In this document: positions 1-64,000 of the stretch, piece by piece
Position numbering within the stretch: position 1 is the first letter of the stretch
Layout: each line of letters starts with the position of its first letter
Origin: Nostoc linckia z4
GTDB lineage: Bacteria > Cyanobacteriota > Cyanobacteriia > Cyanobacteriales > Nostocaceae
DNA length: 64,000 nt
Direction: 5' to 3'
Assembly (NCBI RefSeq): GCF_002608075.1
Contig: NZ_LAHA01000001.1
Span: 128,757-192,756, forward strand
Made by a program: the position numbers and the translations under genes
The notes under the pieces: generated by a model
The model's input: the letters and a program-made list of their open reading frames with translations, nothing else
What the model was told of the DNA's origin: nothing
The model's database searches: none

Positions 1-376
1 CAATGGCGTAGCGGATAGAACGCTCTAACAAAGGAGCCGTTAATTGGCTTTTTTCCAAATAATCTGCGGCTCCAGCTTTCATGGCTTCTAGGTCTATTTC
101 CCAATCGCCCTGACCGGTGAGTAAAATCATTGGAGAAGAACAACCGTTGGCAATGGCTTCGCGTAATAGTTCTAGTCCATTGTGCGCCCCCAAACGGTAA
201 TCTACTAGATAAATGTCATGTTGCTGCCGAGCAATGGCGCTTCTGGCCGCTTGATAATTATTCACCCATTCTAGGTCGCACTTTGCCACCCGGAATTCGC
301 CGAACCAATAACGAGTCAATATATAATCATCTTCATCATCATCAACGAACAGAACTTTGATGGGGCTGTTGTCCAT
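1..376 (-). CDS. Response regulator receiver protein, 3' end cut by window edge
   Basis: The visible 125 residues form a CheY-like receiver domain. It has the acidic cluster VDDDEDD near the N-terminus, a phospho-acceptor Asp in YLVDYRLG, and a conserved Thr in ILLTGQGD. It would accept a phosphoryl group from a histidine kinase in the cytoplasm. The ATG at 376 is preceded by a GGGAG ribosome site. The start overlaps the end of the upstream receiver gene by 35 bases in another frame, so the two are translationally linked. The kinase at 1276-4626 is the obvious partner. The C-terminus lies outside the window, so an output domain (for example GGDEF, or PAS plus kinase) cannot be excluded. Confidence 0.85.
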   Translation of the reverse strand, partial: MDNSPIKVLFVDDDEDDYILTRYWFGEFRVAKCDLEWVNNYQAARSAIARQQHDIYLVDYRLGAHNGLELLREAIANGCSSPMILLTGQGDWEIDLEAMKAGAADYLEKSQLTAPLLERSIRYAI

Positions 377-839
377 ATTCGTCTCCCATTACTTCTGTTG
401 GCAGTTTCACAGTTTCAAACCAGTATTTTCCTACAGTTTTCATTACCTCAACTAAAGAAGCAAAAGTCACTGGCTTAATGATGAAGGAGTTTGCACCTAA
501 GTCGTAGGTATTATATATATCTTCTTCAGTACTTGAAGTTGACAGTATAATCACAGGAATTCGCCGCAGTTGGGGGTCAGTTTTTATTTCTTTGAGTGCC
601 TCAAAACCGTCTTTTTTCGGCATATTCAAATCTAATAAAATCAACCCTGGATGTGGTTTATCGCTGTCGGTGGCATATCGACCACGATGGTATAAATAAT
701 CCATCAAGTCTTCGCCATTGGTGACGATGTACAGTTCAATTGGCAATTGACTTTCTGCCAAGGCCTCACGAACTAACATCCTGTCATCTTCGTCATCATC
801 AGCCATTAAAATTGTGACGTTTGTTTCTCGACCGTTCAC
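342..839 (-). CDS. Rcp1-like single-domain response regulator
   Basis: A stand-alone receiver protein of about 165 residues. It resembles the Rcp1/CheY-like regulators that partner phytochrome-type kinases in cyanobacteria: acidic pocket ADDDEDD, phospho-acceptor Asp in LLDLNMPKKDG, Ser/Thr switch in ILSTSS and Lys in FIIKPV. There is no DNA-binding domain. The open frame runs upstream to 977, but I chose the GTG at 839. It has a strong AAGGAG site about ten bases upstream, and the receiver fold begins a few residues later. The in-frame ATG at 860 lacks a ribosome site. It lies downstream of the cyanobacteriochrome kinase on the same strand and overlaps the next receiver gene, so a phosphorelay role is likely. 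Confidence 0.85.
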   Translation of the reverse strand: MNGRETNVTILMADDDEDDRMLVREALAESQLPIELYIVTNGEDLMDYLYHRGRYATDSDKPHPGLILLDLNMPKKDGFEALKEIKTDPQLRRIPVIILSTSSTEEDIYNTYDLGANSFIIKPVTFASLVEVMKTVGKYWFETVKLPTEVMGDEYGQQPHQSSVR

Positions 840-1275
840 TATGCATCGTCTCCTTTGCATTGGTTTATTAGTATGAATCAAGTTATTAACTTGGCACAGA
901 TGGCAACTCGCACATTGACAAAAATATGCAAATATGCAGTCAATATATTCAGCTACAGAAGCTGCTTTTTTTAACAATAAACGGCATGTTGTAATCAGAA
1001 AGTCGGTATGAAAAAAACAAACTATGTTAATAAAAGTTAATTAAGCTAAAACCATGTTTCCTTCTACCTTCTGCCTTGCAGTCTCCTACTTTATCGTGAT
1101 AACAAATATTCGCTCCAACTTACTTAGTCGTCTGAAAGGGCAAATAATCGCATCTGATTAATGGTTCACATAATGGTCAATCTATACAATCAATAAGTCC
1201 CAGAAAATAAAGGGCACAATTGTACAATTAAGCTAATTTTTTGGTCTGTTCTTAATCCCTCTCTAGGAAGAAAAA
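840..1275. other. Intergenic gap between kinase and response regulators
   Basis: About 435 bases with no supported gene. The open frame of the downstream receiver extends into it, but without a ribosome site. No inverted-repeat element or clear terminator was seen. Whether kinase and regulators share a transcript cannot be decided from sequence. Confidence 0.5.
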
Positions 1276-4200
1276 TTAAGGGACAGAATTAACTGATAAT
1301 GTGACAAAAAACTTCGAGCCTTGCCCTGGTGTGCTTTGGGCTACGATCGCTCCATCATGACGTTCGATAATTTTGCGACAGATGGCTAAACCTATACCAG
1401 TCCCCTCGTATTCACCATTACTATGTAAACGTTGAAAAACATTGAAAATGCGATCGAGATACTTTTCTTCAAAACCAATACCATTATCTTCTATAACTAT
1501 TTCGCAAAGGTCAGAACTGTTACACAGTTTATTTGTTTGATTGTTTAAAATGCTGCCATAAATTTTGATTACAGGTGGTATTTGTGGGCGGTGAAATTTG
1601 AGAGCATTACCGATGAGATTTTGCAACAATTGGCGCATTTGTACCGGATCGGCTTGAATGGTGGGTAACTCGCCGATTTCTACGGTTGCTCCAGTTTGCT
1701 GGACATAGATTTCTAAATCAGATAATACTTCTTGGGCGATGTTTGCTAAATTTACCCATACAAAAGGCTGGGCCCTGGTGGTAACTCGCGAAAGTGTCAG
1801 CAAGTCTTCAATTAATGTCTGCATTCTGTTGGCAGCATTCTGCATCCGTTCTAAGTAATCCCGTCCCTGTTCCGTTAAAATATCACCGTAGGAAACCTTC
1901 AGCCGATCGCCAAAGGTTTTAATCTTACGCAGTGGTTCTTGCAAATCGTGGGAAGCCACAAATGCAAATTGCTGTAATTCTTGATTGGAACGGGCGAGTT
2001 CTTGCCGTTGGCGAATTTCTTGTTCTAAAATTTGGCTTTGAGCTAAGGCGATACCGATTTGATCTGCTAGTTGTTGCAAAAGTTCAATTTCCCAGCTAGT
2101 CCACTCACGAGGATGGGCGCACTGATGGGCAATCAACAATCCCCAGAGTTCATTTTTCAGTAAAATCGGCACTACAAGGTTGGCTTTGATGGCGAATCTT
2201 TGCAGCAATTCCATGTGACAAAGTTGAATATCGGCTTCTTTGATGTCCCTAATGGAACTAATTCCCCCCTGGCGGTAACGTTCGATACAATTTTCACGAA
2301 AGCAAAAGTCAGTAATTTCCTGCCCCATAACAACAGGCAAACCGGGAACTACTGCTTCTTGAACTGCCATAAAACAGCCATTTGGCTGTAGGCGCAAGAT
2401 TAATACCCGATCGGCAAGCAGTAGCTTTTGCACCTCTATGACGCTCGTTTGCAGAATTTCATCAATTTGTAAAGATTGACGAATTTTCAAAGTGATATTA
2501 GCGAACAATTGCGATCGCATGTTTTGGCGTTGTAATTCTGCTTGCACGCGGTTGCGTTCGCGTAGGGCGGCTTGACGTTCGGTAATATCCATCATTGCCC
2601 CCATAATTCGCACTGGCTTACCGATTTGGTCGTGGACAACGTAACCGCGATCGAACACGTAGGCGTAGGAACCATTACTGCGGCGAAAACGGTATTCATT
2701 TGACCAAAATTTTTCACCGCTCTCGATTAAAGCACGCGCTTGGTTAGCAATTCTCTGCCTGTCGTCTGGATGGATATGTTCGCTCCACCAATCAGCAGTA
2801 AAACTGATTTGCTCTGGGGAGTAACCAAACAGTGTTTGTAAAGTTTGATTCCACCACACTTTGTTAGTCAGCAAATCCCAGTCCCATAATATATCGTTGG
2901 TAGCACGGGCAACAATTTGGAAGCGTTCTTCGCTTTGACGCAATTGTTCTTCTGCTAATTTACGTTCCGTGATATCCGTATGACAACTAGTCATCCGTAC
3001 TACATTGCCATCTTCGTCCCAAACTGCCTGACCGCGATTCAAGACCCATTTGTAAGTACCATCTTTACACTGAATTCGATGTTCGCTGATGAAAAACGGA
3101 GTCATTTGGGCAAAATGATCGGCGATCGCTTGTCTAACAAATCCTCTATCATCTGGATGCAAGCGTGCTGCCCATTCATCAAAATCATCAGAAATTTCGT
3201 CTTCTTCATAACCAAGCATTTCTTTCCAACGAGTGGAAAAAAAGACTTGATGATTTTGAACGTTCCAGTCCCAAATACCATCATTACTACCCTGCACCAC
3301 TAACTGACAGCGTTCTTCGCTTTCTTTGAGGGCGTTTTCCACCTGTTGACGCTCAATGGCAGCAGCGAGAATATTAGCAATAGATTGGAGAAAATAAATT
3401 TCATCTTTGGTGAAAGTCTGGTGTCTGGTTGTGTGTGCCCCTAAAACTCCAAAAGGACGCTCTTGACCGTGAATTACTACGCTAATTCCGCTCACTACTT
3501 GATGGTCGTGTAGCAGTTGTGGCCCATTAAATCGCGTTTCGCTTCGCAAATCCTTGACAATCACCGGGCCGCAAGAAAGCAGGGTATAACCAGCTTGCGA
3601 ATTCATCAAAGCGCTGACAGTGGCCTTTCCCACCAAACCAGGTTGCCAACCAATTCCAGCCCTTAGCAGTAATGCATTACCATTTGGCAGTAGTTCTAAA
3701 ACTTTACAGTACTCAACTTTTAAGCATTGAGCGACGATGCTGACACACAAGTTCATCAATGTAGTTAAGTCTGTTCCAACTAAGGCTATTTGACTGAGTT
3801 CTGCCACCATTGCTTGCTGGTTTGCCTGAACTTCTAGTGCTTCCTCTGCTTGCTTGCGCTTGGTGATGTCTACCTCAATTGCAGACATTCCCACAGCCAT
3901 CCCTAAGGCATCCCGACAGACAACTCCTTTGCTTGCCAAATGGCGAATGCTACCATCTAGCAAAATAACTCGAAATTCAATGTCGTATTCTAGCCCATTT
4001 TTAATGGCTTGCTGGTGCGATCGCTTGACAAAATCCCGGTCTTGGGGATGAACGCGGTTAATAAAAAAATCATAAGTATCGTTAAAACTACCTTTTTTCC
4101 AACCAAAAGCTGTTTCTAGGTTACCTGAATAATTAATTTCGTTAGTCACAAAATCCCAATTCCAAATGCTCATACCAGCAGACTCTAATGCTAATCTCAG

Positions 4201-4626
4201 CTGTGCTTCTTGCAGTTGTGCTTGGGCAGTTTGCTGTTGTAATTGTTGCTTAGTACGATGAGCTTCCAGAAGACGGCGCAATCTTTGACGTAATATCGGC
4301 CATTGAATCGGCTTAGTAATAAAATCAGTAGCACCCGCAGCAAAAGCTTTTTCCACAGATGCCTGGTCATCAATATCAGTAACTATTAATACTAGTGTTT
4401 CTTTGCCATCGGAGAGTGTTTGCAGTTGAGTGCAACAACTAAAACCATCCATTTCTGGCATCATGGCATCTAACAGGACTATATCTGGGTGTAGACGAGT
4501 ATAGGTAGCGATCGCCTCTAAACCGTTACTCGCTTCTACCACCTGATACCCTGCTTCTTTTAATAGCTGACACAGATACATTCGCATTAAATGGTCGTCG
4601 TCTACAACCAAAATCAGGTTTGTCAT
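1276..4626 (-). CDS. Cyanobacteriochrome hybrid histidine kinase (REC-PAS-GAF-PAS-PAS-CBCR GAF-HisKA-HATPase)
   Basis: About 1116 residues, soluble, no membrane segments. Domains in order: receiver (2-120, Asp53 in LLDAMMP), PAS (142-262), GAF (277-427), two PAS (437-557, 567-687), second GAF (717-862), HisKA (885-950, His893 in SHDLQEP) and HATPase (992-1112, DNGIGF and GTGIGL boxes). The second GAF reads as a bilin-binding cyanobacteriochrome domain. It has DFCF (DXCF motif, Cys775), a Cys803-His804 pair and the ANLVVPIL and WGLLIAHQC segments typical of that family. It is therefore probably a light sensor that phosphorylates the two receiver proteins downstream. ATG at 4626 was chosen over an in-frame TTG at 4650; neither has a clear ribosome site. 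The N-terminal receiver suggests it also takes input from another kinase. Photocycle colour is not predictable here. Confidence 0.88.
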   Translation of the reverse strand: MTNLILVVDDDHLMRMYLCQLLKEAGYQVVEASNGLEAIATYTRLHPDIVLLDAMMPEMDGFSCCTQLQTLSDGKETLVLIVTDIDDQASVEKAFAAGATDFITKPIQWPILRQRLRRLLEAHRTKQQLQQQTAQAQLQEAQLRLALESAGMSIWNWDFVTNEINYSGNLETAFGWKKGSFNDTYDFFINRVHPQDRDFVKRSHQQAIKNGLEYDIEFRVILLDGSIRHLASKGVVCRDALGMAVGMSAIEVDITKRKQAEEALEVQANQQAMVAELSQIALVGTDLTTLMNLCVSIVAQCLKVEYCKVLELLPNGNALLLRAGIGWQPGLVGKATVSALMNSQAGYTLLSCGPVIVKDLRSETRFNGPQLLHDHQVVSGISVVIHGQERPFGVLGAHTTRHQTFTKDEIYFLQSIANILAAAIERQQVENALKESEERCQLVVQGSNDGIWDWNVQNHQVFFSTRWKEMLGYEEDEISDDFDEWAARLHPDDRGFVRQAIADHFAQMTPFFISEHRIQCKDGTYKWVLNRGQAVWDEDGNVVRMTSCHTDITERKLAEEQLRQSEERFQIVARATNDILWDWDLLTNKVWWNQTLQTLFGYSPEQISFTADWWSEHIHPDDRQRIANQARALIESGEKFWSNEYRFRRSNGSYAYVFDRGYVVHDQIGKPVRIMGAMMDITERQAALRERNRVQAELQRQNMRSQLFANITLKIRQSLQIDEILQTSVIEVQKLLLADRVLILRLQPNGCFMAVQEAVVPGLPVVMGQEITDFCFRENCIERYRQGGISSIRDIKEADIQLCHMELLQRFAIKANLVVPILLKNELWGLLIAHQCAHPREWTSWEIELLQQLADQIGIALAQSQILEQEIRQRQELARSNQELQQFAFVASHDLQEPLRKIKTFGDRLKVSYGDILTEQGRDYLERMQNAANRMQTLIEDLLTLSRVTTRAQPFVWVNLANIAQEVLSDLEIYVQQTGATVEIGELPTIQADPVQMRQLLQNLIGNALKFHRPQIPPVIKIYGSILNNQTNKLCNSSDLCEIVIEDNGIGFEEKYLDRIFNVFQRLHSNGEYEGTGIGLAICRKIIERHDGAIVAQSTPGQGSKFFVTLSVNSVP

Positions 4627-5405
4627 TTGTGTTTGTGATTTGTCAAACAAGTTTCAGAGACACTGTTGGCGAATTAGAGTTCGCCGATCTTTTGGTTGAG
4701 GGAACAGGGAACTCTTAACAATGAGGGTTTTAATTAGAAACCCACCGATGCCTAAGAAGTCCGGCGACTGCGTCGGGCGGGGTAACACTCCCCTTCCAAC
4801 ACCTCCTCTGTTGCCTCTTGCTTGTTAAGAGTTCCCTTTAAACCCCTTTTGTTCGCTGCACAAGAGTTAATTGGATATTTTTTACTTGTCAGTCCCTAAG
4901 ACTTTGAAAATACGGTCTAGACCTTATTGTACTGAGTACTATTGTGAATTTTTTTATCTACTACTGTGGGAATCGCTGTTTTCCACTTAAAAGTCCTTTG
5001 TACATCAATGTTTTGGGCTAACTTGAACTAAATATCAAGATTTCTTGACATTTATATCTAAAAATTAGATGCATATCGCTTAAATGTCATAAAAACATGA
5101 CATAGCGATCCCACAATAGCTAATAAATTCGTGGAATAGGCAAAAAATCTATTCCAACCCCTTGATCCCTACATATGCTTAGTGGTTAATATTGACTTAA
5201 CAAATACAGCTTCTCCGATCCCAAAGAAATGCTAATTTCGGCATAGCTAAAGGATTATTCATAGGAAACGACTTCAATTTAAAAACAGACTAAAAACTTA
5301 AAAACTGGGCAAAACCAGGAGTCAGGAATAAGAAATTCATCTGGAGTGGATGACATTTTATATCGCATTCTTTAACCAGGGGAAATCATTTACCGCTTAA
5401 ACTAC
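4627..5405. other. Intergenic region with inverted-repeat element
   Basis: Nearly 780 bases without a supported gene between the divergent kinase and DUF4912 genes. Its left part holds the 15-bp inverted repeat at 4707-4836. The rest is AT-rich and presumably carries both promoters; I could not place them. Confidence 0.5.
4707..4836. repeat. 130-bp element with perfect 15-bp terminal inverted repeats
   Basis: GGGAACTCTTAACAA (4707-4721) is the exact reverse complement of TTGTTAAGAGTTCCC (4822-4836). The 100-bp interior is GC-richer than its surroundings and has no open reading frame of note. This looks like a small non-autonomous mobile element (MITE-like). No second copy was seen in the window. 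Confidence 0.6.
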
Positions 5406-5419
5406 TGGAGGCCAAAGTA

Positions 5420-6664
5420 ATGGCAAAAGAACGCCCGCCACTAGAGGAGATGACCTTACGGCAACTGCGTAAAGTCGCCAGCGAATATAGCATCTCTCGC
5501 TATAGCCGAATGCGTAAATCCCAATTGCTGGCATCAATTCAAGAAGTCCAGCGCAGCAAAATTTCGCTTAGTCCATCTCGTTCATTGGAGGCACAAGAAA
5601 CCGTGGAAGCAGCTAAGTTTGAATTAGGTCAGGAAGATCGAACTGGTGGATCTCTTGCTGATGTTGATGAAGGACTCCCAGATCTGCCTTCTGGTTATGG
5701 TGAAAGCCGGATTGTACTTTTACCCCGCGATCCTCAATGGGCTTACACCTACTGGGATGTTCCCAATGAACATAAAGAAGAACTCCGCCGCCAAGGGGGA
5801 CAACAGCTAGCACTGCGGATTTATGATGTTACCGACATCAATATCGATTTTCAAAGTCCCCACAGCATTCAAGAATATCCAGCTGACGAACTAGCAAGAG
5901 AATGGTATTTACCAGTTCCAGTTAGCGATCGCGATTATGTCATCGATATCGGCTACCGTGCTGCTGATGGTCGTTGGTTAATACTCGCTCGTTCCGCTAG
6001 AGTACATATTCCCCCCGTATATCCTTCTGACTGGATTGAGGATGTGTTCATCACCGTCAACTTTGAAGAAGATTTGCGCGGCAAAACTCAATACGAACTC
6101 GTTCCACCCGCCAAGAAAGTGGCAACAGCTGGTGCAAATGGCGGCGGTAACCCCATTTACGACCAAATCTTTGGTTTAGCGGAATCTGCCGAAGCACAAC
6201 GCGTTGCTGGTTCTCTGTTTGGCTCCATGCAGCAAGCTGGTTCAGTACGCCACGAACAAGCCATCAGTTCCTACATATTCCCCTCTGGTGTAGGTATGTG
6301 GGCTGTTCCCACCACATCTGGTTTAACCATGTCCGGTGTGGGAATGTCTGGTGTAGGCTTCTCAGCTTCCGCCGTACCAGTGCGTCCGCGCAAGTTCTGG
6401 TTAATAGCCGATGCTGAACTGATTGTTTACGGTGCAACCGAACCCGATGCCACTGTAACCATTGGCGGCCGTCAAATTCAACTGAATCCAGATGGTACAT
6501 TCCGCTTCCAAATGTCCTTCCAAGATGGTTTAATTGACTATCCAATTGTGGCTGTGGCTGCTGATGGCGAGCAAACTCGGTCAATTCAAATGAAATTCAA
6601 TCGTGAAACACCATCCCGGAACACTAACACCAAAGAAGAAGCCGTTCTAGAGTGGTTTTCTTAA
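5420..6664 (+). CDS. DUF4912 domain protein with Rho-N-like N-terminus
   Basis: 414 residues. The first 40 or so (LRQLRKVASEYSISRYSRMRK) resemble the small helical Rho N-terminal/SAP-like fold often linked to nucleic-acid binding. Residues 90-230 match the DUF4912 pattern (LLPRDPQWAYTYWDVPNEHK, then RIYDVTDI). A Gly/Ser/Val-rich linker and a beta-rich C-terminal segment (FWLIADAELIVYGATEPDA) follow. The family is conserved in cyanobacteria but its function is unknown; DNA or RNA binding is only inferred. The start is fixed by a GGAGG site eight bases upstream. A hairpin terminator follows directly, so it is probably monocistronic. Confidence 0.85.
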   Translation: MAKERPPLEEMTLRQLRKVASEYSISRYSRMRKSQLLASIQEVQRSKISLSPSRSLEAQETVEAAKFELGQEDRTGGSLADVDEGLPDLPSGYGESRIVLLPRDPQWAYTYWDVPNEHKEELRRQGGQQLALRIYDVTDINIDFQSPHSIQEYPADELAREWYLPVPVSDRDYVIDIGYRAADGRWLILARSARVHIPPVYPSDWIEDVFITVNFEEDLRGKTQYELVPPAKKVATAGANGGGNPIYDQIFGLAESAEAQRVAGSLFGSMQQAGSVRHEQAISSYIFPSGVGMWAVPTTSGLTMSGVGMSGVGFSASAVPVRPRKFWLIADAELIVYGATEPDATVTIGGRQIQLNPDGTFRFQMSFQDGLIDYPIVAVAADGEQTRSIQMKFNRETPSRNTNTKEEAVLEWFS

Positions 6665-6708
6665 GTTTTAGTTCTCAGATTAACTCCAGACTGAAATTTT
6701 AAATTATT

Positions 6709-6740
6709 CCCCGCTATAGTAATTCTGTAGCGGGTTTTTT
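6709..6740 (+). terminator. Rho-independent terminator after the DUF4912 gene
   Basis: Stem CCCGCTA (6710-6716) pairs with TAGCGGG (6728-6734), followed by a run of six T. It sits about 45 bases after the stop and ends just before the next start codon, so the downstream gene needs its own promoter or read-through. Confidence 0.75.
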
Positions 6741-6742
6741 GT

Positions 6743-7675
6743 ATGATTATGTCTAAAAAAAATTTACTTTTGTTATTTATGGCGATCGCTGCTGCTAGCT
6801 TATTAGTAGGTTGTCAAAAAATAGCAGCTAATTCAGTTTCAAAAGCTTCTCAAACTTGTCCGGGAAAAAATCCCAAATTCAGTATTGATTTTTTTAAAAC
6901 GAACAATCAAGGACAGAAAAATTCCCAAGGTATTAACCACGTAATTATTTTTAATCCTAAATCCCCAGAATTAGATTTTAAAGTTAATGTTGGTTTAGCT
7001 CATCAACTCTACGCCAAAGATGGTCAAGGAAAATTACGAAAAGAATATATCCCAAAACAATTTCGCGAACTCATTGTTGGTGATAACGCGAAATTAAATG
7101 GACAGTTACCCATTGCGGCAATTAACGCCGATTATATAGATACCGCCGATCAACCACAAGGCTTAAATATTTCTCGTGGCGTAGAATATTCAGGAGCATT
7201 TAAAAATAAACGTTCTTCCTTTGGTATATCAGGAGGTTTATCCACACAACGACAAGCCACCATTCAAGCTGGTAGAAGAAACAGCAATGTTCTCAATTAC
7301 AATTTAGTAGGGGGTAATGGTAGATTTTATCGTCAGGGTAAATTTAAAGATATTTGTGAAGATTTAGGAGAATTTGCTTGCAAAAGTGCAACTAATCGGT
7401 CTATGGCAGCTATTACTAATCAAGGTTATGTAATACTATTAGTGAATGACGCCAAAGCTAATTCTGATATTAAATTATCTCCGATAAATCAAGAGTTATT
7501 ACCAGATAAATTTGATAATGTCTTGGAAGGTATTGCTAAGAATAACTGTTTAGGGAAGATTCAAGAAGGAATTTTATTTGATGGGGGTATGTCTCCAGGA
7601 TTGTATTATAATCAAAAGATTTATGTAGAAAATTATGGCCCCATTGGTTCAGTTTTTTTAATTTATAAAAAATAA
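6743..7675 (+). CDS. Phosphodiester glycosidase-family (DUF2233/NAGPA) lipoprotein
   Basis: About 310 residues with an N-terminal hydrophobic signal ending in a lipobox (SLLVGC, Cys24), so it is probably a lipidated envelope protein. The rest fits the phosphodiester glycosidase family: AAINADYIDTADQPQGLNIS in the middle and a conserved FDGGMSPGLYYN motif near the C-terminus (LDGGxS in relatives). Substrate unknown; in bacteria the family is linked to glycan or phosphodiester metabolism. Two in-frame ATGs (6743 and 6749) are possible, neither with a good ribosome site. The 5' end touches the preceding terminator, an unusually tight arrangement. Confidence 0.75.
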   Translation: MIMSKKNLLLLFMAIAAASLLVGCQKIAANSVSKASQTCPGKNPKFSIDFFKTNNQGQKNSQGINHVIIFNPKSPELDFKVNVGLAHQLYAKDGQGKLRKEYIPKQFRELIVGDNAKLNGQLPIAAINADYIDTADQPQGLNISRGVEYSGAFKNKRSSFGISGGLSTQRQATIQAGRRNSNVLNYNLVGGNGRFYRQGKFKDICEDLGEFACKSATNRSMAAITNQGYVILLVNDAKANSDIKLSPINQELLPDKFDNVLEGIAKNNCLGKIQEGILFDGGMSPGLYYNQKIYVENYGPIGSVFLIYKK

Positions 7676-7730
7676 ATATAAAAAATAAATTATTTTTGTA
7701 TGTCAAACAAAATACCCACCCACAAGTGCA

Positions 7731-7749
7731 GGTGTGCGTTTTGCACACC
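7731..7749. repeat. Short hairpin repeat downstream of the glycosidase gene
   Basis: GGTGTGC, a five-base loop, then GCACACC: a perfect seven-base stem. It lacks a T tract, and similar CCCCACAAGAG flanks occur at 52,790-52,830. It is better read as a dispersed palindromic repeat than as an intrinsic terminator. Confidence 0.45.
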
Positions 7750-7851
7750 CCACAAGAGTTTATAGGACTTATCCAATTCACCTATCTACCCATTCACTCA
7801 TTAAAAACTTTAGCAGAATCTAGGTTTTGGGGTTTGAATTGAATTTGTTGC

Positions 7852-8289
7852 TCATACTACACTCAGCATGAAATTAATCCGCTGTTCAAAGTCTAGCTGT
7901 TTAATGATTGCTGTAAATTCATCAGTTTCACTTGGTAGTTGATAATCAGATGGTACTGGGATGATAGTTCCATCTTCCATACCTTGTGCTAACAACAGCC
8001 AGACTTCCAATTTAGCGTTAGGAATCAAAGTATTGTAGCTTTGGGAGATGTCATTAGCTTTACCTTGAAGCAAATCGCGTTGTGCTTGCAGTTGTTCTTG
8101 GTGAGATAAAACTTTAATTCGATCGAACACTGCTTTTCCAAGGGATTCTACACTTGGAGGAGGTGCAGGTTGTAACTGGTTTTTAATATCTAGGTAACCA
8201 AACCAAAGTATACCTAGTTGAGTATCTACATCGAAGCGTCGAAAAATTTCTAAAGCTGGTTTTGTGCTTTCGTTAACTGCGTAAGCCAT
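7852..8289 (-). CDS. Helical carotenoid protein (OCP N-terminal domain homologue)
   Basis: 145 residues, only the all-helical carotenoid-binding domain of orange carotenoid protein, without the C-terminal NTF2-like domain. Conserved elements include [11 protein letters not shown] (Trp and Tyr of the carotenoid tunnel) and [19 protein letters not shown] (OCP Trp110 region). Family members bind a ketocarotenoid and quench singlet oxygen or excited phycobilisomes, depending on clade. The ATG at 8289 is chosen over an in-frame TTG at 8301 because TTGGAG lies just upstream of it. No partner C-terminal-domain homologue or ketolase gene is adjacent. A second, diverged paralogue lies at 52,951-53,442. 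Confidence 0.88.
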
Positions 8290-8486
8290 AAAAAACTCCA
8301 AAAAAGTCTAAGTTTTTGAGAAAATTATTCTCAATGCTTCATCAAAGTTAACGAATCAAGGGAAACCAATAACTCTACTTATGGTATGAACGGCATTCAC
8401 TACAGAAGACAGATCGTAGATAACTCAAATTGCTACTTATAAAAATGCTCAATTGAATGTATGGATTTTCTGGCTAAAATTGGGAA

Positions 8487-11400
8487 TCAGAAAATTAGGC
8501 TAGCGATCGCCCGCACTAACTTTGCTGGTTCCACTGGTTTTGTAATATGCTTATCGAATCCAGCGGCAATTGCTTGTTGATAATCAACTTCAGCAGCATA
8601 AGCAGTTAAAGCAATGGCCAAAATTTTTCCTCCCAGTTCTGGAGGCATATCTCTGATTCGACGGATCAACATATAGCCGTCTACTTCAGGCATTCCAATG
8701 TCACTTACAAGTAGATTTGGCTGTAAATCAGGGAGAATTTTTAGTGCTTCCATAGCGGAGTCTACCTGCGTTACCATTGCCCCAGACTGTTCCAAAATGA
8801 AAGCAATTAACTCTCGCGTATCGCGCTCATCATCCACCAACAGCACTTTCACCCCACTCAAATCGGGCAAATCATTTGATTGTCCATCTATTTCCCGATG
8901 CTTGAGATGAACCTTAATCAATGGCAACATAACTGTAAAGGCTGCTCCCTGTTCTTCGCCCAAACTTTCTGCCTTTACTGTACCGCCATGTAATTCCACG
9001 ATGTGACGAACAATGGCCAATCCTAACCCCAACCCCCCGAATTTTCTGGTGGTTGCGCCATCAGCTTGTCGGAAGTAATCAAAGACGAATGGTAAAAAGT
9101 CGGCGTTAATTCCTTTGCCTGTATCGCATACTTGCAGTTGAGCATGAGAATCAACACAAGCTAAACTGATTTCTACTTGTCCGCCTTGGGGTGTAAACTT
9201 AATGGCATTAGAAAGCAGATTCCAAATTACTTGTTGTAAGCGGACTGAATCACCTGCTACTAAAAATTTGGAATCGTAGCCTTGGTGCGCCGACAGCACC
9301 ACTTGAATTTGAGATTTAAGATTGTCTGGTTGTTTATTAAACTCAATGGATGCTAAATTTCTGTTAGTATTTTCTGATGCCAAATCTAAAATCACAAATC
9401 GCAAATTGATAGATTTAGCTTGGGCAGCTAAACGCACGGTTTCTAAAGCTGCGGCGATCGCACCGACTAAATTCACAGGAGCAACATTCAAGCTGAGTTT
9501 TCCTTGCAAAATGCGAGAAACATCCAGCAAGTCTTCAATTAATTGAGTTTGCAGCTTCGCATTACGCTCAATGGTTTCCAAAGCACGAGCGGTGGTTGCG
9601 GCGTCATACTTTTTAGTTTGCAGCATCTTTGACCAACCAAGGATGGGATTTAGCGGCGTGCGAAGTTCGTGGGAAAGAACTGCTAAAAATTCATCTTTGA
9701 TGCGGTTAGCCTGAATTAATTGCTCTTTTCGTCGCTGTAACGAAGCCATTAATTCAAAACGTTCCAAAGCAACCGCCACCTGATCTGAAGTTGCTTGCAG
9801 TAGGGCAGTTTCCTCTAAAGTAAAGTGCATACGCCTGCAACTGGCAAAAGAAAGTACACCGAGCAGCTTTCCTTGCACAATCAATGGTTGACCTGCATAG
9901 GCTGTAATTCCCAAACTATGAAGTATGTGTGCATGGGGATGGTTTGAGTGGGGCACGTCGTTGAGGATAATTTGACGCCGTTCTTGGGCTACTAGTCCAC
10001 AGATTCCTTGATCGAATTCTAAGTATTCAATTGTTTTAAATACTTCTTCTGTAATGCCGTTCCAAGCTACCAAATGAAGTTTATTTTTATTTTCGTGGGT
10101 TTCAATCAAATAGTTAAAGTAAAAATCCAAATCCATCTGCGCCGAGAGTTTACTGAACAAAGCGTTCATCAAATCCAAGGGGCGCTCGGTTGACAGCAAA
10201 TCGCTGGTTGTTTCAAATAGCAACTTCAGCCCTTCACTACGTTCTTGTAAGGCTTTTTCTGCTTGTTGGCGTTCTCTAAGGGCCCGTTCGCGTTCGGTAA
10301 TGTCAACTGCAACTCCTCCCACCAACAGTTGTCCGGAGGGGTCTGCAATGGGAAACTTGTATACTAAAAATTCCCCAAGGCTGCCATCTGGGCGTGGGGC
10401 AGACTCAATCACTTCCAAGACTTGATTCGTGTCGGTAACAGTTCTCACATTATTGAGGAATAACTGAGCAATTTCGGCTGGATATAGCTCAAAAATGTTT
10501 TTATTGATGGGGTTGTTTGTTGCTAAATTAAATGTGCGGAAATAAGTGGGGCTGAGATAAAGTACGCGTCCCTGTGCATCTGTAATCCAAGCTGCCGCCG
10601 GACTGTTGTCCATAAAAGCTTGGAAGCGTTCTTCACTTTGGTGCAAAGCTTTTTCGATTTGCTGGCGTTCGCTAATATCAAGAACAAACATCACTGATTT
10701 GTGCCGAGATTCTCCTACTAGGGAGTAGCCAATAACAACCGGTACGCGAGAACCATCTTTGCGAATGTATTCTTTTTCATAAGGAGTACAAGCTCCTTTT
10801 GACTTGGCTTCAGCGATGGCCAGTTCATCCAAATAACGATACTCTGGTGGTGTAATTTCAGTCCAGCGTAGTTTAAGAACTCGCAAATCCTCTTGGGTGT
10901 AGCCGACAATTCGCAGAAACTCGTCATTGGCTTCATTGATGCTACCTTCCACATCGCCAAATATAATGCCGACTACATTCGCTTCTACAAAACTCCTCAG
11001 CTGCTCCTCACTAGCTTTAACTGCCGCTTCTGCCTGCTTGCGAGCAGTGATATTCATGATGCTTACCAATACGCTGTCAAATTTAGCATTTTCTGACCCA
11101 AAGCTAATGGTAAACAGGACGTTGAGACGTTCTCCCTGGAGAGTTTTGAGAATTGTCTCTGATTCCAAATAAGTTTCCCCATCAGTAATTGCCAACAATT
11201 CTTCGATAAATACCTCTAGGGTTTCCGGTACGAATATTTGTTGGAGTGACACCAAAAGTTCATTTTTATTTTCAGCGCCAAACATTCGCACGGCGGCATT
11301 ATTCACGTTGACAATTCTCACCATGTCAACGGCTTGTTGAATAAATTCAGGGTGTTCGGCAAAAAAGGCACGAAAATTTTCCACACCTTGGGCTTTCAAA

Positions 11401-12614
11401 TTATCCAGCGCTGCTTTTACAAGGGAAAAATCTTCTTCCAGAATTGACACACCTGCGGCTTCAAAAATATAGCGATATTTTCTCTCCTGTTCTTGCAGCG
11501 CCTCTTGTGTCTGTTTGCGTTGGCTGATGTCACGAAAAAAAATATCGAGACCATCTTCACAAGGGTAAGCGTGAATCTCTAACCACAAGTCATATTCGCA
11601 TGGCAAATAATAATGATGTTCAAAATAAACGGGAATTTGTTCTGCCATCGCTCGTTGGTATTGATGCTCTAGGTTTGTACCTACTAATGCTGGCCACTCT
11701 TCCCAGTGGGACTTACCAAGAACTTCTGTACGAGATTTGTGGTTAATTCGCTCTGCTTCAGCATTTTGGTAAATGATTCGCCAATCTCTGTCTAAACTGA
11801 TGAAAGCATCACTCATGTTTTCCAAAGTGCGCGTCACTCGCTCATTGGCTTGTTGTAGTGCCGCTTGTGCTTGTTTGCGTTCGCTCAAATCAACAACAAA
11901 GCCAATAACGGTTTCTTGGTCATCTTCTACGAGGACAGAACCAAGCAAAACAGGAACGCGAGAACCATCTTTGCAAATATATTCTTTTTCAAAAGGTTTA
12001 CAAACTCCGCTGCTTCTGAGTTCCTCTACGGAACGTTCACTGACAATCAAAAACTCAGGCGCGGTGATTTCGCGCCAGTCTATTTGCTTACCAGACAAAT
12101 CCTCTCGCGTATAACCGACCATCTTCAAAAAAGCATCATTGGCTTCGATGATGTCACCGTTGAGGTCGCTGGCGATGACTCCAATGATGTTAGATTCTGC
12201 GAGTCGGCTAAACCGCATTTCGCTATCTCGTAATAACTTTAGACTTGACTCTGCTTTGGCTTTAGCAGTTTGTAATTCTGAGAAAAGTGCAGTTATTAAT
12301 AAAGATACTAATGAAAAAGTTGTTAATCGCACCAAAACGCTAAAGTTTGGGATCTCAAAGGAGTAGACTGGTTGAATGAGAAAGTAGAAGGCGATTATGG
12401 CAGATAAAGCGATCGCTAGCATTCCCACTTCCATGCCACCATACCACGCGCTAACCGCCACAGCAGCATAAAAAAACGTAAACACACTAGGATCGAATAC
12501 TGGTTGTAATAATCGCGCCATCATTAAGGCAACTATTATCGCCAATATCATCACGCCATAAATTGCTGAGCGAGAGCGCATCATCAAGAATTGTTCTAGT
12601 AATTTGACGCTCAT
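8487..12614 (-). CDS. Membrane-bound multi-PAS hybrid histidine kinase
   Basis: 1375 residues. N-terminal membrane region of about four helices (15-120, DUF4118/KdpD-like). Five PAS or PAS-like domains follow (about 130-248, 255-372, 375-525, 535-650, 655-775), then GAF (795-950), HisKA (His982 in SHELRTPLNPILGW), HATPase (1115-1230, DTGKG and GLGLGL boxes) and a C-terminal receiver (1255-1372, Asp1305 in VSDIGMP). The GAF lacks bilin-type cysteines, so the signal is unknown. Repeated PAS modules with near-identical phrases (PYEKEYIRKDGSRVPV, PFEKEYICKDGSRVPV) suggest internal duplication. Its ATG lies one base after the stop of the XRE gene, indicating translational coupling. Confidence 0.9.
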   Translation of the reverse strand: MSVKLLEQFLMMRSRSAIYGVMILAIIVALMMARLLQPVFDPSVFTFFYAAVAVSAWYGGMEVGMLAIALSAIIAFYFLIQPVYSFEIPNFSVLVRLTTFSLVSLLITALFSELQTAKAKAESSLKLLRDSEMRFSRLAESNIIGVIASDLNGDIIEANDAFLKMVGYTREDLSGKQIDWREITAPEFLIVSERSVEELRSSGVCKPFEKEYICKDGSRVPVLLGSVLVEDDQETVIGFVVDLSERKQAQAALQQANERVTRTLENMSDAFISLDRDWRIIYQNAEAERINHKSRTEVLGKSHWEEWPALVGTNLEHQYQRAMAEQIPVYFEHHYYLPCEYDLWLEIHAYPCEDGLDIFFRDISQRKQTQEALQEQERKYRYIFEAAGVSILEEDFSLVKAALDNLKAQGVENFRAFFAEHPEFIQQAVDMVRIVNVNNAAVRMFGAENKNELLVSLQQIFVPETLEVFIEELLAITDGETYLESETILKTLQGERLNVLFTISFGSENAKFDSVLVSIMNITARKQAEAAVKASEEQLRSFVEANVVGIIFGDVEGSINEANDEFLRIVGYTQEDLRVLKLRWTEITPPEYRYLDELAIAEAKSKGACTPYEKEYIRKDGSRVPVVIGYSLVGESRHKSVMFVLDISERQQIEKALHQSEERFQAFMDNSPAAAWITDAQGRVLYLSPTYFRTFNLATNNPINKNIFELYPAEIAQLFLNNVRTVTDTNQVLEVIESAPRPDGSLGEFLVYKFPIADPSGQLLVGGVAVDITERERALRERQQAEKALQERSEGLKLLFETTSDLLSTERPLDLMNALFSKLSAQMDLDFYFNYLIETHENKNKLHLVAWNGITEEVFKTIEYLEFDQGICGLVAQERRQIILNDVPHSNHPHAHILHSLGITAYAGQPLIVQGKLLGVLSFASCRRMHFTLEETALLQATSDQVAVALERFELMASLQRRKEQLIQANRIKDEFLAVLSHELRTPLNPILGWSKMLQTKKYDAATTARALETIERNAKLQTQLIEDLLDVSRILQGKLSLNVAPVNLVGAIAAALETVRLAAQAKSINLRFVILDLASENTNRNLASIEFNKQPDNLKSQIQVVLSAHQGYDSKFLVAGDSVRLQQVIWNLLSNAIKFTPQGGQVEISLACVDSHAQLQVCDTGKGINADFLPFVFDYFRQADGATTRKFGGLGLGLAIVRHIVELHGGTVKAESLGEEQGAAFTVMLPLIKVHLKHREIDGQSNDLPDLSGVKVLLVDDERDTRELIAFILEQSGAMVTQVDSAMEALKILPDLQPNLLVSDIGMPEVDGYMLIRRIRDMPPELGGKILAIALTAYAAEVDYQQAIAAGFDKHITKPVEPAKLVRAIASLIF

Positions 12615-12615
12615 A

Positions 12616-12870
12616 TCAAGAGTCCTCCCCTTGCTGTACTTTAGAGAGATACTCCTTTATTAGTCTTTTCCCTGATTCGCCCATCTTCTCTAACATTTCT
12701 TCAATTAGCTTTAGTGCCATCTGTGAAGGCACCACATATCCCTTTTCCCAGCGATTTACTGTTCGCACGGAAACTCCCAAACGGGCTGCAAACTTTTTCT
12801 GGGACAGATTCAGTTGCTGCCGAAGTTCGCGGATTAAATCTGCAATTTTTATAGATTTTTCTAGTTCCAT
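12616..12870 (-). CDS. XRE-family helix-turn-helix regulator
   Basis: 84 residues, nearly all one Cro/C1-type helix-turn-helix. The core is LRQQLNLSQKKFAARLGVSVRTVNRWEKG (given here in pieces: LNLSQKKFAARLGVS, RTVNRWEKG), followed by a charged helical tail. It binds DNA and probably controls its own promoter or an unknown regulon. The stop codon is one base before the start of the giant kinase, so they form a two-gene operon. No phosphorylation domain is present, so any link to the kinase output is indirect. Confidence 0.85.
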   Translation of the reverse strand: MELEKSIKIADLIRELRQQLNLSQKKFAARLGVSVRTVNRWEKGYVVPSQMALKLIEEMLEKMGESGKRLIKEYLSKVQQGEDS

Positions 12871-13460
12871 AGTCAGCAGAGTAAGCCAAATATTACGTCA
12901 TTTGTCTCCGACTTGAGGCAGAATTTTAAGAATCATCAGATATTATCTATCCACGGGTAAATTACATCTTTTGGTAAACCCAAACATCAGTTATTAGTGT
13001 TTGCTGCTGAGCGTAAAAGCATTGCTAAAAGAATGCTCTGCCGCTTGTAGCTACCACAATTTACGCCAACAAAAAGTTATTGAAATAAGAGAAGTGCCAA
13101 GGGTATTTATAAAATAAAAATAAAATTTGCTTGGTTACACGATGACCAATAGTATTATTGAAGATTGTTTAATTGTTTCAAAATACTATACATTGCTAAA
13201 AATATAGCAATCCCAAAGAAATTGGGAAATATGACATATTAGAATTATTGACTGTAGACTGTTAACCGTTGACAGTTTACAGTCTACATTGATATTTTTC
13301 ACAACTGAAATAGGATTGCTATAAGTGCATAATATTTGAAATTATTGCACTTGAGATTTTTATTGAAAAATCAAATTCTGAGGCTGAAATTCCCGACTTA
13401 TTCAAAAATGCAAAATGTTGTTTATGCAAAAAGAGTAATTAATTTTACTTCTGGAGTAAG
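12871..13460. other. Intergenic region with foldback element
   Basis: About 590 bases between the divergent XRE and acyltransferase genes. Apart from the 121-bp inverted-repeat element at 13,203-13,323 it is AT-rich with no supported gene. It probably carries both promoters. Confidence 0.5.
13203..13323. repeat. 121-bp foldback element with TATAGCAATCC ends
   Basis: Perfect 11-bp terminal repeats TATAGCAATCC (13,203-13,213) and GGATTGCTATA (13,313-13,323). A second, inner inverted repeat lies at 13,253-13,265 and 13,276-13,288 (12 of 13 match), made of the TGTTGAC-type sequence common in the window. A partial copy (AACTCAAATAGGATTGCCATAG) ends near 38,615. Confidence 0.65.
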
Positions 13461-14561
13461 ATGCAATGGCAAAAATGTCAAGCTAAAATATACTCTCAAG
13501 TCGATTGTTGCCTAATTTTTATTGCCATTTTGATTAATCAACACTCAGAAAATCTTCTCAATACTCAGCTGGAAAATGCACCAGTCCAAGGCTATAAATT
13601 TAGCTGGTTTGACTGGTTTTGTCTTTGGTATCCTCCAGGCTGGTTGATTTTATTTAACCGCCACTGGCAACACTATCATCAAGATCCAGATGGTTGGCAT
13701 TGGCTTGAATATGGATTATTTTTAATTCCTGGCGGATTTTATTTAGCAATGCTGAGTCGTTGGTTGCGTTTGGGTTGTCGTTCGCCACGCCAAGAAGTTG
13801 GCGAATTCGATGCCAATTATCAACAAGCTTTTCGCCAAGAAGTTATTGGCCCCATCGTCAAATATTATTTTCGAGGAGAATTGCAGCAAATTGAAAACGT
13901 GCCACCAAAGGGGCCATTAATTGTGGCCATGAACCACGCCGGGATGTGTTTTCCTTGGGACTTTTTGACCTTGGCTTATTTATTAGGAGAAGCCAGAGGA
14001 TGGAAAGTGCAACCCTTAGCAAATCCAGCATTATTCGATCATCCTTGGATGGTTTGGTGGTTACCATCTAAATGGTCGCAAGTATTGGGTGGTGTGAGAG
14101 CAGAATTAAATGATTTTGAGGTTGCCATTGCCCAAGGTAAAATTCTTCTTTATGCACCCGAAGGCATCAGGGGGCCTGCCAAAGGTTGGACAAAACGTCA
14201 TCAACTACAAAAGTTTGATGTTAGCTTTATGCAACTGAGCGATCGCTATCATATTCCCATTCTTCCAGTAGTTTGCATCGGTAGTGAATTTTTGCATCCT
14301 TGGACTTTTAATATCACCAAATTACAACGGCTAATCAAATTACCATTCTTGCCTTTTTCGCCTTTAATGCCTGCCTTACTTTTGTTTCCCTCAATGGGAG
14401 TTTGGGCAATGAAAACTCGTCTGCGTTATTTCATTCAGCCCTTGGAACCAGCAGAATTAGCGACAAATTCAAATAAAGGACGTACAGCAGTTTATCAACA
14501 AGCCCAAAAATTACGAGAAAAACTACAACTTCAAATTAATCAGCTATTAAGTCAATTTTGA
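13461..14561 (+). CDS. Lysophospholipid acyltransferase-like protein
   Basis: 366 residues. The region 135-320 resembles the PlsC/glycerolipid acyltransferase fold: LIVAMNHAGMCFPWDF (block I), VLGGVRAE, LLYAPEGIRGP (block III, acceptor-phosphate binding) and IPILPVVCIGSEF (block IV). Hydrophobic stretches in the N-terminal 110 residues suggest membrane association. Block I is unusual: the usual HX4D spacing is not seen, the nearest Asp being eight residues after the His. This fits distant diacylglycerol-acyltransferase-like members rather than classical PlsC. Substrate unknown. A GGAG site six bases before the ATG supports the start. Confidence 0.72.
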   Translation: MQWQKCQAKIYSQVDCCLIFIAILINQHSENLLNTQLENAPVQGYKFSWFDWFCLWYPPGWLILFNRHWQHYHQDPDGWHWLEYGLFLIPGGFYLAMLSRWLRLGCRSPRQEVGEFDANYQQAFRQEVIGPIVKYYFRGELQQIENVPPKGPLIVAMNHAGMCFPWDFLTLAYLLGEARGWKVQPLANPALFDHPWMVWWLPSKWSQVLGGVRAELNDFEVAIAQGKILLYAPEGIRGPAKGWTKRHQLQKFDVSFMQLSDRYHIPILPVVCIGSEFLHPWTFNITKLQRLIKLPFLPFSPLMPALLLFPSMGVWAMKTRLRYFIQPLEPAELATNSNKGRTAVYQQAQKLREKLQLQINQLLSQF

Positions 14562-14630
14562 CGTTGATTCAGATAGTTAAGTTTAATACCGTTTCTTTTT
14601 AAAAAATTAGCAAACAGCAATCAAATAACT

Positions 14631-14897
14631 TTACCAATCACTAGTTTTTGTATCGTCCCAGACTTCCAACTCCAAATCATGGAGATAAGTTAATGCACTG
14701 TGAATTTGTGCCTCTGTTCCTTTAAGTTCTAGGTCAAACCAACCATCACCGACAGCATTTGCTCCCAGAATCGCTGCCGTAATATTCACAGTCAAATTGT
14801 AATCAGACACCAAGCGAGAAATCACAGGTTCTTGATGATAGTCCTTAGGAATTCTGAGTCGAATTCGTTTGTTGGTAGGTGTATTGTTACTAGTCAT
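14631..14897 (-). CDS. NIL-domain protein of the sulfate uptake cluster
   Basis: 88 residues forming a NIL domain, an ACT/ferredoxin-like beta-alpha fold also found at the end of methionine ABC ATPases (RLRIPKDYHQEPVISRLVSDYNL, given as RLRIPKDYHQEP and ISRLVSDYNL). It is last in the sbpA-cysT-cysW series, where such small proteins often occur in cyanobacteria; a regulatory or sulfur-ligand-sensing role is inferred. The frame stays open upstream through a purine-rich repeat into cysW, but the repeat-encoded residues look non-biological, so I start at the ATG at 14,897. Confidence 0.75.
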   Translation of the reverse strand: MTSNNTPTNKRIRLRIPKDYHQEPVISRLVSDYNLTVNITAAILGANAVGDGWFDLELKGTEAQIHSALTYLHDLELEVWDDTKTSDW

Positions 14898-15012
14898 AGA
14901 GGGGAGTGGGGAGGTGGGGAGGTGGTTCGCTAAGGGAAAAGGGTAAAGGTTAAAGGGAAAAGAGAGATCTTTCCTTTCCTCCTTCCCCTTTGCCCCTTGC
15001 CCTATGCCGACC

Positions 15013-15894
15013 CTATTCAACATCTTTAATGCGGGTTTTGCGTTCTAAAATCTCTTTGAGGACTAAGGTGACTACTGCTAGTAAGGCTAATAGTACGGCG
15101 GCAGAAAAGGCTGCTTCGGTTTCATACTGTTTGTAAGCGTCTTCTACAAACAATGGTAAACTCTGGGTTTGGTCGGCAATGTTGCCTGATACTACTGAAA
15201 CTGCGCCAAATTCACCCATTGCTCTGGCGTTGGTCAAAATTAAACCGTAGAGTAAGCCCCATCGGATGCTGGGTAAGGTGACGCGCCAAAATATTTGCCA
15301 ATCTTTAGCGCCTAAGGTTCTGGCTGCTTCTTCTTGGTCTTTGCCAAATTCCTCTAAAACTGGAATTACTTCCCGCGCTACGAAGGGCATACTGACAAAG
15401 GCTGTTGCCAGTACCATACCTGGAACGGCAAAGATAATTTTGATATCGTGTGCTTGCAGCCAAGGGCCAAACCAGCCATTGCGTCCGTAAAGTAAGACAA
15501 GCATCAACCCTGCGACTACGGGGGAGATGGAAAAGGGCAGGTCAATGATGCTTAAAACTACGGCGCGTCCGGGAAATTTATGGCGAGCGATCGCCCAAGC
15601 TGCACACAAACCAAATACTGTATTTAATGGGAGAGAAATGGCAGCCAACAATAGTGTCAACCAAGCTGCATGGAGAAAGGCTGGTCGTGTCAGGTTAGAT
15701 AGAAATGGCCCGACTCCTTTGCTGAAGGCTTGGACAAAAACGTTAATTGCAGGCAGATATTGAACTAAGCTTAAATAGGCGATGGCAATACCAATTAAAA
15801 CTATTGGTACCCACTTTTTCTGCTCTTTTGGTTTGGCTGTATCTTTAATTTCATCAGATGCAGATGAGTGAAAACTTGGCTTATCTACTGTCAT
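15013..15894 (-). CDS. cysW: Sulfate ABC transporter permease CysW
   Basis: 293 residues with about six membrane helices and the binding-protein-dependent permease signature ([21 protein letters not shown]), which docks the ATPase. It pairs with CysT to form the inner-membrane channel for sulfate or thiosulfate uptake. Its start overlaps the end of cysT by 14 bases, typical of coupled translation. The ATPase subunit (cysA) is not in this window. Confidence 0.92.
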
Positions 15895-16747
15895 ATCGCC
15901 TTGCCCATGCTTGTAAGAAATTAATTGCCAATAGCAATATCAATGAAATTGATAGTAGAACTATGCCAATTACTGTTGCACCAGAATAGTCATACTGCTC
16001 TAATCTTTGGAAAATCAACACAGGTGCGATTAAATCTTGGAATGGTGTATTAGAAGAAATAATCACTGTTGAACCATATTCTCCAACTGCACGGGAAAAA
16101 CCCAAGGCAATACCAGTCAAAATTGTCGGAAATAATGGCGGCAAAATCACTTTCCAAAATGTCTGCCATTGAGAAGCACCCAAACACCAAGCAGCTTCTT
16201 CAATTTCATGTTCCATTTCCTGGAGTACGGGTTGCACAGTTCTCACCACAAAAGGCAGTGAGATAAAAATCATTGCTAGGGCTACTCCTGTGCGAGTAAA
16301 AGATACTTTAATTCCTAAAGGTGATAGCAGTGAGCCTATCCAACCGTTGTCGCTGTAAACTGTTGCCAATGTTAAACCTGCTACCGCAGTTGGCAATGCA
16401 AACGGTAAATCTACTGTGGCATCAACCAAGCGTTTTAATGGAAAGTCGTAGCGGACTAGAACCCAAGCAATCAAAGTACCAAATACGCCATTGAGTAGTG
16501 CAGCAAACAATGAAGTGACAAAAGTTACGTTGTATGTTGCTAATGCAATATCGCTAGTTGCGATCGCCCAAAACCTCGCTGGAGGTTCAGTACTTGCTTT
16601 CAGAAACATCGCAATTATGGGGATAAACAACATCACCGTCAAGTAGGCAATGGTGATTCGCCAAGTCCACGGAACTTGCTGCAATTTCTTCCACAATGAT
16701 GTTTTATGTTCGACTTCTACAGAAGGAGATACAGTCGTCATAGTCAA
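15881..16747 (-). CDS. cysT: Sulfate ABC transporter permease CysT
   Basis: 288 residues, six membrane helices, with the permease EAA loop ([21 protein letters not shown]). It forms the heterodimeric channel with CysW. It follows sbpA on the same strand, but a 450-bp gap filled by tandem and inverted repeats separates them, which is unusual for this normally compact operon. Confidence 0.92.
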
Positions 16748-16765
16748 AAATTCAAAATTTAAAAA

Positions 16766-16825
16766 GAAGTCAGAAGTCAGAAGTCAGAAGTCAGAAGTCA
16801 GAAGTCAGAATTCAGAATTCAGAAT
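16766..16825. repeat. AGTCAGA heptamer tandem repeat
   Basis: Five to six head-to-tail copies of AGTCAGA grading into ATTCAGA. The same unit (AATTCTGACTTCTGA on the other strand) recurs at 17,157-17,190 and 30,196-30,225. It belongs to the short tandemly repeated sequences known from heterocystous cyanobacteria. Confidence 0.85.
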
Positions 16826-16920
16826 AGTTAATTTTGGGTTGTGAATTCTTTTCAACAACTAAAGAGTTCACTAGCAAAGCTGGAGAATGAGAAAGCTCCA
16901 GTTAGGAATCAGAATTTAGT

Positions 16921-17083
16921 AGGACTTACGCAACTGGCATATTATTTTAAGTTTGTAGTGTACCCCTTCGGGGAAGCAAGCTACGCGTAGCGTCTCGTAG
17001 AGAGGACTTTAGTCCTCTAATAAGGACTGAAGTCCTTACTACAAGCAAAAAAATTGATTTTTTGTGACACTTGCGTAAGTCCT
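16921..17083. mobile_element. MITE with AGGACTTACGCAA ends, copy 1 (carrying a nested repeat)
   Basis: Ends AGGACTTACGCAA and TTGCGTAAGTCCT. It matches the 122-bp copies at 18,760-18,881 and 62,404-62,525. Relative to them it holds an extra stretch of about 41 bases (around 16,960-17,003) containing AAGCAAGCTACGCGTAGCG, a palindromic small dispersed repeat. No transposase is encoded. Confidence 0.85.
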
Positions 17084-17195
17084 GTTCAGTTAGGTATTGT
17101 ATTCTGCATAACTACAGAAGTAGACAAAATCTGAATACAATACTACAATTTCGGATTCTGATTCCTGAATTCTGAATTCTGAATTCTTTTCTGAA

Positions 17196-18341
17196 TTACT
17201 TTTTCTTTTGGGCTTGGATCTTATCGAACACACCCCCATCTGCGAAGAATTTTTTATCAATTTCTTCCCAACCACCAAAATCTTGAACTGTACCTAAAGT
17301 TTGCACCTTGGGAAACTTATCTGTAACTTCTTTAGTTTGAGCTAAAGTTTCATCCACAGGTCTGAATCCTAATTTAATAAACTCTTGTTGTGCTTCTGGT
17401 GTATATAGGAATTTCACAAAACCCTCAGCAACTTCCCGCGTACCGTGCTTATCGACGTTTTTATCTACTACAGCGATGGGATTGTCGATGGATATATTCA
17501 CATCGGGAATTACATAATCAACTTTCTCGCCTTTTTGTTGTGCCAGAATAACTTCGTTTTCGTAGTTAATTAAGACATCTCCTTGACCCTGTTTAGCAAA
17601 TGCGTCGGTGGCTTCCCGTGCATCTTTAGTCAGGATAGGCACGTTGTTGTAAACTTTGGTGACAAATTCAGTTGCTTTGGCCTCATCTCCACCTGTTTTA
17701 ATTATGGAGTTCCAAAGTGCCAAGAAATTCCACTTAGCAATGCCTGAGGTTTTAGGGTCAGCAGTAATCAACTTGACATTTTTTGTGACCAAATCTTCCC
17801 AAGTTTTGACGCCTTTGGGGTTGCCAGGGCGAGTGATGATTGCTGCTACAGATTTAGAGACAATGCCGTTATTGGGGACTTCTTTTTCCCATCCTGATTG
17901 AATTAATCCAGCCTTTTCAATCTTTGTGGTGTCTCCTGCCAGTGCTAAGTGAACAACATCTGCTTCCAAACCATCGATGACGGCACGAGTTTGAGAACCA
18001 GAACCGCCATAGCTTTGTTTGAAAGTCACAGTTTGGTTATGGTCTTTCTTCCACTGTTCTACAAATTTAGGAATGATGGCTTCGTGAGCAGCTTTGGTAA
18101 CTGCAAAGGAAACTAGTGTCAGTTCAACATTACTTTTACTTGCAGCCACAGGACTAGCACTAGGAGTTTCTGTAGAAGAACTGCCCCCCTCTCCACCAGA
18201 GCAGGCGGCAAGCGCCACACTCAACATTGTTCCTGCCAAAAAAAGCGATACGAATCCTTTGAGCGAATTCACTCTGAACCGGTTAATTCTACGTTCAGCA
18301 ATCGCTTGTAATATTTCTAGTGGGCGCTGCCACAAACTCAT
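17196..18341 (-). CDS. sbpA: Sulfate-binding lipoprotein SbpA
   Basis: 381 residues. A basic N-terminus and hydrophobic segment lead to a lipobox (ALAAC, Cys47) and a low-complexity Ser/Thr/Glu linker. The mature part is a type II periplasmic-binding fold of the sulfate family (ELTLVSFAVTKAAHEAIIPKF, shown as LTLVSFAVTKAAH; YGGSGSQTRAV; GDVLINYENE). It captures sulfate in the periplasm for CysT/CysW. The start is supported by a GGAGG site. A truncated paralogue lies divergently at 19,021-19,585. Transcription under sulfur limitation is expected from the family but no operator was identified. Confidence 0.93.
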   Translation of the reverse strand: MSLWQRPLEILQAIAERRINRFRVNSLKGFVSLFLAGTMLSVALAACSGGEGGSSSTETPSASPVAASKSNVELTLVSFAVTKAAHEAIIPKFVEQWKKDHNQTVTFKQSYGGSGSQTRAVIDGLEADVVHLALAGDTTKIEKAGLIQSGWEKEVPNNGIVSKSVAAIITRPGNPKGVKTWEDLVTKNVKLITADPKTSGIAKWNFLALWNSIIKTGGDEAKATEFVTKVYNNVPILTKDAREATDAFAKQGQGDVLINYENEVILAQQKGEKVDYVIPDVNISIDNPIAVVDKNVDKHGTREVAEGFVKFLYTPEAQQEFIKLGFRPVDETLAQTKEVTDKFPKVQTLGTVQDFGGWEEIDKKFFADGGVFDKIQAQKKK

Positions 18342-19020
18342 CCTATTGCCTCCGCTAAATCTACACTTACTAGATGGGAATACAGTTATATACTGTAGTA
18401 TATTACTAGACTTTTGCAGCTATTTGGTTACAAATACACAAAATCATCACATTATCTATCGAAAATATGGTGATTGTATCAGTTTTGTGATAAATTATAA
18501 ATACTTCAAGTTTTAAATCTTAAATAGCCATTAAAATCAACCATTCTAGGCATCAAGCAAGTTGCTAGAAAATAAACGATACGCTAAATAGTATTATTTA
18601 TGCTTGATGGGAAATTATTAAACATTAGCATTTTTTTGTATTTCTTATTACCTAATTCCTTGTAATACCTGATTAGTAAGTTAATGAACCTGACTTCAAA
18701 TTTAATGAAAGTTTAGGTAGTTTTTTGCGTTCTTTTAATTAAAAACTTCCAAATCAAGCAGGACTTACGCAAGTGTCACAAAAAATCAATTTTTTTTGCT
18801 TGTAGTAAGGACTTCAGTCCTTATTAGAGGACTAAAGTCCTTACTACGAACTTAAAATAATATGCCAGTTGCGTAAGTCCTATCAAGGAAGGAAAAATTT
18901 TAGTACAAAAATTTAGTTGAATTTTGTAAATTCATCTGATAATCTCTATTTTCAAGACAAACAACGGTAAATCGACCGAATTACTGTATTTATCAAGCAA
19001 CTACACAATATCCAGCGACT
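18342..19020. other. Intergenic region between divergent sulfate-binding genes
   Basis: About 680 bases, AT-rich, without a supported gene. It holds an inverted copy of the AGGACTTACGCAA element at 18,760-18,881 and presumably the sbpA promoter. Confidence 0.6.
18760..18881. mobile_element. MITE with AGGACTTACGCAA ends, copy 2 (opposite orientation)
   Basis: 122 bp, perfect 13-bp ends. The interior is the reverse complement of the copies at 16,921 and 62,404, including the internal hairpin made of GGACTTCAGTCC and GGACTAAAGTCC. Together with copy 1 it brackets sbpA in inverted orientation. Confidence 0.88.
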
Positions 19021-19585
19021 ATGACACATCCGCAATCCAAGAATTTAGAAGTTTTTCGTTCAACCAAACAACTATTTCCTCAGTTAAAGCTAGCCTCAAC
19101 TCAAACCTCTGCATTATTATTAGCAGCTGGGTTGAGCTTAACAAGTTTTGTTCCGGTTCATGCTGTGGGCACTGTTTCTAAAACTGTTCCTGTTAATCAA
19201 AAGCCTCAATTGATTAGTCAAGGTGGCAAGACAGTTGAAATTACTCTAGTTTCCTACGCAGTCACCAAGGCCGCTTACGATAGAATAATTCCGAAGTTTG
19301 TAGCAAAGTGGAAACGCGAAAAAGGTCAGAATGTAGTGATTAAATGGTACGCGGCAGGTTTCAGAAGCTTTCGTCCAGTTCCTTTTTACCCCAGAATCTC
19401 AACGTGAGTTTACCAAAGTTGGTTTTCGACCTGTTAACTCTACTGTTGCAAAAGAAGTACAAAATAAATTTCCTAAAATTTCTAAACTTTATAACGTCCA
19501 GAGTTTGGGAGGTTGGGACGCTATTCAGAAGAAGTTTTTTGACGATGGTGGAATCTTCGATCGCATACAAAGCAGCCGACGCTAA
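19021..19585 (+). pseudogene. Sulfate-binding protein pseudogene, internally deleted
   Basis: The first part encodes a signal-like N-terminus and the start of a sulfate-binding protein (VEITLVSYAVTKAAYDRIIP, compare the intact SbpA). Near 19,375 the sequence jumps, one frame over, to the C-terminal region (FLFTPESQREF, KVGFRPVN, LGGWDAIQKKFFDDGGIFD), which ends with TAA at 19,583-19,585. About 200 central residues, including most of the ligand site, are missing, so it cannot work as a binding protein. It is a decayed paralogue of the intact sbpA 700 bp away; unlike that gene it has no lipobox. Confidence 0.88.
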
Positions 19586-19902
19586 TATTAGGAATCCAGT
19601 TTAATTTTTGAACAAAATTAAGTATTTGTAGTAGCGTGTCAAGCCTTAAATGTTGCAATAGATTTTATTGTGGGATGTGTGTCCTCACCATTTGTGTCAA
19701 GTTAACGTAAAACCCTTGTAATGACGTTAGAGCAAACTTACTCAATTACTAACTAATCCACACTCACCCCACCCGGTTTTGTCTAAAGCCAAAACTTCCC
19801 CTCCTCCCTTGCGGGGAGGGGATTGAGGGGTGGGGTAAAACAGCTGTCGGACAAGCGTTTAAGCTTAAGTTGACACCAATGGTGTCCTCACCCGTCCGGG
19901 CG

Positions 19903-20034
19903 GTAGAAACGTAAGGGTTCGAGGATTATTCACTCTTCGTCTGTGAGGCTGCTAGAGTATGGCATAACTGCTGGATACGACTTTTGCGGTCACTTTACTT
20001 CAATACAGTAAAAAATGTCAAATGGGTTCTATAT
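19903..20034 (-). pseudogene. IS5-like transposase relic, N-terminal end
   Basis: Read on the minus strand from 19,965 it encodes MPYSSSLTDEE, then a TGA stop, then IILEPLRFY. This matches the start of IS5/IS4-type transposases (SSLTDEEWEILEPL), with Trp changed to a stop. The IS end TATAGAACCCATTTGACA is present at 20,017-20,034. The sequence is about 95% shared with 38,131-38,260 by eye. The rest of the IS is missing. Confidence 0.75.
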
Positions 20035-20154
20035 AGTAGTCAGATTTGATTTGGTGAAAAAACTCAGTACACCCCTAAATTCCTTTTTTCCTGTTCCCTG
20101 TTCCCTATTCCCTCGCTACACAAATATGTTCATTAGTCAAATCAGATTCCTATA
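20032..20154. repeat. 123-bp inverted-repeat element beside the IS relic
   Basis: TATAGTAGTCAGATTTGATT at 20,032-20,051 pairs with AGTCAAATCAGATTCCTATA at 20,135-20,154 (16 of 20). A related element with the same left end follows the second IS relic at 38,404-38,521. Interiors differ. Confidence 0.6.
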
Positions 20155-20190
20155 GTTACAATCAAAATACTGGAGTATCTAAATAGCAAA

Positions 20191-20463
20191 ATGACAGATT
20201 TAGCTGCAAATAACACATTCGTCATAGCAGGAATTGTCTTTATCACAATTGCTGTCATCGGGCAATCTAAATTAGGTTTTATTGAAATTAATCCGGGTTG
20301 CTTTGGGAGATTTTTGGCGTTAATTATAGGGATTTCAAGTTTGTTATATGCTTTAGGATTATTAAATTTTTCCGTGGCAAATATTGATTCATTAAAAAAT
20401 TATTTACTAGAGCTAATTCAACAAAGTTTCAACTCGATTAATGAGCTTTTGCAAGGTTCATAA
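20191..20463 (+). CDS. Small membrane protein, unknown function
   Basis: 90 residues with two hydrophobic segments (about 10-25 and 37-60, FLALIIGISSLLYALGLLNF) and an amphipathic C-terminal tail. No family was recognised. Base composition fits the neighbours. The ribosome site is weak (GGAG about 16 bases upstream). It lies alone between repeats and the convergent DUF1634 gene. Confidence 0.5.
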   Translation: MTDLAANNTFVIAGIVFITIAVIGQSKLGFIEINPGCFGRFLALIIGISSLLYALGLLNFSVANIDSLKNYLLELIQQSFNSINELLQGS

Positions 20464-20667
20464 TGATTCATAAAGATGAGGATTTTGATATATTTCAACA
20501 GACGGGCTTGAAAAATAGAGACTAGTGACTGGAAAAACTAAAATATTTTCATTGTTTTTTTGCATAGATGCACGTAAACAATGTCTATGTTGTCTTCTGG
20601 CGTTCAGACTTTTCTACAGCCCACTAGAGTATTTGCTAATTTAGCTTTGAGTAATTGCAAAGTAGAA

Positions 20668-21246
20668 TTAATAATATGCTCCCAAAAGACTGTAAGTGAG
20701 GCTGGCGAGGACTAAGAAAGTAACAATTACATAGATGAATTCTCGCTTAAGTAGAAAAGTCAATAGAGAAATTACTACGCGTAAAATTGGAGTAGCAATT
20801 AGTAGTAATAGTCCCAGTTGAATAATACCGCGTAGGCGTAGCCCGCCGTAGGCATCGCTACCTGAAAAAACTGCTTGCACTACACCTACTGGCGAGCGAA
20901 ATTGTAATGGCTCTCCCTGAAATAATTGATATCTCGCAGGTTCACCACCATGATGAATCAAGTAGAGAATACCTCCCACTAAAACCACAGCACTAGCTGT
21001 TAAAACGCCATATTTCAGTAGGTTGCTCAGCAAATATTCTAATTGTTGCTCGCTTAATGTTTTACTGACATTATTGTTAGCATCAATTTCACAGGTATTC
21101 GGTAATTGTGCTAGTTTATCAACTTGCTGTGCTTCTAAATTTTCAATATCAGAGTCGGAATTTTCTGGTGATAAAGTGAGTGCAATTACTTTGCTCTCTG
21201 GCTGTGGTGATGATGCCCAGCCAAAACCAGTATTTATTTTATACAT
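20668..21246 (-). CDS. DUF1634 membrane protein with a repeat-encoded insert
   Basis: 192 residues. The first 70 are soluble and the rest carries three membrane helices of the DUF1634 family (LLKYGVLTASAVVLVGGILYL; GIIQLGLLLLIATPILRV; FIYVIVTFLVLASLTYSLLG). Such proteins usually neighbour TauE/SafE transporters, and here the start lies one base after the tauE-like stop. Between the first two helices, residues 130-139 (DAYGGLRLRG) are encoded by a 29-bp palindromic small dispersed repeat (20,830-20,858), an in-frame insertion into a loop. Confidence 0.85.
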   Translation of the reverse strand: MYKINTGFGWASSPQPESKVIALTLSPENSDSDIENLEAQQVDKLAQLPNTCEIDANNNVSKTLSEQQLEYLLSNLLKYGVLTASAVVLVGGILYLIHHGGEPARYQLFQGEPLQFRSPVGVVQAVFSGSDAYGGLRLRGIIQLGLLLLIATPILRVVISLLTFLLKREFIYVIVTFLVLASLTYSLLGAYY

Positions 21247-21247
21247 T

Positions 21248-22084
21248 CTACAGCCCCCCTATTAAATTGTTGTAAACCATCTTTAAAGCCATTACCACCA
21301 GCACAATACTGAAAATAGTTCTTAAAATCTCTGTTTGAGTTCCTGCAAGGACTCGTGCGCCCAAAAAAGCACCAGGTAATACTCCCAACATCACCGGCAT
21401 GGATAGTCCAGGATCGATGTAACCTCGTGCTAAATAAACTCCGGCTGAGGCTGCTGCTGTGACGCCGATCATAAAATTGCTAGTGGTGGTGGAAACTTTA
21501 AAAGGTAGACGCATGGCTTGATCCATTGCCAAAACCTTAAATCCGCCGGAACCAATACCCAGCAATCCAGAAAGCACGCCAGCTAAAATCATCATGCTAA
21601 AACCCACTGGTACTGAATGAACTTGATAAGACATTAGTCCATCGGGAGTTGGATAACTATTATTGAGTTTTAGATAGTCTGCTAGAGGATCTGCCGGTTC
21701 ATCTTGAGTGTTTTCTATTCTCGGTCGTTGTGAAAGATATGCTGAATAAATCAGAACGATCGCCAATACAATAGTTAGGGCTTTTACAGATACGAAAGTA
21801 GCGATTGTTGCACCAATGATGGCACCAATTGTTGTTCCTACTTCTAAAAACATCCCCAATCGTAAATTTGTATAGCCTTTTTTAATATAAGTAGATGCTG
21901 CACCCAATGAAGTAGCAATTACAGACACCAAAGAAGCACCAACAGCATATCGTAGATCGACGCCAAACACTGAAGTTAACAAAGGGACAATTACTACTCC
22001 ACCCCCCAACCCAGTTAACGCCCCTAACAACCCTGCGCTAAATGAACCCAACCAAACTAATAAAGAAAATTCTAAAATCGACAA
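21248..22084 (-). CDS. TauE/SafE-family sulfite/organosulfur anion exporter
   Basis: 278 residues with about eight membrane helices. The two family half-repeats are seen as GALTGLGGGVVIVPLLT near the N-terminus and GLLGIGSGGFKVLAM in the second half. Members move sulfite, sulfoacetate or similar anions across the inner membrane. Immediately coupled to the DUF1634 gene, and near sulfate uptake genes, so a sulfur-anion role is reasonable but the substrate is not proven. Confidence 0.88.
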   Translation of the reverse strand: MSILEFSLLVWLGSFSAGLLGALTGLGGGVVIVPLLTSVFGVDLRYAVGASLVSVIATSLGAASTYIKKGYTNLRLGMFLEVGTTIGAIIGATIATFVSVKALTIVLAIVLIYSAYLSQRPRIENTQDEPADPLADYLKLNNSYPTPDGLMSYQVHSVPVGFSMMILAGVLSGLLGIGSGGFKVLAMDQAMRLPFKVSTTTSNFMIGVTAAASAGVYLARGYIDPGLSMPVMLGVLPGAFLGARVLAGTQTEILRTIFSIVLVVMALKMVYNNLIGGL

Positions 22085-22209
22085 ATTTAATACCTCTTTT
22101 TTTAGATGTATAACAGGATGCCAAATAATTTTTTGTATTCTTTAAAACTGAAATGGGAAGTTAGTTGCTGATGATTGCTGATTGATGACTGTTGACTGAT
22201 GACCAATGA

Positions 22210-22845
22210 CTAATGACCAATGATTAATGACCAGCTACCACTATCCATAATGATAAAAGCGCCTAATCCCATTAAGACAAAAGGCATAAAATCGTTACCG
22301 TAACGAGTTAAAAGGGAGGCGATCGCTGTATTGTGAGTTAACTTGTACGCTAGATAGCATAGAAATCCCACTAACATAAAAAATACTCCCAGAATTATTA
22401 GCAAACTCTCCCAAGTACTGCTAGCAAATAAAGGAACATAAATACTAATATTGTCAGTACCATTGGCAAAGGTAACTGCTGCTACGCTGTAAGTTTGAAA
22501 GTTAAGAAATTTACTTATATATGAGCCTTCAGACTGCTGAGTTTGTGTTTCTGTTTCTTGGGATTCATCATCATCTCGGTTTAGCAAGCACTTGATACCA
22601 ATTGTTATGGGCACTAAACCAAATAGTCCAATCCAAGGTTTTGGTAACATTAAGCCACCAAAGAAACCAGGAAGACTAGCCATTACCAACGCTGTAAAAC
22701 CTAGATATTGACCAGTGACTATATGCCAACGCCGAAGCTTAGCATTCGCCTGAGAAAAAAACAGCGTCAAGATAACAATATCATCGATGTTTGTGGCACT
22801 AAAGGCAGCTGCACCTGTGCTAATCGCAGTCACTAATCCGCTCAT
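22210..22845 (-). CDS. CadD-like cadmium resistance/cation transporter
   Basis: 211 residues with five to six membrane helices. It matches the cadmium-resistance transporter family: ATNIDDIVILTLFFSQ near the N-terminus and FANGTDNISIYVPLFA in the middle, the two Asp/Asn motifs of the two half-domains. A charged Glu/Gln-rich loop (DDDESQETETQTQQSE) separates the halves. Cadmium export is the founding function; in cyanobacteria the substrate is unverified. It lies in the same direction as the tauE pair with a 125-bp gap of repeats. Confidence 0.82.
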   Translation of the reverse strand: MSGLVTAISTGAAAFSATNIDDIVILTLFFSQANAKLRRWHIVTGQYLGFTALVMASLPGFFGGLMLPKPWIGLFGLVPITIGIKCLLNRDDDESQETETQTQQSEGSYISKFLNFQTYSVAAVTFANGTDNISIYVPLFASSTWESLLIILGVFFMLVGFLCYLAYKLTHNTAIASLLTRYGNDFMPFVLMGLGAFIIMDSGSWSLIIGH

Positions 22846-22854
22846 AATTAATTT

Positions 22855-22975
22855 TGGATTTTAGATTTTAGATTTTAGATTTTAGATTTGGGCATGGGGC
22901 AAGGGGGACAAGGTAGCAATCTTTCTCCCTTGTCTTCCTTGTCTCCCTTGTCTTCCTCATCTCCCCAGTCCCCAA
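22855..22975. repeat. TTTTAGA and CTCCCTTGT tandem repeats
   Basis: Four copies of TTTTAGA (22,855-22,888) are followed by CCTTGTCTT/CCTTGTCTC repeats (22,919-22,965). They are the same kinds of simple arrays seen at 44,740 and 59,150-59,190. Confidence 0.75.
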
Positions 22976-24427
22976 TCAATTCCTGGTATTGCTGAATCTA
23001 GTGTGAATTTCTTCGATACCTTGGCGCATTTTCACAACCAAGTTTGGAGAACGTAGTCTCTTGATGATGAACCACCCACAAGTGGCAAGTATGTATAACA
23101 AAAACAAGTAGGGAAAAATATTGTAGGGAGCTTCGGGAACGGGGAAAAGTGTACTCCCAGGAATTCCCACACTGCCTAAAACGGGGATCGTCATGAATCC
23201 AACTCCGAGAATGGAAAACACGATATCTCGTAGTTGGAGTTTCCTAATTTTGTATAGATAAACTGGTGCTGCGACGGAAATCAAAATGTACACCGTTAAA
23301 AATCCGTAGCTACAAATTGCCCCCAAATAACCCATACTCTCGAATAACTTGATGTTAAATAGGGACATGACAGCAGGCACGAAAAATGTAATCAACGAAC
23401 ACATCGTGACTGCAACGTGGGGGGTTTTGTTGGATGAGTGTGCTGTTCCCAATGAGGAATGGAATAAACCATGACGTGCCATTAGGAAAAAGACTCTAGC
23501 AGCTGGGTTAATACTCCCAAGGATGCAAGCAAAGAAGCTAAATAATGCACCCAAACCTACAAGTTGTCCCAAAAAGCCAACTCCCGCCTGTTGGGATAAA
23601 AAACTCAGAGGTTCCTCGGTTTGAGTTATGGAGACGCCAGTACCACTAAACCCCAAGACTTCTATATAAGTCGTTGATACGTAGAACAGACCGGCGAGGA
23701 TGACGCTACCCATTACAGATTTAGGGATTGTTTGTAATGGTTTTTTTGCTTCATCCCCTAGCGATGTGGCACTTTCAAAGCCAGAAAAAGCAAACATTAC
23801 CAATACCAGTCCTGTGGCCACACTACCTGGAGTTGTACCAGAGAGGGTTAGTTGGGACATATCCAATGCAAAACCTTTGTGTGCCCAAATTATTATGCAT
23901 AAGATTGCAATCAATAGGACTGAAGCTGCTTCCATCCACAGCATTGCTACAGCTGAAAGTTGGATATCTTTATAGGCTGCATACCAGGAAATCCCTGCAC
24001 CGATCGCCAACAATGTAATACTGGAGGGATGAATGCCCAAATGACCAATTAAAGCACCGCTGAAGTTGGCAAAACCGCACAAAACAGACATGCCTGTAAA
24101 TAAATAAGCCAGCACCAAACTCCAACCACAAATTACACCTGCTGTGGAACCAAGTCCTTTGGAAATATAAGAATATAGCGAACCTGGAGAAGCCGAACGA
24201 CTAGCAAATTGGTTGATGTTGATACTGACAAATAACAACCCCATCAAACCAATCAGAAAACTCAGCCAAGTCCCGTTTCCTGAAAGTGCAACGATTAAAC
24301 CAATATTAGATGCTGGTATCGTCGTCGGTGCAATCACAGCAAAAGATTGGGCCAATACTTCTGAAAAAGAAAGACAATCTGGTTTTAAACCATGAATACT
24401 TTGATGGGATGATTTTTCTGTTTTCAT
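22976..24427 (-). CDS. APC-superfamily amino acid permease
   Basis: About 483 residues and twelve membrane helices. TM1 carries the APC substrate motif region (VLAQSFAVIAPTTIPASNIG), and FAFSGFESATSLGDEAKKP is the typical TM6-loop signature. It imports or exchanges an amino acid or amine at the cytoplasmic membrane; the substrate cannot be told. The ATG at 24,427 is chosen over an in-frame GTG at 24,457 because the extra residues are not conserved-looking; no strong ribosome site decides it. Upstream is a long AT-rich gap. Confidence 0.85.
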   Translation of the reverse strand: MKTEKSSHQSIHGLKPDCLSFSEVLAQSFAVIAPTTIPASNIGLIVALSGNGTWLSFLIGLMGLLFVSININQFASRSASPGSLYSYISKGLGSTAGVICGWSLVLAYLFTGMSVLCGFANFSGALIGHLGIHPSSITLLAIGAGISWYAAYKDIQLSAVAMLWMEAASVLLIAILCIIIWAHKGFALDMSQLTLSGTTPGSVATGLVLVMFAFSGFESATSLGDEAKKPLQTIPKSVMGSVILAGLFYVSTTYIEVLGFSGTGVSITQTEEPLSFLSQQAGVGFLGQLVGLGALFSFFACILGSINPAARVFFLMARHGLFHSSLGTAHSSNKTPHVAVTMCSLITFFVPAVMSLFNIKLFESMGYLGAICSYGFLTVYILISVAAPVYLYKIRKLQLRDIVFSILGVGFMTIPVLGSVGIPGSTLFPVPEAPYNIFPYLFLLYILATCGWFIIKRLRSPNLVVKMRQGIEEIHTRFSNTRN

Positions 24428-25043
24428 TGAGCAAGTTTTAATCTCTTTTAAACACACATATTTCGATAGAGTTACTGGAAATTAATCCTAGTTTTTCAGT
24501 AAAATCTTTCTTTGCCAGTTGCCGATTTCGACTTATAGATATGGATATATCTTGGATTTACATACCTATATCTTTAGTTTTATTTCTCTAGATGGATTTA
24601 ATACTACCCGATGTATTTCTTACAATCAAGTATTCATAAAAATCTGGACTTAATTTTTATCAGCACGATATTTCAAAATAATTTTTTCTCATCAAAATTA
24701 GAACAATAGTTAAAAACAAGTTAAAAATAATACCCGGTTAATCGCTAGGAATTATTGGAATTTAATTTTTTGAGAAGATGAAATAATTGTATAGCTGGAT
24801 AAATAGGATAAATGACTAGATTAGTATTGATGATATACGGGTATTAGATTAACTTCTTATTTAACATTTGCAAAAAACAGTTTAGATGATATGTGAAACT
24901 GAAATTAATATTTGTAATCTCCCAAAAAACCGATGACTTAGGGGTGATTTTTGAGAAAGATTTAAGATTTAAAATGAGTGAGGATGTTGACAATTGTGTT
25001 TAAAATGTCATCAACTACAATCTTTAAAACTTGGAAGCAAAAC
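24428..25043. other. AT-rich intergenic region
   Basis: About 615 bases between divergent genes, very AT-rich, with no repeat element, RNA gene or small ORF that I can support. It presumably holds both promoters. Confidence 0.5.
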
Positions 25044-25697
25044 ATGAAAATCTTTAAATATTTTTTGATGGCGGTTTTATTACTTGTAAATCTAGTCTTT
25101 GCTGAACCTTCCTTAGCCGATCGCCCAAAATATTCGGAAAATCCTGATTATATAAATTTGACTAAAGAGTTAAATAATCTGCAAACTCTCAAGAAAACAC
25201 AAACTCAATTAGAGGGTGCAACATCAAAGCAAATTGACCAAAAAATCAATGAGTTAGAGTTGCAAAAATATGCCTTTGAATCGGGAATCGACTGGGGTCA
25301 ATGCAGCAATCAAACAGGAAAGACTCTAGCTATCTACGGCCCCGAAGCAGATGTTGATGATGATGAATACTCCGAAGGGGCCGCGCTGTATTTTCTTGGT
25401 AATGGTCAGACAACTCAAGATAGATGGAATTGCAAGGGAGTTTATTTACCAAATGATGTTACAGCGATCGCTTCTGGTATAGGGGGACAACAGGAAGAAT
25501 TAGCTGGTGGTGTGGTGATTAAGGTTCCCAATGGAACGAACTTAGTTTTAAAGACAAATCCAGATACCGGGGTGATAGAATTCAATCAAGCCGGTACTAA
25601 AATTTTGAAATCTGGTGAAGTGAATTGGTTTATCCCGAATGTACCGCAAGATATTGTAGATGCGCGAGTAACTAACGCACCAACTAAGAAGGCTTAA
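25044..25697 (+). CDS. Secreted protein of unknown function
   Basis: 217 residues. A classical signal peptide (MKIFKYFLMAVLLLVNLVFA) has a likely cut after EPSLA. A short coiled-coil-like segment (30-75, LTKELNNLQTLKKTQTQLEG) follows, then a beta-rich region with two cysteines (WGQCSNQTGK; DRWNCKGVYLP) that may form a disulfide. I do not recognise the family. An upstream ATG at 24,978 would add 22 residues, but the ATG at 25,044 has GGAAG seven bases before it and starts the signal peptide properly. Confidence 0.65.
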   Translation: MKIFKYFLMAVLLLVNLVFAEPSLADRPKYSENPDYINLTKELNNLQTLKKTQTQLEGATSKQIDQKINELELQKYAFESGIDWGQCSNQTGKTLAIYGPEADVDDDEYSEGAALYFLGNGQTTQDRWNCKGVYLPNDVTAIASGIGGQQEELAGGVVIKVPNGTNLVLKTNPDTGVIEFNQAGTKILKSGEVNWFIPNVPQDIVDARVTNAPTKKA

Positions 25698-25726
25698 AAT
25701 TTTGGTATCCAAAGTATTGATTGACT

Positions 25727-25853
25727 AGGGTAACTCCAAAAAATAAATTATTTCGTTTCAGGTTGTTGACTGTTAACTGTTGACTGTCAACCGTCAACAG
25801 TTAACAGTTCACAATCTTCTGTGGAATATTTTTTTACTTGGAAGTCTCTTACC
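25727..25853. repeat. Heptamer-cored inverted-repeat element, copy a
   Basis: The ends resemble GGGTAACTCCAAAAAATAAA and ATTTTTTTACTTGGAAGTC. The core is a foldback of TGTTGAC and GTCAACA heptamers. Related copies: 60,273-60,380; 61,035-61,146; 62,537-62,628. No coding capacity. Confidence 0.75.
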
Positions 25854-25903
25854 TGAAATATGCTGTATGCTGATTTATTTATACGTACTTAGTTGAGAAT
25901 ATT

Positions 25904-26635
25904 ATGACTGAGCAATATGACACTATTGGTAGTACCTACGAGCAGTACAAAAATAAAGCTACATTACCAATAGTTGAAAATTTTATGTTCTTTAATATAC
26001 TTGGCAATTTTCAAGAAAAAACTATTTTAGACTTAGCTTGTGGCACAGGTTTTTATACCAGGTTATTGAAAAAAGGAGGATCTGCAAAAATTGTTGGTGT
26101 AGATATATCCGAAGAAATGATCGGTCTTGCACGCCAGCAAGAACAGAATCACCCACTTGGTATTGAGTATCAAGCGTTTGATATTGTTAAACTCCCCAAA
26201 CTTGGTAACTTTGATTTAGTGACTGCAATTTATCTTTTGAATTACGCAGAAAATAGAGAACATCTGCTAAAAATGTTTCAAAAAATTCGGAATAATTTAG
26301 TAGAAAATGGACGTTTGGTTGCCGTGACGATTCATCCAGACTTTTGTCTGAACAAGTCTAACTATACCAAATATGGGATGACAGTCTTGAAACAAGAAAA
26401 ATTTTCAGAAGGCTATTATTCTGAAGCTGAATTTCATACAGAGCCACCTTTTTTACTTAAATATTTTGGCTTGAGTCAGTTGATTTATGAATGGGCTGCT
26501 ACGGAAGCTGGATTTAAAAAAGTGACATGGCATTCTATAGAAATTCCTCCGAAAGCCATAGAAGATTATCCAAAAGATTATTGGCGTGATTTTTTAGAAA
26601 ATCCTTTGATTATTGGTTTAAGTTGTGAAAACTAA
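25904..26635 (+). CDS. Class I SAM-dependent methyltransferase
   Basis: 243 residues. Motif I ILDLACGTGFYTRLL, acidic motif II GVDISEEMIG, motif post-I FDLVTAIYLLNY. The Rossmann-like core spans about 35-150, with a C-terminal half typical of small-molecule methyltransferases. Substrate unknown. It stands alone between a repeat element and a convergent PAP2 gene, so there is no pathway context. Confidence 0.82.
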   Translation: MTEQYDTIGSTYEQYKNKATLPIVENFMFFNILGNFQEKTILDLACGTGFYTRLLKKGGSAKIVGVDISEEMIGLARQQEQNHPLGIEYQAFDIVKLPKLGNFDLVTAIYLLNYAENREHLLKMFQKIRNNLVENGRLVAVTIHPDFCLNKSNYTKYGMTVLKQEKFSEGYYSEAEFHTEPPFLLKYFGLSQLIYEWAATEAGFKKVTWHSIEIPPKAIEDYPKDYWRDFLENPLIIGLSCEN

Positions 26636-26729
26636 TTGTTTTTGATAGCAATAATCAAGGAACAAATGATAAAATAGAGAAGTTTTGATTCAGACTTCTA
26701 ACTAAAGAATATGCAACTTCGGATGCATA

Positions 26730-27491
26730 TTAGCTGAGCAATTTTTTTTCTTCTGGTAGTAAGGTAGTTTCCTCTTTGACGGGTTGTTGATCCACAGATT
26801 TGGCTGTAATTAAATAAGGCTTGATAATTAAACTCACACCAATTGCCCAAGCTGATGCAAGCATCCAACCGGCAAGAATATCACTAGGAAAATGAACGCC
26901 TAAATAAAGACGACACCATGCAATAGCTATTACATATAAGCTACCGAAGATGAAAATTAATCGACGCCACGGGGTAGCCCAACTTAAGATGAGGAAAATA
27001 GCAACCAGAGTGATACTTGCAATAGCATGGCCACTGGGAAATGCAAAACTCAATTCTGGTGCAATGGAGTCCCACAAATGAGGACGGACTCGATGCATTA
27101 ATTCCTTACCTATGCGGCTGATGATGACACTCCCCATTGAAAGCGTGAGTACATAAGCTAGCGATCGCCACCGTTTTTGCAGTAGTAGTATTAATGCGAT
27201 GACAGCTGCAATTATACTACTTGTGAAAGGCGAACCAATTCTAGCCAGCATTACTGCTAAAACATCCAACTGTGGGTTTTGTGTAGAGTGAACCGCCAAT
27301 AAAGTAGCCACATCCCACGGAAAGCCATCTGCATTTTTCCATACTTCAACAGCCAAAATTTCAAACACCTGCAAAGGTAAATATACTCCTATCAAGAGGA
27401 GTAAGAGCGATCGCCAACGGGCAATCAATAAATTTTTCAGAAAAGAAAAAAACGATGGACTTCCTTGATTTGGTTTTTTGAGACTTTGCAT
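26730..27491 (-). CDS. PAP2-family membrane phosphatase
   Basis: 253 residues with about six membrane helices. All three phosphatase motifs are present: KELMHRVRP (KxxxxxxRP), FPSGHAIAS (PSGH) and CRLYLGVHFPSD (SRxxxxxHxxxD, with Cys at the first position). It probably dephosphorylates a lipid phosphate such as phosphatidate or undecaprenyl pyrophosphate on the outer face of the membrane. It is 86 bp downstream of the zinc-ribbon protein on the same strand; a functional link is not evident. Confidence 0.87.
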   Translation of the reverse strand: MQSLKKPNQGSPSFFSFLKNLLIARWRSLLLLLIGVYLPLQVFEILAVEVWKNADGFPWDVATLLAVHSTQNPQLDVLAVMLARIGSPFTSSIIAAVIALILLLQKRWRSLAYVLTLSMGSVIISRIGKELMHRVRPHLWDSIAPELSFAFPSGHAIASITLVAIFLILSWATPWRRLIFIFGSLYVIAIAWCRLYLGVHFPSDILAGWMLASAWAIGVSLIIKPYLITAKSVDQQPVKEETTLLPEEKKLLS

Positions 27492-27577
27492 AATATTTTT
27501 GAACTTTGACTAGTTACCTTATTTCCTATGCCCCTACTGGTAATTTATTTCAATCAAGTATTCAATGTCATCTATCA

Positions 27578-28825
27578 CTAGTGAATACTTTTACTAGAAT
27601 TTTGAAAAGTTCCACAATGTTTACAGTACGGCAAATGTTGATAAGTGAGATTATGGCAGTTTTCGCATTCTAAATATTGATAATAACCGCAGTGGGGGCA
27701 GTAGGAATCGCTACGCCGAATTTTTTTAGCACAGTTGACACAAAGTGATTTTTGAACTCTGTTGGCTGCTTGGACTTTAGGGTTAAAGACAAATTTTTGG
27801 AAAAACTTGATAATTCCAAAACCAATAAGTGGAATCAGCAAGATATAAACATAATTAATTAAGAAAAGTAATCCGCCAAAAATTTTGCTAATAATATCAA
27901 AGATGAATTGAAATATTGCTCCAATTTGTAAAAATTCAAATACTTTCGCTAACAGTGGGATAAAAAATATAACTAGCAAATGCCAGCTAATTAGAGAAAT
28001 TAGCCCATATCCTCTTCCTTCGGCAAATCTATGAACCGATAAGGCAATGATAATTAGCGGGAGCAAAAAAAGTAACTGAAACCCAAGTTGAATACTTGGA
28101 TACCAAAACGATGCTTTTTTATAACCTTTTTCGACTCCTAAAAATTGATTTTCATCTTTAATAAATGTAAGAAAAGCAGTACTTTCTGATTTAGTTAATA
28201 ATTGATTTTGCAGATTAGAATTTTCCTGCTTCAGTGTAGAAATTCCGCTGTTATTTTTATCTAACTCTTGTTTAGCTTTTTCAGCACTGACTTGATTAAT
28301 TGATTGTTCGCGGGGCTGACCTGCAATTTTTTCTAAGAGGGTAGAATCATATTTAGCACGAATATCGCGATTGGTTTGTTCTAATCTACTGATTTGCGTT
28401 TGTTTTTGTTCAATATTTTTGATGATTTGCTGATTTTGAGAATTGTTAATTTTGTCCTTATACTCGCCATACTTTAAACATGTTCCATCAACTTGGCCGA
28501 GATGTCCTATTTGTGCTTGTTGATAATTTTGCTGAAAACTATACTTAGTGTTTCCACTATAGAAAAATGAAAGCTTGACAATTTCATAATCCTTATCTTT
28601 AGTATTTTTTTCTCGGTAGTTTTGCCACTCCGAATAACATGGATAAGCTTGACTGGGACTGATATGCCATCTACTAATATCATCCAGTCCTACAAAAACA
28701 TTAACTAAGATAAAAATATCAATGAAAATAATCACAATCAAACTCACTTTATTTAGTGGTTCGTTGTTGATTTTTCTTGATTTATTAAAAAATTGACGCA
28801 AAAAACGGCGGATTCTGGCAAACAT
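27578..28825 (-). CDS. Membrane protein with coiled coil and double zinc ribbon
   Basis: 415 residues. A basic N-terminus and one helix (28-46), then a Gln/Lys/Glu-rich soluble part with a coiled coil (about 130-215, IKNIEQKQTQISRLEQTNRD). Three to four helices follow (about 235-345). The C-terminus has four CxxC pairs (CVNC-CPHC-CENC-CKHC), a double zinc-ribbon. The architecture suggests a membrane-anchored scaffold or sensor; I recognise no named family. AT-rich like its surroundings. Confidence 0.7.
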   Translation of the reverse strand: MFARIRRFLRQFFNKSRKINNEPLNKVSLIVIIFIDIFILVNVFVGLDDISRWHISPSQAYPCYSEWQNYREKNTKDKDYEIVKLSFFYSGNTKYSFQQNYQQAQIGHLGQVDGTCLKYGEYKDKINNSQNQQIIKNIEQKQTQISRLEQTNRDIRAKYDSTLLEKIAGQPREQSINQVSAEKAKQELDKNNSGISTLKQENSNLQNQLLTKSESTAFLTFIKDENQFLGVEKGYKKASFWYPSIQLGFQLLFLLPLIIIALSVHRFAEGRGYGLISLISWHLLVIFFIPLLAKVFEFLQIGAIFQFIFDIISKIFGGLLFLINYVYILLIPLIGFGIIKFFQKFVFNPKVQAANRVQKSLCVNCAKKIRRSDSYCPHCGYYQYLECENCHNLTYQHLPYCKHCGTFQNSSKSIH

Positions 28826-29112
28826 GTTGTATTTATAATCACTGGTAATTTAATCAAGATTCATTTTACGCGATCGCCATGTAATGCCAATTCTTTATAA
28901 ACTTCCAGCGAATAATTCTTAACTTGTTTCTTCCTTTGCGTCCTTGGCGGTAGCTTACGGCAAGTCACAAAGCATCTAAATTTAATCAAAATTAAATATA
29001 TTTATTAAAATCATCCTACCCCTAAAAGGGGATGGGATAACACGAAAGACTGTTGGCTGTCAACCGTCAACAGTTAACAGCCAACATGAAAAAATGTGCT
29101 ACCCCATTAAAC
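28826..29112. other. Intergenic gap with palindromic repeats
   Basis: Contains CTACCCCTAAAAGGGGATGG (a hairpin around 29,017-29,036) and a TGTTGGCTGT ... ACAGCCAACA foldback (29,050-29,085) of the heptamer class. No gene. Confidence 0.5.
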
Positions 29113-29847
29113 CTACTTCGCTGCGAAGTAAGCTTCTAGTGCTTCAGAACCGCCAATTAATTTACCATTGATAAAGACTTGGGGGACTGTTGTTGCACCT
29201 GTAACTGCTCGTAAAGAGCGTGTGGTAATATCCTTACCTAAAGTAATTTCTTCGTAATCTAATCCATGTTCCTTGAGCATAGCCTTAGCACGGGCGCAGA
29301 AAGGGCAACCCACTTTGGCAAACAGAGAAACTATTTCTGGCTTAACTGCTTTGGGGTTGATATATCTGAGCATTGTTTCTGCATCAGACACCTTAAAGGG
29401 ATCTCCTGGCTCTTCTGGTTCAATGAACATTTGATCGATGACACCATCTTTCACCAGCATAGAATAACGCCACGATCGCTTACCAAATCCCAAGTCTGAT
29501 TTATCCACCAGCATTCCCATACCTTCAGTAAATTCACCATTACCATCGGGAATTAGTGTAATATTTTCTGCTTCTTGATCCTTTGCCCATTCGTTCATCA
29601 CAAAAGTATCATTCACAGAAATACAAATAATCTCATCCACACCATTTTCTTTGAAAACCTTAGCTAATTCGTTGTAACCAGGGAGGTGAGTGGAGGAACA
29701 AGTAGGAGTATAAGCACCTGGTAAGGAAAAGACAACTACCGTCTTGTTGGCGAATAACTCATCAGTTGTCACATCTACCCACTCATTGTTTTGACGGGTA
29801 TGAAAAGTAACATTGGGAACTTTTTGTCCTTTGTGATTAGGCAACAT
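29113..29847 (-). CDS. Peroxiredoxin-glutaredoxin fusion (Prx5-type hybrid)
   Basis: 244 residues from the ATG at 29,847 (an in-frame TTG at 29,871 is less likely). Residues 1-165 are a Prx5-like peroxiredoxin with the peroxidatic Cys50 in [17 protein letters not shown]. Residues 172-244 are a glutaredoxin with the CPFC active site (Cys181, Cys184), TVPQVFING and GGSEAL. Such hybrids reduce hydrogen and organic peroxides with glutathione as electron source, the glutaredoxin domain recycling the peroxiredoxin. Cytoplasmic. A glutathione peroxidase lies 2.4 kb upstream on the same strand. Confidence 0.92.
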
Positions 29848-30192
29848 AATTTTACTTTCTGAACTAATCAATATCCAGTAATAACCTAAGATGAGATTAC
29901 TAGACTAATTTACCTATCAATTGGCTAAGAAACTTCATTAATCAACCAGTGGTCAGAATTCAGAATGGGGTACACCCAGTTTGTTAAGAGTAGTTATGAA
30001 TTAATGAAATCTTAACAAGGCAGAATTTTTGAATTGTGTTTCGTGCAGAAGGGGAAGCCTTGAAACCAATATTCATACCAAATTGGCATAGGAAGTATTG
30101 CTTCAAATTCTGGAACTTTTTAGTAAAGGCTTTGCTCCAAAATTCAAAATCCCAAATCCCAAATTGGTATTATTACTCAATTAGACTTTAAT
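29848..30192. other. Intergenic region with ATACCAAATTGG element
   Basis: About 345 bases. Holds the inverted-repeat element at 30,075-30,170 and simple AATTCAGAAT repeats; no gene seen. Confidence 0.5.
30075..30170. repeat. 96-bp element with ATACCAAATTGG ends
   Basis: ATACCAAATTGG (30,075-30,086) and CCAAATTGGTAT (30,159-30,170) are inverted with one mismatch. A second copy of the class spans 36,641-36,763. Confidence 0.6.
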
Positions 30193-31146
30193 TTATTCTG
30201 AATTCTGACTCCTGACTTCTGAATTCTTCTGGATAAATGGAACGATGGCTGCCACAAATTCAGCAGTTGATTCGTATGGTAAAAGATTGCGCCCATTTAT
30301 TTTGATGCCTTCACCTTGAGGTAAATGAGCCAAGTAGTCAGCTAAGCGTTCATTTGGCGTTTCTTTTTTGCCTTCTTCGCTAATACTTGATGCTGTTTCT
30401 CCCACAACTACTAATGTTGGCTGCTGGATAGTAGCAATTAAACTACTATAATCCCGTCGCCAAAACCCTGCTAAAAAAGAAAACACTGCATGGCGACTGG
30501 CGATATTTTCCGCACCTGCAACCAAAGTATTTATCCATTCTGTATCGACAGCACTATCAAAAGCAAATAGTTGGCGAGTCGAGAAAGAACGTAAAAATTT
30601 TGGCGTGCGTGCATAACGATAAAAACCATTCCCAAAAGGAGAATCTAACAAATTCCACAGGAATTTTTGCTGCCATTTTGGTGATTTTTTGGTAATTACA
30701 GGCCATGCTGGAGGCCCAGAAAGTACAAGTCCAGCGATTAAATTTGATGCCTTTTGCACTAATTCAATGGCCACTGGAAACAACGCACCTTGTACCACTA
30801 AAATCACAGGTTTTTGCACTATTGTTTGCAAAAAGTATTGCAATTGTTCTGCCCAATCACTAGGAGTGTAAGCCACATGGGGCATATCACTTTCACCACA
30901 TCCTAGTAAATCGGGATTGTAAATCAAATTTCGCTGACCTGAATTGTACCATTGGCTTTGAAATCTTTGCCAGAATTGCCGTGATAATCCGACACCAATG
31001 GGATGAATTAACACTAAAGGAATACCCTGGGGTATTGTATTACTTGGTTGATGAATTTCGTAAGCACAACGATAATTCTGCCAAGTGTAAAATTGGCTAG
31101 GAGATGCTGTTAAATCGGTTGTCTTAGCTACAGCAGATGGTTGCAT
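30193..31146 (-). CDS. Alpha/beta hydrolase with repeat-encoded C-terminal tail
   Basis: 317 residues, alpha/beta-hydrolase fold: oxyanion-hole region LVLIHPIGVGLSRQFW, strand YNPDLLGCGESDMP, and the nucleophile elbow position ILVVQGALFP. There the usual GxSxG reads VQGALF, so the nucleophile Ser is absent or shifted and catalysis is uncertain. Similar proteins are common in cyanobacteria. The last ten residues (NSEVRSQNSE) and the stop are encoded by an AATTCTGA-type tandem repeat, so the original C-terminus was replaced or extended. It follows the SDR gene by 20 bp, suggesting co-transcription. Confidence 0.75.
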   Translation of the reverse strand: MQPSAVAKTTDLTASPSQFYTWQNYRCAYEIHQPSNTIPQGIPLVLIHPIGVGLSRQFWQRFQSQWYNSGQRNLIYNPDLLGCGESDMPHVAYTPSDWAEQLQYFLQTIVQKPVILVVQGALFPVAIELVQKASNLIAGLVLSGPPAWPVITKKSPKWQQKFLWNLLDSPFGNGFYRYARTPKFLRSFSTRQLFAFDSAVDTEWINTLVAGAENIASRHAVFSFLAGFWRRDYSSLIATIQQPTLVVVGETASSISEEGKKETPNERLADYLAHLPQGEGIKINGRNLLPYESTAEFVAAIVPFIQKNSEVRSQNSE

Positions 31147-31166
31147 AATTCCTAGTTTAATACTTA

Positions 31167-31991
31167 CTAAAAAATCATCTGTGGATGAATCAACTCGTAT
31201 CCGGCTTCTTTGAGCTTTTCATTAGATACCCAAGCATTATATGGGCGAGTACTGGTAACAGAGGTATCCCATATAACTGGAGGTAAATGATGTTTGGCAA
31301 ATAAGCGATCGAGCAAATCTCGGCTGGTGAGATGTGCGTCATCCACTAAATTATAAACACCTTCTAAGCGACGGTGACGGGCAAATTCGATGGCAGCAAC
31401 AATATCATCTAGATGAATCCAATTTGTGATATCTTCGCCAGTGCCCGGACGACTTGTACCAGAATATCTACCAAATATTTTCAGCAATTCTCTGCCAGTG
31501 CCATAAATTCCTCCCAAACGGAAGATACAAACCCGCAAATTTTCGTTAGATGCTGATAGCAACACATCCTCAGTTTTGCGGAGAATTTGGGCATTTAAAT
31601 TAGCAGGTGCAAGTGGTGTTTCTTCATCTACCCAGACACCATTTCTATCACCATATACCGCATAACTTCCCGTGTAGATTAATTGCTTTACATTGGGAAT
31701 ATACCGCAAGACGGAAACTAAAGTATTGGCAGTTTGCAGATAAGTTTCTTCATAAACCTCCGCGCTTTTGGCACCAACACTCAAAAGTACAACATCTTGA
31801 TTTTGTAAAACAGATTTTAAAGTATCTGGGTCATTACCTTTAGTAACTACAACTCTTTGGGCTACTGATTGTAATACAGAAACACGCTCAGGAGAAGTTG
31901 TGGTTGCAGTGACAACAAAATTCATATTTTGCTGCCAATATTGAGCAACTTTATAACCAACATAACCACAACCAATGATTGCAACATTCAT
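31167..31991 (-). CDS. NAD(P)-dependent epimerase/dehydratase-like SDR protein
   Basis: 274 residues, extended SDR fold. Dinucleotide motif IIGCGYVGYKVAQY at the N-terminus, YTGSYAVYGDRNG (Ser-Tyr region, the YxxxK equivalent degenerate), and FRLGGIYGTGRE. Closest in style to YeeZ-like sugar-nucleotide or atypical SDRs. Substrate unknown. Forms a pair with the alpha/beta hydrolase downstream. Confidence 0.78.
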   Translation of the reverse strand: MNVAIIGCGYVGYKVAQYWQQNMNFVVTATTTSPERVSVLQSVAQRVVVTKGNDPDTLKSVLQNQDVVLLSVGAKSAEVYEETYLQTANTLVSVLRYIPNVKQLIYTGSYAVYGDRNGVWVDEETPLAPANLNAQILRKTEDVLLSASNENLRVCIFRLGGIYGTGRELLKIFGRYSGTSRPGTGEDITNWIHLDDIVAAIEFARHRRLEGVYNLVDDAHLTSRDLLDRLFAKHHLPPVIWDTSVTSTRPYNAWVSNEKLKEAGYELIHPQMIF

Positions 31992-32029
31992 GACAAGTTA
32001 AGTGAGTCTGCGTAAAAATTTGTCGTGGG

Positions 32030-32200
32030 ATAAGAGAGATGAGGGGATGGGGAGATGGGGAGTGGGGAAAGGGAAAGGGACAAAGGGGAAAGGAAAGATC
32101 CCTTCTTATCCTCTCTTACAAAGTTTGGATTGGAGGAGACCTTTGCTCCAACTTTGCGCCTTTTCCCTTTTCCCTTTTCCCTACCCGAAGGGTTTTGTCC
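32030..32200. repeat. Purine-rich STRR block between SDR and gpx genes
   Basis: GGGGAGATG and GGGAAAGG units (32,040-32,095), then the reverse-strand CCCTTTTCCC units (32,160-32,180). Together they can fold into a long imperfect hairpin between two minus-strand genes. Confidence 0.6.
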
Positions 32201-32210
32201 CATACCTATG

Positions 32211-32696
32211 CTATTTTGCTAATTCGCTCTCAATTGCGTTGATTAGTTCTGGTGAAGATGGGTGGATATTGCTTTTAAATCTAGCTACCACTTCACCTTG
32301 CTTATTCACTAAAAATTTTTCAAAATTCCAAGCAACATCGCCTGTTGGCTGAACAGCTTTGGTAAGTCGCTCATAAAGCGGGTGCTGTTGTGAGCCTTTG
32401 GCGTGAATTTTATCGAATAATTCAAAGGTAACACCATATTGACTTGTACAGAATTTGACAATCTGTTCGTTGCTTCCGGGTTCTTGCGCGCCAAAATCGT
32501 TACAGGGGAACCCCAAAACTCGTAACCCAGCTTCTTTGTATTTTTTGTTCAAGTCTTCTAAACCGCTGTACTGGGATGTATAACCGCAGTAGGAAGCGAC
32601 ATTCACGATTAAAAGTACTTTTCCTGCGTAGTCTTTTAATTGCTTGTCCTGGTCATTGATGGTTTTGACCACGATATCAGAAATTGTGTTACTCAT
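32211..32696 (-). CDS. Glutathione peroxidase-like thiol peroxidase
   Basis: 161 residues, full GPx length. Active-site Cys37 in VASYCGYT (a Cys, not selenocysteine, enzyme), Gln71 in GFPCNDFGAQEPG and Trp in WNFEKFLV complete the catalytic tetrad pattern. It reduces lipid or organic hydroperoxides; cyanobacterial members use NADPH/thioredoxin-type donors rather than glutathione. Cytoplasmic. Stand-alone. Confidence 0.92.
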   Translation of the reverse strand: MSNTISDIVVKTINDQDKQLKDYAGKVLLIVNVASYCGYTSQYSGLEDLNKKYKEAGLRVLGFPCNDFGAQEPGSNEQIVKFCTSQYGVTFELFDKIHAKGSQQHPLYERLTKAVQPTGDVAWNFEKFLVNKQGEVVARFKSNIHPSSPELINAIESELAK

Positions 32697-33026
32697 TTGG
32701 CATCAATCGGAATTGATAGGGAATATTGCCAAGTCTCCCATATTACAGGTACTTTGAAATCGATTTAGTTGAGAAAAGTACGCTACTAGGCACTGGGGAC
32801 TAGTCACCAGTCACCAGTCCCTAATCCCTGAACTTGTGATAACCTGTTTGTAAATTGCTCTATTAATCCGCTATTTCAAACAAAATCTCGGAAATATGCG
32901 TTGCTTTTAATACAAAAATTCATAGCTTAGTAATCAAACTACAGATGCACCAAAAGAGAAGTCCGATTTCAGGAAGCCCTACCTGAAGATAATTTCTGGC
33001 TGAAATAAAAAAATATGAGGTGAGCT
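32697..33026. other. Intergenic region with possible mtnD leader structure
   Basis: 330 bases between divergent gpx and mtnD. It has short CACTGGGGACTAGTCACCAG-type repeats (around 32,790-32,815). Two overlapping hairpins can form just before mtnD: ATTTCAGG (32,966-32,973) can pair with CCTGAA (32,982-32,987) or with CTGAAAT (33,000-33,006), the latter followed by seven A. No known riboswitch class was recognised. Confidence 0.4.
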
Positions 33027-33578
33027 ATGGCGATTCTCAAATTAGAAGATGATACAATCCTCACGGATATCAATGATATTGGTCAAGAACTCACACCCTT
33101 AAATATCCAACTCAACCGTTGGGCTGTGGGAGATAATCCAGAGTTACATCGTTTGCTGGCAGAAAATAGCCTCAATGATGATGAAAAAGAACAAGTACTA
33201 AAAGCACTGGATGGTTATTTTAACGAACTACAACAAACAGCAGGCTATCAGTCACGGGATCTGATTGTTCTCCATCCAGGAGTTCCCAACCTCGATGAAT
33301 TAATGGTCAAGTTTGACCAAATACACACCCATGCTGATGATGAGGTACGCTACGTCATTGATGGAGAAGCCATTTTTGGCTTTGTGCGTCCCGATGGTAG
33401 CCAGGTAGAACTGACAGTCCAAAAAGAAGAGTATATCAATGTACCAGCCGGCACCGAACATTGGTTTCACCTCACCCCAGCAAGGCGAATTAAAGCAGTG
33501 CGCTATTTTATCAGCACTGGAGGTTGGGTTCCTCAATACATAAATAAAGAAATTCGCCTTCATCGCGCAGTAGCTTGA
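33027..33578 (+). CDS. mtnD: Acireductone dioxygenase
   Basis: 183 residues, cupin fold. Metal ligands are visible as His100, His102 and Glu106 (IHTHADDE) and His145 (AGTEHWF). With iron the enzyme converts acireductone and oxygen into 2-keto-4-methylthiobutyrate and formate, the last oxidative step of methionine salvage. First gene of a three-gene operon with mtnX and mtnB; a GAGGTGAG ribosome site supports the start. Confidence 0.95.
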   Translation: MAILKLEDDTILTDINDIGQELTPLNIQLNRWAVGDNPELHRLLAENSLNDDEKEQVLKALDGYFNELQQTAGYQSRDLIVLHPGVPNLDELMVKFDQIHTHADDEVRYVIDGEAIFGFVRPDGSQVELTVQKEEYINVPAGTEHWFHLTPARRIKAVRYFISTGGWVPQYINKEIRLHRAVA

Positions 33579-33581
33579 AAA

Positions 33582-34250
33582 ATGCCGAAAAACCAAGAAA
33601 TGGCAGGACAAAAAGTGCAGCGAATTGTTTTTTGCGACTTTGACGGTACTATCACAGTGGAGGAAACCTTTGTTGCAATTTTGAAAAAGTTTGCTCCAGA
33701 ATTGTCTGCAAAATTAATACCAGAAATGTATGCACAACGGCTCACACTGCGAGAAGGTGTCCGAGAAATCTTGCAATCAATTCCATCTTCTAGCTATGGT
33801 GAAATTTTAGAATTTACTCGAAAACAACCAATGCGCCCAGGATTTTTGGAACTGCTGGATTTTCTGGACTTTCAAGGAGTACCCCTAGTGGTGGTTTCTG
33901 GGGGACTGCGAGGAATGGTACAAGTTGTTTTGGGTGCAACGCAACAGCGAGTTCATGCCATCCATGCCGTTGATGTGGATACTACTAATAGTCTGTTAAA
34001 AGTCCACTCGGATTATGAAGGAGAAACCGAACTGGTGGCCAAGGTACAGGTAATGGCAGAGTATCCCGTTAATGAAAAAATTGCCATTGGGGACTCGCTG
34101 ACTGATTTGAATATGGGACTGGAGGCATCTTTGGTATTCGCTCGCGATCGCCTAGCAGAGTATCTTAATCAATATCAAAAATCGTATATTCACTGGAATG
34201 ATTTTTTCGATATCCGCGATTATCTACTAAAATCATGGAGTTCAGGATGA
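33582..34250 (+). CDS. mtnX: HAD phosphatase of methionine salvage (HK-MTPenyl-1-P phosphatase)
   Basis: 222 residues. HAD motif I CDFDGTIT, motif II region VVVSGG, and IGDSLTDLNM (motif IV). It matches MtnX, which dephosphorylates 2-hydroxy-3-keto-5-methylthiopentenyl-1-phosphate to the acireductone used by MtnD. It starts three bases after the mtnD stop and its TGA overlaps the mtnB start. An in-frame ATG six codons later is an alternative start. Confidence 0.9.
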   Translation: MPKNQEMAGQKVQRIVFCDFDGTITVEETFVAILKKFAPELSAKLIPEMYAQRLTLREGVREILQSIPSSSYGEILEFTRKQPMRPGFLELLDFLDFQGVPLVVVSGGLRGMVQVVLGATQQRVHAIHAVDVDTTNSLLKVHSDYEGETELVAKVQVMAEYPVNEKIAIGDSLTDLNMGLEASLVFARDRLAEYLNQYQKSYIHWNDFFDIRDYLLKSWSSG

Positions 34251-34939
34251 TACAGCAAACCCTAGCCGATCCTCGTCTGGAGTTAATTGCTACAGCCCAT
34301 GACTTTTATCAACAAGGTTGGATGGTGGGAACTGCTGGCAATCTCTCAGTACTTTTACCTGATGGTAGCTTCTGGATTACAGCTAGCGGTCGCTCTAAAG
34401 GAGAATTATCACTGAATGATTTTGTGCGTATTTATCCAGACGGTAAGCAGGATTCCTCAAATAATTTAAAACCCTCCGCTGAAACCGCTATTCATCAGGT
34501 ACTTTATACCTTATTTCCCCAAGCAAAAGCTTGCTACCACATCCACTCAGTAGAGGCAAATTTAGTTTCTCGGTTTGTAACTGGAGACTCTTTACCTTTA
34601 CCACCTCTGGAAATGCTCAAAGGTTTGGGAATTTACCAAGAAAATCCCCATTGTCTGATTCCCATTTTCACCAACCATTTACAAGTTTCCCAAATAGCCA
34701 CCGACATTCAACAACGCTTCACAATTACCCCAGCCCAACTACCAGCCCTACTTATCCGCGACCACGGTGTTACAGTTTGGGCACCTTCCCCTGAATCTGC
34801 CCGTAACTACATTGAGTTGGTGGAGTACATTTTTCGCTATATGGTGGCTGCTTGGGGAGTGGGGAGATGGGGGGATGGGGGAGATGGGGAGATGGGGAGA
34901 TGGGGGAGATGGGGAAGACAAGGGAGACAAGGGAGATAA
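34247..34939 (+). CDS. mtnB: Methylthioribulose-1-phosphate dehydratase with repeat-encoded tail
   Basis: 230 residues, class II aldolase fold. GTAGNLSV, TASGRSKG, HIHSVEAN (zinc His) and LLIRDHGVTVW (second zinc site) are all present. It dehydrates methylthioribulose-1-phosphate in methionine salvage. The ATG at 34,247 overlaps the mtnX stop (ATGA) and has GGAG upstream; the ATG at 34,235 is less likely. From about residue 203 the protein is only Gly/Trp/Arg-rich (WGVGRWGDGGDG and onward), read from GGGGAGATG tandem repeats. The natural C-terminus has been replaced or extended by about 28 residues. Confidence 0.92.
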   Translation: MIQQTLADPRLELIATAHDFYQQGWMVGTAGNLSVLLPDGSFWITASGRSKGELSLNDFVRIYPDGKQDSSNNLKPSAETAIHQVLYTLFPQAKACYHIHSVEANLVSRFVTGDSLPLPPLEMLKGLGIYQENPHCLIPIFTNHLQVSQIATDIQQRFTITPAQLPALLIRDHGVTVWAPSPESARNYIELVEYIFRYMVAAWGVGRWGDGGDGEMGRWGRWGRQGRQGR

Positions 34940-34960
34940 GGGAGATGGGGGGCTGGGGAG
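34858..34960. repeat. GGGGAGATG tandem array at the mtnB 3' end
   Basis: At least eight degenerate copies of GGGGAGATG/GGGAGACAA. The left 80 bases are translated as the MtnB tail. Confidence 0.85.
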
Positions 34961-34975
34961 ATGAGTTTTTCCCCT

Positions 34976-35104
34976 CTGCCCAATGCCCAATGCCCAATGA
35001 CTAATGCCCAATGCCCAATGCCCAATGCCCAATGACTAATGCCCAATGCCCAATACCCAATGCCCAATGCCCAATGCCCAATGCCCAATGACTAATGACT
35101 AATG
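34976..35104. repeat. CCCAATG / CTAATGA heptamer array
   Basis: About eighteen copies of a seven-base unit (CCCAATG, with CTAATGA variants). The last copies (AATGACTAATGACTAAC) include the ATG used by the next gene. The reverse-strand version (GGGCATT) forms the array at 45,898-45,966. Confidence 0.92.
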
Positions 35105-35401
35105 ACTAACCAAACTATTCGCGTTATCGCCCATGTTATTGCTTTGCCTAACAAAGTAGAAGAACTTAAAGCTGTGTTGTTGGAACTCGTTGAACCAACT
35201 AGACAGGAACCAGGTGCAATTAAGTATGAACTTTTGCAAAATCAATATGACCCAACAGACTTTACTTTTGTGGAAGAGTGGATTTCTAATGAAGCGTTGA
35301 ATACTCACATGGACACACCCCATTTTCAAGAAGCAGCAGCTAAACTTGATGGTTTGGTGGCTGCTGCGCCAGATATCCGCCGTTACCATCTTTTGGCTTA
35401 G
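35102..35401 (+). CDS. ABM-domain (YgiN-like) monooxygenase/quinone-related protein
   Basis: 99 residues, a single antibiotic-biosynthesis-monooxygenase ferredoxin-like fold ([48 protein letters not shown]). Such small dimeric proteins oxidise or protect quinone-like compounds; the substrate is unknown. The start codon lies in the last unit of the upstream heptamer array and no ribosome site precedes it, so initiation may be weak or leaderless. Confidence 0.83.
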
Positions 35402-35573
35402 CATAATACCTTATTTCAGCTATAGGAATTTTTCCCGACTTCTGTTAAAAGTCTAATAATTAAATCAGAGTGCTATAAATTCTCAGATTGAAGCGATCGC
35501 TCCAGAATCAAGGCAACATTCTGAAGTATCTTGATCCTGAGACCTTAGTCGAAAATTTAAAGTTGCAATATGT

Positions 35574-36353
35574 ATGTGCCAATTGCTTGGAATGAATTGC
35601 AATGTCCCAACGGATATTTGCTTTTCTTTTGAAGGTTTTTCTGCACGGGGAGGAAAAACGGATCATCATAGTGATGGTTGGGGCATTGCTTTCTTTGAAG
35701 GAAAGGGATGTCGGATGTTTTTAGATGCCCAACCTTCTGTTGCTTCTCCAGTGGCGGAATTCGTGCGGAGTTATCCCATCCATTCTACCCATGTCATCGC
35801 CCATATCCGCAAAGCTACTCAGGGCGAAGTTGCTTTACATAACTGCCATCCATTCCGGAGAGAGTTGTGGGGTAAGTATTGGGTATTTGCCCATAACGGT
35901 AATTTACCAGATTTTCAGCCAGAAAATACAGGTTTTTATCAAGCTGTAGGTGATACCGATAGCGAAAAAGCATTCTGCATGATGTTAGAAAAATTACGAG
36001 AATGTTTTCCTCAAGGTGAGCCTTCCATAAAAGAACTCTATTCTGTGCTGCGAGAAATTACCAATGAAATCGCAAAATTCGGTATGTTTAACTATTTACT
36101 ATCTGATGGAGAACACTTTTTTGCTTATTGTTCAACCAAACTTAGCTATATTGTCCGCCAAGCGCCCTTTGCTGCTGCCCATTTGATTGACCAAGATATG
36201 ACTGTTGATTTTCGAGAAGTGACTACCGAACGCGATCGCGTCGCCGTCATCGCTACCACTCCTCTAACTGACAATGAAGTTTGGACACAAATCCAACCCG
36301 GAGAATTGCTAGTATTTCAGGATGGATTACCGTCGAAATATGCTTCCAGTTAA
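35574..36353 (+). CDS. Class II glutamine amidotransferase (YafJ-like)
   Basis: 259 residues. Mature Cys2 nucleophile right after the start Met (MCQLLGMN), HHSDGWGIAFF and HIRKATQG (glutamine site), and VFAHNGNL, as in the YafJ/DUF stand-alone GATase II family. It would hydrolyse glutamine or a gamma-glutamyl compound; relatives act on gamma-glutamyl-hercynyl-cysteine sulfoxide or unknown substrates. No ergothioneine partner gene is adjacent. Confidence 0.85.
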   Translation: MCQLLGMNCNVPTDICFSFEGFSARGGKTDHHSDGWGIAFFEGKGCRMFLDAQPSVASPVAEFVRSYPIHSTHVIAHIRKATQGEVALHNCHPFRRELWGKYWVFAHNGNLPDFQPENTGFYQAVGDTDSEKAFCMMLEKLRECFPQGEPSIKELYSVLREITNEIAKFGMFNYLLSDGEHFFAYCSTKLSYIVRQAPFAAAHLIDQDMTVDFREVTTERDRVAVIATTPLTDNEVWTQIQPGELLVFQDGLPSKYASS

Positions 36354-36378
36354 CAGTGGATGTAGGCTCAATACGGTT

Positions 36379-36443
36379 CGGGGAAAGGGGAAAGGGAAAA
36401 GGGGAAAGGGGAAAGGGGAAAGGGAAAAGGGGAAAGGGGAAAG
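36379..36443. repeat. GGGGAAA purine tandem array
   Basis: About nine copies of GGGGAAAGG/GGGAAAA. Strand-asymmetric purine run; the same unit recurs at 51,655-51,680 and 57,748-57,777. Confidence 0.85.
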
Positions 36444-36457
36444 GTTTCAAATACATC

Positions 36458-36572
36458 AGACCTCTTGCACAAGAGTGCAAAAAGCACTGTTGTGGTCAAA
36501 GGGATGCATCTTTATTGGGGAAAGGGAAAATACCAAACATGCACCCCCTTTCCCGACTTCTCTTAGAAGTCT
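36458..36572. repeat. AGACTTCT-ended element, copy 1
   Basis: The reverse complement of the 51,635-51,760 element: AGACCTCTTGCACAAGAG at one end and GACTTCTCTTAGAAGTCT at the other, with shared ATCTTTATTGGGGAAAGGG in the middle. A fragment of the same end lies at 35,436-35,453. Confidence 0.75.
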
Positions 36573-36640
36573 ATCCCTTACCCCTTAATTTTTTCCCAGA
36601 CCACAAGGGAAGTGTATCAATAATTTTGTGAATTTGTATC

Positions 36641-36763
36641 ATACCAAATTAACAGAAAAAGTATTATTTTAAATTTTTTAAAAGGTTTTTAGCCAAGGTT
36701 TTTAATCCAAAATCTCAAACTTGTACTGAGTCTGTCGAAATATCTAAAATCCCAAATTGGTAT
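36641..36763. repeat. 123-bp element with ATACCAAATT ends
   Basis: ATACCAAATT (36,641-36,650) and AAATTGGTAT (36,754-36,763) form imperfect terminal inverted repeats. Same class as 30,075-30,170; the right part (CAAAATC...AAAATCCCAAATTGGTAT) is shared. Confidence 0.6.
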
Positions 36764-37074
36764 TACCTCTCTCCATTAATCTAATTTGGCTCAACTATTT
36801 AATAAAAATAATTTAGAAATTCTCGTATTTTTTTAAAAAATTTATTAAAAAACCGCTAATTTTTACCAATTTTTTAGGATATACCCAACTTTGTTGTTAC
36901 CAATTTATTTCAGAAATAATACCGATTAAATTGGTATAAAAAATACATTTACAGGATTTTTTTACTGTATTAATATAGTGAAAATCAAGGCTGTCATTTT
37001 CATAGCCAAAAAAATGTATTGGCTATTTTCAGCACTTACAAAAAATGTATTGGCAACAACAAAAAATAGTTTTT

Positions 37075-37833
37075 ATGCATGAGAATCAATTAATATTGCT
37101 CATAGCAATTTTCTTTGTCACAAGTATTATCAGCGTCATTACAGGAAGCACTTCTTTAATTACCGTTCCTGTAATGTTGCAATTTAGTATTGAACCCCGT
37201 ACTGCTGTTGCCACTAATATGCTGGCATTAACTTTTATGAGTGTTGGGGGTACGTTGCCTTTTATTGGTAAAAAATTAAATGACTACAATCGCTTGCCAA
37301 AAATCATTTTATTAACAATTTTAGGTTCCATTATAGGTGCATTACTTGTTTTAGTGATACCTGCAACAACGATGCCTGCAATTATCTCTATTTTGATGAT
37401 TATAGTTAGTATATTTTCTATCACAAATCGTCATACTGGAATCATTGCACCAAAAAAGCATCTATCAAAAATCAAGGAAATTGGTGGATATGTAGCAACT
37501 TTTTTCCTTGGTGTCTATGGCGGTTTCTTTAGTGGTGGTTATGTCACAATGTTGACAGCAGCTTATGTCAGCTTATTCCAGATGACATTTGTACAAGCGG
37601 TAGCAAATACAAAGTTGATTAATATTTTTTCTTCGCTAATTGCTACAATTATTTTCCTAATACAAGGAATAGTAGATTATAAGCTTGGTATTATTCTCAG
37701 TATTACTATGTTTATTGGCGGCATTGTCGGCTCAAAAGTTGCCCTTAAACTTAATAATATTTGGTTACGGCGTATATTTCTCACTACTGTAATTGCCCTT
37801 GCAATCAAGACGTTATTTGATTTTCTTTCATAG
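37075..37833 (+). CDS. TauE/SafE-family membrane transporter
   Basis: 252 residues, about eight helices. N-terminal half-repeat ISVITGSTSLITVPVMLQF, second half FFLGVYGGFFSGGYVTMLTA, as in TauE/SafE proteins. It is only distantly similar to the protein at 21,248-22,084 (different glycine motifs), so not a recent duplicate. Anion exporter by family; substrate unknown. An in-frame ATG at 37,045 would add ten polar residues. It lies in a duplicated AAAAAATGTATTGGC segment, so I prefer 37,075, without a strong ribosome site for either. Confidence 0.8.
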   Translation: MHENQLILLIAIFFVTSIISVITGSTSLITVPVMLQFSIEPRTAVATNMLALTFMSVGGTLPFIGKKLNDYNRLPKIILLTILGSIIGALLVLVIPATTMPAIISILMIIVSIFSITNRHTGIIAPKKHLSKIKEIGGYVATFFLGVYGGFFSGGYVTMLTAAYVSLFQMTFVQAVANTKLINIFSSLIATIIFLIQGIVDYKLGIILSITMFIGGIVGSKVALKLNNIWLRRIFLTTVIALAIKTLFDFLS

Positions 37834-37887
37834 TCAACCAAAATCTATAGGAATCTGGTTAGATCTCTGAAATGATTTGCGTAGTCA

Positions 37888-38052
<165 letters not shown>

Positions 38053-38130
38053 CAGGTAATAGACAATAGGTAAAAGTGTTTCAGAGAATATAGGTGTACG
38101 GGGTTATTTTCAAAAATAAAATAAGAGTTC

Positions 38131-38405
38131 TATAGAACCCATTTGACATCTTTTACTGTATTGAAGTAAAGTGACCGCAAAAGTCGCATCCAGCAGTTAT
38201 GCCATACTCTAGCAGCCTGACATACGAAGAGTGGATAATCCTCGAACCCTTACGTTTCTACAAATCAACAAATGGCATTAAAAGACATCTAGCGGTTGAT
38301 ACCCTGGAGTTTCCCTTTTTTACTCACTGTACTCAAGCGAATGTATTATTCGGCTGATGCTTAAAAGGCTTGCGGTCTCTTCTTAGATGTCAAATGGGTT
38401 CTATA
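38131..38405 (+). mobile_element. Internally deleted IS5-like element
   Basis: Perfect 20-bp terminal repeats: TATAGAACCCATTTGACATC (38,131-38,150) and its reverse complement (38,386-38,405). Between them a 52-codon frame (38,199-38,357) starts MPYSSSLTYEEWIILEPL and then jumps to NGIKRHLAVDTLEFPFFTHC. These are the N-terminus and a downstream block of an IS5/IS4-type transposase fused by an in-frame deletion. Catalytic acidic residues are mostly lost, so it is non-autonomous but could be moved in trans. Confidence 0.85.
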
Positions 38406-38521
38406 TAGTAGTCAGATTTGATTAATGAACTGAACTGTATAGGCGGCAGGCAAGAGGCAATAGGGTTATAAAAGAGTAAAGTGTACGAAATTTTGTTCAA
38501 AAATCAAATAGCATTCCTATA
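38404..38521. repeat. 118-bp inverted-repeat element abutting the IS relic
   Basis: Left end TATAGTAGTCAGATTTGATT, identical to 20,032-20,051; right end AAATCAAATAGCATTCCTATA region to 38,521. It overlaps the IS end by two bases (TA), just as in the other composite. Confidence 0.6.
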
Positions 38522-38530
38522 TTACGTGTT

Positions 38531-38578
38531 AGGGTTGTTGACTGTTAACCGTCAACAGTCAACAGTCAACAGTCAACA
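38531..38578. repeat. TGTTGAC/GTCAACA heptamer foldback array
   Basis: TTGTTGACTGTTAACC followed by four GTCAACA units; the two halves can base-pair. The unit recurs at 39,240-39,281, 59,079-59,128 and 63,183-63,246. Confidence 0.85.
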
Positions 38579-38740
38579 CCGATATTGTTCACAACTCAAA
38601 TAGGATTGCCATAGCAAAGGACTGCATGACTATTCGTGAGTTTTGAGCGCCAACAACCCAAAATGGTATTACTTGTGTACTAGACTAAAGTCTACTTTTT
38701 AGTTTAAACTACACTAAATAGGTAGGAATAGTGGGTTTTT

Positions 38741-39202
38741 ATGCAAAGCTTCCCAAAAGTGAGTCAAGAGTTGAGCCTCGAAAACCAGACAATGACTGAG
38801 CAGTTAGAGCCAACTATTTCAAAGGACTTCAAAAAAGATATCTTCAAAAAGCTCAGAGGCGGATTTTTTCTAGTACTGGGATATTTATTGTCACCACTAT
38901 GCTGGTGGAATGACTTACTTTTTAATCTGCCAATAGCTTATGCTTTTGGCTATGGATGCAGTTTACTTTCCCCGAAATTACTTTTACCCTGCTCCATTAT
39001 AGGGTATTGGCTCTCCAATATTGTGGGAATTCTGTTGATGCAATTTGGTTCTCAGGACATGTTTCAAAAAGAACCCAAAGAGCGTAACCTCAAAAAAGAG
39101 TTATTTACTGGTTTAATTTCTTCAACAGTTTATACCTTGTTAATTTTGGTATTGATACAGTTGAAAATTATCGATTCTCCTGTTTTATTCTCCAACGGTT
39201 AA
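38741..39202 (+). CDS. Conserved membrane protein of unknown function
   Basis: 153 residues. A polar 35-residue N-terminus, then hydrophobic segments (about 40-75 and 80-105, FFLVLGYLLSPLCWWNDLLF, YWLSNIVGILLMQF), a charged loop and a last helix (LISSTVYTLLILVLIQLKI). No named family recognised. An in-frame ATG at 38,792 could be the start; a GTAGGAA stretch precedes 38,741. Confidence 0.6.
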   Translation: MQSFPKVSQELSLENQTMTEQLEPTISKDFKKDIFKKLRGGFFLVLGYLLSPLCWWNDLLFNLPIAYAFGYGCSLLSPKLLLPCSIIGYWLSNIVGILLMQFGSQDMFQKEPKERNLKKELFTGLISSTVYTLLILVLIQLKIIDSPVLFSNG

Positions 39203-39349
39203 GGACTTTTTCTCTCATTTTCTGATTTGGACAAAAGTGGTTGACTGTTAACTGTTGACTGTGAACCATCAACAGTCAACAAGAAAATTAAAAGTTCCTA
39301 CCTAGATAAAGTTTTCAACCATCCTAAATAGAGACATCAAATAAAAATT

Positions 39350-39931
39350 ATGAGTCAAATTGTAGAAGAAGTTCTATCAGCGAACCGCACCTACGTTGAA
39401 AATTTTGGCGATAGAGGCGACCTTACCATACCCCCTGCTCGTCGATTTGCAATTCTCACTTGTATGGATGCTCGACTTGACCCAGCTAAATTTGCTGGGT
39501 TGGTGGAGGGAGACGCCCATATAATTCGCAATGCAGGGGGACGGGCCAGTGATGATGCAATTCGCTCTTTGGTAATTTCCTACAAATTACTTGGGACTCG
39601 TGAGTGGTTCGTGATTCATCATACAAATTGTGGTATGGAAACCTTCACAGACCAAGTTATTCGGAGTTTACTGGCTAATAGTCTGAAAACTGCAAAGATA
39701 GACGACACCGGTTGGTATGATGTTGGTTCTGGAGGCGGTTCCACCGAAGCCGAATTTATTGATTGGTTGACCATTGGCGAACAAGCACAAAGTGTGTATG
39801 CAGACGTGAAGCGGATTCGTTTTCACCCATTAGTACCGCCAGAAATTCCGATTTACGGCTACCTTTACGATGTCAAAACTGGCGAATTAATAGAAATTCC
39901 CCAAGCTACAGAAGTTGGTCGAGCTATTTAG
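39350..39931 (+). CDS. Beta-class carbonic anhydrase-like protein
   Basis: 193 residues. Zinc ligands Cys38, His91 and Cys94 ([17 protein letters not shown]) with the Asp40-Arg42 dyad, plus [15 protein letters not shown], as in the small beta-carbonic anhydrases related to mycobacterial Rv1284. It would interconvert CO2 and bicarbonate in the cytoplasm. There is no carboxysome context, so it is not the CcaA shell-associated type, which is longer. Promoter region just after a heptamer array. Confidence 0.9.
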
Positions 39932-40070
39932 CTCCCGCTTTTTATTATCGAAAACTGGAGTTGAAAACACCGTCCTCAAGGAGCGGCTTCATTATGATAC
40001 TAAAACTGTGATATCTCTGTGACAAGGCTAGTTATAATTTAAGCTATGTGCAAATGAGGTCAGGTTTTCT

Positions 40071-40472
40071 ATGACTGCACCTATAGAAATTCGCAAAAAA
40101 GCGATCGCTCTGCTAGAACAATTACCGAGAGAATCTTTAGTAAAAGCAGTTGAATTTTTAGAGTACCTTTCTCACGAGGCTTCACAGGTATCAGAAACGC
40201 CAAAACCTCAAGCAAGTGAAGCAGCTTTGATTGAAATTATTCAACGCTGTTTACCACCCCAAGAACAAGACAAATTAACTTATTTGCGTCAGCAAAACGA
40301 GACTGGAGAAATTACACAAACAGAGCATCAGGAACTACTGATGTACATTGAACGCGTCGAACAACAAGATGCCAAACGCGCAGAAGCATTGATTCAACTG
40401 GCTCAACTTCGCAATGTTGATTTGAAAGTGCTGATTAATGAGTTTTTACCTACACACATTTATGTAACCTGA
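40071..40472 (+). CDS. Small helical protein coupled to an HNH nuclease
   Basis: 133 residues, predicted almost fully helical and charged (KKAIALLEQLPRESLVKAVEFLEYLSH, then RLPPQEQDK-type and QQNETGEITQTEHQEL segments). The first 45 residues resemble the DUF2281-like N-terminal helices of cyanobacterial antitoxin-like proteins. Its TGA overlaps the ATG of the HNH nuclease by one base (TGATG), so the two are translated together. It may be an inhibitor or partner of the nuclease; this is inference from arrangement. Confidence 0.6.
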   Translation: MTAPIEIRKKAIALLEQLPRESLVKAVEFLEYLSHEASQVSETPKPQASEAALIEIIQRCLPPQEQDKLTYLRQQNETGEITQTEHQELLMYIERVEQQDAKRAEALIQLAQLRNVDLKVLINEFLPTHIYVT

Positions 40473-40912
40473 TGTCGGAGCGAGTCCCAGAATCAATTAG
40501 GCGTGTTGTTGCTGCTCGTGCCCGTGGTTACTGCGAGTATTGTTATTGTTCGGAGCAATTTGCTACACAGAGCTTTACAATTGAACATATAAAACCTCGG
40601 CAAGCAGGTGGTGAAACGATTTTAGAAAACCTTGCCTGGAGTTGCTTTGGCTGTAATGGTTATAAACATGCTAAAACACAGGCAATCGATCCAGAAACGC
40701 TAGAAAAAATAGAACTGTATAATCCTCGGCTGCAAGTTTGGAGCGAGCATTTTAACTGGAGTGATGATTTTACACAGGTAATCGGTAAAACACCTTGTGG
40801 TCGAGCAACGGTTGAAGCCCTGCGTTTAAATCGCTCTGGTGTTGTCAACTTACGTCGTTTGTTGTTTGGCGCAAATCTGCATCCACCAGCGAACATGGAA
40901 GGTGATGATTAG
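40472..40912 (+). CDS. HNH endonuclease
   Basis: 146 residues. CEYC (zinc pair), FTIEHIKPRQAGG (the HNH His-Ile/His core), ENLAWSCFGCNGYK (Asn and second CxxC) form a complete zinc-stabilised HNH fold. The C-terminal 70 residues (PETLEKIELYNPR; FNWSDDFTQVIG) are shared with many small cyanobacterial HNH proteins. It cuts DNA; target and role (defence, toxin, homing) are not known. Confidence 0.85.
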   Translation: MSERVPESIRRVVAARARGYCEYCYCSEQFATQSFTIEHIKPRQAGGETILENLAWSCFGCNGYKHAKTQAIDPETLEKIELYNPRLQVWSEHFNWSDDFTQVIGKTPCGRATVEALRLNRSGVVNLRRLLFGANLHPPANMEGDD

Positions 40913-41020
40913 TTATCATTTTTGGTGTTTTGGTTTTTGAGTATTTGTTATGCCAAAAAATTAGTAACAAGAAGATGCTTAAACTTAACAAGCAAATGTC
41001 TATACCAGTTGTAATTATAA

Positions 41021-41791
41021 CTACGGTTGTGGTGATTTAGCGATCGCCGCCCACACCCGATGATGGACTTGCAAAATAGGTGTGGGATATTTTGTTTCTA
41101 GTAATTGTGCCAATTCTTGGTCAAATTTTTCTACCTTTTCTGGTGTCAAACTTGCTCCCACACCAGCACTAGCACGAATTCGCCCCCGCCAATCTTCATG
41201 TGTATAAGATACAAACACGTCATAGGAAAATGTGCGGATATCTCGAAATCCGCCTTCTCCAATGTCTTGTAACCACTGGGGATACAATCCATTACCACCG
41301 GCGAGATTCCACGCCGGATTATGAGCTTGAATCAGTTGTTCTGTTGCTTCAACGACATTACCTTTTAAAGGTATCCAATCAAAATGAGCGATGGCAATTA
41401 AACCATTCGCCCTTAATATCCTGGTAATTTCCTTAACAGCCCGCGGACGGTCAAACCAATGCCAACATTGTCCCGCAGTGACCACATCAGCACTGGCATC
41501 TGGTAATTCAGTATTTTCAGCACTAGCAACTCGATAATCTACTTTGATTTGGGCAGAATCACTTAGCTGTTTGGCTTGTTCTAGAAGTGAAACTGATGGG
41601 TCAATGCCGATCGCATAAGCACCTCTCTTAGCAAAACCCCGTGCTAGTGTTCCTGTTCCTGTGCCCAAGTCAACGATGTTCTGTCCTGGCAAACCTATGC
41701 CATATTCAGACAGTTTGTTAAATAATGAACTGGGGAAACCAGCACGGTGTTTTGCGTAATCAACAGCAGTTGCACCAAAATCAATTTTCAT
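41021..41791 (-). CDS. Class I SAM-dependent methyltransferase (Methyltransf_11 type)
   Basis: 256 residues. Motif I IVDLGTGTGTLARGFA, GIDPSVSLLEQA, and ADVVTAGQCWHWFD, as in small-molecule methyltransferases of the YcgJ/UbiE-like group. Last gene of the minus-strand detoxification run, 34 bp after the SDR gene, so it may be in the same transcript. Substrate unknown. Confidence 0.83.
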   Translation of the reverse strand: MKIDFGATAVDYAKHRAGFPSSLFNKLSEYGIGLPGQNIVDLGTGTGTLARGFAKRGAYAIGIDPSVSLLEQAKQLSDSAQIKVDYRVASAENTELPDASADVVTAGQCWHWFDRPRAVKEITRILRANGLIAIAHFDWIPLKGNVVEATEQLIQAHNPAWNLAGGNGLYPQWLQDIGEGGFRDIRTFSYDVFVSYTHEDWRGRIRASAGVGASLTPEKVEKFDQELAQLLETKYPTPILQVHHRVWAAIAKSPQP

Positions 41792-41825
41792 ACGTTCAAA
41801 ACTATTTTTGTAACAATTGCCTTGG

Positions 41826-42515
41826 CTAGAAGTTCTCTACCCACGGACGTAGTTCCACTTCCCATGTCCAAGCACTCCGAGGTTGGCGGAGGATATTAAG
41901 GTAAGTTTGGGCGATCGCATCCGGATCGAGAGTGCTATCAGTATTATCTACTGGATCTGGCCGGACTGCCGAGCGAATTCCCCCATCAATGATGAAATGT
42001 GCCACATGGATATTCTTTGGTGCTAGTTCCTTGGCAATGCTTTGGGCTAAACCCCGCAGTGCAAACTTGCCCATTGCAAAGGGAGCAGCCTGAGGAAAAG
42101 CCTTAACACTTGCTGTGGCTCCAGTAAAGAAGATCGCACCACCCCCCTGCTGTAACATCCGTTTAGCAGCAGCTTGGGCAACCAAAAAGCCACCGTAGGC
42201 AGTCACTTCTAGAGTTTTTGCCACCCCATCAGGATCTAGCTCAACCAAAGGCCCCCGCACCCGGAAACTAGGGTTATAAACCACAATATTTGGGGAACCT
42301 AACTGATTTTCAACATCAATAAATAATTTTTCCACTTCATTTGGTTTTGAGGCATCTGCGGCAAAACTCAGCGCCCCAATTTCATGAGTTAGCTGAGTAA
42401 GTTTTTCTATTTGGCGAGCAGCTAAAGCCACGCTTATTCCTTCTTGGGCAAATAAACGAGCTAAAGAAGCACTTAGTCCGCTACCCGCTCCCACTATCAA
42501 TGCTGTTGTTGCCAT
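41826..42515 (-). CDS. Short-chain dehydrogenase/reductase
   Basis: 229 residues. NADP-binding GAGSGLSASLARLF near the N-terminus, then VYNPSFRVRG and the segment FTGATASVKAFPQAAPFAMGK. There the catalytic Tyr of YxxxK is replaced (FAMGK, Lys kept), so classical oxidoreductase activity is doubtful. The start is four bases after the MFS stop and has AGGAAA upstream, so it is coupled to the transporter. Confidence 0.83.
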   Translation of the reverse strand: MATTALIVGAGSGLSASLARLFAQEGISVALAARQIEKLTQLTHEIGALSFAADASKPNEVEKLFIDVENQLGSPNIVVYNPSFRVRGPLVELDPDGVAKTLEVTAYGGFLVAQAAAKRMLQQGGGAIFFTGATASVKAFPQAAPFAMGKFALRGLAQSIAKELAPKNIHVAHFIIDGGIRSAVRPDPVDNTDSTLDPDAIAQTYLNILRQPRSAWTWEVELRPWVENF

Positions 42516-42519
42516 GATT

Positions 42520-43812
42520 TCAAGTTTCCTGTTTTAATAGCTGTGAGTTTCCTTTACTGGGAGTTTGACCAATCCGCAGTACGCAAACTGCGGCAATCAA
42601 GCATAAAACACCCGATAAAATAAACGCCTGGAAATAACTGCCCATCCAAGTTCTTAACACCCCAGCGCCGAATGCTGCTGTGGCTGCACCAATTTGATGT
42701 CCTGCGACAATCCAACCAAACATCACGCCGACGTTTTCTTTACCGAAGGCATTAGCAACAAGACGCACCGTTGGCGGTACGGTGGCAATCCAATCAAGTC
42801 CATAGAAGACGGCGAACACAGAAAGCCCATAGAAGGAAAAATTGAAACTAAAGGGCAAGAAAATCAAAGACAAACCCCGTAGTCCGTAGTACCAACACAA
42901 TAAGTAGCGATTATTCCAGCGGTCAGATAGCCAGCCAGAAATAGTTGTTCCTAGAAAATCAAATAGACCCATGATTGCCAAAAGACCAGCGGCCTTGACT
43001 TCTGGAATACCACGATCGATACAAGCAGGAATCAGATGAGTACCAATTAATCCATTTGTACTTGCACCGCAGATAAAAAAGCTACCAAATAACAGCCAAA
43101 AGTCGCGGTTACCCATTCCCAGCCAAAGGGCGTTAAAAGTAGAGGCGATGGAATTGGCTTTAGGCTGTGGCAGTTCTCCAGTTTCGCTCTTGTCGCCAAA
43201 GGGACGCAAACCGACTTCCGCCGGTCGATCGCGCATAAAAATAGCGATCGCTGGAATAATTAAAAGTGCTGCACTAGTAAGAACTAAAGCCCCAGCCCGC
43301 CAGCCAAAGCGATGGGTAATGGCAGATAGTATCGGTAAAAACACTAGTTGTCCGGTAGCTGTACTCGCAGTCAGGATACCAAGAATTAAACCCCGTCTTT
43401 CAAGGAACCAGCGATTGACAACAATTGCACCCAGAACTAAAGCGATAACTCCGCTACCACAACCGACAACTATGCCCCAGAGCAAAATTAACTGCCAAGG
43501 CGCTGACATCAAAGTAGTTAAACCAACACCGATTGCGATGGCAGCCAGGGAAAACACCATCATCCAACGAATGCCGATCTGTTCCATAACAGTGGCAGCA
43601 AAGGGGCCGATTAGTCCGTAAAGTACCAAGTTCAGCGAGATTGCCAAAGATATAGTAGCTCTACTCCAGCCGAACTCCTGTTCAAAAGGGACTATAAAAA
43701 CTCCAGGAGCAGACCGAATTGCAGCTCCCACCAACAAAGCAAGGAATGTTAAACCAGCGACGAAAAAGCCATAGTGGAATGAACGACGTGCGAGGAAGGA
43801 GGGTATGGGCAT
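42520..43812 (-). CDS. MFS transporter
   Basis: 430 residues and twelve helices. GLIGPFAATVMEQIGIRWMM fits motif A of the loop between helices 2 and 3. Similar to oxalate/formate-antiporter-like and monocarboxylate-like MFS proteins. The frame stays open to 43,902 through a pyrimidine repeat that would encode a Pro/Ser-rich run; I start at the ATG at 43,812 (MPIPSFLARRSF), itself at the edge of the repeat. Probably exports a compound handled by the neighbouring reductases. Confidence 0.85.
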   Translation of the reverse strand: MPIPSFLARRSFHYGFFVAGLTFLALLVGAAIRSAPGVFIVPFEQEFGWSRATISLAISLNLVLYGLIGPFAATVMEQIGIRWMMVFSLAAIAIGVGLTTLMSAPWQLILLWGIVVGCGSGVIALVLGAIVVNRWFLERRGLILGILTASTATGQLVFLPILSAITHRFGWRAGALVLTSAALLIIPAIAIFMRDRPAEVGLRPFGDKSETGELPQPKANSIASTFNALWLGMGNRDFWLLFGSFFICGASTNGLIGTHLIPACIDRGIPEVKAAGLLAIMGLFDFLGTTISGWLSDRWNNRYLLCWYYGLRGLSLIFLPFSFNFSFYGLSVFAVFYGLDWIATVPPTVRLVANAFGKENVGVMFGWIVAGHQIGAATAAFGAGVLRTWMGSYFQAFILSGVLCLIAAVCVLRIGQTPSKGNSQLLKQET

Positions 43813-43924
43813 GGGGCAGGGGGCATGGGGGGCAGAGGGGCAGAGGGGCGGGGGAGCAGGGGTAGACAAGGGGGAGAGAAAGATTGCTACCTTGTCCCCC
43901 ATGCCCTATGCCCTATGCCCAAGA
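43813..43924. repeat. GGGGCAG/GCCCATG simple repeats between MFS and nitroreductase genes
   Basis: Units GGGGCAGAG and, on the right, CCTATGCCCAATG-type heptamers. It extends the MFS reading frame upstream without coding signal. Confidence 0.75.
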
Positions 43925-44590
43925 TTAACCGTGATATGGGTTACCGATTCTGTCTACAGAGACGTTGTAGGAAAATGGTAAACGGCCGGGATTTAAGCGT
44001 GGTTCTGCGGCATAGCCTACGGGAACTAAAACGGCGATCGCTAAATCTTGATTATCCGCAGCACCAATCACTTCTTTGACTTTCTCTTCTATCCAACCGT
44101 TCATAAAGCAAGTTGATAATCCCAGGCTTTCTGCTGCTAACACCAAATGGGTAGCGGCAATAATCGCATCTTTGATGGCATATTCCCGTCGTTTGTCGCC
44201 TAACCCAGCTTGGAATTGGGGAATGGCATTTTTAAAGTATTCTACGGTCTTGTCATTCCATGCTCCAGTCTGGAGTCCCTGGTTAAGAATTGGGGTCAAG
44301 TCTTGTTCCCCGGCGTTGGGATTGGCAGCAAAAATAAATGTTACAGGTGCTTGAACAATTTGCTGTTGATTCCAAGATGCTGCTGCTAGCGCCGCTTTTT
44401 GTGCCTCATCTTGCACAAGAATAATTTGCCAGTCCTGGATATTAAAACTGCTCGGTGCTGCCACAGTTAACTCTACCAATTGTTTGAGCAATTCTGGAGT
44501 AATGGGGTCTGATTTAAAAGTTTTGATTGAACGACGTTGAGCGATGGCTGTTGGTACATCCAAAGGCTGGATTTGGGTGACTGGACTCAT
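43925..44590 (-). CDS. Nitroreductase-family flavoprotein
   Basis: 221 residues. FMN-binding pattern AQRRSIKTFKSDPI, then APSSFNIQDWQIILV, DAIIAATHLVLAAESLGLSTC and VPVGYAAEPR, all typical of NfsB/YodC-like NAD(P)H-dependent nitroreductases. It would reduce nitro compounds or quinones in the cytoplasm. The frame is open for 50 codons upstream, but AGGAG eight bases before the ATG at 44,590 fixes the start. Part of the ArsR-headed redox run. Confidence 0.9.
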   Translation of the reverse strand: MSPVTQIQPLDVPTAIAQRRSIKTFKSDPITPELLKQLVELTVAAPSSFNIQDWQIILVQDEAQKAALAAASWNQQQIVQAPVTFIFAANPNAGEQDLTPILNQGLQTGAWNDKTVEYFKNAIPQFQAGLGDKRREYAIKDAIIAATHLVLAAESLGLSTCFMNGWIEEKVKEVIGAADNQDLAIAVLVPVGYAAEPRLNPGRLPFSYNVSVDRIGNPYHG

Positions 44591-44759
44591 GAGATTCTCC
44601 TGATAGTTAAGTACAACAATTTGGGATTTTCGATTTTTGATTTTAAATTCTTTCCACACGCCTTGCCCAAAGCAGACAAAATATAAATATCCTGAGTCTG
44701 CGATGTTTTTCAAGTTTGGATGCAAGAAATTTAAATCCAAAATCTAAAATCTAAAATTC

Positions 44760-45869
44760 TTAGTTTGCTACTGCTTCGTTAGCAGCTGACCAAAATGGAT
44801 AATCTGTATATCCCTTTTCATCACCACCATAAAATGTGGCTTGATTGGGTTCATTTAATGGTGCATTCAAAGCCAAACGTCGAGGTAAATCTGGATTTGA
44901 GATGAATAATGTACCAAAGGCAACTAAATCGGCTGCTTTATTGGCAATTACAGCATTGCCTTTTTCACGAGTATAACCGCCATTGACAATCAGTGTATTT
45001 GTAAAGCGATCGCGTATGTGACTAGTAGGCACAACAACCGCACCATGTCTGATATCTGCGTCTATTGCTTCAAAAATATGCAGATATGCCAAATTAAACT
45101 GATTCAGTGCTTGAGCCGCATAGCCAAATGTCTCTAGGGGATTGGAGTCGCGTATATCGTTAAACGTCCCACTAGGCGAAAAACGTACTCCCACTCGCTG
45201 AGAATCCCACACACTAGTTACGGCCTCTGTCACCTCCAACAAAAATCGAGTCCGATTTTCAATGGAACCTCCATATTTATCTGTACGCTGATTGGTGCTA
45301 TCCCGGAGAAATTGATCGATTAAATAACCGTTAGCTGCATGAATTTCCACCCCATCAAACCCAGCCGCCAAGGCATTTGCAGCTGCTTGACGATATTTTT
45401 CTACTATCTGCGGTATTTCTGAAGTTTCTAAAGCACGCGGAGTCACAAACGGCTTCGGCCCCTCAAAAGTTGAAGCCTCACCTTTAGCAGCAATGGCAGA
45501 AGGCGCTAGAGGTAAAGCTCCATCCGGTTGCAAGTCTGGGTGGGAAATCCTGCCTACATGCCATAGTTGCAGAAAAATTCTTCCTTGTTGCTGATGCACA
45601 GCATCAGTTACTAACTTCCAGCCCTCCACCTGTTCTGGGGAATGAATTCCTGGTGTAAGCGGATAGCCTTGTCCTTGTGGGCTTACCTGTGTTGCTTCAG
45701 AAATAATCAATCCCGCCGAAGCACGTTGAGTGTAATACGTAGCATTCAGTTGGTGTGGCACATTTCCCTCACCCGCCCGATTTCGGGTTAACGGTGCCAT
45801 CACTATCCGATTCGGTAATTCCAGATTCCCTAATTGATAAGGAGAAAATAAATTAATATCAGCACTCAT
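44760..45869 (-). CDS. Old Yellow Enzyme-family alkene reductase
   Basis: 369 residues, full-length TIM barrel. RIVMAPLTRNRA (FMN), LQLWHVGR (His pair region, HxxN/H), EIHAANGYLIDQFL, NQRTDKYGGS (active-site Tyr segment) and VAFGTLFISNPDLP match NemA/XenA enzymes. It reduces electrophilic C=C bonds and nitroesters with NAD(P)H and FMN. Neighbours (nitroreductase, SDRs, thioredoxin, ArsR regulator) suggest a reactive-electrophile response. Confidence 0.94.
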   Translation of the reverse strand: MSADINLFSPYQLGNLELPNRIVMAPLTRNRAGEGNVPHQLNATYYTQRASAGLIISEATQVSPQGQGYPLTPGIHSPEQVEGWKLVTDAVHQQQGRIFLQLWHVGRISHPDLQPDGALPLAPSAIAAKGEASTFEGPKPFVTPRALETSEIPQIVEKYRQAAANALAAGFDGVEIHAANGYLIDQFLRDSTNQRTDKYGGSIENRTRFLLEVTEAVTSVWDSQRVGVRFSPSGTFNDIRDSNPLETFGYAAQALNQFNLAYLHIFEAIDADIRHGAVVVPTSHIRDRFTNTLIVNGGYTREKGNAVIANKAADLVAFGTLFISNPDLPRRLALNAPLNEPNQATFYGGDEKGYTDYPFWSAANEAVAN

Positions 45870-45893
45870 TGGTTATAGCTCCGAATTGTTATT

Positions 45894-46030
45894 AGTTATT
45901 GGGCATTGGGCATTGGGCATTGGGCATCGGGCATCGGGCATTGGGCATTGGGCATTGGGCATTGGGCTCTCCTTGTCTACCCCCTCTCCCCTGCCCCTCT
46001 GCCCCTCTGCCCCCTGCCCCATGCCCCACA
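45894..46030. repeat. GGGCATT heptamer array and CTGCCCC repeats
   Basis: About ten copies of GGGCATT/GGGCATC (45,898-45,966), reverse complement of the array at 34,976, then CTGCCCCT units up to the SDR stop. Confidence 0.92.
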
Positions 46031-46825
46031 CTAAACAATCGACCGAATCACACCACCGTCTACCCGCAAAGCTGCACCATTGGTTGCTGAAGCTAGGGGA
46101 CTCGATAGGTAAACTACCATCGCTGCTACTTCTTCATTTGTTTCAAAGCGTTTAATTAGCGAACTTGGACGCACATTTTGGAAAAATTCCGCCTCAACTT
46201 CGGCTGGAGTAGTACGACGTTCTTGCGCTAGGTTGGAAATAAAGTCTTCAACGCCTTCTGAACGAGTCGGCCCTGGTAAGACTGAATTCACTGTGACTCC
46301 AGTCCCAACGGTCATTTCTGCTAAACCCCGTGCAATGGCAAGCTGGGCTGTTTTAGTTGTGCCATAGTGAATCATTTCCACAGGAATTTGAATGGCAGAT
46401 TCACTAGAGATAAAAATTATCCTCCCCCAGTTTTGGTCTAACTGCTTTTGGAGATATTGCCGACTCAAACGAATTCCACTGAGTACATTGACTTCAAATA
46501 CTTTTAACCAGTCTTCATCACTGATGTTAAAGAAGGTCTTTGGTTCGTAAATACCCAGATTGTTAATTAAGATATCAACTTGGGGAACTTCTTGAAAAAG
46601 TTTTTCTACTCCTGCTTTTGTACCTGCATCAGCAACGACGCCAGAAACTTTTGCTTTTGGAATACTTTGCTGAATTTTAGCGATCGCCTGTGCTACCCTT
46701 TCCTCAGACCGACCGTTGACAATCACTGATGCACCCTCTTGAGCTAAACCTTGGGCTATGGCAAAGCCAATGCCCGCAGTTGAGGCAGTTACCAGTGCGG
46801 ATTTACCATACAATTTTAAGTCCAT
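46031..46825 (-). CDS. Short-chain dehydrogenase/reductase
   Basis: 264 residues, classical SDR: ASTAGIGFAIAQ (TGxxxGIG with Thr to Ser), NNLGIYEP (NNAG), Ser-Tyr-Lys triad in IFISSESAIQIPVEMIHYGTTK, and LPGPTRSEG. NAD(P)H-dependent oxidoreductase of unknown substrate. AGAGG just upstream of the ATG supports the start. Second gene of the run that begins with trxA. Confidence 0.9.
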   Translation of the reverse strand: MDLKLYGKSALVTASTAGIGFAIAQGLAQEGASVIVNGRSEERVAQAIAKIQQSIPKAKVSGVVADAGTKAGVEKLFQEVPQVDILINNLGIYEPKTFFNISDEDWLKVFEVNVLSGIRLSRQYLQKQLDQNWGRIIFISSESAIQIPVEMIHYGTTKTAQLAIARGLAEMTVGTGVTVNSVLPGPTRSEGVEDFISNLAQERRTTPAEVEAEFFQNVRPSSLIKRFETNEEVAAMVVYLSSPLASATNGAALRVDGGVIRSIV

Positions 46826-46879
46826 TTGCCTCTTTCTCTACTTATTTGCTCTGGGAATGGAGATGTAGCTTTAGCTTCT

Positions 46880-47033
46880 CTTTTAGAGACGCTAGCGCGA
46901 ACCCGCAGGGCGGGAGATGGCGCACAGAGCAGGGGAAAAGGTGAAAGGGAAAAGGGAAAAGGTAAGGTTTATTACCTTTGCCCCTTGCCCTTTGCCCTTT
47001 GCCCCTTGCCTTTTGCCCCATGCCCCATCCCCT
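46880..47033. repeat. Small dispersed repeat and GCCCTTT array
   Basis: GACGCTAGCGCGAACCCGC (from 46,887) is a palindromic dispersed repeat; it is followed by AAAGGGAAAAGG and GCCCCTTGCCCTTTGCC arrays between the SDR and trxA. Confidence 0.7.
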
Positions 47034-47366
47034 TTACCTAGATTCCAAATGCTGTGCTAAGGTCTTATTTAATGTGGTTTTCGGAACTGCCCCCACGACA
47101 GTATCGACTTGCCGACCCTCTTTGAAAACCATCAGTGTCGGAATGCTCCGAATCCCATAATGGCTGGCGACAGTAGGGTTTTGATCTGTGTTCAGTTTCA
47201 CTACTTTCACCTGTCCTTCATATTCAGCTGCAACTTCGTCTACAACCGGAGCCAGCATCCGACAAGGGCCGCACCACGGTGCCCAAAAGTCCACTAATAC
47301 TGGAACTGCACTTTCCAAAACTTCTTGCTTGAATGTGGCTTCTGTGACATTTGTAATGGATGACAT
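47034..47366 (-). CDS. trxA: Thioredoxin
   Basis: 110 residues, classical thioredoxin: [13 protein letters not shown] with Cys32 and Cys35, Asp in VDFW, and the cis-Pro in SIPTLMVF. General disulfide reductase in the cytoplasm. AGGAAGG seven bases before the ATG supports the start. It is the first gene opposite the ArsR regulator and shares an 80-bp promoter gap with it, so it is probably controlled by that regulator. Confidence 0.93.
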
Positions 47367-47392
47367 AAATTGCCTTCCTGATTAATTCTATA

Positions 47393-47409
47393 ATTCGATA
47401 ATATCGAAT
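47393..47409. promoter_or_regulatory. Candidate ArsR-family operator between trxA and its divergent regulator
   Basis: ATTCGATA-A-TATCGAAT is a perfect eight-base palindrome with one central base. It is centred in the only 80 bp between the two divergent starts. Size and symmetry fit operators of dimeric ArsR/SmtB repressors. Confidence 0.65.
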
Positions 47410-47446
47410 AATGAAAATATATGCTACTTTATGAGATAATGCAAGT

Positions 47447-47815
47447 ATGAGATTCCTTTATCATCCAGATAGAAAAAATATTTCGTTGCCGGGCGTATTG
47501 TATGCATTGGGCGACCCGGTGCGGTTAGAGATTGTGCGGCTGTTGGCGAGTGAGGGCGAACAATGCTGTGCCAGGTTTGATTTTGCGATCGCCAAGTCTA
47601 CCATGTCCAATCACTTTAAAATTTTACGCGAATCAGGGGTAGTATTTACGCGTAAAGAAGGGACACAGCACATTAATATGCTGCGGCGTGAAGATTTAGA
47701 GATGTTGTTTCCAGGTTTGCTCGATGCGGTGTTGAAAGCCGCTCAACCATTGTCCGTTGACTCCAGCAGTAGCAAACAAACAGCCTCCAGTACAAGTAGG
47801 AGGCTGGGCTGGTGA
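47447..47815 (+). CDS. ArsR-family transcriptional regulator
   Basis: 122 residues, winged helix: LGDPVRLEIVRLLASEG, then AIAKSTMSNHFKILRESGVV (recognition helix) and EGTQHINMLRRED (wing). A Cys-Cys pair sits in the alpha-3 region (GEQCCARFD), where thiol- or metal-sensing ArsR members often have their sensor cysteines. Divergent from trxA and a run of reductase genes. It probably represses both directions through the palindrome at 47,393-47,409 and is released by oxidants, electrophiles or a metal; which one is not shown. Confidence 0.88.
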   Translation: MRFLYHPDRKNISLPGVLYALGDPVRLEIVRLLASEGEQCCARFDFAIAKSTMSNHFKILRESGVVFTRKEGTQHINMLRREDLEMLFPGLLDAVLKAAQPLSVDSSSSKQTASSTSRRLGW

Positions 47816-47839
47816 TACTCAAGATGCGAGAGTCAATTG

Positions 47840-48016
47840 TTATCTATTTAAGAATCTTCTCGTTTTTCTATCATCCTTACTCCGGCGATATTCTTCAAAC
47901 TCAAATGCAAGAAGGGTTCCGCCACAAAAGTAGGCAGAACCCTTCATAAATATGTCAGAATCCAAGCATTTAAGAAGTGTAAGAATTTTGTTATGGTGTT
48001 CTAACTTGAACGTCAT
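47840..48016 (-). pseudogene. Truncated AbiEii-like nucleotidyltransferase fragment
   Basis: 58 codons from the ATG at 48,016, which overlaps the upstream stop as ATGA. The segment AYFCGGTLLAFEFEEYRRSKD resembles the GGT/S-x-D entry motif of AbiEii/AbiGii-type nucleotidyltransferase toxins, where GEYRxSxDIDF is usual. After RSKDD the similarity stops (RKTRRFLNR) and the frame ends, so the second catalytic Asp and the rest (normally 250 or more residues) are lost. Probably a decayed toxin-like gene. Confidence 0.55.
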
Positions 48017-48249
48017 AAACAAACTTGCAACCAGGATTTATACTGTCTGGCGAGTTCCTTAAGAAAATTCAGTTCTTCACCCTCAAGATTATTAAATAGA
48101 TTGTGATATTGCCAGCCACGCTCGTAGCGGCTCAACATTTCTTCTGGAGTAAACCGATATACATCAGCAGTTTGCCAACAAATTGACTCCAAAAAAGGCA
48201 GCTTTTTGGGGACAAAAATAGTATTATTTTTTGGTGTTGCGGTTGTCAT
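48013..48249 (-). CDS. Small protein upstream of the AbiEii-like fragment
   Basis: 78 residues from the ATG at 48,249 (a TTG at 48,264 is possible). Charged, no membrane segment; TPEEMLSRYERGWQYHNLF and LEGEELNFLKELARQYKSWL are probably helical. It sits where the cognate antitoxin or partner of the nucleotidyltransferase would be, coupled by an ATGA overlap. No named family recognised. Confidence 0.6.
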   Translation of the reverse strand: MTTATPKNNTIFVPKKLPFLESICWQTADVYRFTPEEMLSRYERGWQYHNLFNNLEGEELNFLKELARQYKSWLQVCL

Positions 48250-48328
48250 AACTCTTTTAATCAACCACTTTCCTCTGACTCTAATTCTAGATTAGCATTA
48301 CCAATTTTGAAATTAAATTTTATTCCAA

Positions 48329-49597
48329 CTATAAATTATTTGTGTTGGGATATACTCTTCCTTTCCAACTACCACCGCGTCCTTGCCAGTGACGGAGTGC
48401 AGAATCTAAAGTCATCAAGGTATAGAGAAAAGCGATCGCTGGTAAACTAAAGGCGAACCAAAAAGAACATTTATAAAAGCGAATTGTCGGATAGTAAGCT
48501 AAGGTCATTAATAACCAAGCGAATAAACCTGTAAATAAGATTCCCCAATTACGCCAAACTACACCCAACATCACACCTATAGGTGGAACTAAATAAATTA
48601 AGGTCATTCCTACCAAAGTTCCCAATAACAATAACGGAGAATAATTCAATTGGGTATAGGCAGTACGAGCAACCATATCCCAAATCGTCGCCAGGGAATT
48701 ATAAGGACGCAAACTGTGAGTTAAAGTACTCAATCCTAGCCAGATACGTCCTCTTGGGGAAGACACGGAGATGGGGAGACGGGGGGATGCGGGGAATGAA
48801 AATATCTTTGCGTCAGAGCGTCCCCATATCCTTGCGTCCTCTTCTACACCACTCTTCTTCACCGCCGCAGCCAAGGCGCAATCATCTATTAAAGCTTGGC
48901 GAATCGCTTGAATACCGCCGATTCGCTCTAAAGCTTCTCGGCGTATTAGGATAGAACCACCAGCAGCTGCGGCTGTGGGATTTTTAGGATTATTCACCCA
49001 GCGGAAGGGATAGAGTTTTTGGAAGAAAAAAACGAAAGCGGGAATCAATAGTTTTTCCCAATAACTTTGACACCGGAGTCGCACCATTACTGAAACTAAA
49101 TCTAAATTTTCCTGCTCAGCTTTAGCAACGAGTCGGCAAAGACTATTCACGTCATGTTCGATATCTGCATCGGTAAGGAAATAATAGTCTGGTGTCAATT
49201 TAGTAGCATTCTTGATACCTTGCTCAACTGCCCAAAGTTTCCCCGACCAACCAGGAGGTAGCGGTTCTCCAGAAATGATATGTAATTGCTGTGATTTATC
49301 TAGGGCGTAGGCGACTCCTTCGGCGAAATTTGCTGTACCGTCTGTGCTGCGATCGTCTACTAAAAACACTTCTAAAGAACCAGGATAATCTTGGAGTAAG
49401 AGCGATCGCAAGCTAATTGGTAGTAATTCAGCTTCGTTACGCGCAGGAATCACAGCACAAACTCTAGGTAAAGACGTTGTATGTAACTTCTCTACTTCTA
49501 GTTGTTGGTCTAAGAGCCAAAACTGCCCCCGAAAACACAGTAATCCTAACCAAATTATTATGGATAAAACCACCAATGCTAATAAAATTACACCCAT
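48329..49597 (-). CDS. hpnB: Hopene-associated glycosyltransferase HpnB with a repeat-encoded insert
   Basis: 422 residues. N-terminal helix, GT-A family 2 domain (VCAVIPARNEAELLP; LVDDRSTDGTA; LTDADIEHD as the DXD metal site; GGSILIRREALERIGG) and C-terminal helices. It lies divergent to squalene-hopene cyclase, the usual context of HpnB, whose exact reaction in hopanoid maturation is not settled. Residues 251-281, encoded by 48,755-48,847, look foreign: Ser/Pro/Arg-rich and made of GGAGATGGGGAGACGGGG-type repeat, in frame. They lie between LIDDCALAAAVKKSG and GRIWLGLS, contiguous in related proteins as far as I can recall. Confidence 0.88.
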   Translation of the reverse strand: MGVILLALVVLSIIIWLGLLCFRGQFWLLDQQLEVEKLHTTSLPRVCAVIPARNEAELLPISLRSLLLQDYPGSLEVFLVDDRSTDGTANFAEGVAYALDKSQQLHIISGEPLPPGWSGKLWAVEQGIKNATKLTPDYYFLTDADIEHDVNSLCRLVAKAEQENLDLVSVMVRLRCQSYWEKLLIPAFVFFFQKLYPFRWVNNPKNPTAAAAGGSILIRREALERIGGIQAIRQALIDDCALAAAVKKSGVEEDARIWGRSDAKIFSFPASPRLPISVSSPRGRIWLGLSTLTHSLRPYNSLATIWDMVARTAYTQLNYSPLLLLGTLVGMTLIYLVPPIGVMLGVVWRNWGILFTGLFAWLLMTLAYYPTIRFYKCSFWFAFSLPAIAFLYTLMTLDSALRHWQGRGGSWKGRVYPNTNNL

Positions 49598-49722
49598 AAC
49601 CTATTGCAAATTCTCAGTGACTCAAGACAGAATACTATGTCTACTGATAGAGGATAATAATTTTTTCACCTGCATTGCCGTGTTGTTAACTAGTGTTGAG
49701 TGTTGAGGTTGAACGGTTTTTG

Positions 49723-51636
49723 ATGCAAACACAAGACAGGGTAAAAGTCAAGGAAGTAGCCCAAGCGATCGCAGCTAGCCAAGAATATCTGCTTTCAATA
49801 CAAAATCCGGCGGGTTATTGGTGGGCAGAGTTGGAATCTAATGTCACCATCACCGCCGAAGTGGTGCTTTTGCATAAGATTTGGGGAACAGACAAAGCAA
49901 GACCTTTGCACAAAGTTGCAGCCTACCTGCGTCAAGAACAACGCGAACATGGCGGCTGGGAACTTTTCTATGGTGATGGCGGAGAACTTAGCACCTCAGT
50001 TGAAGCTTACATGGCGCTGAGATTATTGGGTGTGCCAGTAAGCGATCCGGCCCTGGTGCGGGCGCGCCAGTTTATTCTCGAACGGGGTGGTATTAGCAAA
50101 ACTCGGATTTTTACCAAGTTGCACCTAGCTTTAATTGGCTGCTACAACTGGCGCGGTATTCCCTCGTTACCACCTTGGATAATGCTGTTACCTGAAGCTT
50201 TCCCAGTGAATATTTACGAGATGTCTAGTTGGGCGCGTTCTAGCACTGTACCGTTGTTGATTGTGTGCGATCGCAAACCGATTTTTCTCGCTGACCAAGG
50301 TATCAACCTAGATGAACTATACGTTGAAGGTGTGGAGCGAGTCCAGTGGGGATTACCCAAAAATAACGATTGGACAGATTTATTCCTCGCCTTGGATGAT
50401 GGCTTCAAGTTGGCAGAACGTCTCAATTTAGTCCCCTTTCGGGAAGAAGGCATCAAAGCCGCCGAAAAGTGGGTTTTGGAACGGCAAGAAGTTACAGGGG
50501 ACTGGGGCGGCATTATTCCGGCGATGCTGAATTCTATGTTGGCTTTGCGGTGTTTGGATTATGACCAAAACGACCCCATTGTGGAACGAGGGCTGCAAGC
50601 AATTGACAACTTTGCCATTGAAACAAAGGACTACTACCGGGTACAGCCTTGTATTTCACCTATTTGGGACACGGCTTGGGCGATACGTGCTTTGGTAGAT
50701 TCTGGTTTGACAGCAGATCATCCGGCTGTGGTTAGGGCTGGGGAATGGTTATTGCAAAAGCAAATTTTGGATTATGGAGATTGGGTTGTCAAAAATCGCC
50801 AGGGAAAACCAGGGGCTTGGGCCTTTGAGTTTGACAATCGCTTTTATCCCGATGTCGATGACTCGGCTGTGGTGGTGATGGCGCTGCATCAAGCAAAACT
50901 GCCCAATGAAAAAATCAAGCAAGCTGCCATCGCCCGTGCCTTAAAATGGATTGCAACTATGCAGTGTAAACCAGGTGGTTGGGCTGCTTTTGATTTAGAC
51001 AACGACCAAGATTGGCTGAACTCCATTCCCTATGGAGACTTGAAAGCGATGATTGACCCAAACACCGCAGATGTCACCGCTAGGGTAGTAGAAATGCTTG
51101 GTGCTTGTAATTTGTCAATTGAACCGCATAACCTACAACGGGCACTGACTTATCTTTTGAACGAACAAGAAACAGAAGGTTGTTGGTTTGGTCGTTGGGG
51201 TGTCAATTACATCTATGGCACTAGTGGAGTTTTATCAGCTCTAGCGTTGATTGGCCCTGAAAAATATAAACTCAATATAGAACGCGGGGCTGCTTGGTTA
51301 TTGGGATGTCAAAATGCAGATGGTGGTTGGGGCGAAACTTGTCGCACTTACAACGATCCCAGTCTCAAAGGACAAGGACGCAGTACTGCATCTCAAACGG
51401 CTTGGGCTTTAATTGGCTTATTAGCAGCAGGTGAAGCAACTGGTAAATTAGCCCTTGAAGCCATAGAACGGGGAATTAACTATTTGGTGACAACTCAGCA
51501 ACCGGATGGTACTTGGTTTGAGGCAGACTTCACTGGTACAGGCTTTCCTTGCCATTTTTATCTCAAATATCACATGTATCAACAATACTTTCCTTTAATT
51601 GCGCTAGGACGCTATCGAAGGATGATAGATGATTAG
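49723..51636 (+). CDS. shc: Squalene-hopene cyclase
   Basis: 637 residues. Catalytic DXDD at 377-380 (PDVDDSAV), several QW repeats (for example QTAWALIG, GAWAFEFDN, QNADGGWGE, QQPDGTWFE) and the C-terminal GTGFPCHFYLKYHMY. It cyclises squalene to hopene on the membrane, the entry step of hopanoid synthesis. The frame is open from a GTG at 49,693, but that part lies in a GTGTTGAG repeat; the ATG at 49,723 gives the normal N-terminus. The TAG stop overlaps the first two bases of the repeat at 51,635. Confidence 0.95.
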   Translation: MQTQDRVKVKEVAQAIAASQEYLLSIQNPAGYWWAELESNVTITAEVVLLHKIWGTDKARPLHKVAAYLRQEQREHGGWELFYGDGGELSTSVEAYMALRLLGVPVSDPALVRARQFILERGGISKTRIFTKLHLALIGCYNWRGIPSLPPWIMLLPEAFPVNIYEMSSWARSSTVPLLIVCDRKPIFLADQGINLDELYVEGVERVQWGLPKNNDWTDLFLALDDGFKLAERLNLVPFREEGIKAAEKWVLERQEVTGDWGGIIPAMLNSMLALRCLDYDQNDPIVERGLQAIDNFAIETKDYYRVQPCISPIWDTAWAIRALVDSGLTADHPAVVRAGEWLLQKQILDYGDWVVKNRQGKPGAWAFEFDNRFYPDVDDSAVVVMALHQAKLPNEKIKQAAIARALKWIATMQCKPGGWAAFDLDNDQDWLNSIPYGDLKAMIDPNTADVTARVVEMLGACNLSIEPHNLQRALTYLLNEQETEGCWFGRWGVNYIYGTSGVLSALALIGPEKYKLNIERGAAWLLGCQNADGGWGETCRTYNDPSLKGQGRSTASQTAWALIGLLAAGEATGKLALEAIERGINYLVTTQQPDGTWFEADFTGTGFPCHFYLKYHMYQQYFPLIALGRYRRMIDD

Positions 51637-51760
51637 ACTTCTCTTATAAGTCGGGAAAAGGGGAAAGGGAAAAGGGGAAAGGTTTGGTATTTTCCCTTTC
51701 CCCAATAAAGATGCTTCCCTTTTCCCACAAGAGTGCAAAAAGCACTTTTGCAAGTCGTCT
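51635..51760. repeat. AGACTTCT-ended element, copy 2
   Basis: AGACTTCTCTTATAAGTCGGG-type left end to GCAAGTCGTCT right end. The interior is shared, inverted, with 36,458-36,572, including ATTTTCCCTTTCCCCAATAA and GAGTGCAAAAAGCAC. Starts within the shc stop codon. Confidence 0.75.
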
Positions 51761-52506
51761 ATTGATGAGTGTTGATTGATGACTGTTGACGGTTGATAGT
51801 TGACATTAAGAGGGCAGAGGGCTTTTATGAAATTCCCATAAATAAATTTAGGGGATTTAACAAGGACATCGTATTTTTTGCGCTGCGCGTCTCGAAATAC
51901 ATTTTCGACTTTTGTTCATAAATGAATTTAGGGGCTTGTGACCATTTTGGCAGAGGACAAAAATTGCATTTTTGACCTTCTGCCTTTCTTTGGTCACAGT
52001 TGATGCTTAATCAATTCGGCTTGACGATAACACTTCAACTTAATTTGCGGTAAATTCTGTGAGTAATGTATTGATTCAAATATACATTATTGTATCAAAT
52101 TAGAAGTAGAAAATGAACCTCAGAGTTTATGGCGATCGCTGATATTAAATTCCTTAAAAGCTGACCTACATTGATTTCTAGCTGTAATACTTTTAAGAAG
52201 TATGCTCAACTCTAGTAAATTATTTACATTTGGAGCTTGATGGGAATGTAATGTAGTATTTTGTGTAAAAAAATGGTGGAATAATCAATGTTAAAAGTTT
52301 GACTATCTTATTCATGTCTTAATTAATATTCCGATATTTTAGTGGTGAATAAAAAACTATAAAAAAGCAGAAGATTAATCTAAAATCAACATATTTAAAC
52401 CAACCAAAAGGCAGATTAAATTAGCTATAATTGCCTTTAGCATATTGAATACAAAACAAAGGGCGTTACGACTTTAGGGTGCAACTAACACAAGGACATA
52501 GATAAT

Positions 52507-52550
52507 CACAGGGTAAAAGTTTTAGTTTTTACTCTGTGTTTATTTGTTTA
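52507..52550 (+). terminator. Orphan terminator-like hairpin
   Basis: CACAGGGTAAAA (52,507-52,518) pairs with TTTTACTCTGTG (52,527-52,538), one G-T wobble, followed by TTTATTTGTTTAT. No gene ends upstream within 800 bases. Confidence 0.45.
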
Positions 52551-52736
52551 TACCAAGGTGTAAACAAATCGAAATGTGGATTATAGCAGCTTCAAGTAGG
52601 TTATCCCAATTGGAAAAAAGAATGCTACAAATACACCATTTCTAGAGACGGGATTCATCGCGTCTTAATCCAAGGATATGTTGTAATCATTAATTGAATT
52701 GGTAAGTAGGTCAACTTAATTAAACATAAAACAATG

Positions 52737-52870
52737 GTAGTGGCGTGACAAGTTTTAAATGTTGCAATAGATTTTATTGTGGGATGGGTGTCCTCACCCG
52801 TCCGGGCAAGCAGTATGCCCACCCCACAAGAGTTTCCTAATGCACTATTTTAGCTGTGTCAGTCCACTAC
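52737..52870. repeat. 134-bp element with GTAGTGG ends
   Basis: GTAGTGGCGTGACAAG at the left and its approximate complement CTGTGTCAGTCCACTAC at the right. The left 60 bases recur at 19,629-19,691 (AAATGTTGCAATAGATTTTA shared). Confidence 0.6.
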
Positions 52871-52950
52871 ATTTATTGACATCTACGTTGGCTTTTGCCT
52901 GACTACACAAATAATTTCAGATATCAAACCGGATTCCTATATGTAAATCC

Positions 52951-53442
52951 CTAAATTTCTGCGCCTGCTTTCGGTTCTGTACCCATTGGGGCAGCATAAT
53001 CGCGGAAAAGAGTAATTTGTTGTTCAAAAGGTAATGCTTGAATTCTGCTAAACAGCGCTTGAGATCCTGAGCTAAGTTGATAATCTCCAGGTACAGAAAT
53101 AATACTACCATTGTTCATACCTTGAGCTAATAGATACCAAAACAGTACCTTTGTAGTATCGCCTAAAGACCCATATTGGCGAGAAATTTGACTATCAACT
53201 TTGTTAATCAAATCACGCTGAATTTGTAATTGTTGTTCTTGGGATAATTCTTTAACTTGATTAAATAAACCTTCAGCAATGTCTGAAGAAGCTGTACTAG
53301 CACCAGGGGCAGCTGGAGTAATTGATTTACCGATTTCTTTATAGATAAACCAAAACAAACCTAGCTGTTCATCTACATCTAATTTTTGCCAAGCTTCTAC
53401 ATGTTGACGAATAGTTGGGTCGCCAGTTTGTGTGTATGTCAT
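52951..53442 (-). CDS. Helical carotenoid protein (OCP N-terminal domain homologue), second paralogue
   Basis: 163 residues, OCP N-terminal domain only. LGLFWFIYKEIGKSITPAAPG and VLFWYLLAQGMNNGSIISVPG carry the tunnel Trp and Tyr residues; QQITLFRDYAAPMG matches the OCP end of the domain better than the first paralogue. Carotenoid-binding, photoprotective role by family. ATG at 53,442 has TTGGAG upstream. The two paralogues differ clearly, so they probably belong to different HCP clades. No C-terminal-domain carrier gene nearby. Confidence 0.9.
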   Translation of the reverse strand: MTYTQTGDPTIRQHVEAWQKLDVDEQLGLFWFIYKEIGKSITPAAPGASTASSDIAEGLFNQVKELSQEQQLQIQRDLINKVDSQISRQYGSLGDTTKVLFWYLLAQGMNNGSIISVPGDYQLSSGSQALFSRIQALPFEQQITLFRDYAAPMGTEPKAGAEI

Positions 53443-53759
53443 TTTTAACTCCAATTGCAATTAACTAACACTTACAAAACTTACGTAGCGAGATTATTTA
53501 TTGAGGTGGGGAATTAGGTATGAGGCATGGGGCATGGGGCATTTTTTCTGTCCTATGCTTCATGTGCAGCCCAAATCCTTAATTTTTTGTTTCTCATGCG
53601 TAAGTTTTAATTTAGTGTTATTTGCAACCTTATCAAATCTAGATCTGGAGTTTTACCCTACTGAGGACAGATGTATTTGAATCATAAAGAAGAGGAATTT
53701 AGAAACAAAATATAAATAAATTGGGGGAAGTATAGGTAACATCAATTCAAATTTTGACA
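53443..53759. other. Intergenic gap
   Basis: About 317 bases with a short GGGGCATGGGGCAT repeat (53,523-53,542) and otherwise nothing I can support. Confidence 0.5.
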
Positions 53760-54395
53760 TCACACTAGAAGATGTGAACGCAAAATTTCTTGAATTACTT
53801 GTTGTACAGCTTGTTTACTCAAGCTACCATCTACCCGCACAATTCGTGAGGGATGGGATGCAGCTAAGGAAGCGTATCCTTGCTGAACGCGGCGATGAAA
53901 AGCAATTGTCTCTTGTTCAATGCGGTCTAAAGATTGCAGTGTAACGTCTTTACTTTTGCGGGACAGTCCCACCTCGACATCCACATCCAGCCAGATGGTT
54001 AGGTCACTTTCCAAGCCACCAGTGGCTATATAGTTGAGTTGATTGATTAAGTCCATGTTCAGACCCCGACCATATCCTTGGTAAGCAATGGTAGAGTCAG
54101 TGTAGCGATCGCATAAAACATATTTCCCTACTGCAAGATTAGGCTTCAGTTCTTGTTCAACGTGTTGGGATCTATCAGCAGCATACAACAACAATTCTGT
54201 CACTTCCCCAACTGGCTTATCTTCTGACTTTTCTAATAACAACCGCCGAAGATCCAAACCTAATTCCGTTCCCCCTGGTTCGCGAGTTACTACCACAGAA
54301 ATTCCTAGACTTTCCAACCACTGACAACAAAGCTGTATTTGGCTGGTTTTACCGCAGCCTTCCACACCTTCAAATACAATTAGTTTTCCACCCAT
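53760..54395 (-). CDS. tmk: Thymidylate kinase
   Basis: 211 residues. P-loop FEGVEGCGKTSQ, TREPGGTELG and DRYTDSTIAYQGYGRGL (DRY/LID region) identify dTMP kinase, which phosphorylates dTMP to dTDP for DNA synthesis in the cytoplasm. An in-frame GTG at 54,422 would add nine residues; the ATG at 54,395 (MGGKLIVFEG) gives the normal N-terminus. Confidence 0.94.
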   Translation of the reverse strand: MGGKLIVFEGVEGCGKTSQIQLCCQWLESLGISVVVTREPGGTELGLDLRRLLLEKSEDKPVGEVTELLLYAADRSQHVEQELKPNLAVGKYVLCDRYTDSTIAYQGYGRGLNMDLINQLNYIATGGLESDLTIWLDVDVEVGLSRKSKDVTLQSLDRIEQETIAFHRRVQQGYASLAASHPSRIVRVDGSLSKQAVQQVIQEILRSHLLV

Positions 54396-54782
54396 GCTTT
54401 TTGCTGCAACAATAGCGCCCACTGTAAAATCTTACTATTTGGAAGTTGCAAGTAAAAAAATATTCGATTGGTGGGGTTGACGGTTGACTGTTAAGGGTGC
54501 GTTCGTCCGAATGAAATATGAGTCCTATAGTTTATTTTTTTGCATCACTTAGTTATAGGACTTACGCAATGCCGATATTGTCATTGCCACCGAAACGGAG
54601 TGTAGGGAAGCAATCCCAGCGTCAGTGAGGATTACTTCCCTATCCCTCGTAATGACGGAATTACGTTATTTTTGCGTAAGTGCTGAGTTAATTATCAACA
54701 CATGTAGAAATTCTCTCTACACTCGTAGTATTACCAGACCTGAAAATTAGATTATCATCTTCAAAAATAGACGAACTATTCT
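54396..54782. other. Intergenic region with AGGACTTACGCAA-ended element
   Basis: About 387 bases. Contains a fragment of the heptamer-cored element (54,436-54,495) and the element at 54,557-54,684. Confidence 0.55.
54557..54684. mobile_element. MITE with AGGACTTACGCAA ends and a second interior type, copy A
   Basis: Left end AGGACTTACGCAA, right end TTGCGTAAGTGCT (one base changed). The interior (CCGATATTGTCATTGCCACC; CGAAACGGAGTGTAGGGAAG) is unrelated to the 122-bp type but shared, inverted, with 62,996-63,165. Confidence 0.85.
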
Positions 54783-56642
54783 ATGTTGACAAGTTGCCAG
54801 CAGGTTATAGAAAAATTAAATATTAATATTGAACTGTTTTTTGAAAATTTAGAAAAAGGTTCAAATAAAAAGCAATTAATTGAACTCGATAAAGAAATTA
54901 TTTGTCAATCATTATTGGGAACTTCTCGACAACAAATAGCTAAATTTTTACATTTACCAGAACAAAGAATTCGGGATAGATTAAGTAATAATATTTATCC
55001 TAGAATAGCAGAATTAATGCAAATTGACCAAGAACAAATAGCTGGTAACTGGGTCAAGCTTTTGAATTTTTTACTAGATGGCGATCGCGGATATAAATTG
55101 AATGCTCCTCTTCAACTAAATAATGATAACTTTCAAGGAAGTTTTGGCAGGCAAATTTTTCTTTATCCCCAAAATCAAGATGTTGTGGAATTACAACTCC
55201 AAGCAACAAAATTTTATCAGCAAGGACTTTATTACCAAGCCTTAAAATGTTTTATCTGGGCTTGGAAAAAAGAAAAAGAAATTTATCATACAGGTAATCC
55301 TGAAGTTTTAATTTACATTAATAATTGTTTAATTGAATATAAACAATCTTTTTTAAAAGATAAAAAAATCCAAATTTATACTGTAGCTGTGGTTGTTCCA
55401 TTTTATCATAACCAAGGACAGGTGGCTGCGGAAATTTTAAGAGGAGTCGCTCAAATTCAACTACAAATTAATATTCAATCTTTTCAAAAAATTGCTTTAG
55501 AAAAAGAAATAAATTTAGCTGATATTATACCTGAAGGATTTTTCAGTTTAAATCATACAGATAATCAAATAGCCTTGAGGATTTTAATCGTCAATGACCC
55601 TAACAATTTATATGCTTCATATAGCCAAACAGCAGAAAATCTAGCTTCTTTAGCACCACAATTAAACTTGATTGCCATTATCGGTCATTATTCAAGCGAA
55701 ATGACTAAAAAAGCACTACAGTTTTATTCTCAAAATGGATTAGTTTTAATCAACCCTAGTAGTACTTCTAATGAACTTTCTCATTTATCTAGTGGTGAAA
55801 GCTTATCATTTTTTAGACTGACTACTCAAGATAACATCAATGCAACACAATTAGGTCATTGTTTGATTGAAAAATTTACAGGTAAAAGTGGAATCAAAGT
55901 AGCTATTTTTTATAACAAAAATAGTAGCTATAGCACTTCATATAGAAATAGCATTAAAAATATTTTAGAAAATTATCAGGAAACTTTTATTTTACTTAAA
56001 GAATGTAGCTATATTAGCGATAAATACTACCATATCCAAGCTTATATTGAAGAAATTAAACAAGATGGTGTCGAGGTTATTATTATAATTCCTGATGGGG
56101 GAATTGAACCGAACTCTCTAGATAATGCTGGTTTGATTAGTAGATTAAAATTGAATAAATGTATGATAGCTGGTTCAGCAACTTTCTACCACGAAAATGT
56201 TTTACATTGGATTCACGAGCAAAGCCAATATAATACAGCAGCTACCAACGAGTGTCAAATTATAGCTTGTGTTCCTTGGCATTGGCACAGTGAAAAAAAT
56301 GGCTGTAATAGTAAAAATCAAATAGGGCAGTGTTTTTGTCAAATAGGAACTCAATTATGGGGAACAGAAAATTTATCGTGGCGCAGTGCAACAGCCTTTG
56401 ATTCGGTGTTAATAATTTTCAGAATTGTGGAATTATATCAAATTAAAGATAGCCAATCTTTATTGATAAATATGAATAAACATTTTAAAGAACAGAAAAA
56501 ATCGGTGAAGGGAGTTACAGGAAATATTGAATTTAGAGAAAATGGCGATCGCTTCAATCCCCCAACAGAAATAGTAGCAGTAAAATGGAATGCACAACAG
56601 CAAAAATGGCAATGGACAATTGATAACAAAATTCAGATGTAG
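54783..56642 (+). CDS. Cytoplasmic winged-helix/TPR-like protein fused to a periplasmic-binding-protein fold
   Basis: 619 residues with no signal peptide or membrane helix. Residues 35-105 (LLGTSRQQIAKFLHLPEQRI, then SNNIYPRIAELM) look like the winged-helix module found at the N-terminus of many cyanobacterial signalling proteins. Residues 130-190 resemble a TPR-like pair. Residues 200-610 match the type 1 periplasmic-binding fold of branched-chain amino acid receptors (VAVVVPFYHNQGQVAAEILR; IAIIGHYSSEMTKKAL; LVLINPSSTSNEL). It is therefore probably a cytoplasmic ligand sensor, not a transporter component. Ligand unknown. AT-rich; no operon partner. Confidence 0.72.
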   Translation: MLTSCQQVIEKLNINIELFFENLEKGSNKKQLIELDKEIICQSLLGTSRQQIAKFLHLPEQRIRDRLSNNIYPRIAELMQIDQEQIAGNWVKLLNFLLDGDRGYKLNAPLQLNNDNFQGSFGRQIFLYPQNQDVVELQLQATKFYQQGLYYQALKCFIWAWKKEKEIYHTGNPEVLIYINNCLIEYKQSFLKDKKIQIYTVAVVVPFYHNQGQVAAEILRGVAQIQLQINIQSFQKIALEKEINLADIIPEGFFSLNHTDNQIALRILIVNDPNNLYASYSQTAENLASLAPQLNLIAIIGHYSSEMTKKALQFYSQNGLVLINPSSTSNELSHLSSGESLSFFRLTTQDNINATQLGHCLIEKFTGKSGIKVAIFYNKNSSYSTSYRNSIKNILENYQETFILLKECSYISDKYYHIQAYIEEIKQDGVEVIIIIPDGGIEPNSLDNAGLISRLKLNKCMIAGSATFYHENVLHWIHEQSQYNTAATNECQIIACVPWHWHSEKNGCNSKNQIGQCFCQIGTQLWGTENLSWRSATAFDSVLIIFRIVELYQIKDSQSLLINMNKHFKEQKKSVKGVTGNIEFRENGDRFNPPTEIVAVKWNAQQQKWQWTIDNKIQM

Positions 56643-56795
56643 AGACGTTGCATTGCAACGTCTCTACAAGGATTTTGATATCATACAGAATCCTTTTCAG
56701 TGTAGGCATCGGTATCTTGTTTGCTGTGCTAATCTTTATTAGCTTCCGCTTTCGCCGTTCACAATTCTTTGTTTAGCGTTCTGTGCTTATTGAAT

Positions 56796-57713
56796 ATGTT
56801 AACTACGTCCACCCAACTAACAATCGAAAGCATATACACAGACGGTGCTTGCACCGGTAACCCCGGCCCTGGTGGCTGGGGTGTTGTTGTCTACTTCAGT
56901 GATGGCTCAATTCACGAAATGGGCGATGCATCCCCCCACACCACCAATAATAAAATGGAAATGCAAGCGGCGATCGCTGCTCTCCAATTTTTGCAAACAT
57001 CTCAACAAGCCAAACCCATCACCCTTTACACTGACAGCGAATATCTAATTAACTGCGTTACCAAGTGGGTGAAAGGCTGGAAAAAGAAAGGCTGGAAAAA
57101 ATCAGACGGTAACCCCGTCCAAAACCAAGACCTTTTGGAAATTTTAGATGAACTAAATAGCGAACAAGTAAAATGGCAATATGTCAAGGGGCATTCTGGT
57201 AACATCGGTAACGAACGTTGTGATGCGATCGCTCGCAGCTATGCCAGTGGTAAAATCCCTTCCTTACAGCAATTGTCTTCCACAAATGTTTACAAAAATT
57301 TACCTAATACAAATGAAATAAATGTAGCAAAAGTAGCTGATTATGACAAAAGTTATAGAATAATTAACCAAAATACACAACAAGTCACTACTTCTGCACC
57401 AGAAAGAACCATTATGGAACCATCAACCGGGCCAGCTGCGGCCGCAACCGACGAAAAATCCTCAGAAATTAGAGTCTTGCAACTCCGCAACTTGGTCGAA
57501 ACTCTACGCATAGCTGACGAAATATCAGAAAAAGGTTACTTAATCACCAGTTCCGAATTAGCAGATTTAATGGATGTCCACGCCAGCGCTGTTACCAGTA
57601 GGGGAGATCAATGGCGTTGGCGAAATTGGATAGTGTCACGAGTCCGCCGTGAAGGAAATCAAATTCTTTGGGAACTAGAACGGGGAGATCGAGTAGGGAC
57701 GGAAGAGGAGTGA
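56796..57713 (+). CDS. rnhA: Ribonuclease HI with C-terminal extension
   Basis: 305 residues from the ATG at 56,796 (upstream TTG at 56,769 rejected). Residues 8-150 are RNase HI with the catalytic set Asp (YTDGACTGNPGPG), Glu (NKMEMQAAI), Asp (LYTDSEYL) and Asp (NERCDAIA) plus the basic KGWKKKGWKK loop. It degrades RNA in RNA-DNA hybrids. A linker and about 80 residues of helical, wing-like sequence follow (ITSSELADLMDVHASAVTSR; WRWRNWIVSRVRREGNQILW), possibly a winged helix. The extension doubles the usual length of 150-160. Confidence 0.92.
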   Translation: MLTTSTQLTIESIYTDGACTGNPGPGGWGVVVYFSDGSIHEMGDASPHTTNNKMEMQAAIAALQFLQTSQQAKPITLYTDSEYLINCVTKWVKGWKKKGWKKSDGNPVQNQDLLEILDELNSEQVKWQYVKGHSGNIGNERCDAIARSYASGKIPSLQQLSSTNVYKNLPNTNEINVAKVADYDKSYRIINQNTQQVTTSAPERTIMEPSTGPAAAATDEKSSEIRVLQLRNLVETLRIADEISEKGYLITSSELADLMDVHASAVTSRGDQWRWRNWIVSRVRREGNQILWELERGDRVGTEEE

Positions 57714-57842
57714 GGGGGATGGGGGGATGGGGAGATGGGGAGATGGGGGAAAGGTTAAAGGGAAAAGGGGAAAGGGATAAATTTAACCTTTCCCCCTTAC
57801 CCCTTTCCCTTTCACCATATCCAATGCCCCATGCCCCATGCC
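57714..57842. repeat. GGGGAGATG and GGGAAAAGG arrays between convergent genes
   Basis: Plus-strand purine units (57,716-57,777) face complementary pyrimidine units (CCCCTTTCCC, 57,790-57,810) and end in CCAATGCCCCATGCCC. The two halves can fold into one long stem. Confidence 0.8.
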
Positions 57843-59072
57843 CTACCCACCATATACTCTTCCCCGCCATTGACGTGGGGTGCGGAATGCAGATAAGAAG
57901 ATTCGTAGCACTGCTAGGGGATCGGCGAAAGGGGAAAGCCAGAATAACCAGCTTGCTTTGGCACTATGGCGATCGTAGGAAGGTGCGATCGCCAATAGCA
58001 TACCAAAGCGAATCGTCAGTAGGAATAAATTCAGACCCACTAGGAGAATTGAGGGGGTGGGTAGAGACGCAATTAATGATGGTTCTAGTGAGTGGGAAAG
58101 AGAAATTAACAAGAAAGTCAAAATTATTAAAAGTGGTAAACCTTGGACTGCAAAAAGTAGCCATAAATCTGCCCACAGCTGAGAAGGAGAAGTTGCATCT
58201 TTGAGGTCTAGACTGCGTCCCCATTCCTTCCACGTTTCCATCGCCCCTTCATACATCCGTACTTTTAGTACTTTTGCGCCATCTAAAAAGCCTACTTTAT
58301 AACCTTGGATAGCAATATTCCGTGCCAAGGTGACATCATCACAAAAAGAACTACTGGCGCTGCTGTAACCACCCACAGCTGCTAAAACTGAACGACGACA
58401 CAAAAAACACTGGCCATTTGCCATTACCCGTTCTGGCTGTTGTGTATTAATGCCGGCTGGGTCAAATCGGTAAAGCAAAGTCATCAACAAAGCCGGTTGT
58501 AGCCAGCATTCCCCTGGATATTTGAGAATAAACTGGGGCGAAAGGGAAACTAAGTCATAACCTTGTGCTTGTGCCGTCTTTATTAACCCAGCCACCAACC
58601 CCGGATGCGGTTGAATATCAGCGTCCAGCCCCAGAAACCATTCACTACCTTCAGAACTATATAAAAAACCATTATGCAACGCCCAAGGACGACCCACCCA
58701 ACCAGAGGGTAAAGGGTCATCTGTCATCAAGCGAAAGCGCGGATCTGTTTGCTGTATTGCCTTGACCAAATCCGGAGTTCCATCACTGGAATTGCTATCT
58801 ACAACAACAACTTCCCGAACTTCATAGCTTTGGCGACTCAAACCAGCCAAAAGAGGGCTAATACGAAGCGCTTCATTCAGTGTAGGAACAACAACACTCA
58901 CTTTACCCAACATTTCCGGCGTCGGCTGTTGCGGTTTTATTGGTGGATGGCGTCTGGGCCCCTTCACCAAACGCGAAAGTAGAATCCCCGTTGCTGGTAC
59001 TTGGATAAGCAGCAATAAAAGCGAGATGGCACTTTCTAGTATTAAGTTGTCAAGGAATTGGGCATTGGGCAT
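57843..59072 (-). CDS. cruG: Carotenoid 2'-O-glycosyltransferase CruG
   Basis: 409 residues. N-terminal helix, GT-A family 2 domain (VSVVVPTLNEALRI; VVVDSNSSDGTPD; FLGLDADIQPHPG with the DXD; GYSSASSSFCDDVTLARN) and three to four C-terminal helices. It adds a sugar to the 2'-hydroxyl of myxol-type carotenoids. It pairs with cruF just upstream. The start ATG (MPNAQFLDN) is the last unit of a CCCAATG heptamer array with no ribosome site, so the first codons come from the repeat. Confidence 0.87.
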   Translation of the reverse strand: MPNAQFLDNLILESAISLLLLLIQVPATGILLSRLVKGPRRHPPIKPQQPTPEMLGKVSVVVPTLNEALRISPLLAGLSRQSYEVREVVVVDSNSSDGTPDLVKAIQQTDPRFRLMTDDPLPSGWVGRPWALHNGFLYSSEGSEWFLGLDADIQPHPGLVAGLIKTAQAQGYDLVSLSPQFILKYPGECWLQPALLMTLLYRFDPAGINTQQPERVMANGQCFLCRRSVLAAVGGYSSASSSFCDDVTLARNIAIQGYKVGFLDGAKVLKVRMYEGAMETWKEWGRSLDLKDATSPSQLWADLWLLFAVQGLPLLIILTFLLISLSHSLEPSLIASLPTPSILLVGLNLFLLTIRFGMLLAIAPSYDRHSAKASWLFWLSPFADPLAVLRIFLSAFRTPRQWRGRVYGG

Positions 59073-59189
59073 TGGGGGTGTTGACTGTTGAGTGTTGACT
59101 GTTGATTGTTGACTGTTGACTGTTGACTGTTACAGAGGAATTATTTTCCTTGTCTCCCTTGTCTCCCTTGTCTCCCTTGTCTCCCTTGT
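59073..59189. repeat. CCCAATG, TGTTGAC and CTCCCTTGT arrays between cruF and cruG
   Basis: Five to six TGTTGAC/TGTTGAG units (59,079-59,128) and five CTCCCTTGT units (59,152-59,190) fill the gap between two genes that should be co-transcribed. Confidence 0.88.
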
Positions 59190-60098
59190 CTATTTCAAAA
59201 CAACTTTAACGCTGGCTGCTGGGGCTTCTTGAGGTACTGGTTCAATGGCAACTTGAGCGGGTGTGGTTGAACTTCTCAACCACAGTGTCACGGCGGGAAT
59301 TACGCCTAGCACTGAGCCGAGTAACACGGGGATGAAGAAGCCACTTGCTAAGCTGAGTCCGGCGGCAAAGGCGAAGTTACTTAAATAAATTGCTAAGGGG
59401 AGATTAAGTTGCGATCGCTCTAATTTTATCGAGGTTTTTCTCCACAATAACCCTGCGATACTCATAAATAATGCACTAGTGCCAAACCATCCTGCATAGT
59501 TCTGGTAAGGTGTTCCAAAGAATTCTCCTGGTTGTTCCCAATACCAAAAGGGTAGAGAAGATTGACTCATTGCTGGTTCTAAAGCAAAGTCCCAGCAAGT
59601 GAACAGCAACGCACCAACGGCTACAGCAGCAATATGCCGTGCCAAACTCGGTTTTTGGGCTACCTGCAAACCACATCTGGCTATTAAGTAAGATGACAAG
59701 CCAACATAAAACCAAGACAAAGGAATTGTGAAAGGAACTAGCCCACCAATTTTGTAACCCAAGCCACTCAAATAACTATAATCACCAAATGGAAAACCTG
59801 TACTGGTTCCTAATAATTCACTTCCTAGAGAAATAAACACAGCCGGGAGCATAAATGCTAGCCAAGTTCCTAATCCCAGCGTCCGGTAGGCATAAATAGA
59901 AACTGCCACTGTTCCTAAGATAATATCAACTACACCGCCGCTAGCCATACTTAACCCTATGGCAGTTTCTCCAACCTGGGATAAATTGAAAATTATGTCG
60001 GCATGAGGTAAGACCAGTAACATCCCTGCTAACCCAAAAGCCTTTGACAATATATGAGCAATGAGGCATACGCGCTCAACAATAACAATTTGTCTCAT
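59190..60098 (-). CDS. cruF: Carotenoid 1',2'-hydratase CruF
   Basis: 302 residues, about eight membrane helices, matching the CruF/DUF422-type hydratases (FGDYSYLSGLGYKIGGLVPF; FTCWDFALEPAMSQ; WYWEQPGEFFGTPYQNYAGW). It hydrates the psi-end of gamma-carotene or related carotenes to give the 1'-hydroxyl of myxol. Followed by cruG, so the window encodes the late steps of myxol-glycoside formation. The C-terminal 25 residues are Ala/Pro/Val-rich. Confidence 0.9.
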   Translation of the reverse strand: MRQIVIVERVCLIAHILSKAFGLAGMLLVLPHADIIFNLSQVGETAIGLSMASGGVVDIILGTVAVSIYAYRTLGLGTWLAFMLPAVFISLGSELLGTSTGFPFGDYSYLSGLGYKIGGLVPFTIPLSWFYVGLSSYLIARCGLQVAQKPSLARHIAAVAVGALLFTCWDFALEPAMSQSSLPFWYWEQPGEFFGTPYQNYAGWFGTSALFMSIAGLLWRKTSIKLERSQLNLPLAIYLSNFAFAAGLSLASGFFIPVLLGSVLGVIPAVTLWLRSSTTPAQVAIEPVPQEAPAASVKVVLK

Positions 60099-60543
60099 GA
60101 TTATTCCTTAACTAAGATGTGACACACGGCTACTCGGCTGCTAATAGTTTACAAATCTTTATCAATATATTTAACTACTTTGTGCTGTAATTCTCAAACT
60201 TGTTTGCGTTGCTTGACAAAGCATGGCAGGCTATAAGTGAAACTAAGTCTCCATAGTAGTCCTAAATCATTTGGGGACTTCCAACTAAAAAAATATTCCA
60301 CAGAAGAGTGTTGACGGTTGACGGTTGACAGTCAGCAGTCAACGACTTGAACCGGAATAATTTATTTTTTGGATTTCCCTTGTGAAACCTTACTGTCCAG
60401 GCTGTTGTTTGACCGAAACACCAAACTTTCGACTCACCACTGGTCTCTATTGACTACAGTCAACAGTCAACAGTCAACTACCACCACTGGTATCGACTTA
60501 GTAATGAAATAACGCTTTAGCCCTGTACTGGTGATATCAACCC
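60099..60543. other. Intergenic region with heptamer-cored element
   Basis: About 445 bases between divergent cruF and a small membrane protein. Holds the element at 60,273-60,380 and a GTCAACA array (60,458-60,478); promoters not located. Confidence 0.55.
60273..60380. repeat. Heptamer-cored inverted-repeat element, copy b
   Basis: Begins GGGGACTTCCAACTAAAAAA and ends TTTTTTGGATTTCCCT, with a TGTTGACGGTTGACGG core. Lies upstream of the gene at 60,544; copy c lies just downstream of that gene. Confidence 0.8.
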
Positions 60544-60993
60544 ATGCCAATTTTGAAAAGAGTTCCTTGGGTGTCCCTAGCGGTAGTGTTGCTTAGCTAC
60601 AGTACTTTGGGCTGGGTAATATCTGAAACACATCCTCCTCTGTTTGTATGGCCAGCGATCGTAGTTTCTATCTTGCTGTTAATACTAATTTTGACAACTC
60701 CTTGGCCAAAGGTGACATATTACTACACTCTTTTGTTTGAATCAAATGTCAGAGCTTTTGGAGTTGCCGTGTTAGCGGCTTTCTTGTTCTTTATTATGCT
60801 TGCTTGGTTTAGAGTCTTTCTTGATACCTTACTGATTATTTCAGCAACTATATTACTCAGGATAGACTTTCAAGTAGCTGAACTCAAGAGAAAACTAGCT
60901 TTTTGGAGTGCGTCTCTTGCTTCATTAACTGGTTTGGTCTTGGGTGCGCTGATCTACAAATTAGTAAATTCTGAAATTTCACTAAAATTCTGA
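60544..60993 (+). CDS. Small polytopic membrane protein, unknown function
   Basis: 149 residues, four probable helices (9-28 AVVLLSYSTLGWVIS, 33-52, 70-105, 122-140 LASLTGLVLGALIYKL) separated by short loops. No family recognised; similar small proteins are common in cyanobacteria. No good ribosome site. Flanked on both sides by copies of the same non-coding element (60,273-60,380 and 61,035-61,146). Confidence 0.65.
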   Translation: MPILKRVPWVSLAVVLLSYSTLGWVISETHPPLFVWPAIVVSILLLILILTTPWPKVTYYYTLLFESNVRAFGVAVLAAFLFFIMLAWFRVFLDTLLIISATILLRIDFQVAELKRKLAFWSASLASLTGLVLGALIYKLVNSEISLKF

Positions 60994-61034
60994 AATCAAG
61001 AGTTATAAATGACAGCTTAAAAGTTAGAAATTTT

Positions 61035-61146
61035 AGGGACTTCCAAATAAAAAAATATTCCCTAGAAAACAGTTAACTGTTAACTGTCCACAGTCAACAG
61101 TCAACAGTCAACTACCATCTGCTGTTGTTTATTTTTTGGAGTTCCT
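61035..61146. repeat. Heptamer-cored inverted-repeat element, copy c
   Basis: AGGGACTTCCAAATAAAAAA to TATTTTTTGGAGTTCCT, core of TTAACTG and GTCAACA heptamers. Same orientation as copy b. Confidence 0.82.
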
Positions 61147-61153
61147 TTATTGT

Positions 61154-61927
61154 TTAAAACCCAATGTTTTCAAACAGCAACACAGACAGAAAAAAATCTG
61201 TGATAAAAATTGACACCCAACTAGTCACAACTGCTTTTGTTGCTGATTCTCCTACTTCTTTTGCTCCTCCCTTAGTAGTTAATCCCCAATTACAGCCAAT
61301 AACAGCAACTAGCATCCCGAAAATGAACCCTTTGAGTAAAATAATGAACAAATCTGAGGGTTCTAGAAAATCTCTGACTGATTCTAAAAAAATTTCTGGG
61401 ACAATTTCGTAAAACTGCCATGCAGCAAAAACTCCGCCGATGAGACCCATCATTAAAGCAAAAACTGTCATTAAAGGTACCATCAAACAACAAGCAATTA
61501 CTCTAGGAAGTACAAGATAATCAATGGGATCGGTTTTGAGCATATAAAGTGCATCAATTTGCTCTGTGACTCGCATTGCACCTATTTCAGCTGCAAAAGC
61601 AGAACCTACTTGTCCCGCCATAATACTAGCGGTCAAAATTGGGGCCAATTCTCTGCAAAATGCCAATGCAAAAGCACCCCCCACAACATTGACCGCACCA
61701 AATCGCACTAATTCTCTCGCTGTTTGAATAGTAAAAATCATTCCTGCAAAACCGCCCACAAGCAAAACTGGGGAGATAGAACCCGGCCCAGCAGTCACTA
61801 GATGTTGCATAATCTTGCGGTAATAGGTTTTACCTTGGAGTAAATGCAGCCACACTTGACCAAAGAGCAGTAGTGCAGCAAAACAGCGTACAATCCAATA
61901 TTGTTCAAAATTTGTTTTTGGTTGCAA
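61154..61927 (-). CDS. MlaE-family ABC transporter permease
   Basis: 257 residues, five to six helices, full-length MlaE/DUF140: GGFAGMIFTIQTARELVRFG, FCRELAPILTASIMAGQVGS (the family EAA-like loop), EIGAMRVTEQIDALYMLKTD and GGAKEVGESATKAVV. It is the permease of a lipid-transport ABC system (phospholipid trafficking; the TGD1 orthologue in plastids). The ATPase and MCE-domain partners are not in the window. Confidence 0.92.
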   Translation of the reverse strand: MQPKTNFEQYWIVRCFAALLLFGQVWLHLLQGKTYYRKIMQHLVTAGPGSISPVLLVGGFAGMIFTIQTARELVRFGAVNVVGGAFALAFCRELAPILTASIMAGQVGSAFAAEIGAMRVTEQIDALYMLKTDPIDYLVLPRVIACCLMVPLMTVFALMMGLIGGVFAAWQFYEIVPEIFLESVRDFLEPSDLFIILLKGFIFGMLVAVIGCNWGLTTKGGAKEVGESATKAVVTSWVSIFITDFFLSVLLFENIGF

Positions 61928-61983
61928 TTCAAAGAGTTGGAAATTTAATAATATTTCTCATAATGTAATGTTAATAATCATTT

Positions 61984-62292
61984 ATGAACAGTATAAGATA
62001 TACTTTTTTTGTGTTGCTATTAATACTCTCATTTTTATTAGCATTTCCAGCTTTTGCATCGGTGTGCCGTAATTACAATGGTCATCAGATTTGTATTCTC
62101 AGTATTAATCGTAGTGCTAAAAACTATTGGGAATACAGGGCATCTGTCAGTGTAGATGGAGTAAAAACGCCCATTGAGGTTTACAATTGCCGTCAACGAT
62201 TTAAGATTCAACAAAATGGAACTATTTTGCCTTTCGAGGAAAATAGTGCTGGTGAAATGATATGTAGTTTTTTTAATTCTTCTGGGCGCTAA
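61984..62292 (+). CDS. Small secreted cysteine-containing protein
   Basis: 102 residues. Signal peptide (YTFFVLLLILSFLLAFPAFA) with a likely cut after AFA. The mature 75 residues have four cysteines (VCRNYNGHQIC; YNCRQRF; MICSFF) that could form two disulfides in the periplasm. No family recognised. Its 3' end overlaps the end of a possible 34-codon minus-strand gene. Confidence 0.62.
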   Translation: MNSIRYTFFVLLLILSFLLAFPAFASVCRNYNGHQICILSINRSAKNYWEYRASVSVDGVKTPIEVYNCRQRFKIQQNGTILPFEENSAGEMICSFFNSSGR

Positions 62293-62377
62293 ATACCCGC
62301 CAGATAATTAAAACGGTGAAACCTAGATAGGCTAATACAGTTAACCATTCTTGCCAGCTACCAGATATATTGTTCAT
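62273..62377 (-). CDS. Possible 34-residue single-span membrane protein
   Basis: From the ATG at 62,377 the frame reads a short polar N-terminus (MNNISGSWQEW), one helix (LTVLAYLGFTVLIIWRVF) and a short basic tail (SAQKN). The profile resembles the one-helix subunits of cyanobacterial membrane complexes, but I recognise no known subunit. No ribosome site is obvious, and it overlaps the convergent gene by 20 bases, so it may be spurious. Confidence 0.35.
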   Translation of the reverse strand: MNNISGSWQEWLTVLAYLGFTVLIIWRVFSAQKN

Positions 62378-62403
62378 CAGCAAAAGCCAAAAATAAATAC
62401 TTT

Positions 62404-62525
62404 AGGACTTACGCAACTGGCATATTATTTTAAGTTTGTAGTAAGGACTTTAGTCCTCTAATAAGGACTGAAGTCCTTACTACAAGCAAAAAAAATTGAT
62501 TTTTTGTGACACTTGCGTAAGTCCT
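62404..62525. mobile_element. MITE with AGGACTTACGCAA ends, copy 3
   Basis: 122 bp, perfect 13-bp ends, same orientation as copy 1 and nearly identical to it outside the nested repeat. Confidence 0.88.
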
Positions 62526-62536
62526 GTACTTTTATA

Positions 62537-62628
62537 AGGGAACTCCGAAAAATAAACAACAGTACATAGTAGTTGACTGTTGACCGTTAACAGTCTTCTG
62601 TGGAATATTTTTTTACTTGGAAGTCCCT
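62537..62628. repeat. Heptamer-cored inverted-repeat element, copy d
   Basis: AGGGAACTCCGAAAAATAAA to ATTTTTTTACTTGGAAGTCCCT-type end; 92 bp, shorter core (TTGACTGTTGACCGTTAACAG). Starts eleven bases after the preceding MITE. Confidence 0.82.
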
Positions 62629-62912
62629 AGCAGGGAACAGGGTAATTGCTCTCAAACCTGTTTAATTTTACTTTTTACTCAGCACTGTTTCGCTGAAATT
62701 ATCAAATACTGTTTCTTTTGTGCCCCTGAGTCTTGTGTAAACTGCTAGTTGCCTGCTGTATTTTGCTCATGGGGTTGGAGATCAAAATTACTCTAAAAAT
62801 TTTTCACTAATTTTCCGGAACCAACAATACTAGACTGGTATTACATATCAGAGCATCGATAATTATACTGAACTTCTATAACTAGCCTACGGGTAATATA
62901 GCCCCATTATTT

Positions 62913-62943
62913 CAAAAGCCCAGTTATCAAAACTGGGCTTTTG
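62913..62943. terminator. Strong bidirectional hairpin
   Basis: CAAAAGCCCAGTT (62,913-62,925), loop ATCAA, AACTGGGCTTTTG (62,931-62,943): a perfect 13-bp stem with A/T flanks in the stem, as in bidirectional intrinsic terminators. It lies about 340 bp past the spoIID-like gene end, and no plus-strand gene ends nearby. Confidence 0.6.
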
Positions 62944-62995
62944 GTATTTAATATTACGTCTGGTTAAACACTTGGGGACTTGGAAGTAAAAAATC

Positions 62996-63165
62996 AGGAC
63001 TTACGCAAAAATAACGTAATTGGGTCATTACGAGCGATAGCGTACTCCTACCCAGAAGCAAGCTACGCACAGCGTCTGGTAGAGAAGTAATCCCCCCTAA
63101 CGCTGGGATTGCTTCCCTACACTCCGTTTCGGTCGCAATGACAATATCGGCGTTGCGTAAGTCCT
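62996..63165. mobile_element. MITE with AGGACTTACGCAA ends and a second interior type, copy B (nested repeat)
   Basis: Perfect 13-bp ends. Interior is copy A inverted, with about 40 extra bases around 63,050-63,088 including AGAAGCAAGCTACGC, the same dispersed repeat as in 16,921-17,083. Confidence 0.85.
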
Positions 63166-63182
63166 AAAAATATTTTATTGCT

Positions 63183-63246
63183 ATTGTTGACTGTTGACTG
63201 TTGACTGTTGACTGTTAACTGTGAACCGTCAACAGTCAACAATCAA
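63183..63246. repeat. TGTTGAC/GTCAACA foldback array
   Basis: Four TGTTGAC/TGTTAAC units, then GTCAACA units in reverse, able to form a hairpin. Confidence 0.85.
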
Positions 63247-63281
63247 CACTTTAAGTTCCCTAGTTAACTACAAAAGTAAGC

Positions 63282-64000
63282 TTACTTAGCCTGAATTGGG
63301 GTTAAAGCTACACCTTTGTAATAATGTCCCAAAATTTGCAGGTGGTTGACTCCTTGGCGAGCTAAATTGTAGGCTCCCCATTGACTCATACCTAAACCGT
63401 GGCCGAAGCCAAGCCCTTGGAGAACAAAGCTACCATCTGCTGCTTTGGAGACGCTAAAACGGGTACTTTTGAGTTTGAGGGCTGTCCGTACTTGTTCGCC
63501 TTGTAAGACTTTCGTGCCTTTGTTGCCGACGATTTTCAAGACTTTGACGCTTCTAAAAGGCGAAAATGTTTCTGGAACCATCGCCGTTACACTACCCACT
63601 TCAGGAAATTTAGAGCTAATTTCACTGGGCGAAAAGGTTTTGACCCAATTACATTCGCTGATATTTTGGTCGTAATCTTGGACAGCACGTAGGTAGGGTA
63701 AGGAATTTCCCCATACATCTTCGACATTTTCGGTATGTCCGCCAGAACAAGCATGGAAAACTGAGAGAATAATCTTGTTTTTATAAGTTAGAACTTGCCC
63801 TGCTGTTTCATCCACTGCTTTATAAGTAGCAGGAGATTCACTAATTACACCTTTGTAAATTTGCCAGCGATCGGGGGTGTTGCCTAAATCGTAAACAGGA
63901 TTATTCCGTTGTTTTTCTCGTTCGTAAAGGGCATAGGTACGGGCTGCGATCGCCTGGGCTTTCAAAGCTTCCACAGGCCAACTAGCACTCATTTCACCAC
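63282..64000 (-). CDS. SpoIID/LytB-domain protein, 5' end cut by window edge
   Basis: At least 239 residues; the frame continues through GEMSASWP to the window end, so the ATG at 63,992 is internal. WPVEALKAQAIAARTYAL, SVFHACSGGHTENVEDVWG and GLGFGHGLGMSQWGAYNLA are the family motifs. SpoIID-type proteins are lytic transglycosylases that trim denuded glycan strands in spore formers. Cyanobacterial members act in cell-wall remodelling, by inference. An N-terminal signal or SH3/amidase-type domain would lie beyond the window. Confidence 0.9.
   Translation of the reverse strand, partial: GEMSASWPVEALKAQAIAARTYALYEREKQRNNPVYDLGNTPDRWQIYKGVISESPATYKAVDETAGQVLTYKNKIILSVFHACSGGHTENVEDVWGNSLPYLRAVQDYDQNISECNWVKTFSPSEISSKFPEVGSVTAMVPETFSPFRSVKVLKIVGNKGTKVLQGEQVRTALKLKSTRFSVSKAADGSFVLQGLGFGHGLGMSQWGAYNLARQGVNHLQILGHYYKGVALTPIQAK

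Follow-up and report, generated by a model that had tools for sequence, protein, structure and literature searches.

A putative light-regulated histidine kinase with a DXCF-type cyanobacteriochrome domain and altered pocket residues in a three-gene set of Nostoc linckia z4

The window, by which we mean the whole stretch of DNA analysed, comprises 64,000 nucleotides (G000:C1:128757-192756) of the 9.0 Mb genome of Nostoc linckia z4. At its start lie, on the reverse strand, a gene for a hybrid histidine kinase with a cyanobacteriochrome (CBCR) domain, a gene for a single-domain response regulator (RR1) and the 5' end of a second hybrid kinase gene (gene 3). The open reading frame of the first kinase, 1276-4650(-), is 1124 aa long; the ATG at 4626 is its likelier start, since a stop codon lies directly upstream in several orthologs. 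Within 1276-4626(-) Pfam recognizes one Response_reg, three PAS, two GAF, one HisKA and one HATPase_c domain, in the order REC-PAS-GAF-PAS-PAS-GAF-HisKA-HATPase, and the N-terminal receiver noted in a preliminary description of this DNA is among them. Among the best 25 of 162 matches of the kinase to NCBIfam, a general PAS model, TIGR00229, is the only one to pass its curated cut-off. The genes and domains are as follows.

1276..4626, minus strand: CBCR hybrid histidine kinase gene, with an ATG start at 4626 and a reading frame that reaches a TTG at 4650
4279..4614, minus strand: N-terminal receiver domain, residues 13-124 (Pfam Response_reg, 6e-27)
3847..4173, minus strand: first PAS, about residues 160-268, with boundaries set by us (PAS_3, 3 stretches)
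3352..3774, minus strand: first GAF, residues 293-433, which lacks CBCR cysteine motifs (GAF_2 and sequence)
2986..3246, minus strand: second PAS, residues 469-555 (PAS_3)
2578..2859, minus strand: third PAS, residues 598-691 (PAS_9)
2044..2466, minus strand: last GAF, of DXCF cyanobacteriochrome type, residues 729-869 (Pfam, alignment, tree and predicted fold)
1780..1977, minus strand: HisKA, residues 892-957, with phospho-acceptor H901 (Pfam; H901 numbered from the ortholog alignment)
1291..1650, minus strand: HATPase_c, residues 1001-1120 (Pfam)
342..860, minus strand: RR1, an Rcp1/RcpA-like single-domain response regulator (PDB 1k68 RcpA, 1.9e-35; 1i3c Rcp1, 1.5e-30)
1..376, minus strand: start of gene 3 (its 5' end, coding for a REC domain); the whole gene is for a REC-PAS-HisKA-HATPase-REC hybrid kinase and extends beyond the window to G000:C1:127246

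Four sites of the last GAF recur in what follows, the first two placed by alignment to TePixJ (PDB 4GLQ/3VV4) and the others by ortholog alignments.

2302..2304, minus strand: C783, second cysteine of the DXCF motif (TePixJ C494)
2215..2220, minus strand: C811-H812, canonical bilin cysteine and histidine (TePixJ C522-H523)
2287..2289, minus strand: C788, an extra cysteine at the position of TePixJ W499
2263..2265, minus strand: G796, replacing the usual arginine at the position of TePixJ R507

The last GAF had been described from the letters as a DXCF cyanobacteriochrome, an already known kind, and this identity is supported by alignment, predicted fold and tree. Its DFCF motif and the Cys-His pair 28 residues further on were correctly read, and the proposed comparison with TePixJ places C783 on C494 and C811 on C522, with DFCF on DPCF and LCH on ECH, no gaps, and the same spacing between the cysteines in both proteins; the blocks ANLVVPIL and WGLLIAHQC also lie in this domain. 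The equivalents of TePixJ D492, C494, C522, H523 and N535 are all kept (D781, C783, C811, H812, N824). A phmmer search of PDB chains returned 33 distinct sequences at E up to 0.001, with RcaE scoring highest (7CKV, 8K9O; E 1.4e-42 for 8k9o) and PPHK (6oap, 2.1e-40) and TePixJ (3vv4, 1.2e-30) among the others. The AlphaFold model, built with a 37-row alignment as input, has a mean pLDDT of 90.1 and a pTM of 0.87 and adopts a phytochrome-type GAF fold; the best 50 of its 427 Foldseek matches in the PDB (E up to 0.001) all belong to the phytochrome superfamily, with PPHK at the top and RcaE and TePixJ matched as well. In a 51-row GAF tree the domain sits with the DXCF members of its ortholog group and away from the AnPixJ/NpR6012g4 group; the RcaE-type clade lies nearby, joined to it by a weak fork (89/88). 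The motif WXDXXL, which defines the extended red/green (XRG) CBCRs in the available text of PMC11284453, was not found in the last GAF, where I779-T-D-F-C-F stands instead. Ten other GAFs with D-X-C-F and CH or CY were found in the 20 regions of the same genome that were examined, and the window protein is one DXCF cyanobacteriochrome among several in its genome.

The genes beside the kinase had been described as two overlapping receiver genes. The overlap is real (342-376) and RR1 is a receiver of the Rcp1 type, with RcpA (1k68) first and Rcp1 (1i3c) fourth among its matches to solved proteins; the second dedicated receiver is rejected. The frame at 2-376 resembles a lone receiver because the window ends there, and it continues outside as a kinase gene (G000:C1:127246-129132) whose domain order, REC-PAS-HisKA-HATPase-REC, was read from an intact relative (L033, 629 aa scanned). 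The gene has one in-frame TAG, situated just beyond the edge of the window, so that gene 3 is probably truncated in this strain, and RR1 would therefore be the likeliest surviving output. A branched phosphorelay through the N-terminal REC, RR1 and the RECs of gene 3 is possible from this layout. Gene 3 does not appear to resemble RcaC in make-up, as it lacks a DNA-binding domain and its one HPTransfase match, inside the HATPase region, is partial and below the cut-off. Cph1-Rcp1 and CphA-RcpA are two-component pairs in which, likewise, a bilin-type kinase stands beside an Rcp1-like single-domain receiver; Cph1 and CphA are of PAS-GAF-PHY make-up, whereas the window kinase has a CBCR GAF, begins with an additional REC and is accompanied by a third gene, for a hybrid kinase. 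PPHK (PDB 6OAP), a dual-sensor histidine kinase, also carries a CBCR GAF in a histidine kinase but has no cysteine at the DXCF site (DQYF), while the output of TePixJ is a methyl-accepting chemotaxis protein rather than a histidine kinase.

The order of kinase, Rcp1-like receiver and hybrid kinase holds in 14 of 14 same-genus orthologs checked, in which gene 3 is open (635-647 aa from stop to stop); a further eight with short flanks stand outside this count, two of which (L148 and L153) show RR1. A diverged paralog on contig C47 of the same genome has a CBCR kinase, an Rcp-like receiver and an overlapping REC-PAS gene, and the set recurs in other families. With gene 3 of L033 as the query, 107 of 291 genomes of the order gave matches at E up to 1e-170, many only partial, and we examined the upstream DNA of the 48 near-full-length places among the matches listed, two at 52-53% identity being omitted. 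A kinase with a CBCR-type GAF lies upstream at 38 of them: 21 of these GAFs have both cysteines with CH or CY, six have both with CL (DECF or EECF), six are RcaE-like (EVF), four lack the second cysteine (DDYF, EDYF, DDYL, DGYL) and one (L158) lacks the canonical one. Two further places have a kinase in which no CBCR GAF was detected (L164, and L197, which is cut by a contig end), and at eight no kinase was detected upstream of gene 3, one of these regions (L182) being largely unreadable through runs of N. All eight are among the 15 places of the window's own family; the remaining 33 places have a CBCR GAF in 32 cases. Since the upstream region alone is an unsafe guide to kinase loss (in L157, L160, L162 and L163 gene 3 is oppositely oriented relative to shared neighbours), nine whole genomes, G331 and the eight in which no kinase had been detected upstream, were searched at E up to 1e-60. 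G271 has a 65%/54% kinase match elsewhere in its genome, G331 has the kinase only as a 414-aa form lacking the GAF, five genomes (G076, G323, G087, G163, G129) gave no match that was more than partial or exceeded 59% identity, and none came from G194 or from the sequence of G335, which may be incomplete. A tblastn search of plasmids with the GAF found five records at E up to 1e-20, the best at 60% identity. In the mostly open-access literature that we searched, the titles and opening lines of abstracts mentioned no such cassette and no third cysteine in the pocket.

Within the genus the kinase is present in 23 of 53 genomes, its own included (E up to 1e-200). The GAF is kept in 21 of the 22 other kinases; in L153 an out-of-frame deletion removes residues about 737-854. 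Both cysteines, with CH or CY, are present in 20 of the 21 GAF-bearing orthologs, the exception being L034, in which the motif reads DSWF. The two nearest relatives are both altered at the motif, one being this DSWF form and the other (L033) having CY, which we do not count as a lesion as CY occurs in other dual-cysteine GAFs. Bilin chemistry may survive the loss of the second cysteine in L034, since one DXCF GAF isomerizes phycocyanobilin (PCB) without it (available text of PMC11284453). Pairwise dN/dS, estimated per domain for 15 chosen pairs (the window trio and 12 others), is 0.12-0.14 for the GAF in the trio and 0.06-0.23 in the other pairs, and the trio's value lies inside the range of its other kinase domains (0.08-0.25); over residues 776-830, the pocket stretch, the figures are 0.15-0.24 for the trio and 0.00-0.37 for the others. 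These comparisons give no sign of relaxed selection on the window GAF at the level of the domain or the pocket stretch, with a change at a single site still possible. The sensor is labile in the window's family, yet the window GAF appears free of relaxed selection.

The pocket of the window GAF departs from TePixJ at N787 (H498) and L815 (Q526), as well as at C788 (W499) and G796 (R507), and the last two depart from most orthologs too. Position 788 is tyrosine in all 21 same-genus orthologs with a GAF, and position 796 is arginine in 16 of these, glycine in two, glutamine in two and leucine in one. In place of the aromatic propionate contact (W499 in TePixJ; Tyr or Phe in most relatives) the window GAF has a cysteine; an aromatic residue here is a pocket contact and not a defining motif of the DXCF family. 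The available text on the TePixJ structure gives H498 and W499 as contacts of the B-ring propionate (PMC6955287). We dropped R507 as a propionate contact, and its replacement as a known functional loss, as this residue reaches in from a neighbouring molecule in the TePixJ crystal (available text of PMC6955287). G796 may be a mild change because the position varies among otherwise intact relatives. We tabulated 64 GAFs (the window, 21 orthologs, 38 from cassettes and four outgroups, with L055 and L177 apparently from the same genome), and 52 have both cysteines. Across these 52 the 788 site is tyrosine in 49, cysteine in two (the window and L155) and phenylalanine in one, and the 507 position is Arg in 36, His in nine, Gly in two, Gln in two, and Leu, Glu and Ala in one each. 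L155, from another genus, combines DHCF and the extra cysteine with Glu at the 507 position, and lies outside the Nostoc clade in the GAF tree, so that the cysteine either arose twice or moved between lineages. Other dual-cysteine DXCF GAFs of the window's own genome have Tyr or Phe at the site, with one Gly (L134), and L071 (Nostoc sp. FACHB-152) has Trp. In the window strain, C788 together with the lost arginine may alter kinetics, colour or the stability of the pocket.

The genome holds three bilin reductases above the Pfam cut-off, which NCBIfam models, over their cut-offs, name as phycocyanobilin:ferredoxin oxidoreductase (PcyA), phycoerythrobilin:ferredoxin oxidoreductase and 15,16-dihydrobiliverdin:ferredoxin oxidoreductase, together with two full-length heme oxygenase matches and a short third fragment; the presence of these genes means that the cell probably makes the chromophore. 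Sequence, predicted fold, cassette, conservation and these synthesis genes are what we observed; from them we infer bilin binding, colour, phosphotransfer and the direction of signalling in what is probably a histidine kinase regulated by light through a DXCF cyanobacteriochrome. The most likely mechanism, modelled on TePixJ and Cph1-Rcp1, is one in which the last GAF would bind phycocyanobilin, supplied by heme oxygenase and PcyA, covalently at C811, and C783 would be linked to bilin C10 by a second bond that light can break, so that the dark state would absorb blue light and the photoproduct a longer wavelength. The change in the GAF would then travel along its C-terminal helix towards HisKA, H901 would be phosphorylated, and the phosphate would pass mainly to the adjacent RR1, with the kinase's own REC and that of gene 3 as further possible sinks. 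With PVB as chromophore, typical DXCF GAFs absorb blue light in the dark state and form a green photoproduct (available text of PMC11284453), and DXCF photoproducts range in colour from teal to orange (available text of PMC6628166). Neither spectra nor phosphotransfer measurements on these orthologs came to light in the literature searched.

It is also conceivable, if unlikely, that the window GAF has lost or is losing light sensing. It would then fold and couple to the kinase without binding bilin or photoconverting, and kinase activity would depend on the remaining PAS, GAF or REC domains. The missing pocket tyrosine and arginine, the motif changes in the nearest relatives, the out-of-frame GAF deletion in one same-genus genome, the 414-aa PAS-HK remnant in one family member, the partial matches (59% identity or less) or lack of any match to the kinase in seven of nine family genomes that keep gene 3, and the stop in gene 3 of the window strain all point this way; the retention of both cysteines, D781, H812 and N824 and the unrelaxed selection on the whole GAF argue against it. 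Slightly less probable still is a retuned, triple-cysteine variant, in which C788 would join the photocycle through an alternative adduct, a redox switch or altered kinetics. Such a role would fit the same cysteine in L155, where the 507 position has changed as well, and the purifying selection on the GAF; but cysteine occupies the site in only two of 52 tabulated dual-cysteine GAFs, and the site touches the propionate and not C10 in TePixJ (available text of PMC6955287). A literature search for 'third cysteine' with cyanobacteriochrome found no paper. That the protein is a generic PAS/GAF hybrid kinase with CBCR-like motifs arisen by chance, for which the common types of its other domains are the sole point, has a negligible probability, chance being ruled out by the whole-domain alignment, fold and tree.

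The light-regulated DXCF kinase, our preferred reading, belongs to a cassette that carries RcaE-like GAFs in other families, and the RcaE-type clade adjoins the window GAF in the trees. Work by Hirose and colleagues in 2013 is said to place E217, L249 and K261 beneath the protochromic photocycle of RcaE; the window GAF has F782, H812 and N824 instead of this E/L/K set, and it has the second cysteine. All six DECF/EECF GAFs have E at the X of the motif, L after the canonical cysteine and K at the column of TePixJ N535, as RcaE does, and the RcaE-like cassette GAFs have E and K in six of six and L in four. A 53-row GAF tree unites the DECF/CL and DXYF/CL-or-CF GAFs in a clade (96/90) that is sister to the RcaE-type GAFs (together 99/96). 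A DXCF cysteine alongside RcaE-like residues would not be without precedent, as a two-cysteine protochromic CBCR has been reported, to go by the title of a paper. Replacement of the sensor is as possible as stepwise mutation, because the trees of gene 3 and of the GAF disagree in places: L183 and L185 group with DXYF/DECF GAFs in the latter and with DPCF neighbours in the former. A speculative and rather doubtful joint reading is that the cassette is a chassis whose sensor has repeatedly been recoloured; that in two separate lineages, the window's among them, the two-cysteine photocycle would be changed by a third cysteine in the pocket, which lies at the propionate contact and follows the DXCF cysteine by five residues (D-X-C-F-N3-C); and that the DECF/EECF...CL...AKL clade would comprise protochromic sensors with two cysteines, intermediate between DXCF photoreceptors of blue type and the green/red RcaE type.

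What stands out in the window strain, on the evidence of sequence, is the coincidence of pocket changes in the GAF with an altered partner kinase (gene 3) in an otherwise conserved three-gene signalling set. Its relatives form a natural series in one signalling context, with the DXCF sensor intact, the second cysteine lost, an extra cysteine gained, the GAF deleted, the kinase absent, or sensors of RcaE type or mixed character. The loss or change of DXCF colour, and a possible origin of RcaE-type sensors from a DXCF ancestor, are therefore directly testable with a few purified GAFs.

The third gene of the cassette encodes a hybrid kinase and, like another hybrid kinase gene near the cyanobacteriochrome (CBCR) cassette, can be placed as follows:
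G000:C1:127246-129132 (locus L009:15244-17133), gene 3, REC-PAS-HK-REC hybrid kinase, extending past the left end of the window
window 8487-12614, minus strand, large DUF4118-PAS-GAF-HK-REC hybrid kinase, 1375 aa

Gene 3 is interrupted by a single in-frame TAG in the Nostoc linckia z4 genome (G000), and is uninterrupted in all 14 of the same-genus relatives examined. The CBCR GAF of the cassette kinase has been removed by an out-of-frame deletion in one same-genus genome (locus L153), splitting the kinase. At L164 (genome G331) the cassette kinase has shrunk to a 414-aa PAS-HK protein without GAF domains.

Other cassette GAFs carry different motifs. Those at loci L167, L181, L192, L198, L199 and L200 combine the DXCF cysteine with E, L and K at the RcaE positions, in the form DECF or EECF...CL...AKL. 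The cassette GAF of L158 has a cysteine in its DXCF site (NTCL), and the canonical cysteine is replaced, with Leu-Tyr there.

A second, paralogous set lies within the z4 genome itself (L126:1036-3753 and L126:2-1023), comprising genes for a 905-aa CBCR kinase and an Rcp-like receiver, plus an overlapping REC-PAS gene; the GAF of this kinase reads DPCF...CH, with Tyr and Arg at the sites of window residues Cys788 and Gly796. Elsewhere in this genome (L145, contig C71), a 1757-residue frame contains seven consecutive GAF matches, six of which have CH or CY at the canonical cysteine site.

Two neighbouring genes bear on bilin supply:
G000:C21:166133-167747, two bilin reductases, above the NCBIfam cut-offs for both steps to phycoerythrobilin

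These scores suggest that phycoerythrobilin is probably also within the synthetic reach of the host.
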